A program made the translations under genes and the position numbers. Under the pieces are notes generated by a model, which worked only from the letters and a program-made list of their open reading frames with translations, was not told the origin of the DNA and made no database searches. From positions 7,090,001 through 7,154,000 of the forward strand of contig OZ038472.1 of the NCBI GenBank assembly GCA_964036295.1: a stretch of 64,000 bases of DNA. The letters are read 5' to 3'. This document shows positions 1-64,000 of the stretch, piece by piece. Position 1 is the first letter of the stretch; each line of letters begins with the position of its first letter. This DNA comes from Plumapathes pennacea (taxonomy: Eukaryota > Cnidaria > Anthozoa > Antipatharia > Myriopathidae).

Positions 1-480
1 CCAAACGAAAATCAGATTTTTCTGATGCTTAACTGTATCAGATGCAAAATAGGTTTTTTAAAGTTCTACACCGTCATTAACAATTCAGCATAACCGGAGT
101 ATCAAGTGACTGTCGCCTTGGCTCTAGTTTCTTGTCATTTATAACCTTCCAAAGAAATTTAGTTTGTGTACCGCAGCCGGCGTGTGCGTTTGTGGTTTAG
201 TGTAGTCCAATAAAGAGGCAAAGAGCCATCAGACAAGTAACACCAACTGGACTCGTGTCTTCAAAATCGCGAGAAGCCACATAATTACAAACGCCATCAC
301 AAATCACGTGATTGCCAACAACTAATCACCGTGGCTGATTCTCGACCCGCATAAAACAAAAAAATGCTTAGGGTAAAGTTTGATTCTTGCCTTTCAAAGC
401 TTGAGTAAATTGCGCCCATCTAAATAGAAAAGTTATTGGGCATATGTACATAGGAAAATAATACTATTTTTGTCCCACTG
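1..480. other. Left-edge stretch without recognised gene
   Basis: I see no supported coding sequence here. An AATAAA-type signal lies near 209, and 305-355 carries a degenerate match to the TCACGTGAT / CTGATTC core of dispersed repeat R3. The real start of the transposase-like gene that follows may lie in or before this stretch. Confidence 0.4.
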
Positions 481-3480
481 TAGTCTCATCAAGACGACGA
501 AATAGATAAAGAGAAGCACAGCATTTCAAAGCACTTGGAGGAAAGCCTCTGTGAGCCTCAGGAAAGTTCCGAATCAGAGGAGAGTGACCATGACGAGAAG
601 AATAAAGAGAGCATGGAAAGCTTGAACCAGTTTCTAAGGATGCGCGATGTGAGTCCAGTTTGGCATACCTTGACAGTACCTTGGGATACTGCTAAAGATA
701 GAGCACAAAGAGTACACTTGAGAAAGGTAGGCCAAGCTGCCAGAGCTGTCATGGAAGTGATATCGCCCCTAATGATTCACAGCGGTTGTGGAATTCGCTT
801 TGTGCACATGAAACTGCAAAGGCCTCGCCATGCTTACCCCAGGTGAAAAGTCCAGAAAGCAATATGAAGGATGAACTTCTCGAAGCACTGGCTGAGAGTT
901 ACCATAATGCTACGAATTGGAGCACACGTAGACAGATATTGTCTATTCTGTCTGACAAACTTTCTTTCAAGCAGTTGCAGCAGCTAATTCCAGATCTCAT
1001 GAAGTATCGCTTTGGTATAGCCCGCCACCAGAGCACTCTATGGCAGAGGTACTCGATGTTTGTGCTGCTTCAGTGCGCACATCTATTCAAGGCGTTGACA
1101 ACTTCAATGCCCAGGGAAGCAAGGCGTTCGATGATTTCGTAGACGTTGTCGAAAAGCTGGCTGATCACGGGACAACACAACACTGGAGGAAACAGTAGAA
1201 AACGCGTCTAAGAGCCTCAAAATAGTACCTTAAAGGTGATTATAAGGTATGTCTTTTTATGTCCGGATTTTATCCTTACCATTTCTTTTCCCCAGGAGTG
1301 ATCAACTTCATTTTTCTCAATTCCTCTCTTACAAACGAATTTGCTACTTGATAATTTGCAACACTTTCTTCTTGTACGCAACATTTTCTTCTTGTATGAT
1401 TCGGAGAATCTGTATTTTGAGCTCTGCAGTGAAAGGGAGAACGCTTGACGGGGGTTTTCATTGGTAATCTAGATTTAAAAAGTGCCGCTACAACTAACAA
1501 TTAGTCTAAGCACAACGCTTTTGTTTTCAGGTGCACTGTTCAGAAAGTTCACCAGTAGCTGATCACTGTCGCCAGTATTCTCTGAGCGACCCTAAAGATT
1601 GGCACTTCCAAGCTACCTGCGATCACAGTCATGACGTCATCTGCATGAGCTGCCTTGAGCTGAGTAAAACTATCAGCGACATAGAAAGTGAATGTCTAAA
1701 CTCCACCGCTGGAAACGAAGATGACTGCGAGGATCTTGCATACGCTGTTAGTGAAACCAAAACAGCTATCAACGCTTGGAAAGCTCGTCAGCTGAGATCT
1801 GTTCATCAAGATGAAGCACGAATTTCGGTTTTGGAAAAGCTGGACGAAACTACGGTGTTGATAGTCCAGGACTAGGCCATGAAGTTTCTGCCACGCAGGT
1901 TTCGTGAAGGCCAGTGTGATTGGTTTGCAAAACGCGGACTGCCATGGCACGTCAGTGTGGCGATAAGAAGACCCGGATCAGGGGGAAGAACTGGAATCCC
2001 TGACGCTAGTCCATGTCTTCCAAAAGTGTGTGCAGGACAGTGCAACTGTTTCATCGATAATGAAGAACGTTGTTTCGACCCTGAAGAAAGAGATCCCTGG
2101 CCTGAAGAAAGTGTTCTACAAACAGGATAACGCAGGGTGCTATCACTGTGGAACCGTTATTCTGGCTGCTAAAGCCATAGGTGAGGATACTGGGGTGTCA
2201 ATCGAACGGATTGACATCTCCGAGTCACAAGCGGGAAAGGGAGCATGCGACCACCAAGCAGCTACAATCAAGACTCATATGCGAGTGCACTTGAATGAGG
2301 GTCATGATATTGAAACGGCCAGAGAGATGGAAGAGGCTATGGAGTCCTCTGGAGGAATTCTGGGTGTCAGAGCGACCGTAGCTTCCTTTGAACCCAACAA
2401 AACCTGCAGCGTGAAGTTCGAAGGCATTAGCTCCCTCTACAATTTTCACTTAAAACCCATGGGGGTCCATACTTGGCGAGCGCACAACATAGAGCCAGGC
2501 AAATTTATTCAGTAGAGCAAATTCGGCCCTTTGGACGGTCCATCAGAGCTTAGCATCGTCGAAGTGGCTGTGCAGGAGAGCAGGTCTTTTCGACGCATCA
2601 AGCAGAAGAAACCAGCTGCGACAGTCCGCAAGAACACGGGGCAGGCGAGAGTAAGGATGATTCTTCAGTCCAGTTAGAAGAAGTGATTCAAGATGGCATC
2701 TTTTCCTGTCCAGAGGAGGGCTGTGTAAAATCATATCAACGGTTTTCATCTCTCCAGGCTCACCTTGATGTGGGGAGACACAAACGAGCCCCAGAGAAAG
2801 AATGCTTTTATGACAAAGTCAGAGTTGCTTATGCCGCAAAAGTCAGTGAAGGCCTCAGCAAGGTTCCGGGGCTCGACAACACGGTGCAAAGTGTGGCTAC
2901 CGAAGATGCTACTTCCCGTGCTGTGCCTCCTATGGGCTGGGCCCTAAAGGTAAATCGACCACCCGTAAGGTTCCATCAAAACCAAAAGGAGTACTTCAGA
3001 CGGCGGTTTGAGCTAGGCGAGCAAACAGGGCTTAAAGCTGATCCAATCGATGTTTCAAGAGACATGAGATCATCAATGGATGAAACTGGAAGACGACGGT
3101 TTGTCAGAGAGGAACTGCTTCGATCACCGCAAATTGCAGGATACTTCTCTCGCCTGGCGGCTGGAAAACGTCTAGAAGCTGGTGTGACACAGCCCGATGA
3201 AGAAGACAAGACAGAATCTGCACAAGTAGAGTCCAGCTTCAGTAAGATAGTGGACGAAGTAACGCAGCAAGTGAGTCTTCGACACCCAATCGTGTACGAC
3301 ACGTACAATATTTGTGACATGGTGGCGAAAGGAAAGTTGAAGATATTGCTAATTTGACTTCTGAAAAGTATTTGTATTTCTTTAGACGTGAACATTGCCG
3401 TCATCACCAAACATCGCAAAAAGCCATACATTGAGAGGATCACCCTTTTGGTCGAATCCTGCTGTTGTGGCCGAGACTGA
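481..3480 (+). pseudogene. Transposase-like multidomain gene, copy 1 (broken)
   Basis: This is homologous along its length to the gene at 15.7-19.4 kb. Recognisable blocks in order are: a helical region (about 870-1140), a Cys/His cluster with ADHCRQYSLSDP and CDHSHDVICMSC (about 1555-1660), an RNase H-like core with AMKFL (1879), NAGCYH (about 2130) and GKGACD (about 2235), a C2H2 finger C-x4-C-x12-H-x5-H (about 2710-2790), and a C-terminal block. It is broken by a TAG at 1873-1875, a TAG near 2513, and frameshifts near 760-785 and about 2000. A plausible intron runs from GTATGT near 1247 to the TTTTCAG before 1531. Compared with copy 2, the first core stop replaces a Trp codon (TGG to TAG). 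The family looks like a DNA-transposon protein from copy 2's context. I cannot name the superfamily from sequence alone, and I find no inverted repeats around this copy. Confidence 0.7.
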
Positions 3481-4140
3481 AATAGTGCTGAGTTAACGGA
3501 AACTGAGAAGGATGAAAGGAACTAGCAAACAAAAGATCAAAGTTTAAGTATCCTCAGAAACGCCAAGAGTTAATAGCCTGCTATAACAAATCAACATTAA
3601 CACTTATGTAAGAGTCAAATCCTCCCTCCAAACTTGAGCTGATTTTCCCATCTATTCTTTCGCGTTGCCCTAGTGCACTTGCTGATCACGACGTACTGAA
3701 ACCTTTCATTGGTACCGATAACGTTCGTTAGTGTTCATTTTCCTCCGAATGGGGTCTGCTTTCCACTATTTATAAGCAGCATTCCTTCAATAAAAGAGCT
3801 TTTTTGCTTTTTTGTTGTTATCAATTTTTGTTTTAATAGTTAGTTTTTTTGTTGTTGTTTTGTTTTGTTTTTGTTTTTGTATCTGTGGAGCCCAACCGGA
3901 GCAGCATCGTAATTTCTGTCCACACAGTAAGGCATTTGACCAAAAGATAAATAAAAAGTCAAATATGCCCGGGGAGGATGATCACAGTTGGAATTGACTT
4001 TATACACAATAGTGACATAAGATCGGCCAAATATATTTTTATGTTGTTACATGTGTAACAAAGCGCCCACACGCGATGCGTTGGAAACTTTTCATCGGTG
4101 TTTTGACAGGGGTTTCTTGTCGAAATGTAAAGTTCGATTT
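3481..4140. other. 3' flank with polyadenylation signal and TTTTG-rich run
   Basis: No gene is seen. An AATAAA hexamer at 3789-3794 could end a transcript of the broken gene upstream. It is followed by a simple T/G-rich stretch (about 3820-3882, repeated TTTTGTT units). Confidence 0.4.
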
Positions 4141-4145
4141 GTGCA

Positions 4146-4258
4146 CCTGGTTTTCACGAGCGACGCAACTGCAAGCGCAACACAAGGATCAAAATATGTT
4201 CTGGTCCTTGTGCTTGCGCTAGCGTTTGTGCTTGGGCTCCGTGACTTGTTTACATTTG
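4146..4258. mobile_element. Small foldback MITE
   Basis: Two arms, about 4146-4190 and 4200-4258, are built from AAGCGCAA / TTGCGCTT-type units (CTGCAAGCGCAACACAAG on one side, CTTGTGCTTGCGCTAGC on the other) and pair imperfectly in inverted orientation. The outer ends resemble the foldback element at 23.1-23.3 kb. There is no coding capacity. Confidence 0.45.
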
Positions 4259-4264
4259 ACAATT

Positions 4265-5250
4265 AGCATACTAATGTGTTCTTTTGGGAATGCGTCCGAC
4301 TGCGAGCAATTGTGTTTCGCAGCAAGGGGATAAAACTTAACTGCCTTAATTGGTGGAAGTGTATTTTCAAAGGCGACATGTTGACAAAGGTAAAAAAGAT
4401 TCGAGCTACAAATTTTAAAAGTTTGGAATGCATCAAGCGCATGTCGTGACACATAACGACGCGTGACTAATAAACCAAATACACGGCACGTATTCCTAAG
4501 CAGCAGTATATTTGTGTGGAAATGAATCAGCCATATCTGTAAAAGATGTTTAGTGCCTTGGAAACTGAAAAATAGTGTATTTTAAATTGCTCTTTTGTTT
4601 CCAGCCTCAGTTTCGAGGATTGCGTGCGTTCCGAAAATTAAGTTAAATTTGATTACATTTCACTCGGCGTACATACAAGAACCCAAGAAAATAGATTCAT
4701 ACAAACTCATCTCAATGTTTTAACTATGTTCTGTCTAAATCTAAAGGATTTTGTCCGTTACCACAGGGTGTTTTTTCTCTCCTGATATTATGCACTAATT
4801 TGATAGTCTCAAGATGACGGACAGTGGGGCAACGCTATGACTCGTAGCGCTGTTGAAAATAATGCCAGGGGCGACTATTGATGCTGAATTATTAGAAGGT
4901 TAGTTATGAATATAATTACCTAAAAAAGACCTCTAAATACAGTAAATTTTACTGTAGCACGATTTTAATATTGGCAATTTTTGGTCACCAGGAGGCTCAA
5001 AACGATCGAAAAGGATTTTGATGCGTTGCTGGCTGAAAAACGATTTCATAGACAAACTAACCTTAGCATGTTTTGTTTGAGTGTATACCCTACTAGTATA
5101 CAACATATGGGCCGAAGTGAATTTTGGGCCGTTGCCGCGAAATTTCGATTCTGACTCGATTTTTACTGACATTTACTCTTAAGCCCGAATGGTGCCTTGA
5201 GAAATCTTTGAATTTAGACAAAAATCCTTGAAATGTTCAGGAATTTCTAA
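4265..5250. other. Unassigned intergenic stretch
   Basis: AT-rich sequence with only short chance ORFs on both strands. I recognise no gene, RNA or terminal repeat. Confidence 0.4.
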
Positions 5251-5254
5251 ATAA

Positions 5255-7260
5255 AAATAACAAGACTGGTTTGCCAGTGAGCTCGTGGCGTGAGTTGAGT
5301 CGAGACCAGGATAAACTAAAATTAAAAGTAAGGACAAGAGCGAGACTCCCAAGAGAGACTTTCAGTCCCCAGGGGAGGGGGTACTCATCATAATTTTGCG
5401 TGGGTGTGCCGCTCGGTCCTGAAAACCCTTAAAGAGCCTGTCTCAACCGTGATCCTTCGCGCGCGTATATTATTGTTTACATTTGGTGTGTGACGTCAAC
5501 ACTCTTTGTACAGCTTCATTGCACTGAAAGCGGACGATTTCCCTGAAGAAAGTAATGGCAATCGTCGTTTTATCTGTGGTCAATCGTCGAGTCTGAAGCA
5601 TTGCACAGCGAAGACACTGTATTTCCTGCAACTAACTGCGCTTGTGGTCTAGACATTTTCACACGCGCGATTATGAATATTTGATTAGCGCATTTCAAAT
5701 GGCAATTTTATGTCTAAACACGTGAAAACAGCTTTCAAAATGACATTTAAAACCTCGGTTAATTTGAAAGATATATCTTGAGCCACTGGACCTGAATTTC
5801 AGGTAATTTTTCTGCGTTGACTTTGACTGAGCTGAGCCGAAAAGATGTGCCTTTGATTCTGAATGTCTAATAAGCGCATTTCCAACCGAAATTCTATATC
5901 GAAGCTAGATCGGACGACAAAAACTACTTTGGAAATCACATCCATAACCTCGGTTGATTTGCAAGATGAATTTCCATTTCTGAACATTACTGGAGGCTCA
6001 TCCGAATGATTTTCCTGTGTATCTCTGTCAGTCTTGTGTCCTGTCGGTAAATGACATAATTTTTGCGTTGAGGCGGTTCTTCTGGCAGACGTATTTCGAG
6101 GTTCATCACAAACAGCGAAAACAACCACGGAAATAATGAAAATAACTAGAAGCACTTATATTTCCACACGCTGAGTCAAGAAACTAGACACAAATCCACT
6201 CTGACTTTTGAAGGCCGCGATATATGTATTAAGCATGCAGTCAACAGCAGCACCTGGTCGCTAGCTTCAACATCCGAGATGGCCCTTAATTGATGGAATA
6301 AGAGTTCAGCGAACCTCCTGTGAGTTTGTTCTTTCCATCCGGTGGCTTCCTTCCTTCCCTTTGGTGTATGTTTTCGCCTCTTGGTGGCCTGCCTCTCCGC
6401 GGCTGTTTGGCCGCCGGTTGATCAGTACGGTGAACATTATACATATTGAAAAAACCTCGGTACAAAACACAAAACGAATCCAAAAAAATGGGTAGAAAGA
6501 TTATAGAACTATTTAGTTGTAAGATTAGCTTGGTTATTCATTGATCAGCTGATTGATAGAAAAGGATTCAATCGGACTGTCATCAAACACTTGAAAAACC
6601 GAATTTCCGCGAAGTCGAAAATGGCGCCAGAGCGCGCGAAGGATCATGGTTGAGACAGGTTCTTTAACCTATTTCAGACCAAAATATCTGATTTTCTATA
6701 CGCTATTTCAGACCTAACTTAAAAAAATGTACACGGCACATACCTTTAACCCCACCGGGTTTCAGTCTCACCAGAAAAAATATTATACAGCATAGAGAAC
6801 TTGGTTTTTGAGACTTTGCTCAAATAAAACCTGATTAAATTACAAATTTTCATACAACACTCATAAGATTAATGCGTGACCCTGTGCGTGACTTGCAACA
6901 TTTACTGTATTTTTGACAGTTTGACTTCGAACACTTGTTTCTAATCAGAGACCACGATTAATCCAGCCATAGCTCCGATACTTATCTGTTTTCTTTTTAC
7001 TGAATGCGTTTCTTTTATTGGGCTTACGAGTATTCGCGCTTTGTGGCAAAATATAAAATTGAAAGCGAGGAATGTAACACGAGAAAGGTTTACAATATTC
7101 TCGCGGCTTTGTTTCACAGCGTGTTCAGTCCATTTGTGACTAACAAATTCAATGCTTTGGGCTATTTCGGTGTATTTTTCATTTCTAGTATACAGTTACC
7201 ATTGCAAAACATAGGCTACATGATCGAATTGAAGAAACATTTCAACAGGCACTCTATTTA
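5255..7260 (+). repeat. Dispersed repeat R1, copy a (split by a MITE)
   Basis: R1 begins with ACAAGACTGGTTTGCCAGTG near 5260 and continues after the MITE from 6664. Other copies are at about 21193-21490 (+), 31555-31900 (+), 46060-46712 (-), 52110-52745 (-) and 55290-55640 (-). Shared landmarks include TGAGCTCGTGG, CGAGACTCCCAAGAG, TCACCAGAAAAAATATTATAC, AATGCGTGAC and TTTGACAGTTTGACTTCGAA. An 85-codon ORF at 7004-7261 resembles one in the copy at 52.1-52.4 kb, but most of R1 is not open. Confidence 0.7.
5433..6663. mobile_element. 1.23-kb nonautonomous TTAA transposon (MITE)
   Basis: The element is bounded by TTAA at 5429-5432 and 6664-6667. Its 32-bp terminal inverted repeats (5433-5464 and 6632-6663; AGAGCCTGTCTCAACC...) differ at two positions. 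It sits inside repeat R1, and the R1 copy at 46.5 kb shows the unoccupied site. No transposase is encoded, so it must have moved in trans. TTAA target duplication is shared by the piggyBac and Kolobok superfamilies; piggyBac ends normally begin CCY, so Kolobok-like is the better guess. The start resembles that of the 14.6-20.7 kb element (GAGGCAGTCTC). Confidence 0.88.
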
Positions 7261-7453
7261 AAGTCATTTGAATATTCATATTCTGTCGGAATCCTACAAG
7301 TTATGAAATAACGCACGTTAAATACCGCCCGTTAAGTTCTCCCGGGAGCATCCCACTCTTCTATTGGTTGAGGGGTCCTCAAATAAGTATTCTGAAATCT
7401 GGAAAGCATCTTTTGCAAGTTACCGCTGAGGACGTACAACCGTGAGTTTCTCC

Positions 7454-7570
7454 ATGGCCGAATTGCCACCCGAAGAGGCCCAAGTCCCCGTACCTCCTGT
7501 TCCGCGGGAGGTATACGACGCTATACAAGTCCAAGCACCACAACCACCCGTTGAACCAGTTGAGGTGAAG
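7454..7570 (+). CDS. DIRS gag N-terminal exon (probable)
   Basis: An ATG at 7454 opens a Pro/Val/Glu-rich segment (PPEEAQVPVPPVPREVYDAI). Such segments precede the zinc-knuckle part of gag in DIRS elements. A donor-like GAG|GTGAAG near 7565-7570 would let it splice to the gag segment near 8566, removing the minisatellite. The splice is inferred. The alternative is that the ORF simply reads on to 8011 into repeat sequence. Confidence 0.45.
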
Positions 7571-7799
7571 TTTTCTCCTTACCTTTTTCACCGCTTTATA
7601 AAAGCACACCCTGTGGCGGACGACCTCGTGTTGCCCGCCATTCGTCTCTTCACTTGTTTTTCGCCATGTTGCTTATTTCTTACCACCTTATCACTTTTTA
7701 TTGTGCTTTACGTCTTCAATACCCGTTCCCTTGAGTCGCTAGTCGTCCTACAGTATTTCAACGCCTGTCTTCTCATAATTAGGTTTACCTCTGTTTTAC

Positions 7800-8265
7800 C
7801 TTGTTGTCCCTACGGGTTTGGCTACGAGTGTTTTACCGCCCCGGCGGGTCATGATTGCCAGTATTTTTTGTGCCTGCGGGTTTGGTTACGAGTGCTTTCT
7901 GGTGCCTGCGGGCTTGCTAACGAGAGATTTTTACCGCCTGGGTCGTGTTTGCCAGTATTTTACTGTTCCTGCGGTTTTGGTTACGAGCATTTATCGTGCT
8001 TGCGAGCTTGATCACGAGTGTTTTTTCTTGTGCCTGCGGGCTTGATTATGAGTGTTCCCAGTATTTTCCGTGCCTGCGGGTTTGGTTACGAGTGTTTTCG
8101 GGTGCCTGCGGGCTTGCTTATGAGAGATTTTTACCGCGTTTGGGCGGGTCGTGTTCGCCAATATTCTTCTGTTCCTGCGGTTTTGATTACAAGTATTTAT
8201 GGTGCTTGCGAGCTTCATCACGAATGTTTCCTTGTACCTGCGGGTGCTGCGGGTCTTAATTGTCA
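7800..8265 (+). repeat. Minisatellite (TGCCTGCGGG-TTG-TTACGAGTG units)
   Basis: Roughly a dozen degenerate units alternate TGCCTGCGGG(C/T)TTG, (G/C)TTACGAGTG, and longer TTTTTACCGCC...TGCCAGTATTTT spacers. There is also a higher-order pattern: about 7850-8010 resembles 8050-8215. Several frames stay open across it only because the unit lacks stops, so the overlapping ORFs at 7818-8269 are artefacts of the repeat. It lies between the two gag segments of the DIRS element. Confidence 0.75.
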
Positions 8266-8556
8266 GTAGGGTATGGGTTTGCTTACGACTTTGCCCGCGG
8301 ACTTGACCATGGGGCGCGTTCTCTTTCGCTTGTGCTTCTGATCGGGTGGACTTGTTTTCGCTTGTCTCATTGATTGGCTTTGTGATCGCTTTGGTGTTTG
8401 GTTTTTGACAATCATCTGAAAAAGGGCCGTATAATTTGTGCCCATGTGTTTCAGTTCAGGAGAGTATTTTCAATCCCCACACGCGGTCCATTATCACTCA
8501 CGGCAGTCTTTGTTTGTTCCCCCGTCCTTATACGTCTTGCCCTCACGTTTACAGCA

Positions 8557-9120
8557 CAATGACGATTGCAAGCCTTGCAAGGGCGTATTAAGAAACTAGA
8601 AGAGGGAAAGGAGGACACCATTGATTCAGTTTTGGATAAGCTTTCATCTCTTCTCCGAAGGAAAAATCCGCCTTTTGACAAGGACGAAGCATTTGACATC
8701 CTGATAGAGCTTAATGCAGTGGCCCGCTCATCCAACCACACAAAACTGCCTTATTATCAGACGGTCTTCCAGGCTCTCAAAGAGAAGGCTTCTACCCCGC
8801 CAGATCAATTCAGGAAGTATCTATCTGCTCTCTTGGGCGACAAGAACCACGAGCGGGTCCTGGACATCATGTCCAAAGTAGACAAGTCCGTTCGGAGAGG
8901 CAACCAGGCCCCACGCCGGCCTTGGTCCTCCGCTTCTACAAGCCAAAGCCCCAGAAGCTCCTTCAGCTCCCTGCAATGTTATTACTGCGGAAAAATGGGC
9001 CATATTCAGTTGAGGTGTTTTAAGCGTCTATCTGATCAGCAGCACAATCTAGGCCCCAAACGGTTCAAGTCGCACCGTCCGAATTCCAATTCCAAACCGT
9101 CCAATTTTGGATGTTTATAG
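8557..9120 (+). CDS. DIRS gag, zinc-knuckle segment
   Basis: The segment starts with a predicted helix (GRIKKLEEGKED), followed by a conserved helical block and a basic/Ser-rich linker. It ends with a CCHC knuckle C-Y-Y-C-G-K-M-G-H-I-Q-L-R-C (C-x2-C-x4-H-x4-C, about 8975-9018), which would bind element RNA in the particle. Frame is intact to the TAG at 9118. The true N-terminus is probably joined by splicing from upstream. Confidence 0.75.
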
Positions 9121-9485
9121 TTTAGTGATGAGTTTGGTGTTGAGCTATAGTGCTGATTCATATATTTTTTCGCTTTGTTACTACAGACATTAAAGGTAAT
9201 TTTCCTTTGATATCTACTTTTGCCTCCTTAAATCCTTTCAATCCTTTGAAGGGCCAGCATCTCACGCGGGTATGTCTTTTTTCTGGGCATGCTCGTGGGC
9301 ATTCCGATTCATCGGGCGCGGGAGTTGCTGTCTCCTGACGAGGAGTCCCTATCCACGGCGTTTTTCCAATTTCCACTTATCATTTCTCCCCGTTATGCAT
9401 ACCCTTCCAGAACCCAAGAATAAAACCCAAGTATGTTGACAGCGTCACAATTCCTAATTGGGAACTCCAACAGTCTTTTAATGTT

Positions 9486-11677
9486 TTGAAAGCCTCCGAG
9501 AAGGCATCAAGACGAGTCGAGTGGGTTTCCGTGGATGGGACTTCTCGCCAGGGCACAGTCTTTCCCGTGCCAGGATTTCACCAGGTTCTTGATGGTTCTG
9601 TAGTTCCAGATCTTTCAAGTCTCCCATTTCATAATCCTGGCGTTTTTGTAGCTGGTCAACTGCAACACCAGCACGCCTGGAATTCAATCTTAGGAGACTC
9701 CCCAGGTCACCGACGTATCTCTCGCTGGATTGCCAACAAAGTAGACGTCGAAGAGTTCATTGTTCCTTTTAAAGGAAAGTTTAGGGGGGTGCTGTACGAT
9801 TCCTCTTTTCTCCCTCCTAAGTTTCTCCCTAACCATGCAAGCTGTAAGAATTTTGCGTCCTTCATCACAAAAACCCTCCTCCAAAGGATTGAAATGGGTG
9901 CAGTCCTGGTTTGGGGTCAAGTTGGAAAGGTAGAGCCTCCCTACAGTATATTGTGCTTCCTCTCACAGTGGAGCCAACAAAGCCTCGTCTATGCCAGGAT
10001 GCCAGATTCTTAAATAACTGGATGAGGAATCAACCATTTTCCCTTGACAAGCTGTCAGATGTCACTAGATACGCATATAGAGGGTCTTTTCTGATAAAAT
10101 GTGATGATAAGTCTGGTTATGACCACATCTTGTTGAGTGACGCATCACGGAGATTTTTTGGCATGGAATGGGGAGGTTGGTGGTTGGTTAATACCACGTT
10201 GCCTTTTGGTTGGAAGGAATCCGCCTTCATATACCATTCAACGGGCCTTGCGCCGTCTAGCTTTATTCGACATCTTGGTATCCCATGTTCGCTATACATT
10301 GACGACAGGCTGAATGGTGAACTATTCTCCCGCACAGGGCCCTGGTCAGTTCCGCCCTCTAAAAGAGACTAATTTCAGTTTTAAAGCCGCCCAAGCCGCG
10401 ATCTACATCCTCTGTTACCTTTTCATTGACCTTGGATATTTTCTGGGTCTCTCCAAGTCTATACTCGTACCGTCTACCCGCATTACCTATCTTGGCCTTA
10501 TTGTTGATGCAATTCTACAAGCTTTTCTCCTTCCTGAAGAAAAGATTGCCAAATTCGCAAAGCTTCGTGAAACCATTCTGACTTCCAAGAAAACGGTTCC
10601 AGTCCAATCCCTTCAACGTTTCCAAGGGAAATGTGTCTCCTTCTATTTGGCTATTCCTGGGGAAAAGCTTTTCATCAGGAATATCGCGACCGCAATCTCC
10701 TTAGCGGGTGTGAACCAGCAAGCCTCCATATCGTCAAGCGTACGGGAAGAACTAATGCATTGGCGATTTTTGGATACTTGGAAAGATCATATCCCTTGGC
10801 GGGACGAGAAACACTTTCTCCTTTCCATGTCTACTGATTCCTCAGCATTCGCGTGGGGCGGTGTCTTTCACCTTCCAGACGGCGACCTTGAAGTTAGAGA
10901 TTATTGGAGTGCTGACGAAGCTGCTCTTCACATTTCTACAAAAGAATGTTGGCCCTGTACAAGGTTCTCCTGTCCTCACCAGCTACATTGAAGAACTGTA
11001 GAGTAGATGTTAATGTCGACAGTCAGGTACTTCTGGATACATGGATTAGAGAAGGAAGCAGAAGTCCCCAGCTAACTGCTGCGACAAAGAAAGTTTTCAG
11101 TTTGACCTCCAAGTTGTACCTACAAACTATTTTGCGCAAATTTCCCTCAGAAAGCAACGCGGCTGATCACCCATGTAGACGGCTTTCTCCCTTTGATACA
11201 ATGTTGTCACTTAAAAGTTGGAAGCGAATCCAGGAGGAGTTTGGAGGGCAGTCAGGCCATACAATTGATCTCATGACTCTGGACTCAAATGCCCAGCTGG
11301 GTTTTGATGGCACCCCTCTTGCCCATTTCACTCCTTTTCCTATGCCTCAATCCACCAGTGTCAATTTGTTTGCACAGAACCCTACAGTTTGGAGAACAAA
11401 GCAGAATCCTTACGTTTTTCCCCCACTCAACCTCATCGGACCAACCCTGAAGTTTCTTCAGTCGGCTAATATTTCCTTCACCATCGTTGTGCCAAATTTT
11501 CCTGTAAAACCCTATTGGTGGCCGATATTGCTCTCTTCCGCGTCAGAGCATTTTGTCCTATGCAAGAAGGGAGGACAAGATGTAGTTCTATCCCCACAGA
11601 AAGTTGGTAGCTTTGTCCCAGTCCCTGCCCCAGCAGAGCTATGGGCCTTCCGAGTTGGACAATGTAAGTTAAAATGA
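9486..11677 (+). pseudogene. DIRS reverse transcriptase-RNase H polyprotein
   Basis: The RT fingers start in frame 9486-9930. The palm follows in another frame (9911-10372): RFLNNWM, then KCDDKSGYDH carrying the first catalytic Asp, LPFGWKES, and the YIDD box near 10297. A third frame (10314-10991) carries the thumb and RNase H start (STDSSAFAWGG, about 10830). A fourth (10946-11677) carries the rest of RNase H (DVNVDSQVLLDTW) and the DIRS C-terminal domain (GHTIDLM, NPYVFPP, PYWWP). The frame changes are near 9930, 10335 and 10940. The last is explained by one missing A in an A-run (AAAAGAATG). Product order and motifs match DIRS/Ngaro-type RT, not Gypsy or LINE. Confidence 0.82.
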
Positions 11678-11699
11678 AAAAAAAAAAAAAAAAAAAAAA
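11677..11699 (+). repeat. Poly(A) run inside the DIRS element
   Basis: About 23 consecutive A directly after the RT-RNase H stop. Because YR coding sequence follows it, this is not the 3' end of a retroposed copy. It may be an expanded internal A-run. Confidence 0.8.
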
Positions 11700-11791
11700 C
11701 TTTGTCTGCGTCGTGATCTCTAATTCATGTCAGACTTTATTTGGTCTATCCGTAGCCGCTTCCTAGAGTTCCCAAACTGTTCCAACCTTAA

Positions 11792-11977
11792 GTGGTCTGT
11801 CCCGTGTGCTCATACGCGAACAACGAAACTTTCCACTTTTGTCAAAACTGTGGCTATAAAAGGCGTCCTTTCACAGTTGAAGTTCTTCCAAAGAAAAGAC
11901 TTCGGCGCCGCGTGAACAAAAGCGCTATTCAGGTTCGTCTTGACCATTTAGTTCAAAGGCAGCAGCCCAGTAACTAA
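11792..11977 (+). CDS. Small zinc-ribbon ORF of the DIRS element
   Basis: Begins with a C-x2-C ... C-x2-C ribbon (CPVCSYANNETFHFCQNCGYK), followed by a basic segment (KKRLRRR). It lies directly before the tyrosine recombinase and stops 19 bases upstream of its ORF. It could be an N-terminal extension of the YR after a frame change. I treat it as a separate short ORF. Likely DNA or RNA binding, by analogy with similar ribbons. Confidence 0.6.
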   Translation: MVCPVCSYANNETFHFCQNCGYKRRPFTVEVLPKKRLRRRVNKSAIQVRLDHLVQRQQPSN

Positions 11978-11995
11978 GCCAAGCAGAAGTCAGCG

Positions 11996-13067
11996 TTGGA
12001 GATGGAGTTTTCTCAATTCCTCTCTCGCCTACAACCCCCTAAGAACATCTCCTTAGCTCTTCCCATTGATATTGTAAAATTCTTGATTTGGAAAGATGGT
12101 GATGGTCGCACTGTCGTTCACAAAGATCTTTGCAAGTTCCTTGGTTATAAAGGGAAGTTTTCATGCAGTTGCCCTAAACGTTTAGCTAGAGGAAATGTCG
12201 ATAGCTTAATCGGGAAACTTGGGGCCATTCTCGCCACCCACCATAGAGTAGGAGATTGGAACGCCGCTCTCGTTATAGGCAACCCCGCTGCAAGTAAACA
12301 GGTTAAGGACTACTTATCTAACGTTAACACCTCTTCAGGCAACCCCCCTTTTGCTCTCCGATTTGGAGAAGGTTTCTTCTCATATTCTGGCTAATCTTCC
12401 ATAAACCTTTTCTAGAACCGTATCGAATTTATATGCTTGCAAGAGACCAGGCCTTTTTAAGGCCCTTTTCTTTCAGGAGATCGTGCTGCAGATTTAGCGC
12501 ACGTCAAAACGCAGGAAATTTTACGTCTTCCTGACAATTCAGGGTTTCTGTTCAATCATCTTTGGTCAAAAGCCTTGCGCCAAGGTGATCAGAATACATC
12601 TTCCTTCAAAATGGGTGTGAATAAACTAATCTGTCCAGTTGTGGGTATTGAAAGCTACCACAAAATTTGCAATTTATTGGCGATTGATATCACCAAAGGC
12701 TTCCTGTTCCACTCTTTATCCAAAGAGAAGCATGTTACTGCACTAAAGTTTAATTCAGCAGCCGCCCAAGCAAGGCTAGAAGAGTATGTTAAACATTTAG
12801 GGGCACATTTCCAGAATAGAAGAGTAACCCTCCATGGCTTTAGAAGCGGAGCTGCAGTCTCTCTTGCTCTCTCAAACGGGCCTAAACGAAATAATGGACC
12901 ACGTTGGATGGAAATCTTCACAGACGGCCTTACATTACATTAAATTGAAGGAAGTTTTAAATCCAGCTGGTCCAGCTGCAAAATTGGCCTCTCTCAACTC
13001 TGCTGCTCTTGATGAGTATACTAAATGGAAAGAATTACAGGGTTTCTCTCAAGCGTTCTCTGATTAG
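11996..13067 (+). pseudogene. DIRS tyrosine recombinase
   Basis: The N-terminal SAM-like half lies in 11996-12394. The catalytic half continues in shifted frames. The first catalytic Arg is in GDRAADL (about 12478), the His-x-x-Arg box is HGFR (about 12835), the Gly-Trp box is HVGW (about 12900), and the nucleophile Tyr is in LHYIKL (about 12935). All four landmarks are present, so catalytic residues survive, but the frame changes near 12390 and around 12870-12900. The enzyme would integrate a circular cDNA without target duplication. Confidence 0.82.
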
Positions 13068-13070
13068 GTG

Positions 13071-14584
13071 GTTGAGCTTTAAAGGGACCTGTTTTGTTTT
13101 TTGGGGTTTATAGAGTATTTAGGTATGGAAAGGAGTATACTCGCAGTATAATACATGTAATATGCTCACAAAGCCGCTTTGATTGAGTCTTGAGTTACGA
13201 GGACGGATATTTCGTCACACAAGGATCTATTTTCGGCGAAAAAAAGAAAACTGTACAAAACAGCTATGTATGAGGCAACATGTCTTGTACAGTGTCAAGT
13301 GTTTACGGCTAAACAGTCATCGTAGCTTTAGTGTCTGTTTTCGGCGAAAAACAAGCCAGAAATTTGAGCGAGACACGAGCAAGACAGAGCTCAGCAATGA
13401 GCGATAATTAATAGGCGATAACTGAACAAGAATCGAGCAAGACACTTGACTGACCGTGACATATGGATGGCTTGTTTCTGGCGAGTATATCGCCCGTCAT
13501 TGGACTCATTTTTTCTACGAGATTATTGCCTGTCATTTGACTTATGTATCGCTGGTAAACAAATGGAGTTCACATACGACGCGTTCACATAACCAACGAT
13601 ACAGCAGAGTTGATTCAAAATTGCAATTTAACTGCATATTGATCTCTTAAGATAGTTGTTCAAAATACAATGAAGTCTCTGTCGTCAAACAATATTGGCT
13701 AACATACTACATCACATCGATGATAGAATTCTCGCTTAATTCCCTCACTTTTGGCTGCTCGCCATTCGATCAGAAGTCTTGACAGAAATACGTCTTTCGA
13801 TAAATCTCTTTTCATTGGGTTTTTACAAGAATCCTGGTCGGTACATACAGAAGGTTGGGGCTCCTATTCACTTGCTCGGGTCTTGGGCAGTGTTGATGGC
13901 GAACGGTTTCAATCTTTTCAACAGTCCCACAGCCGTACCGAACATCTCGCCATACACCTGTGCGTGTTACTCAAAATAGCAACTTCACACGAATTCGCTT
14001 TCGCTTGAAAACGCAAACAAAATGAACGTTGCCATCGTAGTTGCAACAAACGTTTTCACTCAATCGAAGCTAAAGCAACTGCTGTCCTGTTGAAGTCGTT
14101 GATAAAACCACTACTTAGCGCCAGCGATATGTTTTTACCGCCCTGATGTAGCCAATCAGGAAGCTCACTCAGGGTGCACACGACGAAAAGTGTCATCCAA
14201 GAGAACACGAATCTTCGTTTCCTTACGCTATGGTTCCTCTAAACGTTTCGTAATAAATTGTAAAACTGTTCTAAAACAATTTATTATGTTGCGTTTACGT
14301 GTGGATTGACTGGGTTAATTTACGTGAACAGACATTGCGTGCAAACCTTACCGCACCGGAAGATGCGTACTCATGTTACAAGTTTGTCTCAGAAGCTGAA
14401 GCGGTTGTGTACATTGCACAACTCAGTACTTTGAATGAAAAGGAAGATTACAGTACAAGAATATTGCTGTGCTAGTGACATCAGATAAGTCATGCTTAAT
14501 CTCAAACACGCTTAGTGTTAGTCCAAACCAGCGTTTAGGATTGACCGATTTGTCTCGCTGCCGTCTCCTTCAGCCTTCAACAGA
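13071..14584. other. DIRS 3' flank / unassigned
   Basis: No gene is seen. It probably contains the right end of the DIRS element, but I could not delimit it. TTTTCGGCGAAAA-like near-palindromes occur near 13228 and 13338. A perfect 11-bp-stem hairpin (TAATAAATTGT / ACAATTTATTA) lies at 14251-14286. Confidence 0.4.
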
Positions 14585-14588
14585 TTAA

Positions 14589-15560
14589 GAGGCAGTCTCT
14601 GTAAAAACACCAGGTGATTTTTGCGTCAGAAATGGATTTCGCTAATTTTCCTCCCAGAAGTCAAGGTTGATATGCAACTCAAAAAACTGAAACCCTTTCG
14701 TCTGAAATATTTTTGTGTCCTCCGAAATCGAGCAAAATGACCTTGACCCCGTGTCAGCCATTTTGACGCCTGTCAGATTTCGAAAATTAGCAAAGTTCGG
14801 CCGGTCGCTTTATCAGTAGTACAAGTTCCCAAACTTTAAGGTTTCTTTCATTTGAAAGAATGGCATCTGTTCTTTACATAGAAGTGTTCCAAATCTCAGT
14901 GCGTCAAATATCTGCAGAATACCAGGTCAATAGTCTGACCTACCTCCGACTACGTTTCACGATGGCATGTTTTGACCTTTTTCAAAATGTATTTAGCAAA
15001 AAGTGGGAAAGTTTTTTCTGAAGCAGTCTGCAGTAAATTAAAGTTTAAGGTTTTATCTACAAATATCTGCAATAAAAGCTTTTGGCCTCGATCTTCTTCA
15101 GTGTGCTATGAGCTTCTGAATATCACTAACTTCACACTTTTTGCAGTTACGTGTGCCCGTTTTTCGACTGTCGCATTAAGCATTGTTAACCGTTGAAATC
15201 TAAACAAATGCCGTCTTACATGATTCTGAACAACTGATAAAGCTTGAACAGTGCATGGGTACACAAATTTGTCCGTTTTCCGCCAGAATTTGAGTGTCAA
15301 ATCTCTTAAATGATCGCGTACCACACATGCGACTGCCGCCGTTCACATAAATAGAGTAAAGATGCATTTTACACGCAAGAAATACACATCCTTTATAAAC
15401 CTTACCAATATTTTCGCTGAATTTTACAGTATATGAAAGAAACACATTGTGGTTCTTTCTCTGCATGAATAATTTCGCCGTTAATTGTCAGCGACAAGAT
15501 GTCAACAACAGAATGGCGCAGTCTATTTTTAGATTGGATTGTAACACAACCTGTGTTTTA
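14589..15560 (+). repeat. Left terminal inverted repeat of the TTAA transposon
   Basis: Matches about 19780-20741 in inverse orientation over nearly its whole length. Similarity falls toward the inner end, where short indels accumulate. Both arms contain the same short chance ORFs (for example 14972-15196 and 20360-20136), which is a shadow of the duplication rather than coding. Confidence 0.85.
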
Positions 15561-15724
15561 CCCTATTAGGATCTGATGTGCCAAAGGTGGGTCACTAGAT
15601 GATGCATATTTATATTTAGGTTCAGGAAGGGAAAAAAAACATAGTCATTTGCTAGTAAAATCTGCGAGGTACATTTTTTTTCAATACAAAACCGGAATGG
15701 GATAGTAATACTCAGCTGATTCTC

Positions 15725-18700
15725 TTGGCAAACAAGGGCGCGGAATTGATTCCCGAACACAGCGCAATGGCAAACTGTTTTCTTTTGAGGAAAAAGGGTT
15801 TTACTTGTGGTAATTCAAGAGGAGTTGCAGATGTAATACAATTGTTGGACTGCAAGGCGGACGTGAGCAACCATCTGGCCACTTATAATTTATCAAAAGA
15901 AAGGCTGACAGAATACCAGCTAATCCTTGCCAGGGCTGGCTTTTTTGATTTGAGTGAGGCCCAAATCAGATGTATGTGGGTTTGCCCTCGTCATCGACAG
16001 AATCTTGGGAAGTTTTGGACACGCTCAAGAACAACTTGTCAGTATCCCGACCATAAAGCACCAAGAAGTAGACTAAATAAGGGACCGGGCCAAGTTGTCA
16101 ATCTTCAAATCGCTAAGGATGTATTTCGAGTCCATGGATCTGTCCTTCAACTTGGATCACGTAAGTTTCATGTCTATGTGACTGTGTCTATGTGAATCGA
16201 TCTAACTAAAATTCATTTTGTTGTCTACATATTTGGTAAGTCCACCACACCCATATTGCTTTTTTGTTTAATATCTAATGAAAGATTTAAATTCAAAGTT
16301 TTCTAGTTAGGTTTTCCAGGCAAATTTCTACAGAAAGCTTATGTATTGATGGTGCCGGGCTTTTTATCAGCCAGTCATATTCGAGTATTATCTCATACAA
16401 GTGTACACAACTGTGTACCGGATCATCGTCCCGACACCTTGAAAGCCCCGCAGAGTCCCCATCGCCGAATGATCAATCTTTTTCTAGTAAAGGCTGGACT
16501 CCAGGTGCGTGGCGCTGCAGTGAAGCAACTTTTAGCTCATCAGATGATTCCTTGGAAGCTTCAGCTAAAGTTGATAACTCTGATATAACTCTGCAAGTAT
16601 TTAATGATGCAATAGGGAAAATCTTGCAGTATGCTTCATACCAGAAAACGAACAAACTAACATTTAGACTCAACACCACATGGACTGAAGCAACGGAACA
16701 AGAAAAACAGCTGTGCGCAGAAGAGGCAACCAAAGTATGCTGCGTCGTCTGCAGCTAATTGCCCCCAAAGATCCTGACATGCTGTTTAATGCTATGCTGC
16801 GGCCACCAACATGTAGTGATGTAAGCGCAGATCTGATAGCTCTGATGACTGCACACAAACAGGCACCATCTAAGCAACTGAAGACACAGATCCTCAGCAT
16901 ATATGCTAATCGATACAGCATCAACCAACTGCTTCAGATGCACGAGAAATTTGAGAAGGTAACAGAATGGCAAGTGAGGCAAGCTAGGAAACATGCAGCG
17001 ACCGTCGGAATAGCAGCAACTGTTGAAAAGCTGCCACACCATCGCATTTCCATAGATGTGACGAAGCTAACTCATTTCCTGGAATTTACTGATCGCCCGT
17101 ATTTCTTCCAGGACGTGGCGTTTGGCACACGGACGCTCAAGCTAGAAAGTGGCAAAAAGCTTATGATGCCAAATATTATCCGCACTGTCACGCGATCTAC
17201 TATAATAGCACAGTACCTCAAGTACTGCAGTGATGAGGACTTTTCACCTCTGAGCAGAGCGACTTTATACCGAATACTGTGCGTAAGGGAGGCATCACAG
17301 CGCACAAGCTTGAAGGGACTTGATAACACAGTAGCTGATGGTTCGGAAGCTTTTGAGACTGTTCTCAAGGTTGTAGATGAACTCCAGAGGGTGGGTGCGC
17401 CAAAGGAATGGTCCGAAGAAACCCGAAAAGAACTACATGATGCTAAGCGGTACCTCAAGACAACCTACAGAGATCACTGCAATCCACAAAGCCAGTGTGC
17501 TGACCATTGTCGAAACTATGCCCTCAGCGATCCAACAGACAACGATCTGCGGCAGGCATGCGATCACAGTCACGGAGAAATCTGCAACAGTTGCGAAAGC
17601 GTCAAGAACATCTTTGAGAGCATTGAAATCAAGGATCGAAGAGATGGCACCGAATTTCTATACCAGTGAGCAAAAGGAGGACTTACTTTATGACCTCAAG
17701 CAAGCTAAAGAACATGTTTTTACATGGAAGGCGCACATCCTTCGTTCAGCCAATCAGGAAGCCAGTAAGCAGCATGTGCTGGACAACTTGGACGTCAAGT
17801 CAGTACTAATACTTGTCGACTGGGCGATGAAGTTTTTGCAAATAAAGTACAGAGAGAAGCAAAGCGACTGGTCGGGCAAACGTGGCCTAAACTGGCACAT
17901 TTCAAGTGTCGTCAGAAAGACTGAATCCGGTAGCACTGAAGTCTTGACTTACGCCCACCTTTTCGACAGTTGCACCCAGAACTGGTTTGCCGTGGCCAGC
18001 GTCATAGAGCACCTACTATCGTGCATCAAGAAAGAACAGCCATCCATTGAAAGAGTCTTCCTGCTTTCAGATGAAGCTGGATGCTACCACAACCATCAGT
18101 TGATCGCAGCAATGCAAGGGATTGGTCAGAGGCATGGTGTTATAGTGGAAAGGTATGACTTCTCTGAGCCCCAGCTGTGCGATCGTATCTTGTGTCCAAT
18201 GAAGGCGGCAATCAAGCGGTACTGTAATGAAGATCATGACATTCGCACCGCATCAGACATGCGAAAGGCCCTCCACGAACGACCAGTGAGAGGAACGACA
18301 GCCGCGGTGGACCACATTGACCAAAGTAGAAAAGAGATTGTGGTGAAAAAAAATCCCAGGATTCAGCTCATATCACAATTTTGGCTTTGAAGAGAACGGC
18401 ATTCGAGTTAGCAAAGCATTTGGAGTTGGCAGAGGAAAACTCATTTTGTATGGGAACATCACGACTAAGCCACAGGGGCCAACATCACTAGTCACAGAGA
18501 AAGACAAGGGATTTTTTCCGCCAGTATTGCGCAGGGAACTACATCAGAAGAGTAAGGAGATAGCGGAGACTGACGACTGCGTAGTGCAGTACGAATGTCC
18601 GGAAGTTGCTTGCACGCGGTCATTTAGTCGCTTACAAGATTTGGAAGCTCACCAAGATGTTGGCGTTTACTCCGTTGCCTCAAGCGAGAGCATATTTGAC

Positions 18701-19452
18701 TCCTTGAAGAGAGACTGGGTGAAGAAATTTTCCACAATTTCTTTAGAAAAGAAGAAAGATGCGCTGGAAACAAGATGCGAGTCTAGTACTCAACCAATTG
18801 CTGCGCACTGTCCCATGGGCTGGGCACTGCACAAGCCTCGACCAGCACCAACTCGGTATTCCCCGCAGGTTAGGCAATACCTGAACGACTGCTTTGATTT
18901 GGGTGAGAAAGCGGGCCACAAGGCAGATCCCCAGCAAGTGGCAACAGATATGAGGAATACGAGAAACGAGAGTGGTGACAGAATGTTTCAAAGACAGGAA
19001 TGGTTGAACAAGGCACAAGTCCAGGGGTTCTTTTCACGATTAGCTGCTAGTCGTCGAAGGCCAAAAACTGCCGATGACGACGTTGGCGATGAGAAGACGG
19101 AGCAATGCAGCGAAGACGCTCTGGCCCAGGAACTCATGGAACGTGAACAGTGCGTTTTGAAAAGCGTCATCCAGGAACTGTCTCTCAAGCACCCCATGAA
19201 TATGGCTCATTCAATCTTTGCGAGTATTACCGCACGAATAAGCTGAAGAGCTTCAGCGTGAAAGTACTTAAAGAGATGTGTTCTCATTTTGACATTTCCT
19301 TTAAGTCAAGAGACAAAATAGCCGGTCTGGTGGCGAAGATCGAACGAAGATCGACCGGAGCCAACGATTTGAGCCCAGACGATAATGAAATTATTTTTTT
19401 TCATGTACAATGGTATATAAAACAATCCATGCGTTTTGTGAATAATCAATGA
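15725..19452 (+). pseudogene. Transposase-like multidomain gene, copy 2 (frameshifted)
   Basis: Segments in order: N-terminal Cys/His module with CMWVCPRH ... TTCQYPDH (15725-16158, ending at a GTAAGT donor near 16159); helical regions (16450-17060); Cys/His cluster ADHCRNYALSDP ... CDHSHGEICNSC (about 17500-17595); RNase H-like core with VDWAMKFL, DEAGCYHN and CDRILCPMKAAIK (17820-18225); C2H2-like finger (about 18595-18665); SAP-like helix-extended-helix C-terminus (19245-19350). Frame changes occur near 16740, 17645, 18345 (an A8 run that reads correctly as A7) and 19200. The finger lacks its second His (GVYS against GRHK in copy 1). The core lacks about four residues present as GKGA in copy 1. 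It lies alone inside the TTAA element, so it is most likely its transposase. The catalytic triad is not proven. Confidence 0.75.
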
Positions 19453-19779
19453 GACTGGTCGACATCCTATATGAGTGCCAGCGGTCTTTTTCCTCTTTCT
19501 CCTCTTTTTCTTCTAACTTTATATCCGTTTATGATCCTCGTGTGTGTTGTGTGTGCATTTGTGTATTTGTGGTTCTTTATACTTTATTCTTATCTATTAA
19601 TATTTGACTGTAAAACCGTAAAATTTATGTATACGTAAGCCCCCTCGATGAGCCATGAGTTCTTGGGGTAAACGCCCAAATATGTTTAAATAAAAAAAAA
19701 AGATCGAACATGAACTAAAAGCGTGTTCCTGTTTCAAAGTGTAAGCTAGATTACGTGAACGCACAAATGGAAAGTTTCA

Positions 19780-20741
19780 AAAATTGTGAAAAACAGGTCG
19801 CGCTACAATTTGATCTAAAAATAGGATACGTCATTCGGTCGCCGATCAATTAACGAAGAAATTATTCATCAAAGAAAGAATGACAACGTCTTTCTTCGAT
19901 ATACCATAAAATGCAGGGAAAATATAGGCAAGGTATATAGAGGTGCATGTGCGTATTTTCTTGCGTGTGAAAACATATTTATGTAGACGGCGGCAGTAGT
20001 CGCATGTGTCATCCGCGATCATTTGAGAGATTTGACACTCAAATTCTGGCGGAAAACGGACAAATTTGTGTACCCATGCACTGTTCAAGCTTTATCAGTT
20101 GTTCAGAGTCATATAAGGCGGCATTTGTTTAGATTTCAACGGTTAACAATGCTTAATGTGACAGTCGAAAAACGGGCGCACGTAACTGCAAAAAGTGTGA
20201 AGTTAGTGATATTCAGAAGCTCATAGCACACTGAAGAAGATCGAGGCCAAAAGCTTTTATTGCAGATATTTGTAGATGAAACCTTAAACTTTAATTTACT
20301 GCAGACTGCTTCAGAAAAAACTTTCCCACTTTTTGCTAAATACATTTTGAAAAAGGTCAAAACATGCCATCGTGAAACGTAGTCGGAGGTAGGTCAGACT
20401 ATTGACCTGGTATTCTGCAGATATTTGACGCACTGAGATTTGGAACACTTCTATGTAAAGAACAGATGCCATTCTTTCAAATAAAAGAAATCTTAAAGTT
20501 TGGGAACTTGTACTACTGACAAAGCGACCGGCTGAACTTTACCAATTTTCGAAATCCGACAGGCGTCAAAATGGCTGACACGGGGTCAAGGTCATTTTGC
20601 TCGATTTCGGAGGACACAAAAATATTTCAGACGAAAGGGTTTCAGATTCTTGAGTTGCATATCAACCTTGACTTGTGGGAGGAAAATTAGCGAAATTCAT
20701 TTTTGACGCAAAAATCACCTGGTTTTTACAGAGACTGCCTC
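19780..20741 (-). repeat. Right terminal inverted repeat of the TTAA transposon
   Basis: Inverse copy of 14589-15560. It ends at CAGAGACTGCCTC, immediately followed by TTAA. A small internal difference near the tip (one CA dinucleotide) and scattered substitutions show the arms have diverged since the element formed. Confidence 0.85.
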
Positions 20742-20759
20742 TTAAATTTGATCCACCCC

Positions 20760-21145
20760 AAAAGCGAAATTTATCCCGCTATGTCTCGTTCATTCTCGCC
20801 GATAACCGAGCCTGACAAATAACACGCTCAAGCAGAAAAATATGTCTCTGTGTGTCTCGTTCAGTCTGGCCGTGTTTTCGCCGATAATGCAGCGAGACAA
20901 ATGTCACGCTGGCACATTGTGGCGAGACAAAAACTCCGTCTCACTTTGTCTTGCTGAAATTTCACCGTAAAAATCGGATTATGGCCAGAGTCGGGCCCGT
21001 TTCTCGCTCAGTCGGGCTAGCAATTTTCGTACGGGAAAATACAATTCAATCGCCCGCATCTCAAGCTGTTCGCTATTACCTTACGTCATCGCATATCACG
21101 TGATAATGTGAACCAATCAGCGTGTGCTGATTCGTAACCCAGAAA
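20760..21145. repeat. GAGACA-rich stretch and inverted R3 fragment
   Basis: 20770-20960 repeats TGTCTCGTTCA/TCTCGCC-type motifs that also occur near 13330-13440 (inverted) and 14550. About 21065-21145 is an inverted R3 fragment (CACGTGATAATGTGAACCAATCAGC, then ATTCGTAACCCAG). Confidence 0.5.
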
Positions 21146-21192
21146 ACTAACATGACGATTAAGACACACGGTGCAATCCTAAGCTCGTCGGC

Positions 21193-21490
21193 CACGAGCA
21201 ACAAGACTGGTGTTACCATTGAGCTTGTGGCGAGGGTTGGGTCGACACCAGAAGAAACTAAAATGGAAGGGACAATAGCGAGAGTCCCAAAAAAGACTTG
21301 CAGTTTCTCACCAAAAAAATGTCATACAACATAAAAAATTTGACTTTTGACACCTTGCTCAGATGAAACTACTATAAATTCTCATTACAGCACTACACTT
21401 GCTTCCACTTGCTTCTTAAATGTTGAGTGACCATGCAATTTGAGCTAAGGAGTGAAAGGTCAACCAGCCAGTAAAGAGTAATGCGTGACT
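21193..21490 (+). repeat. Dispersed repeat R1, copy b
   Basis: Starts with CAACAAGACTGGT and keeps the CGAGAGTCCCAAA, TCTCACCAAAAAAATGTCATAC, TGCTCAGATGAAAC and AATGCGTGAC landmarks. It is truncated where R3-like sequence begins. Confidence 0.65.
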
Positions 21491-21605
21491 TATTGCTCAT
21501 GCCAAAGCCGACTAGCTTAGGATTGGTGCCCGTGTCTTCATCTTCGTCGTTTTCTTTTTATTATTTTCATTTTTCTTTTCTTTCTGGGTTACGAATCCAA
21601 CACGA
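21487..21605 (+). repeat. Dispersed repeat R3 fragment
   Basis: Shares ATTGCTC...GAAGCCGAC(G/T)AGCTTAGGATTGG, GTCTTCATC and TTCTGGGTTACGAATC with 43526-43700 and 51425-51570. Several copies continue into AGCACACGGTGATTGGTTCA. Confidence 0.55.
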
Positions 21606-22140
21606 TCTCGAGGTGAGAATAATGATTATCATAATTTCATATTGATCTTGGAAATAATGATTATGATTGTTTCCAGGGCAGGTCATGCGATGCTTGTCCC
21701 CAGGGCCATCTGCTTCATCAAAATGGCCGCCTCTCGTGGCATGCAAGCGTTCTCGAGATTTATCAACCGACGCTGTTGCTGAATGCTACAACCTTATCGA
21801 GAGTAGAAAAGAAGTCCAGGAAAGAATCTCATAACAGATGCGACGATGATGCTAGCGCAACTCCTTCGGGTAAGGCGGCCAAACGACTTCCAAATGCTCG
21901 TTTGTAGCAGTAGGCCACTGCGTCATGTAGGCTGGATATCTCTTGAGAACGCTTACCTTTCACGTTTGATGTGCGACGAGAGGCGGCCATACATCTTGGT
22001 GATGCTGATACAAACCTGGCGTGCATGGAATTGCAGGATATGGTTTTTGTAGTTTGAATATTGCTTCTTGTGTACGCTGAGCTGTGAGTGTGTGGTATAT
22101 ACGGCTTGTTAAATCATTATTTAGAAAATATTTAGCATTA
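21606..22140. other. Unassigned stretch
   Basis: I see no supported gene. Short ORFs near 21829-22052 overlap on opposite strands and resemble nothing I know. Confidence 0.35.
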
Positions 22141-22147
22141 CAGTAAA

Positions 22148-22220
22148 CACCCGCTTATAAGAACCTACATTTCATACAAGTCAGCCTAAAATAGGTTCTT
22201 ATATATCGGGTGTTTAGTGG
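22148..22220. mobile_element. Short palindromic MITE fragment
   Basis: AACACCCGCTTATAAGAACC faces GGTTCTTATATATCGGGTGT about 40 bases away in inverted orientation. Too short to code. Probably the end-to-end remnant of a foldback element. Confidence 0.45.
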
Positions 22221-22559
22221 GAATTAAATCAGGCTGTTTCGGTTCTTAAGTCGGTTCTCATTAAATCAGGGTTAAAACTGTTTGCTACTCTTCAGAATAG
22301 TACAAATTATTTACTATAATAATATAATTATACTGTAATACCATGTTTGCAGCAAACAATGAGGATTATATTTCACTTGAGCCATCATAGTAATATTAAT
22401 GTGTCCTATCCTTTGTTACCCTAGATTTACTGCACAGGTTGAGAAGACCTTGTTATTGATCGCAAAAGCCAACTCAATATGCTGCAAGCGACAGAGAAAA
22501 AAACAGCAAGGTATGTAAAACAGCATGTATCAACAAAATGGTCTCTCATAATGTACTGT

Positions 22560-23065
22560 ATGTGGTGGGGTGGGGGCTGGGTACTCCCCCATATTTTCTA
22601 TAGGGACGTTCTGCTGGGTAGGGTATAGTTTTCAGGATCCTCTAGCTGGCTCAAACAATTAGGTATACAATTTTGCATTTCCATGTCTTAAACAGGTTAA
22701 CTTCCAAGGTCAACTAGCTTGAACTCCTACTTCAGCTTGAACTCTTGCCCTGCGCAACAAGAATTGTAATTACTTTGAATGATTTGTAAACAAGATTTTC
22801 ACATGACGCTGATCTTGCATTCATCACTTTGTCTGTAGTATAGTATTTGACTAGATGAATTTGTTACAAGGAGTTTGTACCTGATGTATATCACCGTGTA
22901 AATACAGACGAATCTGTTGCCTAAGGAAAAGTACATGGAATATATCATTTAGGGTGCAATTTTTGGTTCAGTCTTGAACAGGATCACAAATTAGACAGGG
23001 TAAAATACATATATATTTTTGTGTCTTACCCAATTTACCGTTGAGTACCCTCTCCCCCAGGCAAA
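22560..23065 (+). repeat. Repeat R2, plus copy
   Basis: Runs from GGGTACTCCCCCATATTTTC to TTGAGTACCCTCTCCCCC. It is matched in reverse orientation by about 27640-28045 (shared ATTTTCTATAGGGACGTTCT, GGTATAGTTTTCAGGATCC, GAACTC(T/C)TGCCCTG, CTCCTTGTAACAAAT). The outer ends carry weak inverted GGGTACTC / GAGTACCC tips. No ORF. Confidence 0.6.
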
Positions 23066-23085
23066 TGGTATCTTTTCAACTCTTT

Positions 23086-23285
23086 AGGCTGGTTTACACA
23101 TATGACATAAGCATAAGCACAAGCGCAAACATATAAGCATAAGCATAAACAACAGGAGAGCCACAGTGGGACATAACTGGGTAAGAAAATATTTCATGTT
23201 AATATGTTGCACTGTAACTTTTTTGTCATTTATGCTTATGCTTACATTTATGCTTATGTTTTTGTTGTTCATGTAAACTAGTCCT
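23086..23285. mobile_element. Foldback MITE with ATAAGCATAAGC units
   Basis: Left arm GGCTGGTTTACACATATGAC with repeated ATAAGCATAAGC units pairs with right arm TTATGCTTATG...TTCATGTAAACTAGTCC. About 200 bp with a short spacer and no coding capacity. The AAGC-rich arms resemble the element at 4.1-4.3 kb. Confidence 0.6.
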
Positions 23286-23289
23286 ATGA

Positions 23290-25190
23290 GCTCACAAATA
23301 GCTACATGTTGCTGTTTACATCAGATGGTATTTTTTTCATTTTATTGAAGTATTACCCATATTTTTCTCTTTTCTGAATATCTTTTGGATGAAGCTTTGG
23401 AGTGATGTGTTGACATGAGTGGCAATGACAAATAAAATATTGTTCCTGGGATTCAAGAATGTCAGCATTGCCAAATAACTGGGACAACTGCCAAGAGGAA
23501 TATTGTTTCCAAACATGATTAAAATGAAATGAGAATGAAGAACTTATCTGAACTCTGTAAGAATTTTAGGCTTTTGTGCAATATAGGACTGCACTTTATT
23601 TGTTTGTACATTGACTCAGTATGAAAGGAAAATCTAGACTTGCCTTGTATTTCAAGTGGGTGCTGTTATGCCTGACTCACAAAAAGGTCAAATTGAGGTT
23701 TAAGTTTTCATAGTTTTCCACATTTGTTTATACAAGGCTGGCACCGAATTTAAATTAAAAGAACGACATAACAGAATGATTACCTTATTACATATGGTGG
23801 TGGGAGTATTCTATCCTATCCTTAAATGCTAAGATTTTGTATTGGTTTTGACTGTGTTTTAAATACATTCATGTTTCTGATCCTGTGTTCCATTAATTGT
23901 GTTTGATTTGAGCCATTTCTGGATGACTTTCGAAAACCAAAATAAAGCAATTATGCATAAGAAACACTTTCAGCCAACCGAAAGCCAAGGAAATCGCGTT
24001 TAGTTTTACTCTAAAGAAGAAATTAGTCAACAGTGGGCGGACAACTGCAAACCATCGCCACTTGCTTTCTTGCATGAAAATATCGCAATCGGGTTTTTCT
24101 ATTTCCATTTCAAAGAAAGGGTTTAGTCATGCAGTGCCGAGGTACTGTAACAGATCTTTATCGCGGTAATGATAGCTTATGTAAAACATGGACAAAGATG
24201 AAATTATGACACACAGCTGGAAAGAGCATATTTACTCAATTCAGACTCGTAAACTAAAATGTCGCAAAGCACCACTAAAGTTTCAAGCTGCAGTTTCTAG
24301 TTACGTTTTTTGCCATTTGTCGGAAAAACGAAGAAAGCCCAAATGTTTCTAGCTGCGCGCAAAGTGCGGATCAAAAGTTTGTCAAAGATCGAAAAATGGA
24401 TAACAGATATTAAGCGCATGTTACTAGAGAGCATAAGTTCCTTGGTGTGTGTGGATAGCACACCTCCGAGGCAAAAAAAATTACTACACAGTGCACTGCG
24501 CAGGATGTAAATTTCCCAAATGAAACAAAATGCTATAAAATGAAACTAGTATCAGGGTGAGTTTAACAAATGAAAGAAACGATCTTATCGAAAAGGAGAA
24601 AGAATATATAAAATGGGCGCCGCGGTTTTGATACAACAACTTTACCTACCCCAAATCCGAAATTTTCGTGTGAATTATTGTGGGCGCGGCATGCGCCTAC
24701 AAATGTATCTCGAGGGTGATACATGTCACACAGCTCGACCAAAAGTTTTTTATAGTTGCTTGCTGTGTATGCCACTATAATTTCAAAGGATAAGATATCA
24801 ATTGGACGACGGATATATTTGCTAAATTCGAGTGGAATGGTGGCTCACCTCCTTTTTTTTGTTCATTTATAGATCGATCAAAAACAGGTTTTTCACCGCT
24901 TTGCCGAAGATGCATGCGCTAATACAGCATCGGTGAAAGTCAAAGGACAAACGACAGAGATATTTGTTAAATTCGAGTGTAATGATGCTGGAGTTGATCA
25001 AAAATTGCGCTTCTTGGAGTACGGCTAGGTCACAGCCACGACAATTTTTCCCCAACCCCCACACCCTCACAAACCAAATAAGACGGCATCATTAACCCTT
25101 GTTCAAGTCGTGCTAGGAATAGTTCGGACAATCCTGAAACGATTTACGGTATGTACATTTCTCATACAATATACTTCAGGCAAATATAGC
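23290..25190. other. Unassigned AT-rich stretch
   Basis: No recognised gene. A local duplication of about 50 bp (TTTG(C/T)TAAATTCGAGTG(G/T)AATG) occurs near 24818 and 24963, spaced about 145 bp. Confidence 0.35.
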
Positions 25191-25299
25191 GTTTGTGACT
25201 ATCTGATTATGTAGTCGCATAAATTGTTGGTATTTCTTTTCAATGGGGTAGGGTGAGGACTGACGGTGCGAACTTGTCGATTTTTTCTCGAAAAAGGGA

Positions 25300-25625
25300 T
25301 GAAATGCCTTTTCTTCAGACGCTACAGTGTACAAAACACGGAAAGAACCGCATAGTGCGTAGAAAATGGATTTGAGCGTTGTATACGAAATAGTCGTTTT
25401 TTGCAATGAACCGGGTGAGACTCGTTGAGTTTAGACGTTACAGTGCAGGAAATATAGACAAATGCGCATAAAAATGAAAAAGAAGGCGATGAAGCAGCAT
25501 TTATAGAAAATAATCACGTTTCTTGCTTTGAACCAGATGAAATTTTCTGCTATTACGTACTACACTGACCGAAACACGGGCAAAATCGCATAAAACGCTG
25601 AAATGATGAATTAGAGTCTAAATTG
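25300..25625. repeat. Degenerate ~118-bp tandem array
   Basis: Successive units near 25313, 25431 and 25550 share (G)ACG(C/T)TACAGTG, GCATA(A/G), and GAAATAGTCGTTTTTTGCAATGAACC-type blocks (second unit GAAAATAATCACGTTTCTTGCTTTGAACC). About 2.5 to 3 diverged units are visible, and a more decayed one may precede them. Confidence 0.55.
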
Positions 25626-25629
25626 GCGG

Positions 25630-26690
25630 GTAGAAAACTTTCAGAAAGTTTGAGGAAATTACTTTGGTCCTCAGCATTTATACCATACGCTAGGGGGCTA
25701 GACTCTATTGAGTATTCTCGTAATGTAGATTTGGAATGCTTATGGATGTGTAGGGGCTTCCTACTCTCCGTCCCTCTGGCACAGTTTACAGCCACCGGGT
25801 ATGTGCTTTACTATAATAAACAAATAATCAGTCAGAAAACTGCAGCTTTTGCAAATCTTATTGCTTTAAAGCTGTTGATATCACCAAAGAAATAAGGAAT
25901 TATTTTGACTACTCGCAAATAGTAGGTTGACCAGCCGGCGACATATACGTGGCTAGGGGATATCGGTGTAATATTGCCAAGCAAGGCGTGACCTTTTTAA
26001 ACGCAAAATTCTTCAAGAACAATCTTGCTCTAAAGACATCAACAGCGATCACACCTTTGAGTTCCTCGTGAGCACTTATTAAGCATTAATTGTACTGAAG
26101 TTATCAGTTTCAAGATTTCCGAGGGCTTGACTTTTGAGTATGGGTACAGTTTATCAATTCATTGCCGGCAACCAATGCCGGATTACCGGCTTACGACTGA
26201 TTGAATGAAATTGGCCCAAAACAAGTAGCTCGCCACCTCCGAGCTTATGATGGTGAGAATCCAATAAAACTAAGTCACTAAAACCAAGGCTATAGCAAAC
26301 AAATCTGACTTCCCCTCAAATATATATCAACCAAATGCCACTTGTGAGGTTGCAAAAAATATAACAAAACTGCGCAAGGTGTCAAGCAATGTGCTTTGGG
26401 ATGTGGGGATCTTCAATTATTACTGACAGTGAAGCATCTACTTTAACATCCACAGAACCTTCCAGCATATTTGCGGTTTCTGTTGCGGACAAAAAGCGGA
26501 TTTAAAGGTTGCTACGCGCGTAACATTAGACAACATTATCCAACCTTTGCACCATAAGGTACTCCCAAGAAGCTGACAGAGCTATTTTCCACGGGCATGA
26601 AACATTGAAACAAGGTGGCAATGAAGCTACAGGCCTACCTGACTGATAACTATTGGAAAAAGCCAAGGTAATTGTGAGCAAGTTGAACTA
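25630..26690. other. Unassigned stretch
   Basis: Only chance-length ORFs, overlapping on both strands near 25.6-25.9 kb. No domain recognised. Confidence 0.3.
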
Positions 26691-26693
26691 GTC

Positions 26694-26775
26694 GGCAAGT
26701 GGTCGGTAACGTGGTCAGTAACGTGGTCGGTATGTGGCTGGTAAGATTTAGTGGTCGGTAATTGGTCGGTAGCGT
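26694..26775 (+). repeat. GTGGTCGGTAA tandem repeat
   Basis: About seven degenerate copies of a (G)TGGTCGGTAAC unit, 10-14 bp each. Directly downstream is the Merlin-like remnant on the opposite strand. Confidence 0.7.
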
Positions 26776-26875
26776 TTTTCATTTCGGATAACGTTTATTT
26801 GAAGCGCTAAATGAATCATTCATTTTTATTAACGTGGTGGCTCTTAAGAGAGCCGTTGTTTTGAGTGGCAGGCCA

Positions 26876-27091
26876 TTAGTAGCCTGCGGCGATGTCTTGG
26901 ATGATTGCAAGGAGCCAGTCGGCTTGGCTAAATTGTCTTTTCCACATGAACTCGTCAAGGTACTCTGGGATGTGATCGTAGCGAGTGCCGTTCATCCGCT
27001 TCAGCTTTCGCTTCACAGCACTCCAGAGGCATTCGACAATATTAGTATGCACACCTGTGAAAGGGTCAACGAAGCTTTCAGAGTGGTTCAC
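26876..27091 (-). pseudogene. Merlin-like transposase, C-terminal remnant
   Basis: The translated minus strand reads VNHSESFVDPFTGVHTNIVE then CLWSAVKRK. The NH...FVDP..G.HTN.IE..W pattern, with the catalytic Glu in the HTN-I-(V/I)-E box, is typical of the last block of Merlin / IS1595-like (ISXO2) DDE transposases. The two upstream catalytic Asp blocks are not seen in 27.1-27.6 kb, so this is a fragment. It ends at a C-rich simple run on its 5' side. Confidence 0.75.
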
Positions 27092-27122
27092 CCCCCCATC
27101 CCCTCCCCCCCTCCCCCCCTCC
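27092..27122 (+). repeat. C-rich simple repeat
   Basis: CCCCCCCATCCCCTCCCCCC-type run abutting the 5' edge of the Merlin remnant. Confidence 0.8.
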
Positions 27123-27129
27123 ATTACTA

Positions 27130-27640
27130 TGTGTACAGAAAGGCACTATAACTGGCAGTTTCTCTTTCATTTTCTGTAGAGGGCACAGCAGCAGAGATCA
27201 ATAACGAAGTCGTTCCACTATCACTGGTCTTGTCGTCAAAGGGCATCGTCTTCAAGGGCAGAGAGGAACTCCTGTAGGTTTTAGGAACTCGCTTCACCAT
27301 TCAGAACATCCGTTCTTTTGGATTCTACAATTGGATCTTGATTCTTTTGGATCCTTCCACTTGTGACCTACAAAGAGATCCCACAACCTTTTTTTGGTAA
27401 ATATACGCAGTGTTCAGGCAGTAAACTGTTTGCAAAAAGCATCGGCATGACAGCACCCACTTGGAATACAAGGCAAATCTAGTTTTTTTCTCCCACACTG
27501 AGTCAGTGTACAAACAAATAAAGTAGTCCTATTTTGCACCAAAGTCTGAAATTCTTACAGGGTTCAGATAAGTTCGTCATTCTCATTTATACACCAAGTA
27601 GCCATAAGTATTAGCCATCAGTCCAAATTTCCTGATTTTG
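27130..27640. other. Unassigned stretch
   Basis: May hold decayed upstream Merlin sequence on the minus strand, but I cannot support any exon. Confidence 0.3.
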
Positions 27641-28045
27641 CAAGGCAACCAAAAATTGCACCATATTCAAGACACTATTGCAAAATGCTTTATTCCACGT
27701 AATTTTCCTTAGGCAACAGAGCCGTCTGCATTTACGCAGCAATACATATCAGGTACAAAACTCCTTGTAACAAATACGTCTTGTCAAGTGCTATCATATA
27801 GACAAAGTGATGGCAAGATAAACATTATGTGAAAAGGTGGGTTACAAATCATTCAATGTAATCGCAATATTCTTGTTGTGCAGGGCAAGAGTTCAAGCTG
27901 AAGTAGGAGTTTAAATTAGTTGAGTGTTGGAGATAAGTTCCCTGTTTAAGACACGAAAATGTAAAATCAAATACCATATTTAAGCCAGCTGGAGGACCCT
28001 GAAAACTATACCCTATCCAGCAGAACGTCCCTATAGAAAATATAG
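27640..28045 (-). repeat. Repeat R2, minus copy
   Basis: Inverse of 22577-22980 with scattered mismatches. It abuts the point where the LINE endonuclease ORF loses homology, so its insertion or a recombination there probably removed the reverse transcriptase of that LINE. The last 12 or so codons of the endonuclease ORF (from YIFYRDV on) are read from R2, not from the LINE. Confidence 0.6.
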
Positions 28046-28899
28046 GGGATAACTCTAAGATGTGGCGGGGTGTTGCATACAGTTGACTTGAGCCAACCGA
28101 CTAATTGACTATGATCTGATATATATGAAGGTTGTTTCACTATGAAGTGGTCAAACTCGTGGATAAGATCTTGATCGCAAATAATATAGTCTACGACACT
28201 AGTTCCATTCTTGCCGTGATACGTTGGGCGTCCCAGTGTATTACCGTTTGTTCGGCCATTAAGAATCTTCAAATCGAATTGTTTGCATATTTCTAGTAAT
28301 CGTTTGCCGTGATTATTTATGTTGTTGTCAAAACTATGACGATTGGGCAACTTCAAAGAGATGTCAGATCTGTCGTTCTTGATTAGGTTGTTTCCCGCTT
28401 TGGACACCGAATCGGCGTATGTGCCGGTTCGGGCATTGAAATCCCCGAGGAGAATGATGTGGCCTTTTAATAAGTAGCGGGTGAGGTCGTTTTCTATTTG
28501 TTCAAATATTTCATTATAGAAATGTGGCGAATTTCGTGGGGGAATGTATAGGCCGCAGACGTATACGTCTTTAGAATAGCCCCAGATGTCTTTCGACAAT
28601 TTACACCATAAAGAATGATTGCAATTTTGAATCATAGTGATGTGATTTTCGAATTTGTCTTTGAACAGAAAACTTATTCCACCAGATTGTCGACCTGAGG
28701 GAGATTTTTGATTTGAAAGAATCGTGAAACTTTTGAAACCTGGGATGTCGAGGTTTGACGGATTCCGGATTTCTGTAAGCATCACAAAATCACAGTGATT
28801 TACATTCGACAAAAAGTCGCGATTAAGTAGTTTGTCACTTAAAGACTTGCTGGATAAGCCATTGATATTCCAGGTGTTAAAAGAGATTCTGGAACACAT
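28040..28899 (-). CDS. LINE A ORF2, endonuclease domain (truncated)
   Basis: Exonuclease-endonuclease-phosphatase fold. NTWNINGL near the start is the first catalytic Asn block. Further on are LTEIRNP (metal-binding Glu), GLYIPP, LLGDFNAR (Asp/Asn block), RPTYHGKNGTSVVDYI and SDHSQLVGW (catalytic Asp-His). All expected motifs are intact across about 285 residues. Target-primed reverse transcription needs the RT domain, which is absent. The annotated end is the R2 junction; the open frame runs on to 28006. Confidence 0.85.
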
Positions 28900-29055
28900 G
28901 ACAATTAAATATACAAATTCTAACCTATATCCTGAGATTACTTAAAGTGATATTCATTGAGATTATAATAATATGAGGGGCAGGGAGGGGAGGGGGAATA
29001 ACAGAAATACTATTGATTGAAAGTATAACTGTTTAGTAAACTAAACGATTGATGG

Positions 29056-29490
29056 CTATATTAGGCCGTTAAAGAACTGAATAAGTGAGAGTATTTTTGT
29101 AGGAATACTCATGTTCATAGTTCCTCCTTGGCTTGGGGGATCAGTGTTCACGTTCATTGGGTTTCTGTTTATTTGCTCTTTGGTGGTAAGAGGCTGAGGT
29201 ATCGGCAGAGGTGGAGCCGCTGGTGGTACCGTGACTGTAGGTAGAGACTGTCGTGCAACAGCGGCGTATGTTGGGGTTGGTGTCCTTGGGTGATATTCCC
29301 TCAGAGGTCGGCTGTTTGTTGGAGACGAGTTCAGGTTCTGAACCGCTGGCCGATGGAAATTAGCGGGACGCCGTCCGTAAATCACACTTTTCAAGTTTTT
29401 CGCAAAGAGCTTGACACCGGCGTTAGTTATTGAGGTGTTTGGAGTCGTGGAGGATAGGGAAATTTGAAAGATGCAGATTTGTATGATCAA
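29056..29490 (-). CDS. LINE A ORF1 C-terminal Pro-rich linker
   Basis: A reading frame overlapping the end of the SGNH ORF continues with basic and Pro/Thr-rich sequence (RPANFHRPAVQN, PPAAPPLPIPQP). It probably belongs to ORF1 after a frameshift near 29450, because SSTTPNTSITNAGVKLFAKN is the expected continuation of HDSKHLNN. Function unknown; perhaps RNA binding. Confidence 0.5.
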   Translation of the reverse strand: MIIQICIFQISLSSTTPNTSITNAGVKLFAKNLKSVIYGRRPANFHRPAVQNLNSSPTNSRPLREYHPRTPTPTYAAVARQSLPTVTVPPAAPPLPIPQPLTTKEQINRNPMNVNTDPPSQGGTMNMSIPTKILSLIQFFNGLI

Positions 29491-29854
29491 TTAAGTGGAC
29501 ATTTGCCAGGCGTGAGCATCGTCGCTCGATCAGGGAATTAATTGTTGTGATGTCCTCGGGGCGTACGTCTTGGCGTGGAAGTAGTGTAGAGTATAACACT
29601 CTGGTAAATGGATATTGTTTGGCTGTAGTTTCAACCAGTTTGCTGATTTCAGATGCCAGATGTTCAATCGGGCCAGATTGATCCAGATCGTTTGTACCAG
29701 TATGAATCAGTATTGATTCAGGAGAATCAAACGACAAAGTTGCAATAATTTCACTTCCCCGTTTGACTGTGGGGCATCTCAAGTAAATATTGTTCTTATC
29801 CGGGCAGAGTTTCTTGGGTTTCAGGTTTTTTCCATTGGAATCGCAAAGGATCAC
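29423..29854 (-). CDS. LINE A ORF1, SGNH/GDSL esterase domain
   Basis: SGNH-hydrolase signature: CDSNGKNL near the start (nucleophile Ser in the D-S-N block), HTGTNDLD (block III, Gly-x-Asn-Asp), and HDSKHLNN (block V, Asp-x-x-His). ORF1 proteins of many CR1-clade LINEs carry such an esterase domain. Its role in retrotransposition is not established. Confidence 0.8.
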   Translation of the reverse strand: MILCDSNGKNLKPKKLCPDKNNIYLRCPTVKRGSEIIATLSFDSPESILIHTGTNDLDQSGPIEHLASEISKLVETTAKQYPFTRVLYSTLLPRQDVRPEDITTINSLIERRCSRLANVHLIDHTNLHLSNFPILHDSKHLNN

Positions 29855-30015
29855 AATGTTTGCTTTGTCGGCGTTGTTCTCATTTCCGGCAACTTGGCGA
29901 TCATATCGGCTACTTCCGGTGTTTGTACTTTGCTGATTCTTCGTTCGCCTCGTTTCGTTCCGGTTCGGCGTTTCAGCTTCTGTTGCGGCTGGTAGATCCG
30001 AAGTGTAAGCAGGAT

Positions 30016-30449
30016 CTATCTTTTTTCTTGTAATACCTCAAATCTGTTGTTTAGTGGGACATCCGGTGATATGACTGTGGCTGGGGTCTCCTGTCGCGCA
30101 GGGAGCTCTTCTGTAGAAATTTCGCTGCACAGTTTTACTGGGCCTTTCTTCAGGGACTCTAGTTCTTCCTTAATGTTGTCGTGGTTCTCCTTCAAGCTTG
30201 AATATTTTTCCTCCAAGGTGTTCTGCTTGGTACATGATGAGTTTGCTTGATCTTGGAGTTTTTTACTGTTTGTGAAAGGGTGCAAAGTTGGTCAGTTAGC
30301 GTTTCATTTGAGGCAATCAACTCTTTGTTTTCCTCTTCGACTTTTTTTAGTCTTAATTTAAGAGCGTTTTCAGATTGAGTAAATTTATCCTTCGTATTGC
30401 TGTCGAGAGTAGTCAGGGCATCTTGAAGAGATTGTATATTCTGGGTCAT
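30016..30449 (-). CDS. LINE A ORF1, coiled-coil segment
   Basis: Two overlapping frames (30449-30192 and 30285-30016) together encode a long heptad-rich coiled coil (LKLRLKKVEEENKEL, then LEEKYSSLKENHDNIKEEL). One frameshift near 30265 separates them. Coiled coils drive ORF1 protein multimerisation in other LINEs. Confidence 0.6.
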
Positions 30450-31255
30450 ATCTTAAAGGCAATAAATTCAGATTCCATATTTGCCACTGACGTTCGTAGA
30501 GATGATATGGTGTGTAATCTGCTCGGGGTGTAGCTCAAAGCAGGGGTCACCACATTCTGAATGTCCTCCGAAACAGTCTTTAGAAATTCGCCGGTGTGAT
30601 TGACTTCCGGCGGCACGCTTGTTGGAGCTTTGGTGGTGTCAACTTCAGTTGGCGAGGTAACTCCTACGACCCGATTTGGTTCATCTTGCGAGGTATGAGG
30701 GTTCCATAGGTTTGACAGAGGGGTCGATGTGAATAAATCGAGATTAAAGTCATCGGGATTACTTACAGCTAGCTTGTTGACGGCCTCAAGAAGTAATGGA
30801 AATTCGGTTGCACTGAATTGTTGGTAAAATCTCCCTTGTATAAAGAAAGTTCCAGTGGAGACGAAAACGGTGATCACTATCACGTGTTGTTCCTTCTTGT
30901 CCTCCGATCTGGTATAGAGATGAAGAATAATTCTATCACAACGATCTTCGGTTACAGGCGAGTCTTGTTCCTCCCAGGTAGCACGGAAGCCATCTGTTTG
31001 GTACTTAAAGTATCGTTCCATCAAACAGCGAATCCAGAGACCTATCCGCTCTTCTGACGTGGAGAAAGCGATACTCTTGGCCTTCGGCTTATATAGATCG
31101 AGATTGATCTCCTCGAAGCGGGCATCTTTGGCTTTACCAGATACTGGGTTGAACATTTCCACATGATATTGACGGAGCGTTTCATCTGGAGTTGTGGCGC
31201 AGACTTGCGGTTGTGACAACCGTGCTTTTTTCGGGCAGTTGGTTTCAGTGGCCAT
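30446..31255 (-). CDS. LINE A 5' ORF, 269 aa, uncharacterised
   Basis: Starts MATETNCPKKARLSQPQVC and is open for 269 codons. Its stop overlaps the next ORF start by 4 bases (ATGA), so it is the first unit of ORF1 or a translationally coupled ORF0. The central part has alternating hydrophobic strands (HVIVITVFVSTGTFFIQGRF), suggesting a folded alpha/beta domain I do not recognise. Confidence 0.6.
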   Translation of the reverse strand: MATETNCPKKARLSQPQVCATTPDETLRQYHVEMFNPVSGKAKDARFEEINLDLYKPKAKSIAFSTSEERIGLWIRCLMERYFKYQTDGFRATWEEQDSPVTEDRCDRIILHLYTRSEDKKEQHVIVITVFVSTGTFFIQGRFYQQFSATEFPLLLEAVNKLAVSNPDDFNLDLFTSTPLSNLWNPHTSQDEPNRVVGVTSPTEVDTTKAPTSVPPEVNHTGEFLKTVSEDIQNVVTPALSYTPSRLHTISSLRTSVANMESEFIAFKI

Positions 31256-31339
31256 TTAGGTTCACAATAAAGTTTAAATAAACTCAGGATATCAACGGTT
31301 CCATGAGAATTTGTTAACAATTTGCTAAGCGTCGTGCAG

Positions 31340-31460
31340 AGCGAGAGAGAGAGAATGAATGAATGAATGACGTTTATTTAAACTCGGAATTCCATCAATA
31401 AAAGTAAATTGCTTTTCATGGAAGCCGAAATAAAAGCTAACAGAGTATACAATATTAACA
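31340..31460 (-). repeat. GA/TTCA simple repeat and retroposon tail
   Basis: GAGAGAGAGA followed by (ATGA)n. Read on the minus strand, it ends a sequence (TTTATTGATGG..., then (TTCA)n) that looks like the 3' tail of a LINE or SINE. It continues upstream into the R1-related block at 31462-31900. Confidence 0.55.
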
Positions 31461-31461
31461 A

Positions 31462-31900
31462 GTTTTGTCGCGTGAAAACGCGACAGATGCTGGGATTCAA
31501 GTTTGGTGAGGCAAATGTCCGCACGCACCATAAGAATTGTTGAATAAGCAATCTCTGGACTAGGGCGAGACTCCCAAGAGTGATCAACTTCAATTTTCTC
31601 TTTCAATTTCTCACCCGAAAAAATATTATACAGTATGGGGAACTTGGCTTTGGATTTACTCAAATGAACCTGATTAAACTATAAATTATAATTACAACAC
31701 TCGTACATTTGCTTCAAAAGGATGAGAGAATCTACATTTTGAGTTTGGGAGTAATTGCGTGACTTATCTCATTTTCATGCATAATTGATTTTGACAGCTT
31801 GACTTCGAACATTTGTTTCTAAGGCCACAATTAATCTAGCCTGCGCTTCATCGCTTACCTGTTTTTCGTCTTCTAAATTGCGTTTCTTCTACCAAGCTTT
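31462..31900 (+). repeat. Dispersed repeat R1, copy c, with extension block
   Basis: Shares R1 landmarks from 31560 on. It shares an extra block (TCGCGTGAAAACGCGACAG, GCTGGGATTCAAGTTTGG) with copy f at 55.3-55.75 kb. In both copies the extension leads to a simple-repeat tail. Confidence 0.6.
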
Positions 31901-32337
31901 CTAAATTCCAGTCGGCCTGTTCTATTTCTGAGCTATTATCACCGCGGTTTTGATGAATTCACGGTTATTTGATGAGCGTATGCTAGAGCTGAAAAACCCA
32001 GCCGGGAGCCACTTCAGCTTGTCGAAATGGTATCGTTTTGATTATGTTTGCTTTCCTTCGCTTAGTTTTAACCAGCTGGACGAAGAAAAATGCGAAAGTG
32101 AATATAATGAACAAAAACCGCAAGAGCGCAAGTATACGTCAACAAAAATCTCACGTTACATACTTTGAAACTCAGCCAAGAAAAGAAAGGCTTCCACGCC
32201 GCTTGCACCTGAACATTATCCAATCAAAATATAGCATTTTTGCTTGCACGTCAATCAAAATTCAAAATCCTAGAGGGGGACTTCTTTTACCAATTGTCAT
32301 GACACCTAGGCTGTGGTTTTCGGGTGAAAACAATTAT
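31901..32337. other. Unassigned stretch
   Basis: Two overlapping plus-strand ORFs of 72 and 104 codons, no known domain, no supporting splice or homologous copy. I do not call a gene. Confidence 0.3.
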
Positions 32338-32361
32338 ATGCTGGGCCCTTAGGCCCAGCAT
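32338..32361. repeat. Perfect hairpin at LINE B 3' end
   Basis: ATGCTGGGCC-CTTA-GGCCCAGCAT, a 10-bp perfect stem with a 4-base loop, sits at the apparent 3' terminus of LINE B. In some LINEs (for example eel UnaL2) a 3' stem-loop is the RT recognition signal. By analogy this could serve LINE B. Confidence 0.6.
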
Positions 32362-32439
32362 AAAAACTATCTAAATACATTGTACTACTTAACTTACTAA
32401 TAGAATAAATAACATTATACTGCTAATATTATATCGCGC

Positions 32440-35319
32440 AACCTAAATTCCTGGTGATAGGAAGATGAGAGAGCCTTTTTGAACGACTTTAATGTTTGAT
32501 TGTCTTTCAGATTGTTTGCTAATCCATTCCAAGTCTAGGGCCGCAGTACTTGAAACTTTTTTTATTCCGTTCTCGGTAGTGGAAGAGAAAGGTTTTGGTT
32601 CTTTCCTCTTAAGCTATAAATGAAGTTTTCGCTATAAGATTTAAACAGGTCAGCTTTGTTATTAAGCATCTTGAACATAGCAACAGCTTTGTGTTCGTTG
32701 CGTCTCTCAACTAGCGTATTCCAACCTAGATCGGAACGGATTTCATGCGATCTGACTTCGTACCCCTGACGAGTGATGACCCGGGCTGCACGATTCTGTA
32801 GTTTTTGCAGTCTTTCGGCTGAAGTTTTAGGTAGTGTATCCCAGGCTACATCACAGTAGTCAAATAAGGGGAGAATTAATGAGCAATAGATAGTTACTGC
32901 GGTTTTGGTCGATATAAATGGTCTCAATTGGCGTAGACCCGAAATTGCTGGGGATATTTTCTTCGAGATATAATCTACGTGGTCAGCCTATTGTGCTTAC
33001 AATTATTGTGCTTACTCATCAATGTAGACTCCTATTGATTTAGCAGATTTCACCCTTTTTATTGGGATACCGTTCATTGAAATCTGTGGAACACATGTAA
33101 TTTTTCCAAGGTTTGAGTCAGATCCTATGAAAAGTTGCTCAGTCTTACTAACATTGAGACTTAACGTGTTGGCTAGAAGCCAATCTCCAATACTGATAAG
33201 GTCACGGTCGATATTGTGTATGATTTTGTTCAGTGATAACCCGGACGTGGTAATATTGGTGTCATCCGCGTACATTCTAGGTGTTGAATAATGAAGGGAG
33301 CAAGGGAGATCGTTTATATATAACAGAAATAGCAGGGGACCAAGGATGGATCCTTGGAGGACCCCGCATGTTATCTTTCTGGGGGATGAGATTTTCCCGT
33401 TTACACAGCATAATTGTTCTCTATCTGTGAGATACGATTTGAACCATTTACAGAACCTGTCTCCCACTCCATATAACGATAACTTTTTGAGCAAGATGCT
33501 GTGATCGACCGTGTCGAATGCTTTGGAAAGGTCCAAAAATATTACAGAGTTAATTAGCCCTTTATCTAAATTTGAAAGCCATAAAGTTGTGGCGTCCAGT
33601 AAAGCATAAAGCGTGGAATATAAAGGGCGAAATCCTGTTTTCATCGTTCAGGTACTTATAGATTTGGTTAAACACAAGTCTTTCAAACACTTTGGCAATA
33701 GCAGGAATTACCGAAATGGGTCAATAGTTATCAAGGAGATCTTTTTCCTTCGTCTTATGCAGTGGAGTGACTTTTGCCCTTTTCCATTCTGATGGGAATA
33801 CACTTTTTTCAATTGATTTGTTAAATAGCTTTGTAAGAGATTTTGTTATTACTGGTGCCGCCTCTTTGATGAGGCAACACGGAATCTCGTCCAGGCCAGT
33901 AGCTTTTGCTGGAGATACTGATGTCAGTACTTTCAACACTGTGTCTCTGTCCACTGGTTGTAAGTGGAAAGAGGATAGTGTTGGCGTGATGTATTCCTCA
34001 AATGATTTTGAGGACTCGCCTAATGTTGAAGCTAATCGAGGGCCTATATCAGTAAAATGTTGATTAAATATTTCAGCCATTTGATTTGTGTCGTTAATTG
34101 AACGCCCTTCTGTCCTTATCGAAGTTATATTGTTATCTTTCTTGGTGTTTCGAGACATTACTTGATTGATAGTTCTCCAAATTTCCCTCGAGTTGCCAGA
34201 GTTTTTGGCAAAATGATTGTGATAGTACAAGGCTTTGGTCTTTTTAATTTCATTATTAGTTGCATTTTTAGCACGTTTATAGTTCGCCCAGTCCAATGGA
34301 TTATTAGATTTTATAGCAGCCTTTTTAAGGCTGTCTCTCTCTATAATTCGTTTTCTAACGTTTCCGTTTATCCAAGGAGATTTCTTGTTCTTGATTCGTT
34401 TTCGTTTAAGAGGGGCGTGTTTGTCAGCAACAGTAAGAAAGATACTCTTCCAACGCATCCACATATCATTCGGATCGTCAAGGTCCATAGTGTCCTCCGA
34501 AAGTAGCATATCCAAGTCCTCTCTAAATTCTTCAGTGTTAAAATGCTTCATTTGACGTACTCTAGACATCTTTGGCTTTGTTTTTGAGGGAATTGCAATT
34601 TTTCGAATGACATAAATTAGGCTGTGGTCACTTATGCTCAACTGTAATACTCCAGAGGACACTACTCTGTTGGGATTGTTAGTCAGTGCAACGTCAATTA
34701 AAGTACGGCTACTTTCTGTGATGCGGGTTGGTTCAGTTATAAGTTGTGCAAATTGATATTCTTCATTAATTAATTTTAGTTTCTGTGTTGGACGGTCCGA
34801 TTGATTAGCTAGCAAGTTACAATTGAGGTCGCCCAGGAAATATACTTTTTTATCTTCACTGTCAAGTGTCTCTATTATATTAGTGAAAGAATGGAAAAAA
34901 GTATCGACATCTGAACCTGGAGGTCTATAGCACGAGACGACAGTGAAGGCCCGGCTATTTGGTTTTTCTATTTCAATACATAGTGCTTCTATTTCGTCTG
35001 AAAGTAGATCAGATCTGATATTGAAGTTTATAGTACTTCGCATGTACATACAAACGCCACCACCATTCCGATTTCGGTCTCTCGTTATAAGATCGTAGCC
35101 TGAAAGCTCGATATGGTTGTTATGAACTGTACAGCTTAGTCGGGTTTCGTTAATTGCTAATAAATCAAGAGTTTGATTTTCTATCCAGATTCTTAATTCA
35201 TCTATGTGTGCTGTTAGGCTTGCAATATTTAGAGAAGCCATTTTGAAACCTCGAGTTTTAGGTATCACATTCTCAGGTATTCGCCCAGTAACTAAGCTCT
35301 GCTCTTCATTTCCTATCAC
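32440..35319 (-). pseudogene. LINE B ORF2: endonuclease and reverse transcriptase
   Basis: The first 532-codon frame (35319-33721) holds the endonuclease: MASLNIASL, AINETRL, CYRPPGS, LGDLNCN and SDHSLIYV. A linker follows, then RT start (ATGLDEIPCCLIK, EWKRAKVTPLHK). After a stop at 33720 the palm continues (33644-33012): FLDLSKAFDTVDH, GVLQGSILGPLLFLLYINDL and the YADD box. The thumb and C-terminal block (FDYCDVAWD, LQNRAARVIT) is at 32927-32562 and runs past a stop to about 32440. The endonuclease half is fully open; breaks cluster in the RT half. Confidence 0.85.
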
Positions 35320-35328
35320 TGTAGAAAT

Positions 35329-35946
35329 TCAATGTTCAGCTCTTAAGTACGAATTTATCTCTTTAGCGAACACTGCAATACCTTTCTTGTTGAGGTGTAT
35401 CCCCTTTGTGGTAAGGCAGGACTCGTCAATGTGGTGACTAATCATCGACCAGTTGCGTGAGCGGCAGTATGACCGCAGCTCCTTGTTCACCTTCTGGATT
35501 TTTGTGGCCAGGGCATCATCGTCTGCGCGGAAGGTCAACTCAGAGATGGTCAGTCTTGTGTCGGGATGAAGTTGGTTGATTTCGTCTCATAGGTTGAGTA
35601 TCTTGTCAGCGATAGTTGTCGGGGTATCGGGAGAGAGATTATTAGTGCCAACATGCAGGATGACATGGTCAGGCAGCTGTCGTATCACTGGTTTTATGTA
35701 ATCTCGCATGTCTTCCACATTCGCGCCGGAGAACGATTTGACGAAGACTTTATTTTCTTTGTTTCCCATCCGCCAGCCTTCTAGTTTTGAAATGATAGAG
35801 TCACCGACGATAAACGTAGATGTAGAGGCTGGAGTGGTGGTTGGTTGCTTACCTATCTTGTTGCGATGATTTGCATTTGCATTTGAGAGAGGCAACCCCC
35901 TCCCCAGTCTCTTACGGCCAATTCTATTTTTCGTGCTTTTCGCCAC
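35329..35946 (-). pseudogene. LINE B ORF1: SGNH esterase
   Basis: VGDSIISKL gives the block I Ser. SFSGANVEDM and HVGTNNLSPDT give blocks II and III, and KGIHLNKKG carries the block V His. One in-frame TGA near 35584-35586 separates the halves, with homology continuing through it. N-terminus is basic. Its stop lies 10 bases before the ORF2 start region. Confidence 0.75.
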
Positions 35947-36562
35947 CGGGGAAAGGAAGGAGGGCCTGATTGCAGGTTACTTGTTTCTTAAACAAGGACC
36001 CTGACTATGAAAGGACCGTTGGACAGGCCAAGCTGTCACTCATTTCGCTCCAGACCTCGAGCCGTGAGCATCACCACCAATGCGCTTTTACATTTCAGTG
36101 ATAACAGCCAAAGAGAGAGAGAGAGAGATAACTAAAGCGTATAACTAAACACATTATACACAATACCTTCTGAAATTTTATTTTATTACTTTGAGCTCGA
36201 GAGTATTTATTAGGAATGTCAATTGTACTACTATTTTAATTTAGCTTTAGGATAACACGTAAAGAAATGAAATCGACAATATGAGTACGAGCGCAATGCG
36301 AATTTCCCGCCTAGACCAACGGGTCTTTGGCTCAACCAGATATCCGCAGGATCAAAGGTCCTTGCTTGCACGGTTTTTGATTACAGCGATAGACACAACA
36401 TTTACACAGAATAAAGAAAGTGTTTCTCGTTACCTGCCGCTAAGGAGAGCAAATCTCGGTTTGCGTGAACGCATCAACTCTTCCGTTGGCCGAAGGAAGG
36501 AACACGACGACTAGACACATGTCCCCGTTCTTGCTGCTCAAAAGAATCTAAAAGCCGTTCCT

Positions 36563-36769
36563 ACGGTGGCCCAGAAGGCTCAACACAAAAAAAAAAATAC
36601 AACGCAAATTAAAAGAGCACAACACAAATAAAAACATCACAACGCAAATAAAATATTAAAAAATAGCACAAAAAAAATCGCAGCTCTAATAAAAAAAGTC
36701 GCAAAGCAAACAAAAAAGTCGCAACACAAACAAAAAAGTCGCAACACAACGACAGAGGGACTGGGCTCG
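36563..36769 (+). repeat. Left terminal inverted repeat (subterminal repeat-rich)
   Basis: Pairs with 41605-41813. The outer 37 or so bases are near-perfect. Then come short direct repeats of two classes (CAACGCAAATAAAAA, and GTCGCAA-CAAACAAAAAA, each 19-20 bp), and the arm ends with GACAGAGGGACTGGGCTCGA. Repeated units are the usual layout of transposase binding sites. Confidence 0.85.
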
Positions 36770-36860
36770 AGTTATCTCTGACCAAGTTGACTGAAGGCTC
36801 TGTAAGATTTTCGCGCGAAAACAGATCATATTCCAGTGTGAGAAACACTTCCTAACTGCC

Positions 36861-39800
36861 ATGTTTTGTTCACGCTGTGGGAAGGAGGTGAATCAAGATG
36901 CGAAATTTTGCTGCAATTGTGGAACGTCCGTTTCGATTGCACCATCTGCCATTCAACCAACACCAACCTGTGGCATAGAAGAGTTTAAAAAGAGGAAAGA
37001 GGCTGAAAGACGCTCAAAATTCCAGCCCAAATCCAAGCGAGGTAAAACTGGTAACAAAATGGAAAAACCGGTTCCACCAAAACATGTCGCTATAAATATT
37101 GGCTTCATGAAGTATACCAATGGGTATTTGAAGAAATGCCGCGGTAAACTCTTCCGATCAGAGTTCCTCCATCGGCGAATGCTGCTATGGTAAAGGAGAA
37201 AGCTGTGCGCAAGCACGCAAATCATGATAAATCTGTCCTCGATGGAGTCGACTATGCACTACTTTACCCCGATGGCAGCCAGGTTGTCTTCCTGCCAGGA
37301 TCGTTTGATCCATTTATCCTAGAAAAATACAGAGACGACCTCGGAAGGAATTACAGCCGAATAACGCTGTTCATTGCCCTAAAAGATGACTATCTCGCAG
37401 CGGAAATGGAAGAATTTGAAGGCTCCAAGTACGAAAAGAACGGCGATACCGGCGATGAGAGCGAGTTCGAAAAGAGTGTCTTTGACGACTGCACAGACAT
37501 CAGTCACAAGTTGGACGGTACCCCAAAGCATGCCGTGATAGATATAACTGGAGATCAACCTGGGCCATCTAGTGATAATGGAGTAGACTCCATGGCAGAA
37601 TGTCCAACCTGCTTCGGGCAATTTCCAATCAAGATAATAGCTGACCACGCAGACTCATGCTGCGATGTATGGGTTGGAGAAATAGAGGAAACAGAGACAG
37701 ATTATGATTTCTGCCCGCCTCAGGTTAATACGGTGGCTGCTTTAGAAGACGTAAACCTGAATGGTGTCATTGAAAGCTTGGTGCAGTTCGTCCCGGAAGC
37801 GAAGCAGGTGAATCTGCGCGTCCGCCGGAAGGACTTATGGGCAGACGTGAAAAAGGTCCATGAAAGAGGAAAGCTGTCCCCAGGTCACCCTTTGAAAATA
37901 CAGTTCATTGGAGAGCCAGCAGTGGATGATGGGGGTCCCCTTCGTGAGTTTTTTTCAGGTAAATTAAATATGGGATAGTGCCTAGTAACTTTTGCATACA
38001 TCATAGACTGAAATATGTACTTACAACTGACTTTCAAATTTTATTTTGCTGAAAACATGAGATATGCTGAGGTAGAACAATTGAATGTCACTACCAACCA
38101 TAAGTTATTGCCTCGCATTAGCTCTCTATACCTTTTACTAATTAATAATATTAATCAATTCCTTTTTTTTTTTCCAGAAATACTGGCAATCATAGAGAGG
38201 AAGCTTTTCATATCTGGAAAGCCTATCACATCGACCATCTCTCTTAGCGGCAATGATTTTTACTTGGCTGGATTGCTGATGATTACATCAGTTCTACAAG
38301 GTGGGACAGCACCATCCTTTTTAGACCCAGGTGTGTATCGGTACTTGACAAACCAGCCACTGTCTCCAGAAGACAATGATGCAAAGTACAAAGATGCTGC
38401 CAAGAAGGTATCTACTACAGCAGTTTTCAAATGATTATAAAAAATAAACAGTGAAAACTAAATTAACAATCACTTACAATCAGCATTAAGTTACAATTTG
38501 GCTCCCAGTCAGCCAATTTCCAAGCATCATACTTAGTCAGTTCACATAGACAGTACACTATTCTTTAATATGAACCCAAATGAGTATAATTAGCAGTATA
38601 GTGAAATCTATTCACGTACAATATTTTCGTTTATATGTTGATTTTTGTTCCCTTAAGATTCAGTCAATAACCATTGTAAAGGATCTACAAGATGTCCTTC
38701 TGCAGGATGATGTTTTTGAAGTCCTTGAAGAGATTGGATATGCTGGGGTACCCAGCAGAGAAACTCTCATTTCCTCATCAGATATCATACAGTGAGTATG
38801 ACACATTTTACTTTATTGTGACAGTGAAATATCACTACCTGCACTCCACTGTTGATGAATCTGCTTCAGTAACAGAGGGAACTGGCTTGGCTTTACTACA
38901 GGGTCTTGATGGATGGGGCACACATAACTTAAGTTAGAGGTCATTTGATTTAGAGCCTGTTCTTAGTTTGAGCACATGTTTTAAAACAAATGCTCCTTAC
39001 TAATGCATAGCACACTACATGGAGTTGAGTACTTTTGTCAAACATAATTATCCAATTGCAGGTCAATTTGCATCAAGAGCCAGATGTGCTCCTTCCTACC
39101 CCAACTGATGCAGTTAGAACAGGGCCTCAGCAGCTGTGGTGTCCTAGCATCTGCAAAGAAGTATCCTAAACTGTGGGAACCTGTTTTCACTTCAGGTTGT
39201 GTTGCATGCACACCCACAGCTGAAGACTTTCTGAATGATCTCATTGTTGATTTTAGCCTCTCCCAAATCAGAAAGGAGAAGGAGATTGATGTGTACAAGT
39301 TATTTTGTGACTTTGTGGAGTCTTTAGAGGAAGAAGGTATCTTTATTATCCATTAGTGTTTATCCTTCTTGGTAACAAAAGAAAACATATTTGAAACTGC
39401 TGTAATCCCGTACACATGCCTTTTTCTAAAACTGCTAGACCAGAAAGTGTAGCAACAAAGAACTTGAAGAATGTAAAGATTACTGCCAGAGCTGGAAATT
39501 GCAAAAACATGGTCATCAATATTAAGGAAATCTGGAGTTTGCAAAATTTTCGGATAGTACAAGAGAATACAATCCTACCTTGCACCTGCAGGAGAGTGGA
39601 ACTAAATTTAGTGTTTTAATAACATTTATTAATACGAACGGTAACATGTTGATATTACCAATATAAACATTCTTTATTTTTATTAGGTTCAGGTGATATC
39701 ACTATTGGTGACCTGATGAAATGGCTGTCAGGCTCTGGAACAGTTCCTGTGCTTGGATTCCAGAAGAAGTTTTCTATTTCTTTTGTACATGGTTGTAGAG

Positions 39801-39937
39801 ATGCTTGCAGGTGCCGGCCTACTGCTTCAACATGTGATCTGTTGCTAAAGTTGCCAGTGCACATCAACAACTTGCAGGAAATGGACACTATCATGACCTC
39901 TGCACTGAAAGACTGCACTGGTTTTGGCTTTGTGTAA
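36861..39937 (+). CDS. HECT-domain E3 ubiquitin ligase-like gene (transposon cargo)
   Basis: Five exons with GT-AG junctions: 36861-37958, 38178-38407, 38658-38791, 39062-39336, 39687-39937. Phases agree at every junction. One frameshift lies near 37148 (one A missing after GGTAAA); restoring the count gives about 662 codons. Residues 3-20 form a zinc ribbon (CSRC ... CCNC). A UBZ-like CPTC-x11-H-x3-C lies at about 247-266. The HECT domain runs from IQFIGEPAVDDGGPLREFFS through ALLQGG-like SVLQGGTAPSFLDP and SALKDCTGFGF, with catalytic Cys at about 629 in ASTCDLLLKLP. It resembles G2E3-type HECT proteins. A HECT ligase accepts ubiquitin on that Cys and transfers it to substrate; the substrate here is unknown. 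It lies wholly inside the transposon and converges on the transposase gene. Confidence 0.85.
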
Positions 39938-40076
39938 TGTGTATTTTATCTGGGAAACACAAAACCTCTTTGCTTGTTATTGTTACGAGATATTGCCCAT
40001 GTCACCATTTCATTTTTGCACTTTCAAATTAGAAGCTGACATCTGTGATTTTTTGTTGCCCTGGTTTATGGTAAAA

Positions 40077-41558
40077 TTATCTGTTTGCAATGTCAATTAA
40101 TCTCAGAAATAAACTATATGCTTCATCAGTACTCTTTGGGTATTGGAAATTATCATTTTCCATAACATAATGGAAATATTCCTGATACAAGTTCAGTTCA
40201 CATTCGTGACTGTCAAGTTCATCCAAATGAAGTTCCATTTCACGCACTGTGTCTGCTGGTACAGGCACCATACAATCAGAGCTTCCAGAGCGTTGTGGTA
40301 GATAGTACAGGACATCGGGTACACCAGGAACAGTGCCATGTCTGGATGGGCGAATTCTGTGGGTATTCCAGTGTTTCTTCACATTATCCAGATCCTCTTG
40401 CAACACACCATTATAGCAAAACCATAAACACTCTGTGTGTAACTGACTTCCTAAGTCTAATATTCCACTTTCAACCATACCTTTAAATAGATCTATCCAC
40501 CAGGAAGACCTGCCTCTTCTTAGGAAGGACCACCAACACTCAATTCTCTGGTTGCTTGGAGATGTGCCATACCTATGTGATTTTTCTCCAGCAAATTGAT
40601 CACTTCCATGTTGCCTGAAATATGTTTGCATTGCAGCCATTGTTCCATTTTCTGTCCCACAGTCAGTTCTTACAAGTATTGGGCAACCAGAGTTTTCTGA
40701 GACACAGTCCAGAAAAAAACTCGCAATAGCTTCTGGTTTGTTGTTGGATCTAGCAACTTCTAGCCAGAGAATTTTTCGGCTGTACCCATCTATGGCTCCA
40801 TGTATGGGGAAGCCAAATGGTTTCAATTTGTCGTACCCTAAAAGAGTCAATATAAATTAATGTGAAACTATTTGTAATATTGCATGTATGCATCAGTTTT
40901 CAAGCTGTTCAAACAGTGGAAATAATTTTATAAGCCAAGACCTTGACAATGATACATCTCTTAAAATGTATATTTTAAATGATTGACCAAACTAGGAGCA
41001 TAATAAATTCCCTGTCAAAACATAATTAGTACGTAGTCAGTTAGGAGAATTTTGATGATAGGGAGCAACAGAACAGCTATTTTAGTTGAGTTTTGATTCC
41101 TATCGAATTGCGTAAGTTAAGCAACTGAAATGTTTAAAAAGCTCACCGTCAACATGCCAGCAGAAGTTGGGACCATAACTCAAGTATCGCCGTCTTGCCA
41201 ATCTCCTGCTTCTTCTTTGCTGACTATTTGCAGGGTCCAGTTCTCGTACAAGCTCAGCAACCCGCTGCCTCGGAACGTGAATGTGATGATTTAATCGTAG
41301 TGAGTGCCAAACAGCCCTATATCCACGAAGCTCACCAGGCCCCGAAATTTCTTGACGAACGATGTCCTTGAGTTTTTCTTCATCTATTTCAACACCTCTC
41401 CTTCGTAAGCCGTAGTCTCTTAACCTTCGCTTAAGAGTGGCTAAACTAATAACAATCTCGTGTCGATGTACTAAGAAGTCGAGAATTACTTTGTTTTCAA
41501 ACCCTTGATGAAAGTAATGTTCTAGAATGCTTCTCAGCTCATCACGATCGTCTGCCAT
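40077..41558 (-). CDS. IS3-like DDE integrase/transposase
   Basis: Two exons, 41558-41147 and 40837-40077, give about 390 residues with a phase-1 junction joining CWHVDG to YDKLKPFG. The N-terminal third is helical with HTH character (ILDFLVHRHEIVISLATLKR). The catalytic core (rve-like) has Asp136 in WHVDG, Asp196 in RTDCGTENG and Glu237 in QRIECWW, so all three acidic residues are present; the intron falls just after the first. Frame is fully open in both exons. It should cut and join the 36563 and 41813 ends. Similar genes are common in cnidarian and fish genomes, usually annotated as integrase core proteins. Confidence 0.87.
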
Positions 41559-41604
41559 CGGAAAATGGCGGGAGAGACAGCGCGGTTACCATTCGGGGGA
41601 TATT

Positions 41605-41813
41605 CGAGCCCAGCCCCTTTGTCGTTGTGTTGCGACTTTTTTGTTTGCTTTGCGACTTTTTTTTATTAGCGTTGCGACTTTTTTGTTTGCTTTGCGACTT
41701 TTTTTATTTGCGTTGTAATGTTTTTATTTGCGTTGTTATGTTTTTATTTGTGTTGTGATTCTTTTTATTTGCGTTGTATTTTTTTTTTGTGTTGAGCCTT
41801 CTGGGCCACCGTA
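41605..41813 (-). repeat. Right terminal inverted repeat (subterminal repeat-rich)
   Basis: Inverse of 36563-36769, with the same GTTGCGACTTTTTTGTTTGC and TTTTTATTTGCGTTGT unit series. It has one or two more units than the left arm, so the arrays have changed in copy number. The transposase ATG is at 41558, 46 bases inside it. Confidence 0.85.
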
Positions 41814-41819
41814 CGTTCC

Positions 41820-42715
41820 AACATCCTAACATTTCCTAGTGACGTTTGGCCAGTTATCGAAAGTACATTCTTCGCATGTTGAATGTGCGTCTTCAATCCT
41901 TTGAGGCGATCCTCCATACGGGATTCCACTTCTAGTTGGATGGTAAAATCGCAGTCGAGGAGCTCAAGAGGTCGTTAATTTCGGCTTTTTGGTACAAGAA
42001 TGATCCATAATAACCAGCTACGCAAAAATTGGAAAGCTAAGCGATCGCGTGCGCGCGAGAAACCGCTCAATTGAAGGTGGAAGAGAACAACGACAATTGT
42101 TCAACTTCCGCCATCAATGGAGCAGTGTATAACTAGAAATACGATAATCGCATATATCCCCTCGCTCAGTAGTGGGTTTTCGGAAAGCGGGATTCTTGTT
42201 TATTTTCGGTTCGGAGATTATTTAAATTTTTTTTGCAAACCACGGCTGTGTAGCGACGTCACCAGTCGGCCGCTTAAAAAATCTTTGTTGCACGGCAGTC
42301 TGGTTTAGTTCAAACAACGTGCACAGTCTGCAATTTTCGTAGACACTAAGCTGAACTTCAAAATTCGCTGAGACAACATTTACACGCAACTACAGAATAC
42401 TCCCGAGGCTTGAAAGCCAAGCAAAGTCGATCTTGGACACCGAAATTTTTATGAATTTCAAGAAAAGCGACGATTTCTCCAGCCAATGCTTTATCCTAAT
42501 CACATACGTGTATGTTTTTTTTTTTTTTTTTTTTTACTTTATAAGTTTAATACGCTTCTTCGAGTGTGACAAAATTTAGAGCCGTCAAAGCGAGTCGCTT
42601 GTTTACACGCTTTCGAAGTCTCGGGACCGTGTGAATTTTGGCAGGGATTCAATTTTGAACACAACAGCTTTTCAAACGCAGTTTGACGATTTTAAAATCT
42701 TTGACAGAAAAAAGA
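41820..42715. other. Unassigned stretch
   Basis: No supported gene. It contains a poly(T) run at 42512-42536 and short chance ORFs. Confidence 0.3.
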
Positions 42716-42716
42716 A

Positions 42717-42820
42717 ATCAAGTCACTAAATAATAGAAGGTCCGATTGTATTGAGTGAGCAAACCCGGTCACTAAATAATACAAGGTCCGATTGTGTTGA
42801 GCGAGTATCTTACGGGGTCC
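42717..42820 (+). repeat. 52-bp tandem duplication
   Basis: GTCACTAAATAATA(G/C)AAGGTCCGATTGT(A/G)TTGAG(T/C)GAG occurs twice, at about 42721 and 42771, with few differences. Confidence 0.75.
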
Positions 42821-43525
42821 CACTAGTAGACAATAATATACAATAGACTGTAATTGTTTAATTTGGAATGCAGTGGCCGGATATTTTCTACTTTAATAGC
42901 CCTCATAAAGCAAAAGCACTTCAACCCGGTTACATTTTATCCTTGAATACAGTGGCTGAGGTCACACTAGAAACTTAAAGCGCGCTTTAGGGGTCGAAAT
43001 CGTGCTTTACAAAGCCGTGCGATTTAATCACGCTTTAGGAGACGTAACCTTCAGGTTTCCTTTGGCTGTCAAATATGACAGCCAACATCCGAATCCCATT
43101 AAAGGTTTCACCCGAAAACAGGTGGATCAGCTTTTTTCTGAGCACATTGCCCGTCGCAAATGTTATCATAGCTCTCTTTGCTAATTTTTTACTGTTGATT
43201 AGAAAACTTGTTTGGAAAGTGCGGTGTAGGCGATTCAAAAGAATTAGGACTATCTTACTTCAGAGACAACGGAGGAGAAGGATTGGCCACAACCGAGAGT
43301 ACGGCCGCCTGTTAATGTGGGTTTTTCCAAGACCACAACATTGATTTTCATCAATTCCCCTGCCCTAGAAGCGGAATGGAGGAGGCATTTTCGGATATTG
43401 AGAGAAACATTTGCTAACATTTGTCAGCAAGTCGGACCAGAGATCGCCAAGGAAGACACCAAAATGCGAAAAGCCATCGAAGTATTAAGACGGACGAAAC
43501 TTGCTCAAAGTCCGAAAAGAACGTG

Positions 43526-43880
43526 ATTGCTCGTGGCGAAGCCGACGAGCTTAGGATTGGAAAGCGTGTCTTCATCATCGTCATATTTTTATTTTTATTA
43601 TTTTTATTTTTATTTTTTTTCTGGGTTACGAATCAGCACACGGTGATTGGTTCATATTTTCACGTGATTTATGATGACGTTTTGTCATCACATGACTTGC
43701 CGGGCGAGCAGTTTCGCCATTTTGAAGGAGATATGTGGGCGATGGAATTGTGCGTTGCTTGCCTTGGTTGGCTCTGTGGATTCTTTTATGGACCGCTCAT
43801 CCTACTTACAAACGAATACGCCGGCTGCGGTAGACCCACACTAAATTTCATTGAGCGGTTTTGGCTTGGGTCGGTCCGTT
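43526..43880 (+). repeat. Dispersed repeat R3 within the 4-kb element
   Basis: Matches 51425-51760 and 21487-21605: ATTGCTCGTGGCGAAGCCGA, CTGGGTTACGAATCAGCACA, CGGTGATTGGTTCA, TATGATGACG and later GGTTTTGGCTTG. The 5' part of the long ORF that starts at 43421 lies in this repeat, so that part is probably not coding. Confidence 0.6.
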
Positions 43881-45599
43881 CAGCCTCGAAAGCTTTGAAA
43901 GAAGCCGCAAATGAAGCAATGAATATATCAGTGAACATATCAAAGAACATATTAATGTTCTTATCAATGAACTGCATAGCTATGCACAACTGTACAGAAA
44001 TGTACGAAGATCCTGACGTCCAGAACGTTGAGAACTTGAAGGAACAAGCTGAACGAAGGGGTTCCAAATGCAAAGATCAGAACCCGAATGATATTAACGG
44101 CGAAGCAACTTTGATTCTTGGCCATCGCTTGATAGTGTATATGGAACTGTTTAGTATGAAGGTGAACTTAAAGGTACTTTGTATTCTTTTACTTTGTATT
44201 ATTCTTGCTGATACAAGTAAAGCGTCAGAAAATCTGACTTTTCTTTGGAATCAACGTTTCACTCTGTTGTGCATTTGTGTTGTTGTTGCGACATTTTGGC
44301 TCAGTGCCATGAAGATCAAACAGGCAGCAGATAACGTGGCGTTATTATTTGAAAATTGGAACATGATTGAAGAAGAAGTGGTCGTTGGTAGATCTCGCTT
44401 TGAGCAGTTCTATTGTATTCCCAGTAATGTTTATGTGAAAGAAAATCGAACTCGTCCAAGACGAAGTCGTGAGCCAAGCCGAGTGCCTTTGAATGAACTT
44501 TCGCGCGTTCTGAACAAGGACAGGAAAAGCAGGCGACTATTACGAGAATACATTTCAAAGAATGTCCCAAAGTCGTCAAAAGTTCATGATTATACCAGAG
44601 CTTACGTACTTCACAATGCTAATGCATTCCGTGAACGTGCGCGTAAACAACATGGAAACAATAGAAAGCCACAGAAATGCAAAGAGAAAATTAGGATCAA
44701 TAAACCATCGCTGCGAGAAAGCTATAAGTTCAAAAAGAAGTTTGTCAAAAGTAAACGAGGTGCTAAGGTACGTTTGTATTTTAGAATGACTTCAAGGACA
44801 AGCATTTCGAGACCAGCTGTGTTCAGAGATAGAAATCACAAAATCAATTACTACGCGTTTTCTCTGTCAAGGGATATAGAAAAAAAATCCCGGTCCTTCA
44901 GTTGTCGATCCAAACAAAACGATCATTGCACCGTACAGTCAAGGTAATGCTGCAATATTTGGAGATAATGCTGGACGACAATGTGTAGCTATGTCTCTAG
45001 CAGCTGTCATATTTAACCACACGGATTTTATTTCTTTATCAGAGGATTTGAGCGAAATTATGAATGCTGGGAACAATCTGTATTCCACTCTTTCGCAATT
45101 ATCTAAGGACTATTTTTTGCTGCTGACAGATCTACCTGGAATGGTCACAATATATGAAACTCAGTATGAGCTGCAATACAGTGAAAGTTACGTGGGTAAT
45201 TTGTTTGGAACTTGCTTTCCCATCGAAGGCTTTGCTTACTGTACAACACTGACTGGGGCTTTTAATTTATTGCTCAGACAGGATTTCAGCTGCTTTATTC
45301 TTACAATAGGCTGTAGTACTGTAGCTGTATTTTGTTTGTCAGGTGGCAGGTTCAAAGTATTTGATTCTCATAGTAGAGATAGTTTTGGCATGGAACATCC
45401 TGAAGGAAAATGTCTATTAATTAAACTTTGTTCAGTTGGCAATTTATTGGAATATTTCCAGACTTTATATGTACACTTGCCTGCCATTACATTTGAAATT
45501 AAAGGAGTAAACATTTGTCTAACAGAAGACAGACACAACAGGCACAGATGTGAAGAACCTACAACTGTTCAGCAAAGAAGTAAAGCAATTATTTGCTAA
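43733..45599 (+). pseudogene. Element protein with C76-like cysteine-peptidase domain
   Basis: From ATG 43733 the frame is open to 44947. It has two hydrophobic segments (around 44170-44330) and a long basic region (RTRPRRSREPSR, KFKKKFVKSKRG). After an A8 run at 44880-44887, which reads through only as A7, homology moves to the frame 44889-45599. That frame starts SQGNAAIFGDNAGRQCVAMS and later has FDSHSRD. The Q-C-V-A-M Cys and D-S-H block suggest a papain-fold peptidase of the C76 / OTU-like deubiquitinase type seen in several animal transposons. Catalytic Cys and His candidates are intact. I am fairly sure of a peptidase-like domain, less sure of the family. Confidence 0.6.
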
Positions 45600-45722
45600 T
45601 GTAAGCAGTGCTGTGCAATTTCTTTCTATAGCATTTGTTTCTCTGTAATTAAATCTTGCAGCTATTGGAATTCTGATACATTAAGTGCTGTAATTGAAAA
45701 AGGTAACACATTTTACAGGAAA

Positions 45723-45938
45723 ATGAATGTTGACAAACACCTTGTGATAAGTGATTTACCAAATAAACTAGAGATATGTGCAGGCACTGATGTTAATGTT
45801 GTCTTTACTGCTAAAAGACAAGGAGTTCTGTCTAAGGACAAAAGTTTAAGCAAGCAGAATCTTCATGAACTTATTACACAAAACAATAGGAATAATACTG
45901 GCTTTCTGTTGCCAGCTGACAAAATAACATGTGTATAA
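45723..45938 (+). CDS. Short ORF downstream of the peptidase domain
   Basis: 71 codons starting MNVDKHLVISDLPNKLEI. Not recognised. It lies within the 4-kb element after a possible intron (45600-45720) and could be the last exon of the same gene. Confidence 0.3.
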   Translation: MNVDKHLVISDLPNKLEICAGTDVNVVFTAKRQGVLSKDKSLSKQNLHELITQNNRNNTGFLLPADKITCV

Positions 45939-46059
45939 TTTATTGTTTCTTGATACAGTGTCTGATGAATAAATACAGACTGTACTGTGCTTGCACACCT
46001 CTATGGTTCTATCATTTTCATGCAGAAACTCTTGCATGAGGCAGAGTTCACTTCTTACA

Positions 46060-46712
46060 TTCATGTTACAAAGCACGAATACTTGAAAGCCTAATAAAAG
46101 AAACTCATTCAGTAAAAAGAAAACAGATTATTATTGGAGCAAAGGCTGGATTAATCGTGGCCTCTGATTAGAAATAAGTGCTCGAAGTCAAACTGTCAAA
46201 ATCAGCTGTGCATAAATACAGTAAGTGTCGCAAGTCACTCTTCTCTTGCTGGCTGACCTATCACCCCTAAGCTCAAAATGCATCTCTTAAAATGAGTCTC
46301 TTAAACTTGAAGCAAATGTATGAGTGTTCTATGAAAATTTATAATTTTATCAGGTTTCCTTTGAGCAAGGTCTCAAAAACCAAGTTCTCTATGCTGTATA
46401 ATATTTTTTCTGGTGAGACTGAAACCCGATGGGGTACTCCGCTATATCAGCCACATTAGGTATGTGCCATATACATTTTTAAAGTTAGGTTATAGAAAAT
46501 CAGATATCTTGGTCTGAAATAGGCTAAGCGTTTTCAGGACTGGGCAGCACACCCACCCAAAATTATGACGAGTACCCCCCTCCCACCCACCCCCCCCCCC
46601 CCCTCTCCTGGGAGTCTCGCTCTTGTCCCTACTTTTAATGTTAGTTTATTCTCGTCTCGACCCAACTCACGCCACGAGCTCACTGGCAATGCCAGTCTTG
46701 TTCTATTTCCAA
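46060..46712 (-). repeat. Dispersed repeat R1, copy d (uninterrupted at the MITE site)
   Basis: Inverse of copy a. It holds the region around 46512-46540 (GGTCTGAAATAGGCTAAGCG then TTTTCAGGAC) that corresponds exactly to the two sides of the 5433-6663 MITE, joined with a single CTTAG. A C-run lies at 46586-46603. Confidence 0.75.
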
Positions 46713-46993
46713 CGCATGGTGATGATCAACTTGCGGAATTGACAGCGGCTTTTCCGAGCGTGCATGTGATTGGTCAGCAAATCGAGCTTTCACTAAAGCT
46801 CGTACTAAGACGTACTTTTTGAAGCGCTTTAGAACGAGTTACTTGTTTGAACTTTGCCGCTATTGGTATCGCTTTACATCCTCCTCCCATGCGGTCTCCT
46901 AAAGCGCGTTTTTTACGGTCACACAGATTTAGGCTAAAGCGCGATTAAGCAGCGCTAAAGCGCGCTTTAACTTTCTAGTGTGACCTCAGCCAC

Positions 46994-48960
46994 AAACGCG
47001 GCGGCAAAACTTCACAGCATGTGTCAGACTGTCAGTGAAAGTATGCAAATATGTCAGGAATCGGATGACAATATCTTGCACGAAGGCGCTCTGAAATAGC
47101 TTTGAAAACTAGCGAAAACATCACAGTATAATCCTACTTGGCCTTCATCACAGTTCCCGGGGCATCAAACGACAAAATATATGGCAATTGTTGAAATACC
47201 ATAATAATAACACGACCGTCATTTAACAGAAGCGTTGTACGTTAATTGATGTAAATTTTCAAAACTCACCGTTTCCTGAAAGCCATAGCTTTAGCTCTTT
47301 TCCAGCAAAGGAAACAAAACCCAAAACACTATTGTTTACATCTTCAACGATTTCAAAGTACACTGAATAGAGCAGTCCTCATACAGTACGAAAATTCCAC
47401 TTTCCATTGTATTGTGTGTCGTCATCTTGTCAAACTTGGATTCTGAAAACTACATTCCTGTTATTGTAAAAGGTGAAATTTGCCACGATGATTGTTCGAT
47501 TTCCACCAACTGTATTTTGCTATTTCTTTCTGAAGAAGTGTTTGCGTTTTAACACAATACTGGCGTCTGGGATTGTGTTCAGGTCGACCAGTTGTGCCTT
47601 TAAGAATCCGTTTCACGGCTAGTAAGCTTGCCTCCCATACACCGGCAAAATATCCGGGCAAAGTACAGCCGTTCGTCAAACTGCTTGGTCTTGTATCTGC
47701 ATCTTATTGTACAAAATCACTTCCGTTCGTACTCTTACAGCTACCGCATGTCACTAAGAAAATGGCGGTTTACAGTTAAGCTGCCGATGTAACCTCGCAG
47801 TGGTTGCTCGACGCGGATGGCCCTGGGGACGAGGTCGTACCCCACACACACACACACACACGAACATTAAATTTCGAGATGGCGACACGCTTGGAGTTCT
47901 CAAATAATGCGATTTTGCTGCATTAGCGTCGTGATTATTTCCCTCACTTCGTTCGGGGATAATAACCCCCACAGAGCACGCTAGGATGAGAAAGATCGTG
48001 TTCAGTTGCTCTGCAGGCTCAAAAGACAAGGAGAAGGGAGACTGTTGCAAAATAATGGTGAAGGTTTACGGCGCGAAATTCAAACGTTCGTCAAAAAACA
48101 GCCAAAATCGTCCAAAAGCAAGTAAATAAACTCAACAGACTACTTTATTCACAACAATTGTCCACAACTGAATATTATCTTAATTATTCTCTTGATAAAG
48201 GGAGAGTTTTACCGAAATATGTATATTTGGTTTGTTGCTCACTCATTTCCGCCATTTTATTTTTCAAAACTGTGCTGACGTCACGGGAAAGGGGGAGGAG
48301 CTATCCCTTTTATGGCGAGGGTCCTTGTTTAGGCGTCGCATTCAGTCGTACGCATCGTATAATGGTGTTGTTACTGCACAAGGTAGAAGAGCTTCACAAA
48401 CAACAACAGCAACAACAATAATATCAACAACATTGACATTATTATTCTCTGTCTTACAGCGTGCAAACTGTAGAGTACTTGATATGAAGGGATTAATTCT
48501 CTTGCTGATTCTTCCATCTTATACCGGTTACAGTAAACCAGCAATAGGCTTGTGGCTCGAGCCTCACCCAGGCTAAATGCCATCTCAGTGACTTGATTAT
48601 CTCTTTTAAGGCAATCACCGCGCCACTGCCTCTGCCCTCCTTCTTACGCTCAAGATTGCGCGTTCCCCTGGAAGCTCAGAAAGATATATACTGGGGTAAA
48701 AATGTATCTTGTTTACAGTGTCCCTGAAAAACCTGATCACAGCTTTTAAGTTCTTTCCCACGAATGGAAAAGCAACTACAACTAGCTTTATTGTTATTTC
48801 CAAAACGTCACTATTTAAAAGCTGCTGTTCTGAGTCTGAAGAGCATTTTTCAATATCCTCGCTATTCAGCAAGTCTCTGCCAGTGCCCTCTATGGCATTG
48901 CGACCAAGCCGATATCTTGATCCTTCATGTCTTCGTCAGTGCCGTCGATTACATTGCTTG
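46994..48960. other. Unassigned stretch with simple repeats
   Basis: No supported gene. (CA)n lies at 47840-47860 and (CAA)n at about 48399-48420. A GT donor-like site after a short minus-strand frame near 47272 (AAACGGTGAGTTTTG) is not enough to call an exon. Confidence 0.3.
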
Positions 48961-48969
48961 AGGTATTGA

Positions 48970-50770
48970 AGCATCATCATCATCATGTATACCTCTTGAA
49001 TGACCGAGATGCAAAGGTTCAAGGCTGACATAGTGTTCACCATGGTTTTCTGCAAAATGGCCAATATAAAAGGTTGTTACCGCAATACTTGATGAGGGAT
49101 GAAAATATGACCAGCACCAGATCCAAGAGATGACTCGACTTGAATGTTTAGATTATATAAGTTAGCTGCAGCGAAAAGTGTCACTTGGTCACCGTAGGTG
49201 TAATCTTGTGCCATGTAAGCAAGGCAGTCCTGCCAAGGTTCAAAGTGCGGAACCCATTCATGCAAGAGAAAACCGGCTTCATCCAACGGGTGCGTTTCGA
49301 GATATTCTACAATTTCCTTGTGCATGGTAAGTTTCAGGTGACCTTAAGATACCAAGTGTACTGGGTGGTATGCCAAAGTCTCAAACTGGTAGTCACCATT
49401 TCCCGGTGGATTATAAGTTTGGTGAAATCCCTGATCTTCTATCATCTGAAGGTAGTCGTCTTTATTCATTGGAACTAGGAACTTTTTCTTATGCATGTCT
49501 TTTCTCTGCCTGTTGAATTTTGCGGCCTTTTGCTTTCGCTTTTCTTCCCTGAAGGTCGGGCTTGTGATGTCATAAACCACCGTCGCTCACACTTTCCAGA
49601 TGATGGAGAAAGAAATGAAAGTTTATACGAGTGCTGTTTCAAGTTTCTTTTTTCTACCAGCGCTTCTATAACGTATTGCTTCCTTGCAGCTTTGATAGTT
49701 CCTTTTTCAGCTTGGCGAACATGAACTTTCTCGCCTACTCTGTATATAGATGGGGATCGCTCTTCAAGTGGGCTCAAACCATTCTTCTACTGCAGCATTG
49801 TGTTGCAGAGCGAGCATCTTCCCTGACTCTCTTAACATATTTGAAGCGACTTTTCTTACCCGCTTTAATAAGATTGCATTTGGCTGTATTCGCGACCAAT
49901 TCTTCACTTGCCAGTCACTTACTAGGGCTCTGTTATGATGGTAACTGGGCTTACGTGCAAAATATATCTCAAGAGGAGATTTGTACTTCAGAACTTCTTT
50001 AGGATCCTCATTCAAGATCCGCTGGTATTCAGGTAGTGTTTTGGCCCAGTTAACACCTTTTCGCCAGTTTTAGTAGGTCGTATTCTATCTTGGATCGCAG
50101 GGAATGGTGACTTTTTCTACTTTTCCCTGGGGTTGCGGATTGTTCGGGCGACTGTAGATGGTTTTCACGTTCATTTTACGACAAAGTCTCTTGACAGCTC
50201 CTTTTAACTCAGTGCCTTGGTCGCTCTGAATCATAAGAGGGAATCCGCGTTCCATATATATGCTTTTCAACTCACCAGCAATTTTCTTGCTTTTTTTTTC
50301 CTTTCAGAGGTCTGAGCCAAACAAACCTGCTGAATACGTCAACAACAGACAAAACATATCGATAAATAACTCCCTTAAAACTAACACTTCCTCCTTTTCC
50401 AAGATCCATCAGATCCACTTAGTGTCTGACTTGCACGTCCCGAGCTAGAACTGGCTTGAGAGTTGCCTTGTTTAGAAATTTAGCATTTCTGCGGTAGTGC
50501 ATTTTATTGCGGTTTAGAATATCCTAAACTCGTGGTTTGCTTAGGCCAACAAAGTTATCTTTCAGGGAATGCACAAACTTTCTGGCGCCTGATCCTTTAG
50601 GCTGAAACTTATCAGCCACAACCCCGCTAATTTCAGAACTCCTCCAAACTCGGCGGCATCTAGCAAAGAGTACCACATTGCCGTTTTCCTTTCGTATTGC
50701 CAAATCGCCCTTTGACCTCCAGTAGCGTACAGCGGCGGATTTCTGGGCCGGAAGTAACTCATTGTTTACA
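48970..50770 (-). pseudogene. Integrase-OTU transposon gene (decayed)
   Basis: Minus-strand order: decayed integrase start (about 50762-50300); core piece 50270-50085 with MIQSDQGTELKG (catalytic Asp) and NNPQPQGKVE (catalytic Glu); integrase tail 50015-49764 (SPLEIYFARKPSY); chromo-like basic piece 49777-49475 (YRVGEKVHVRQ); and an OTU domain 49325-49077 with LAYMAQDYTYGDQVTL then AANLYN. Multiple stops and frameshifts separate the pieces. The integrase plus OTU deubiquitinase layout is that of KRBA2-like / Ginger-type elements. In this OTU piece the N-terminal catalytic Cys region is not seen. Confidence 0.75.
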
Positions 50771-50779
50771 AGCTTCAGT

Positions 50780-51090
50780 AGAGCTTCCTATATGTCGTCC
50801 GAAATTGGCGATAAATTTCTGTTTCCTCTCCCTCTAGATTTCTTCTCACAGTTGGGGTTGGAACCAGAATATTCAACGAGCGAAACAAACAGAGCATAGA
50901 CTAAAAGAACCACATAGCACTTCATCCTGAAAAGGAAAGGATGTGTGTACTTCATGCAATACGCGTTCAGTCACTGTCTAGCGTTGTGTATTGGTTTCTG
51001 GAAGTTTTGAAAATCACTGTAGGTTTTTAGCTATTTTTGCCAGATCTTTATAGCTTAACCTCTTCAACAGCCTGAAGTATTTTTGGTATA
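50780..51090. other. Unassigned stretch
   Basis: No gene seen. Confidence 0.3.
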
Positions 51091-51096
51091 TATTTA

Positions 51097-51357
51097 CAAT
51101 GAGTTGCAAAATTGTTGAGACGTTCTTTAAAAGATGATAAATTTTGCGATTTGTTCCTTCGCTTTAGATAAAATTGCGCTCAATCTGATTATTTCCCCCT
51201 CCCCTTTTCAATGATGATCCTGTAATACTTTGTAACAGATTTGGGCGCTCAAACAACATTGCAATAGGGGGAGGGGAGAAGAGAAGCAAACAAGTCCAAA
51301 ATCGAAAAACAGGGCGAAAATGATATAAAGTATCTCAACTATTTTTGCAACCCGTTG
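51097..51357. mobile_element. 261-bp TA-flanked MITE (Tc1/mariner-like)
   Basis: TA dinucleotides at 51095-51096 and 51358-51359 flank inverted ends CAA(T/C)G(A/G)GTTGCAAAA ... TGTTGAGA. The interior contains paired pyrimidine/purine runs (CCCCCTCCCC on one side, GGGGGAGGGG on the other) that extend the palindrome. No ORF. Confidence 0.7.
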
Positions 51358-51424
51358 TAGAAAAATGTTGCTTTCACAGTCGCTTTACGACCATTATAGA
51401 TATTGATGAAGTTATTTTTACTTT

Positions 51425-51760
51425 ATTGCTCGTTGGGGCGTACCCCCGACGAACTTAGTTCTGCACTCCGTGTTTTCTTCTTCATATTATTTTCTTCTGG
51501 GTTACGAATTAGCACACGGTGATTGGTTCACATTGCCACGTGATATGCGATGACGTAAGGTGACTTCGCAAGCAACTTGAGATGTGGGCGCCGTGATTGA
51601 ATTGTACGTTGGTACAATTGTGTGTAAAGTTAGCTGCATCCCATCCAAACTCAACACCGATTGGCTCTGTGGAACATGCACGGACAAGCTGGGTTTTAGG
51701 GAACGATTTTGGCTTGCGTTCTTAAGTTCACCGTCATAGCCGTAAACAAATGTTTGATGG
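51425..51760 (+). repeat. Dispersed repeat R3
   Basis: ATTGCTCGTTGGGGCG...GACGAACTTAG, TTCTGGGTTACGAATTAGCA, GGTGATTGGTTCACATTGCC and ATGCGATGACGTAAGG match the 43.5-kb and (inverted) 21.1-kb copies. Confidence 0.6.
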
Positions 51761-52109
51761 ATACCGCTACGGAATTGCAAATAATTCTGTAGACGCTAAT
51801 TCTTTGTCCCGACGAACTTCCTGCGGCGACACGAAATACCTCTGGGAAGAGACCAGGCCGAAAACGGACAACAAAGCCATGACAAACTTTAGCCGTAAAC
51901 AATGATGACTTTAATATGCTTTACACTGTACATGACATCTGTTGCCTCGTACATACTGTAGCTGTTTTGTAAAGTTTTTCGTCAAAAGTATATTCGTTTT
52001 CGTGATAAAAAATATCAATTCTTACAGTTTAAGACTCTGCACAACGCTGCTTTGTGAATATATTACATGTTCACGCTGCGCGCGAGCGTGACAGTTGTCA
52101 AAATGCTTC

Positions 52110-52745
52110 GGCTTATTGTACAGCGTCTGTTGAAATATTTCTTCCATTCGATCATGTAGCCTTTGTTTCGTAGTGGTAATTGTATACTAGAAATGAAAAA
52201 TACATCGAAATAATTCTGAGCATTGAGTTTGTTAGTCACAAATGACTGAACACGCTGTGAACAAAACCGCAATACTATTGTAAACAAGTATCGTGTTACT
52301 TTCCTCGCTGTCAATTTTATATTTGTTACGGAGCGGGAATACTCGAAAGCCTCAAAGAAGAAACGCATTCAGTACAAAATATGTACATAAGCATTAAAGC
52401 CAAGGCTAGATTATCGTGGCCTCTGATTAAAAATAAGTGTTCAAGGTCAAACTGTCAAATCGACTGAGCATGAAAAGATAAGTCACGCATTACTCTTTTC
52501 TTGCGGGCTAACCTTTTCATTCAACCTTTAAGAAGCAAGTGTATGAGTGTTGTAATGATAATTTAAAGTAATAGGTTTCATTTGAGCAAGGTGTCAAAAG
52601 TCAAGTTCTCTATACTGTATGATATTTTTTCTGGTGAGAAACTGAAAGTATCTCTTGGGAGTCTGGCTCTTGTCCCTACTTTCCATGTTAGTTTCTTCTT
52701 GTCTAGACCCCACCCAACGAGCTCACTGGCAAACCAGTCTTGTTC
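52110..52745 (-). repeat. Dispersed repeat R1, copy e
   Basis: Inverse of copy a from AAGACTGGTTTGCCAGTGAG (52740) down to the ACATGATCGAATGGAAGAAA region (52150). A 101-codon minus-strand ORF (52368-52063) resembles the 7004-7261 ORF of copy a over about 80 codons (FVTNK-NA--YF-VFFISSIQ). Confidence 0.65.
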
Positions 52746-53099
52746 TTAATAGATTAATATATCATCTGATTAGTTGTGTTCAGGTTTGGGTCTAAAGTTT
52801 GATTGACCTTTACTACATTTGTGGCCAAATCCTTTACACTTGTGACCTTCATTACACTTGTGGCCATTTATTACATTTGAGGCCTCAACAGCCAAATTGG
52901 TTCAAGCTCACCGAATCTAGCAAAGAATCATGTTCGATAACAACAGCAGCAATTCATGGATATGCGTCGACTTCCGTTTAATTTGTAGCTCGAGCCGATA
53001 ACCTAACTTGCTTACAGGTTTATAGCCATACAGTGGAACCCCGATATAAAGAAGTGCAAAGGGACAGGGAATATGTGCTTGTTTTATCGTTATATAAAC

Positions 53100-54625
53100 T
53101 ATGGTTTTCGTTTTTCTTTCGGGAAAACGTCGCTTACAATGTTCGTTGCAAGATCCTGGAGGATGTTATTGGTGACAGCCTGACCAACCAGATGGAAGCA
53201 CACGACCTACTAAGCAATAAACAATGGGGCTTTCGAAGAAATCACTCTACTGAAGGTCTTTTATTCCACCTAACTGAAACATGGAAGGATGCATTGGACC
53301 AGGGCCTAAAAATTGGCGTGCTTTTCATAGATTTCCGAAAAGCATTTGACTCTGTCAACCATGTTATCCTCCAAGAAAAGCTGAAAGCTGTAGGTGTATA
53401 TGGCGACCTCCTTTCTTGGCTTACTGACTACATGTCTAACCGCAAACAATTTGTTCAAATATGTGGAAACAAATCTGAGGCTAAACATATCAAACACCGA
53501 GTACCCCAAGGCTCAAATTTTGGACCGAAGCTATTCTCGATATATGTAAACGACTTTCCAGAATCTATAACGAGTGCTGACCTGTTTATGTATGCTGACG
53601 ACACCACAATCTACACCATCGGTCGGGACATAGACAACATCATCTTGACATTACAGTCAATATTGAACCAAGTCCACACCTAAAACGGAAGCCCTACTAA
53701 TTTTAAGACAGAATTTTACTGGCCCCTTACTACCACTGAAATATGGAAACAGCACCATTGAGCTTAAGTCAACATCTCAATGCCTCGGTGTAACCATTGA
53801 CAACAAGCTGTCTTGGCAGGAACACACCAAGAAAGTATGCAAATGATTCAGCGGGAAGGTTGCAGTATTAAAACGGATTAAATTCCTACCAAGGCCCATT
53901 CTGGAAACCATCTATTATAAAACAATTATTCCAAGTGTACTGTATGGCATTGTCATATGGGGCTCCTGCTCTCCCGCTTTGATGGAGGACATTGAACGCA
54001 TTCACATCAGAGCTACTAGATTAATTTATAATATACCCAGAGACATTAACAGAGAGCAGATTATGAAATTGGAACATTGGTATCCAATTTCCTAATTTTA
54101 TGTTAAGAGACTCTTAATACTAACTCATAAAGCATATTATGGGAAGAACATACAGGTCCTTAATGGCCTGACTGAAAAAGCCAACAGAACGTACAATCTA
54201 AGGAAATCCTTAAATGTCAAGGTCCCTAGACCAAGAACTGAGGTTGGCAGATCAACCTTTAAGCATAGGGCTGCTTTAACTTGGAACCTTCTCCCTGGTC
54301 ACATCAAGGACTGCCCTACCTTATCTTCCTTTAAGAATAAACTTAGAGTAAATGATAAAATTTAAATGATAAAGTTTGAAATCAGTAAAGTATGCTAAGG
54401 GTTCTTGTTTAACATCTTTTAAAGGTGAGGATTATGTATACTTTAGCTAATGTTTTTAAATTATTATTGTATATTATAATTATAATTATAATAATAATTA
54501 TTATGAACTTAGTATTTTAGCTATAGTAGTTAGATTTTGCAGGTCCACATCAGGACTTACGTCTTGCCAATTTACTGTAACCTGCTTTACCAAATAAAAT
54601 ATGTATGTATGTATGTATGAATGTA
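53100..54625 (+). pseudogene. LINE C: 5'-truncated reverse transcriptase
   Basis: The RT palm is open to 53683: NKQWGFRRNHSTE, FIDFRKAFDSVNH, VPQGSNFGPKLF and the YADD box (MYADDTTIY). Past a frameshift there, homology continues (STSQCLGVTIDNKLSWQEH, PSVLYGIVIWGS, RIHIRATRLIYN) through a TGA near 53845 and a TAA near 54095. It ends at about VNDKI*, then a 3' UTR and a (TATG)n tail at about 54600-54627. It lacks the endonuclease, the normal outcome of incomplete reverse transcription. Confidence 0.82.
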
Positions 54626-54629
54626 TGAT

Positions 54630-55285
54630 AGTGAATTTGGTCAATCCTGGATTAATGCTGACCAGCTTTTAAAAACTCGGGTCCCGGGAGTGAGCCTGGC
54701 TCCAAGTGATGGATCTCTAAGAAACTGCTAAATACAGTGTAGCTAATGTTTCCTTGTTCACTCTTCTAGTGGCGGGCAGCAAAACGCTGGATTTAACGTG
54801 CATAAGGATGCCAGCACTGTGGGAACCGCAGGTTCATTGGATCCTTTGACGTGGGCGAATGGGCCCCGCACATGGCGATACGGGAGAAGCGATGCTTGTT
54901 GACTTTTTATGTATCAGACGCCAGATTGTCCTTACTGTACTGTGTCAGTCGCTAGAATTTAAAAGGAAAAGATCAAGCTACACATTGCTCACACCTCAGT
55001 ATGAAGACTCTGGCCGGAAATCCCTGAAGTAGGTAAGACTTTAGCCAAAACTTGTCCATAAAGTTGTGTACAATCTGTCAGCTCGCCTGCCTACTGTGAA
55101 AATGAGACTTCCTGATATTAGCGGTATCAAAATGCTATCTTTCACACACTTTCAAAAGCTGTTACAGTCTTTCAGTTTCGCGGAACAAGTGCGCAGAGAA
55201 ATGCGCCATCCGGGCTGCGTTGATCCAAATATATTTTCATAAGAACACATGCGAAAAAACTGTCAGTAGCAAAAATATAATGGAA
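54630..55285. other. Unassigned stretch
   Basis: No gene, RNA or terminal repeat recognised. Confidence 0.3.
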
Positions 55286-55289
55286 ATTT

Positions 55290-55976
55290 AGAAAGCTTGG
55301 TAGAAGAAACGCAATTTAGGAGACGAAAAGCAGGTAAGTAATGAAGCGCAGGCTAGATTAATCGTGGCCTGCGATTAGAACAAATGTTCGAAGTCAAACT
55401 GTCAAAACAATTATGCATGAAAATGAGATATGTCACGCAATTACTCCCAAACTCAAAATGTAGATACATTTGCTTTTGAAGCAAATGTACGAGTGTTGTA
55501 ATTATAACTTATAGTTTAATCAGGTTCATTTGAGTAAATCAAAAGCCAAGTTCCCCATACTGTATGATATTTTTTCGGGTGAGAAATTGAAAGAGAAAAT
55601 TGAAGTTGATCACTCTTGGGAGTCTCGCTCTAGTCCATAGAATGCTTATTCAACAATTCATATGGTACGTGCGGACACTTGCCACACCAAACTTGAATCC
55701 CAGCATCTGTCGCGTTTTCACGCGACAAAACTTGTTAGTTTTTTAAAACCCCTTTCAAGTTTTTAGTTTTCACCGCCTTTGAAGTTTACTATATTTAAAA
55801 TTTACTTTTATTATTGAAGAGTCTACAGTAATTGGCCACAAGCTGTTGTAACTATACCGCCTTTTCCTACATGCGTATGCTCTTGTTTATGTAAATAGTT
55901 GCTTATGCAATTTAGTTTTATTATTGGTTTAGCGAAGTTAAATAAACAAATAAATAAATAAATAAATAAGTAAATA
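55290..55976 (-). repeat. Dispersed repeat R1, copy f, with extension and (AAAT)n tail
   Basis: The R1 landmarks are inverted up to 55640. The block shared with 31462-31560 follows to about 55740, and the sequence runs on the plus strand to an (AAAT)n array at 55940-55975. That is a retroposon-like tail. Confidence 0.55.
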
Positions 55977-55979
55977 TAG

Positions 55980-56885
55980 TGATCTGAAAAACGAGTAGCC
56001 TCACTCCCTTACCATAAATAACGACCGGTCCCTTAGATTCGGCGATATTGTGGGACGTAAAAGGCAGGCTTTTAAGCTTAATTCACTTAAAACTCAAAAG
56101 TCTTAACTTAAAAGTTGAATTCAGGTTAAAATTTGTATACGAGTAAAACGAATTCAATTTTATAAAAAGGCAATAATACCTAAATTACTAAATTAGCACC
56201 TATTTAATTTAGTAAATAGCGATTCATGAGAAATGGCTACTTTTAAGTACTTGCTGAATTTAAGAATTAGCAAAAAGATGTTGACACATCGTCACAAATT
56301 TGCATGAAAACACTACGGAAATATTTATTGCTCGTCGGTGGCAAATGCGAAACTGCGAAACTGCGGAACAGTGTAACTTTCATATTTGTTTTGTGAGAAG
56401 TTACAGTTTAGATCTCCAAAATCTTTAAAATTCCTAGGAACTGCTAAAATAGTCGCTAAGTCGAGTGAAAAAAATGTCCATACAAACTTAACGAATCAGC
56501 TAGACGTTCACGTTAGCAGAGGGTTTAGATGACAGTCTTGCTTTTTCCAATATCACAAGCTGAATACAGATAGGTTACTATAAAATATTTTGACTGTGCA
56601 TTCTGTAAAATGTCAGTATATCACGCCGCAATAGCCCAATTTGGAAACGATGCTTTAAAACGAGGCTCAGTGCGAAACCCTCCAAATGAGCCTGAGTTTG
56701 ATTCTAGAAGTTTTACACGTTACTCTGTTGCTTCCGGACTATTGAAACCAAACCATTTTGGTGCATAATACAACCCCGTTTTAGAGCCCTTCGTCGATGT
56801 GCTCCGTCAGACTAAACAACTTAGAACATGACGTCAACAATTGTGATTAACTAATTAAAATAGGGTAAAAATCTGTTCACAGTTT
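55980..56885. other. Unassigned stretch upstream of the J-domain exon
   Basis: No repeat or gene seen. It may hold the promoter and 5' UTR of the J-domain gene. Confidence 0.3.
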
Positions 56886-56889
56886 AGTT

Positions 56890-57081
56890 ATGGAGCTGTT
56901 TTACGAACAACTAGATCTGCCTGTTGGTGCAACCAAACAAGAGATCAACAGCCAATATAGGAGAAAGGCCAGGGCATGTCACCCAGATAAGAACGGGGGT
57001 GACCCTGAGCTGAAGGAACAATTTAAAGTGCTAAACAACGCACATGCGACGTTGCAAAACCAAGAAAATGTGGTGAAGGAG
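56890..57081 (+). CDS. J-domain (DnaJ-like) first exon
   Basis: From ATG 56890 the 64 codons contain a full J-domain: YEQLDLPVGATKQEINSQYR (helix I-II), HPDKNGGDPE with the HPD tripeptide that stimulates Hsp70 ATPase, and FKVLNNAHATL (helix III). It is followed by a donor (GGAG|GTAAAC) at 57082, with an in-frame stop 18 bases into the intron. Downstream exons are not identified in the next kilobase. J-domain proteins deliver substrates to Hsp70. This is one of the few candidates for a host gene in the window; it could equally be a retained exon fragment. Confidence 0.7.
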
Positions 57082-57104
57082 GTAAACATTTTCAGTTAGC
57101 TGCC

Positions 57105-58360
57105 CATTGAAAGGTTTAAATGTACATCAAACAAAGCTAGCGTTAGCATTCTGGGGCGCGGGACACGGAAAAGTCGGGCGAAAGTGAGACGATCCGTGGT
57201 TTACTCGTAGCTGTCTCTTTAAAAAACTAACTGGGAAATATATCGGGTAACACAATTAATTCACGTTTATAAAGCTATAGAACCTCGAAGCTTTACAAAA
57301 AGAAAAGATAACGACTCAGTAAGTATCAAACGCCTTAACAATTTTCATACACGAGTTAAAACTCAGTTTCTAGTCGGTCGAGACACGGCCCTTGTAAAAC
57401 AAAAAGGCGGCGGAGAAGAATTTTGCCTTGGGTTCACTCCGCTATAAACAGCATATCTATTTAAAGGAAGGGCTAAAATTAAGAACTGTAAAAATTTTAA
57501 CGCCAGAGCGATTTCCCTCCAACCCCTTCCAAAAATAAAATTGTGTAACGTCGGCACCCCTTGAGTTATTTGGCAAACCACCATATATATACTGCATTTA
57601 TAGCGCGCAATATAAACTGACAAAAATGTTGCCTTGTGTAATCTATCACGGCAGTTGATGATCCGTGAAAGTATAGATTCTGAACAAATACCCGGCAGAG
57701 ATCGAGCGAAATCTGGCTTTAAAAGTCAGCTTAAGTAATGCCACCGAAAACAATTTTTTCCTTGCAAGTGTTTCTGCTAATGAATATCGAGTAAGAAAGC
57801 AAATTAAATGGCTTTGGACAACAATTCATGTGAAATAAACAAAGAGAAACTGCACTGAAAGATTCGCTGTATATCAATTGATTTTAGGCAATATTTGAGC
57901 TGTGATGTTTTCTTTTTGTTGATTTCGGACGTTTTGAGTTCACTGGTGTTTTTTGCTGAGGAAACTTGGTAGTAACCGTGGTAACCATTGCCTTCGGTTT
58001 GGAGTTGATGTGTTTGTATCGCCGAATTCTCCATTCCGAAGTTCAAACGGGACCTGGTAATGAATTTTGCGCGCGCTAAACTGTGGGATTGTTTTTGGAG
58101 ACGCGTACGGAATTTAAAATCGCGGTAAAATGGACGATGTGGCGGGGAATGTAGAGAAGGAAAACAAGCTAAACAAAGATGATATATACCAGGCGCAAAG
58201 ACAACACGACGTAGGATGGCGACGTGACGGGCCTGGAAGGGCCTGGACTCTAAGAATTTTCATTTCCGGTCAGTCGTGATGGCGTCGCGACATCAAGTTG
58301 GCAACGCGAAAAGTGGAGTTTTCACGTCCCCTCGACAACGCAGCTCACTTTATTGTTTTT
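57105..58360. other. Unassigned stretch after the J-domain exon
   Basis: An ATG at 58131 opens a 48-codon ORF (MDDVAGNVEKENKLNK...) that I do not recognise and that could be an exon of something. Otherwise no gene is supported. Confidence 0.3.
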
Positions 58361-58362
58361 AA

Positions 58363-60233
58363 AGTGCACATAAGCCTTCAGAGGATACATTTTTATACGA
58401 AATTAGGAAGTAATCTAAGCAACTTATGCCCAAAAGAAAGCCTTTCCGAAGCGTTCTTATATTTTTTTCACGCGTTTGAAATCGGAAATATAAAATTCAG
58501 ACCGCGCGATGTAGGAGACTGGGACCTGTGACGTCAGAGGAGTGGCGCGTTTCGGCTCGGCACCTCTTCATAGCTCTTATTTATCAGGTTTGTGTACGTT
58601 TTTCTCGCTGTTTACCCGTGTTTTTGGACTCGTACGGCAATGGCGAGCTCTAGAAGCGATGAAGAAAGCGGTATATCTGATATCTGAACTATATTACGTT
58701 GATTCCGCGTGTATATTGTACGATATCCACTATGAAGTCCAACCCGTGCGCTGACAAGAGCTACTTGCTGACCTAGAATGGCATGAAGCGTAACAGAAAG
58801 GAAAGGGAGGGAAAAGAACAAGAACCATAACACTGCAAGATCGCTCGGAAGAACATTTTGGAGCCAGTAGTTGGTAAGCGTAAAATATGTCCGAGTTTTG
58901 GATTTGTTTACGTGGTACATCTGTAATTGCTTCTCTGTGTTTTACTCATATTTTAGGTGTTCGTGTGGGAATTGCAATGTTGATGTGCTACGGCAGCATC
59001 GGCATTCACAAGCATTGAGATTCTGCGGGTGTCTCACGATAACTCTCGCTCGGGATTTCGACTGAGAGCAGTTGCGTAATTCGTCACGGCAGTTGACCAC
59101 GGTCAGTTATTTTTGACTTCGAGAGAGCGCGGCTCTTCTGAAAACTCCTGGAATGTACAAAAACAGTCATTCTAAACTTCCCTGTACGGGTAGACAATAA
59201 AGTATTACACTTTAATTGCGGTTTGTGGCGCCCTTCTTCACCGTTTGGAGGATTTTGCTTTCGCCGCGGTGGATCAACAGGCGACTGTCAACAGTCAGAA
59301 CGACTCCTTTCGGAGTTTGCCAAAAATTTCCAACTTCTGCGGCCGTCGTCTAACTTCGGCGATGTGGAAACCAAGTTGTTTGAGTAAATATGTGCCACAA
59401 ATCCGGCACACGGTCGACTATAGCCCTAGAAAAATCTAGCCGAAAAACCATCTTTCGCTCGGTTTCAAACATGAATTGCAGTGTCGCAGTGTTGACCTCA
59501 TCGACCATAAACCTTCGGCGAACGCGATGGTTTGCTCATTTGATATTCGATACCTACGATAGAAAAGGTAACAAACTTCCCACAGCTGAATATATTTTGG
59601 ATTAAATATAATTACTTATTACTACCCGTCGACAAATTGTGGGACCCGACGATTACTCGGTCAATCTTTCCCCTTCTTATCAACTTTGTACTACAATACC
59701 GAGATTGTCCTTTACCAGGTCCAAGTCGAGATTGTGCAATTCGTTATTGTCAATTCCATGCAATGTCAAAATCATCTGGTTTGAAATAAGCTGAGCAGAA
59801 CCGGAATTGATCGTCAGCTCCCATTTCACACGTTTGGCCTTGACAAACTGGACCATTTCTCTTTCGCTTCCTCGCTTCACCTCTTTGGTCATTCAGAAAC
59901 TGAAACATATAAAATGCGAATCCTTGCTTATATGATCTGGCTCCCAGGAGCAGCCTCCAACAACACATTTATAAGGCATTTCGGAGTAAAACCGGTGAAA
60001 ACTCTCTTCGGACGAGTCGAGACGCCACTCCTCTGACGTCACAGCCCAGGCCCTTGATCAATCATCTTACGCGGACAAATCTAAACCGGAAGTCAAAATG
60101 GCACTTTTTCGCATGTTTACCGGGCGAAAAAAAATATAAGAACGCTTCGGAAGGGCTTTCTTTTGGGCATAAGTTGCTTAGATTACTTCCTAATTTCGTA
60201 TAAAAATGTATCCTCTGAAGGCTTATGTGCACT
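58363..60233. mobile_element. 1.87-kb TTAA transposon, nonautonomous
   Basis: TTAA at 58359-58362 and 60234-60237 flanks ends AGTGCACATAAGCCTTCAGA. Inverted repeats span about 195-200 bp (58363 to about 58560; about 60030 to 60233), with the outer 80 bp nearly identical and the GTGACGTCAGAGGAGTGGCG block at both inner ends. The interior has no transposase. A short Cys-rich frame near 58957-59060 (CSCGNCNVD) follows a possible acceptor and may be part of a small captured or decayed gene. The ends differ from the other two TTAA elements. Confidence 0.85.
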
Positions 60234-60239
60234 TTAAGG

Positions 60240-61450
60240 GTAAGTAAAACACTTCCACCCACTAAATACTGCCGTACAGGTCACCCTGCTCCGCTCGTCG
60301 TTGTAACTGAAGTTTATATGGTGATTTAACTCGGCTGCCGACGGGATTTTCCCATACTTTCTGTCACGAACTTACAACTGTGGATCGGGCAAGCTTTCAC
60401 TAGAAAAATGCAACTAACTATGAATGCTAGTGGTGTCGTTCTTTCTTAAGGATTTGCAAATGTAATAATTCTTTTTTTGTTTTGGCCGGTGCTCATACAG
60501 TATGACCGAGGAAGCACTTTCCCAATTTTAATACGTACGTAAACATTAGTGTAAACATTAGTAATCGCCAGTCAAGCCATATTTTATTAAATTACTCCAT
60601 TTTCGACTGTAAAGGCTGTAGTTCTCTGTTAATCAAACGGATTGCGCGTTCATGATTGAAGTCCGGTCCTCTTTTGTTACAGGTTATCGTGTCCAACCAC
60701 AGGCGGCCCAATCGCGTGGGTCGTTATAAGGGATTAGTATGGAGAATATCACTCGATCGCTAAACTGCAATTTTAACAGGAATAATAAAGCTTTATCACA
60801 CTGACCTTGTTCATATGTGTAATTTATTGCTTCTTGTGGTGGTATTTTGGCGCTAGAGCGTCTCTAGACGGAATTTTGTCGTTTTCTTCCCCTCCAGTAA
60901 TAAAAATGAGAAGGCTGGAGACTGTGATTTCAAACCGTCCACACTTGCAGCTCGATAAATTCCAGTCGGAGGTCCAAATATCCACAAAATTGCCAGCAGC
61001 CTAAAGAAATGTAAATTTACTTCTCAAATAATGTCTTCCGAAGTGGAAACGGTCATCAGAGTGGCTCTCAAGGCCCGATGTTTTGAGCCAAATCGACGAT
61101 TTGAAAAATGTCAACAGGCTTGGACCTCGCATGCATGACAGCAACACGGCTTCGTGATCGCCCTCCAAGACTCAACCCGGGAGGGTACGGTGTCTTTTGC
61201 GCCGCGCCAGCAAAAACTTTCCAGAGTTCCCACGGGTAGGTGAATGATACTCTTTTGTTCCCAGCGACCACTCACAGTCGAATGATGTCGAGAGCAAGAG
61301 CTTTCCCTCCAAGAAGTGTTTTTCCCGGTCGAGTAGACGAGTATAATTACTTATGTTACGATGAATCCATTCAAACACGTTCAAACACGTTCAAGTCCTT
61401 TCATGTCCGCTAAAAGGTATTATTTAATAATTTCTAACTTCACAAAGGCG
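60240..61450. other. Unassigned stretch
   Basis: No gene recognised between the TTAA element and the helicase fragment. Confidence 0.3.
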
Positions 61451-61508
61451 CTGTTTGCATGGTCAAAGTTTAACCGAGGTCACGAGCAAAACGCTTTTAG
61501 TGGCTGAG

Positions 61509-62207
61509 ATGCAGCTCACTCTCGAGCAATCCAATGCCGTGCAGTTTGCTGCGAGTGGGCACAACGTCTTAATTACGGGCCAGGCAGGGGTTGGAAAATC
61601 TCAAGTTGTGCGAAAAAGGATTAAAAACTGCCACAAATCAGGGAAAAAGGTTGCACTAGTTTGCTCGAGTGGGATTGCCTGCACCGTGTACGAGAATGGA
61701 CATGCCACGACAGTACACTCATATTATGGCATGCAAACCGCTGATTTCCATTGGAGACAGCTCGTAGAGCGTGTCGTTACCACAGCAGTTCTCCAAAAGA
61801 AACTACGAGCAGTGGATGTAATAATATGGGATGAAGCCAGCATGTCAAGCAGCCGAATGCTTGAACTTGTAAACGCAATTCATCACCAGTTATCTATCGG
61901 TGACAGTCCCAGAGAGATGATGCCATTTGCAGGAAAGCAAATGATGATCGTTGGAGAATTTCTGCAGCTGAGGCCAGTGCCTAACATCTTTGATGACGGT
62001 ACATTTATGTTTAGGTCGAGCATCGCGATACCTCATCGTTTCCAGCTGACAACTGTTATGAGTAAGTCACAAAGAGACGGAATGTTCCTGAAGACTCTCA
62101 AAGAACTTCGCTTAGGACTCTGCTCAGCAGAAACAGCCCTTTTCATGGCACGCCTGGCCCGTCGCCTAGAAGGAGATGCTGAGCAAATTTCGTTCTTGAA
62201 AATTTAG
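61509..62207 (+). CDS. PIF1-like helicase fragment
   Basis: From MQLTLEQSNAV the frame holds helicase domain 1 of a PIF1/RecD-type SF1 enzyme: Q-motif-like start, Walker A GQAGVGKS, motif Ia (VCSSGIACTVY), Walker B DEASMSS, motif III GEFLQLRPVP (usual G-D-F-x-Q-L, here Glu for Asp), and an Arg/Gln-rich region. It stops at 62207, before domain 2 motifs IV-VI, so no complete helicase is encoded. Such genes occur in animal transposons (including Helitrons) as well as in PIF1 itself; no Rep/HUH motif is visible here. It could be a first exon, since no intron junction is visible at the stop. Confidence 0.75.
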   Translation: MQLTLEQSNAVQFAASGHNVLITGQAGVGKSQVVRKRIKNCHKSGKKVALVCSSGIACTVYENGHATTVHSYYGMQTADFHWRQLVERVVTTAVLQKKLRAVDVIIWDEASMSSSRMLELVNAIHHQLSIGDSPREMMPFAGKQMMIVGEFLQLRPVPNIFDDGTFMFRSSIAIPHRFQLTTVMSKSQRDGMFLKTLKELRLGLCSAETALFMARLARRLEGDAEQISFLKI

Positions 62208-62209
62208 TG

Positions 62210-64000
62210 GTCCCCAATGTCCCCTGTCTCGAAAGTGTTATGCGCAGTAAAGATGCGCAATGCAAAACCAGGGAATCACCTTAGTTAGACTCACACATCG
62301 AAATTGAAAGAAAAACAGACTCACACGAGAAAAGAAACGATTTTCACGGAGCAAAGGAAGCTGGTCATTTGCTAGTGAATTAATAAAAAGAAACCGTTTT
62401 GCGACATCGCGAAAAATTGTGGAATCTCCGAGTCTTCCATGATTAGAGTTTGCCGCCGAAGTTTTCTTTAAATAAACAAATCCAGATTGGCATCGAAGGG
62501 TACGAAGACCAAGATGGGAAGACTAAGAAAAGTAAATGAAAGAAGCACACGTGCCTTGGTTTGCAATTAAAAGGTATCCCGGAAAAATAACGCTCATGCA
62601 GGCAAGCTGACGGTGAATTCTCTGGTGGCAAAGAGCGGCATGAGCAGACTGGCCAGCAGACGAACCTTCGACGCCGACTAAACGAGCAAGGATATGGGTT
62701 TTCCAGGCGTGCAAGAAGGGAATGCTAACGGAAAAAAGACAAGACTGCGCCTGAAGTACGCACAAGACATTAAGTGTTATGTGCCCTCGTTTTGGACTGA
62801 GGAAGATTTTTCTTTACTTGGATGTGACTTTGTACACAAAATACAATCCGATGAGGACTGCCTTCACGGCGCATTTAAGAGTTTGGCGAAGAAAAGCGAA
62901 GGCCTACCTGTGACAACTAAGGATGCAAAAATCTCGCAGGTGGGTGCAGAGTTCATGTTATCGTGGCAATAGCCTATGAACTGTATTAGATAATAAAGGG
63001 CCAATTCTTGCAGCGTTCATAAAAGAGTATTTCGACATTTGCTTTACGCTAGTCGCGTTAAGCGCACACTGCAAAATACTGAAAAGCATCTACTCGATAA
63101 GACAATTGAAAGTATGGACAGGAGAATGAACTAGATAATTAAGAGCCGCGGTGATCGCACGAAATATTAAGTTGCACTTTATTCACACCAGGCAATCCAT
63201 AACAACTTTTACACTGAATTACTATACGGTTGCTTGTCACATGTTCTAGTCTCGTCGCAGCCATAGTCCTAGGTATGTTTTATGGTTCAGTACGCGAATT
63301 GCCGCTCGATTCACACTCACGTTTCATCATTTTGGGCTGTTACTATAAACACAGTAATATACTATTAGTTTCTGTATTAATTGCTACAGCTTCAACAAGC
63401 ACGATGTTCACGTATGGACAATTATGATTTGCTTTGTGAAAGTGTTTGCCAAAACCGAGACAGTGATGGTGAAAGCATTTTTTCAGAGTGTCTTACATGC
63501 TTTTCACCAGGACTGTAGCTCCAAGGTAGCACAGAAGAGCTTATACTCCCCAGACGACTTAGTAAAAAGATGAACCAGCTAGATGAAATACTCAGGCTAT
63601 ATCTTGGGACACCAATTCCTGTTTTACAGAATACTTTCTTCAGTTATGTATACAATCAAAGTACAGTAAGATCTGCAGGTGTAACAGCAATGATAATATA
63701 ATTCTATCATCAGGCAATACTCTTGTGTGGTTTGTTAAAACACAATTGGTTCGAAAACGTCGGAATTTCATGCCTTGAAAAGTGCTATCTTCGATGAATT
63801 TTTGCCTTATTACATATGCATAAATTTATGTCAAGCGTAACCTTAAACAGTTTGCAAAGCAGAAGTCTTTTACTCAATAATATACCTACACTTCAGATAT
63901 TTATTTACCAAATGCGCACTAAAATGTACGCTTTGTTACTTCTCCACAGGACGTGCATGTTATTGCAGCAGTTACATTGGAAAAATAGTTTGAAGCACTT
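62210..64000. other. Unassigned right edge
   Basis: A 92-codon plus-strand ORF (62694-62972) contains FWTEEDFSLLGCDFVHKIQS and is acidic/hydrophobic mixed; I do not recognise it. I see no second helicase domain and no terminal repeats. Confidence 0.3.

Follow-up and report, generated by a model that had tools for sequence, protein, structure and literature searches.

The element delimited here is very probably a cut-and-paste transposon of the IS3EU superfamily whose inherited set would comprise two convergent genes, a DDE transposase and a HECT ubiquitin ligase, selected and predicted to be catalytically competent. It lies in a stretch of 64,000 nucleotides of the antipatharian Plumapathes pennacea (contig OZ038472.1; hereafter the window). 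Because the same tail-to-tail gene pair recurs in many long-separated elements, the ligase looks like part of the transposon's own equipment. A sequence-only reading of the window had proposed that the ligase belongs to this toolkit, and the proposal is strongly supported by its presence in all four full-length copies, its tail-to-tail placement throughout about 18 families, co-divergence with the transposase, the catalytic cysteine, and constraint.

Element structure and gene content

The element is a genuine animal transposon, exactly delimited, of 5252 bp (36562-41813), with the following features.

36556..36561, no strand: left target-site duplication CGTTCC (from sequence)
36562..36770, plus: left terminal inverted repeat, ~20-bp tandem sub-repeats
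36861..37958, plus: HECT exon 1, with zinc ribbon, region of unknown fold, CxxC-x11-H-x3-C finger and GEPAVDDGG N-lobe start
38178..38407, plus: HECT exon 2 (N-lobe)
38658..38791, plus: HECT exon 3
39062..39336, plus: HECT exon 4
39687..39937, plus: HECT exon 5, with C-lobe and catalytic Cys (TASTC); PF00632
40077..40837, minus: transposase exon 2 (D196, E237); PF24764 rva_4, 110 bits
41147..41558, minus: transposase exon 1 (start codon, HTH-like region, D137)
41604..41813, minus: right terminal inverted repeat, ~20-bp tandem sub-repeats
41814..41819, no strand: right target-site duplication CGTTCC (from sequence)

The left end begins with TACGGTGGCCCAGAAGGC (36562-36579), the reverse complement of which closes the right end (41796-41813). 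The perfect 6-bp target duplication noticed in the sequence-only reading is indeed there, as CGTTCC at 36556-36561 and 41814-41819. That reading had placed a delimitable element at 36557..41819; the element is delimitable, with a start that was off by one base, the duplication beginning at 36556. The inverted repeats are likewise real, their outermost 35 bases being 100% complementary, and their length is about 209-210 bp instead of the ~207 bp first given.

The transposase gene is on the minus strand (exons 41558-41147 and 40837-40077). As had been claimed, it is an open two-exon DDE gene, encoding 390 aa with all three acidic residues (D137-D196-E237), which are invariant across the four transposases aligned. 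No CxxC was found in residues 1-137, and OTU and Ulp1 are absent from the Pfam matches of the element.

The introns of the HECT gene are GT-AG with agreeing phases. The convergent five-exon model therefore stands with one correction, namely that the exon 1 frame is broken: compared with the other three full-length copies, that of the window lacks one base near 37145, and translation begun at the first ATG (36861) consequently meets a stop at 37193. From an inner ATG at 37187 onward the reading frame is uninterrupted. The C-terminal cysteine previously recognized in the motif ASTC corresponds to residue 629 in copy L010, whose HECT protein is 662 aa long and matches PF00632 over the C-lobe only (39.7 bits against a cut-off of 23.9); the HECT protein of the L034 family also exceeds this curated cut-off of 23.9 (34.7 bits). 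By sequence, the best solved relative of the HECT protein is UBE3C (E 0.0017). The catalytic Cys is kept in 37/37 C-lobes read, a figure biased toward Cys-keeping loci since the lobes were collected with a profile that spans this residue. A GEPxxDxGG-type motif, which we take to mark the HECT N-lobe, is present in 7 of the 12 loci scanned (the window, L009-L011 and L029-L031); the same pattern was not found in L032, L034 and L088-L090, among which L032 nonetheless aligns across the region. Ahead of the HECT domain, 6 of 13 loci scanned, from 3 of 7 families, carry a CxxC-x11-H-x3-C finger. It is not reported in a Pfam scan of the HECT protein, and its spacing is, we presume, that of ubiquitin-binding Rad18-type fingers.

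Copies and families in the same genome

Three more full-length copies are found in this genome, 98.7-99.1% identical and each with both genes. All four full-length copies with these ends (4/4) carry the pair and represent three independent insertions, as there are two further independent target duplications among the other full copies and L010 and L011 share one insertion. A full-length copy with the same ends and no HECT gene, the counter-example named in the sequence-only reading, was sought in this genome and not found. Both frames are open in L009, the HECT frame in L010, and the transposase frame in the window copy and L011.

A Pfam scan of the whole genome identified at least 65 HECT loci and at least 117 rva_4 transposase loci. 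Thirty-seven of the former lie within 5 kb of an rva_4 locus, with 0.28 expected, and the pairs are tail-to-tail in 37 of 37 cases. Paired elements of this kind form about 18 diverged families. With a protein query, half of the HECT loci (16/32) were within 6 kb of a transposase, 16/16 in convergent orientation, at transposase identities of 29-99%.

Inverted ends together with 6-bp duplications set the limits of three further families, namely L029 (GGATGG), L034 (GCTTTA) and L088/L089/L090 (agtacg, gtttgg and ttcgaa, respectively). Duplications of 6 bp flank the window copy, L010/L011, L027, L028, L029, L034, L088, L089 and L090, and one of 7 bp flanks L009. The termini read TACGG..CCGTA in the window copy, L009, L010, L011, L027, L028, L029 and L034, and TATGG..CCATA in L088-L090. 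The terminal repeat arrays were measured in four families and have units of 20, 23, 12-28 and 17 bp. The boundaries of the HECT exon matches are at roughly corresponding positions in the window family and in L029.

Among the at least 117 rva_4 loci, 80 are without a Pfam-level HECT neighbor; many of these loci are fragmentary, and for some a HECT gene was detected by protein query alone. For the single unpaired type that was opened, C1:18089174 (525-aa frame), the 2 kb read downstream contained no HECT gene. This type also showed a frame with weak resemblance to a tyrosine recombinase. One pair, at C1:16293640, probably reflects a nested insertion. None of the three copies of the recently mobile L088 family yielded a HECT N-lobe, and an intact HECT may therefore be dispensable in cis for this family.

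Constraint and co-divergence

The HECT C-lobe is under constraint between families. There, HECT dN/dS was 0.07, 0.18 and 0.18, values that are rough because dS is 1.8-2.0 in all three comparisons, and approximate Fisher p values for two family pairs were 3.6e-12 and 3.0e-13. Close copies span 0.20-1.80 overall: the six pairs among the four full copies, with 1-8 synonymous changes each, gave 0.20-0.57, and close copies in a set of 12 further pairs gave 0.56, 0.74, 0.92 and 1.80. Seven pairs of the latter set had a finite dN/dS and five were undefined because of saturation or the lack of any synonymous change. For the transposase, the six pairs of full copies gave dN/dS from 0 to undefined.

HECT and transposase distances were correlated in Mantel tests with 35 elements (r 0.59) and 25 representatives (r 0.36; both p 0.0001). 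The correlation was also present across 22 lineages (r 0.31, p 0.0005), a set that omits c1_16293 (probably nested) and the near-duplicates c12_5524 and c12_6138. The main clades of the two trees match, with discordance at L031, c1_11030 and c2_26616.

Discussion

The ligase gives the impression of a long-standing component maintained by selection, rather than a passenger, despite the 80 of at least 117 rva_4 loci that are without a Pfam-level HECT neighbor. Each gene begins just inside one of two near-identical terminal repeats, and consequently the same repeat probably drives both. The transposase would cut at TAC..GTA and insert with a 6-bp stagger, and the ligase would receive ubiquitin from a host E2 on its own Cys and ubiquitinate a nuclear protein to the benefit of the transposon. 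Were this protein a host chromatin or silencing factor, the ligase could contact it with its N-terminal part, a region that varies from family to family, and the terminal repeat arrays specific to each family might recruit that factor to the element.

Gene capture is common among transposons, and the HECT gene could in principle be a captured host gene carried as a passive passenger without function; the broken frame in the window copy and the undetected N-lobe in 3/3 copies of the L088 family are in line with this. However, about 18 families, a single orientation in 37/37 pairs, the Cys in 37/37 C-lobes read and the constraint between families all argue against it, and we disfavor it as very improbable. 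Even harder to credit is that host HECT genes merely lie beside transposons, or that the pairing is an assembly artefact. Such neighbors might be expected from the 28 of at least 65 HECT loci that are without an rva_4 neighbor, many with several exon matches and host-gene-like by eye, but in several families a single pair of inverted ends encloses both genes and the duplications differ, which excludes this explanation for the delimited copies.

The sequence-only reading had suggested degradation of a host silencing factor or regulation of the transposase, both of which are hypothetical candidate roles here. As to what the ligase would modify, a host chromatin or silencing factor is the most likely of three candidates, a plausible target of which we are far from certain. 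A somewhat less probable substrate is the transposase itself, ubiquitination of which might limit its dose or dismantle the stable strand-transfer complex after insertion. The strict linkage and co-divergence of HECT and transposase would fit this, as would matched dosage from near-identical terminal repeats acting as promoters, but co-divergence is already explained by co-inheritance alone, and we favor a host nuclear factor as the putative substrate over the transposase. Ranked third, and rather unlikely, is that the ligase acts on DNA-repair proteins at the break to secure repair of both the donor and the target site. A repair role has been proposed by Bao et al. for the OTU/Ulp1 proteases of Ginger1 (PMC2836005), to which erasers a HECT ligase would be the writer. 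The CxxC-x11-H-x3-C finger seen in 6/13 loci would also suit repair if it is of the ubiquitin-binding Rad18 type, as its spacing may indicate, but Pfam did not report it. Returning to a host silencing target, one may speculate that an animal IS3EU branch uses its transposase and HECT kit for counter-defence, the family-specific N-terminal part of the ligase recognizing the terminal repeat arrays of its own family and silencing proteins being ubiquitinated locally; in this detailed form we think it improbable.

Accessory genes already reported in transposons code for proteases acting on ubiquitin or SUMO (PMC2836005), for a dioxygenase of the TET/JBP type (PMC12730594), for a SET methyltransferase (from a title cited in PMC12730594) and for proteins that counteract silencing (PMC10398659). 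Should an E3 ubiquitin ligase indeed be maintained as a dedicated second gene in so many families, it would add a new type of accessory enzyme, and its substrate would offer a handle on how cut-and-paste elements cope with host silencing and repair. It is also predicted that some annotated animal HECT genes are transposon genes; a fish study lists, among its repeats, an unclassified one that matches the ligase G2E3 (PMC5638112).

Relationship to known systems

By its termini, duplications and transposase features as published, the element fits the eukaryotic IS3EU superfamily, a better label than the earlier "IS3-like", and GingerRoot is here inseparable from that superfamily. PMC10045372 and PMC12730594 give IS3EU (Repbase) TA..TA termini, TAYGG..CCRTA in fungi, 6-bp duplications, and an integrase-like DDE transposase without HHCC whose first D lies 100-300 residues from the N-terminus. 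TA..TA termini are common to IS3EU and the present element, TACGG..CCGTA and TATGG..CCATA fitting TAYGG..CCRTA; so are the 6-bp duplications (7 bp in L009) and a DDE transposase without the zinc-binding HHCC motif (here rva_4 at 110 bits, D137). GingerRoot, as outlined in PMC10045372, shares 6-bp duplications, mostly TA..TA termini and a related transposase. In the TET-bearing fungal IS3EU elements (PMC12730594), the second gene is also opposite to the transposase, but encodes an alpha-kinase where ours encodes a HECT ligase. "HECT" has 0 occurrences in the main text of PMC10045372 and PMC12730594, and, within the collection of papers searched, Repbase and the original GingerRoot description lying outside it, none contains both "IS3EU" and "HECT". 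Short-pattern scans of viral contigs and GTDB genomes, and tblastn of phages, gave no relatives beyond this genome.

Other assignments were rejected on the values given in PMC10045372: Ginger1/Ginger2 have duplications of 4 or 4-5 bp against 6-7 bp here, IS481EU has TNT..AYA or TGT..ACA termini and ~4/~15/~25 bp duplications against TAC..GTA/TAT..ATA and 6-7 bp, and bacterial IS3 has TG..CA and 3-5 bp against TAC..GTA and 6-7 bp. Ginger1, known from the cnidarian Hydra, is alike in combining an integrase-type transposase with a ubiquitin-pathway enzyme, and carries OTU or Ulp1 protease domains at the transposase C-terminus together with a zinc finger (PMC2836005). In the present element the ligase is instead encoded by its own gene, convergent with that of the transposase, whose N-terminus has no CxxC; Ginger1 was rejected as there is neither the integrase zinc finger (CxxC) nor, among the Pfam matches, OTU/Ulp1 in the element. 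Compared with HECT E3 ligases (PF00632), the HECT protein is alike in a C-lobe over the Pfam cut-off, the catalytic Cys and, in 7 of the 12 loci scanned, the GEPxxDxGG motif, and differs in being diverged and in carrying additional N-terminal parts, among them a zinc ribbon.

VANDAL belongs to the Mutator-like elements, and VANC is not known to be a ubiquitin ligase. The Arabidopsis VANDAL/VANC anti-silencing system (PMC10398659) resembles our element in pairing a non-transposase gene with family-specific non-coding tandem repeat arrays. A ligase acting in counter-defence would be the proteolytic analogue of this plant VANC system.

Anatomy and copies of the window element

Features of the window (C11:7090001-7154000 of the 290-Mb genome searched):
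36562-41813: window element, 5252 bp
36556-36561 and 41814-41819: target duplication CGTTCC, both flanks of the window element
28009-35328, minus strand: LINE-type elements, with reading frames for endonuclease (PF03372/PF14529) and reverse transcriptase (PF00078)
26814-26859, minus strand: match to Rfam RF00032, the histone 3' UTR stem-loop, at 35.5 bits
61431-62204: PIF1-like helicase frame (PF05970, 73.2 bits)

The window element ends in inverted repeats of ∼209 bp, beginning TACGGTGGCCCAGAAGGC and containing tandem sub-repeats of ∼20 bp. Its transposase gene (minus strand, two exons, 390 aa) matches the Pfam integrase core rva_4 at 110 bits, with D137, D196 and E237 all in place. The sequence-only reading had rightly described a delimitable element with a 6-bp duplication, inverted repeats of ∼207 bp and a two-exon DDE integrase gene with three acidic residues. 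Tail-to-tail with the transposase, at a gap of 139 bp between gene ends, lies the plus-strand HECT gene. The five exons and convergent orientation claimed for it held up. As a correction, exon 1 carries a single-base deletion relative to three other full-length copies, and the first HECT reading frame consequently stops at 37193. Read off the open copy L010, the protein contains a HECT domain scoring 39.7 bits against a cut-off of 23.9, whose Cys lies within TASTC, in agreement with the C-terminal Cys earlier noticed in ASTC, as well as a CxxC-x11-H-x3-C finger and a zinc ribbon slightly below cut-off (24.3 against 25 bits).

Both genes are open in the full-length copy L009 (C1). In L010 (C12) the HECT gene is open and the transposase has a 2-bp deletion; in L011 (C12) the transposase is open and the HECT gene has a 2-bp deletion. 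The target duplications are CGTTCC in the window, TGAGCGA (7 bp) in L009 and ATTGCG in L010 and L011, which share their flanks and therefore represent one insertion, duplicated afterwards. The exact ends were matched 13 times genome-wide, eight times by the four full-length copies. No interior similarity, transposase or HECT was found near the other five, and there are consequently no full-length copies with exact window ends but without HECT; such copies had been named beforehand as evidence against the ligase belonging to the element, and within this genome none was found. A 95% identical partial copy (L019) retains only the transposase side, containing stops, and the last HECT exon. At C5:16061483-16063154 two facing ends lie ∼1.7 kb apart; between them the HECT protein is matched over its N-terminal part only, and the protein-query matches listed include no transposase there. 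This is probably a deletion derivative.

Pairing across the genome

Transposase-HECT pairing is general in this genome. Window-family protein queries gave 110 transposase and 70 HECT matches; after clustering, 16 of 32 HECT loci had a transposase locus at most 6 kb away, all 16 in convergent orientation, with transposase identities of 29-99%. The Pfam scans gave 119 HECT and 152 rva_4 matches, the best 150 of the latter being used (150 of 236 candidates were scored, a lower bound), which clustered into at least 65 and 117 loci, respectively. At least 37 HECT loci had an rva_4 locus no more than 5 kb away, where uniform placement predicts 0.28, and all 37 pairs were convergent (divergent 0, same-strand 0). 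Five further convergent pairs, from protein queries only (C2:22556539, C3:7912027, C4:2593774, C1:38341529 and C1:11523593), and one combining a transposase protein query with the Pfam HECT scan (C7:9585492) were added by hand. The pair at C1:16293640 is probably a nested insertion, as its HECT is 54/55 identical to that of another family and its transposase only 60/168. Near-identical copies are not independent, and the 34 elements with both parts read form 18 clusters.

Other delimited families and deletion derivatives:
L029 (C7): 6329 bp; ends TACGGTGGCCCG; duplication GGATGG
L034 (C2): 6376 bp; ends TACGGAGCCGTG; duplication GCTTTA
L088/L089/L090: ends TATGGCGCTTGATTGAGG; duplications agtacg, gtttgg, ttcgaa; three separate insertions
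L088, 640-952 and 4098-4363 (C1:27348600-27356600): 16-19 copies of a 17-bp unit in the ends
L027, L028: deletion derivatives, 1553 and 1261 bp; duplications present; remnants of both genes

Both genes between defined ends, with independent duplications, as proposed from the sequence alone, were found within this genome in L029, L034 and the window family. Predicted HECT exons of the window family and L029 agree approximately in the ends of their protein-level matches; the convergent HECT gene of L034 (Pfam HECT 34.7 bits) has a different exon structure. Tandem arrays occupy both ends in the four families measured, with family-specific units of 20, 23, 12-28 and 17 bp. The L088 family is compact and recently moved, with at least five places of equal Pfam score, three of which were retrieved.

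The pairing is not universal. Among the matches listed, 80 of 117 rva_4 loci had no Pfam-level HECT partner. In the L088 family the HECT N-lobe motif was not found in any of three copies and the middle exon matched weakly in L089 only, so this HECT may be incomplete, though the copies moved.

Four rva_4 genes, at C1:18089174-18089743 (L091 downstream), C1:16291107, C1:12446269 and C2:17887853, had the top Pfam scores among the matches listed, at 277-280 bits and frame lengths of 408-525 aa. For none of them was an own HECT partner found at Pfam level. For the first (525-aa frame), HECT was absent from the 2 kb read downstream, where a frame weakly resembles a phage-type integrase (tyrosine recombinase; 19.3 bits, under the cut-off of 27.1). 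Genes of this type may belong to another kind of element or be domesticated.

Conservation and constraint

The elements are two-gene mobile units with a conserved, constrained ligase. The catalytic Cys is kept in 37/37 C-lobes examined, which come from 32 of the 37 Pfam pairs and from five other elements; this sample is biased toward Cys-bearing loci because the profile spans the Cys. In the transposases, scored for the second D and the E, these are present in 31/33 and in 29/30 rows having a residue there. Between families, C-lobe dN/dS was 0.07 (c1_16611/c1_14720) and, in two comparisons, 0.18, values that are rough given dS of 1.8-2.0 in all three; Fisher tests for HECT on two family pairs gave p = 3.6e-12 and 3.0e-13 (site counts approximate). 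The transposase of c1_16611/c1_14720 gave 0.13 at dS 0.71. The proposed dN/dS comparison of HECT copies accordingly indicates constraint between families (0.07-0.18) but not between close copies: values were 0.20-0.57, on few changes, among the four full-length copies and 0.56-1.80 or undefined among others, as expected if copies decay once inserted. Across 22 lineages, HECT distances correlate with those of the transposase (r = 0.31, p = 0.0005), and trees of 26 elements have their main clades in common, with some discordance. The HECT C-lobe is somewhat more diverged than the transposase (mean distance 0.69 vs 0.60, 25 representatives).

Possible role of the ligase

The terminal repeats would serve as promoters of both genes, and the ligase would act on a nuclear protein. 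For Ginger1, a role in DNA repair was proposed for its OTU and Ulp1 proteases (Bao et al.). PMC10398659 describes VANC, a transposon protein that binds family-specific non-coding tandem repeats and removes silencing marks. On the VANC precedent we tentatively favor a host silencing or chromatin factor as the target, rather than the transposase, which is a possible substrate of lower probability, or a repair protein, which appears unlikely.

Relation to known elements

The window element is consistent with IS3EU as described in PMC10045372 and PMC12730594, both in its TA..TA termini and the length of its duplication and in having a transposase of the IS3EU type that lacks an HHCC motif; the main texts of these papers do not contain 'HECT'. 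None of the 35 papers with 'IS3EU' in the literature searched also contained 'HECT', and among the matches listed no title or abstract opening described a transposon with a HECT gene; an earlier mention is possible in Repbase or in the GingerRoot paper, both outside the search. An unclassified amplified repeat of the fish Cottus, which matched the ubiquitin ligase G2E3 (PMC5638112), may be a transposon of this kind, carrying a HECT gene. PMC12730594 also describes fungal IS3EU elements with TET genes, in which an alpha-kinase gene is oriented opposite to the transposase; the window element carries a HECT ligase in that opposite-strand position, whereas the fungal elements carry the alpha-kinase there.
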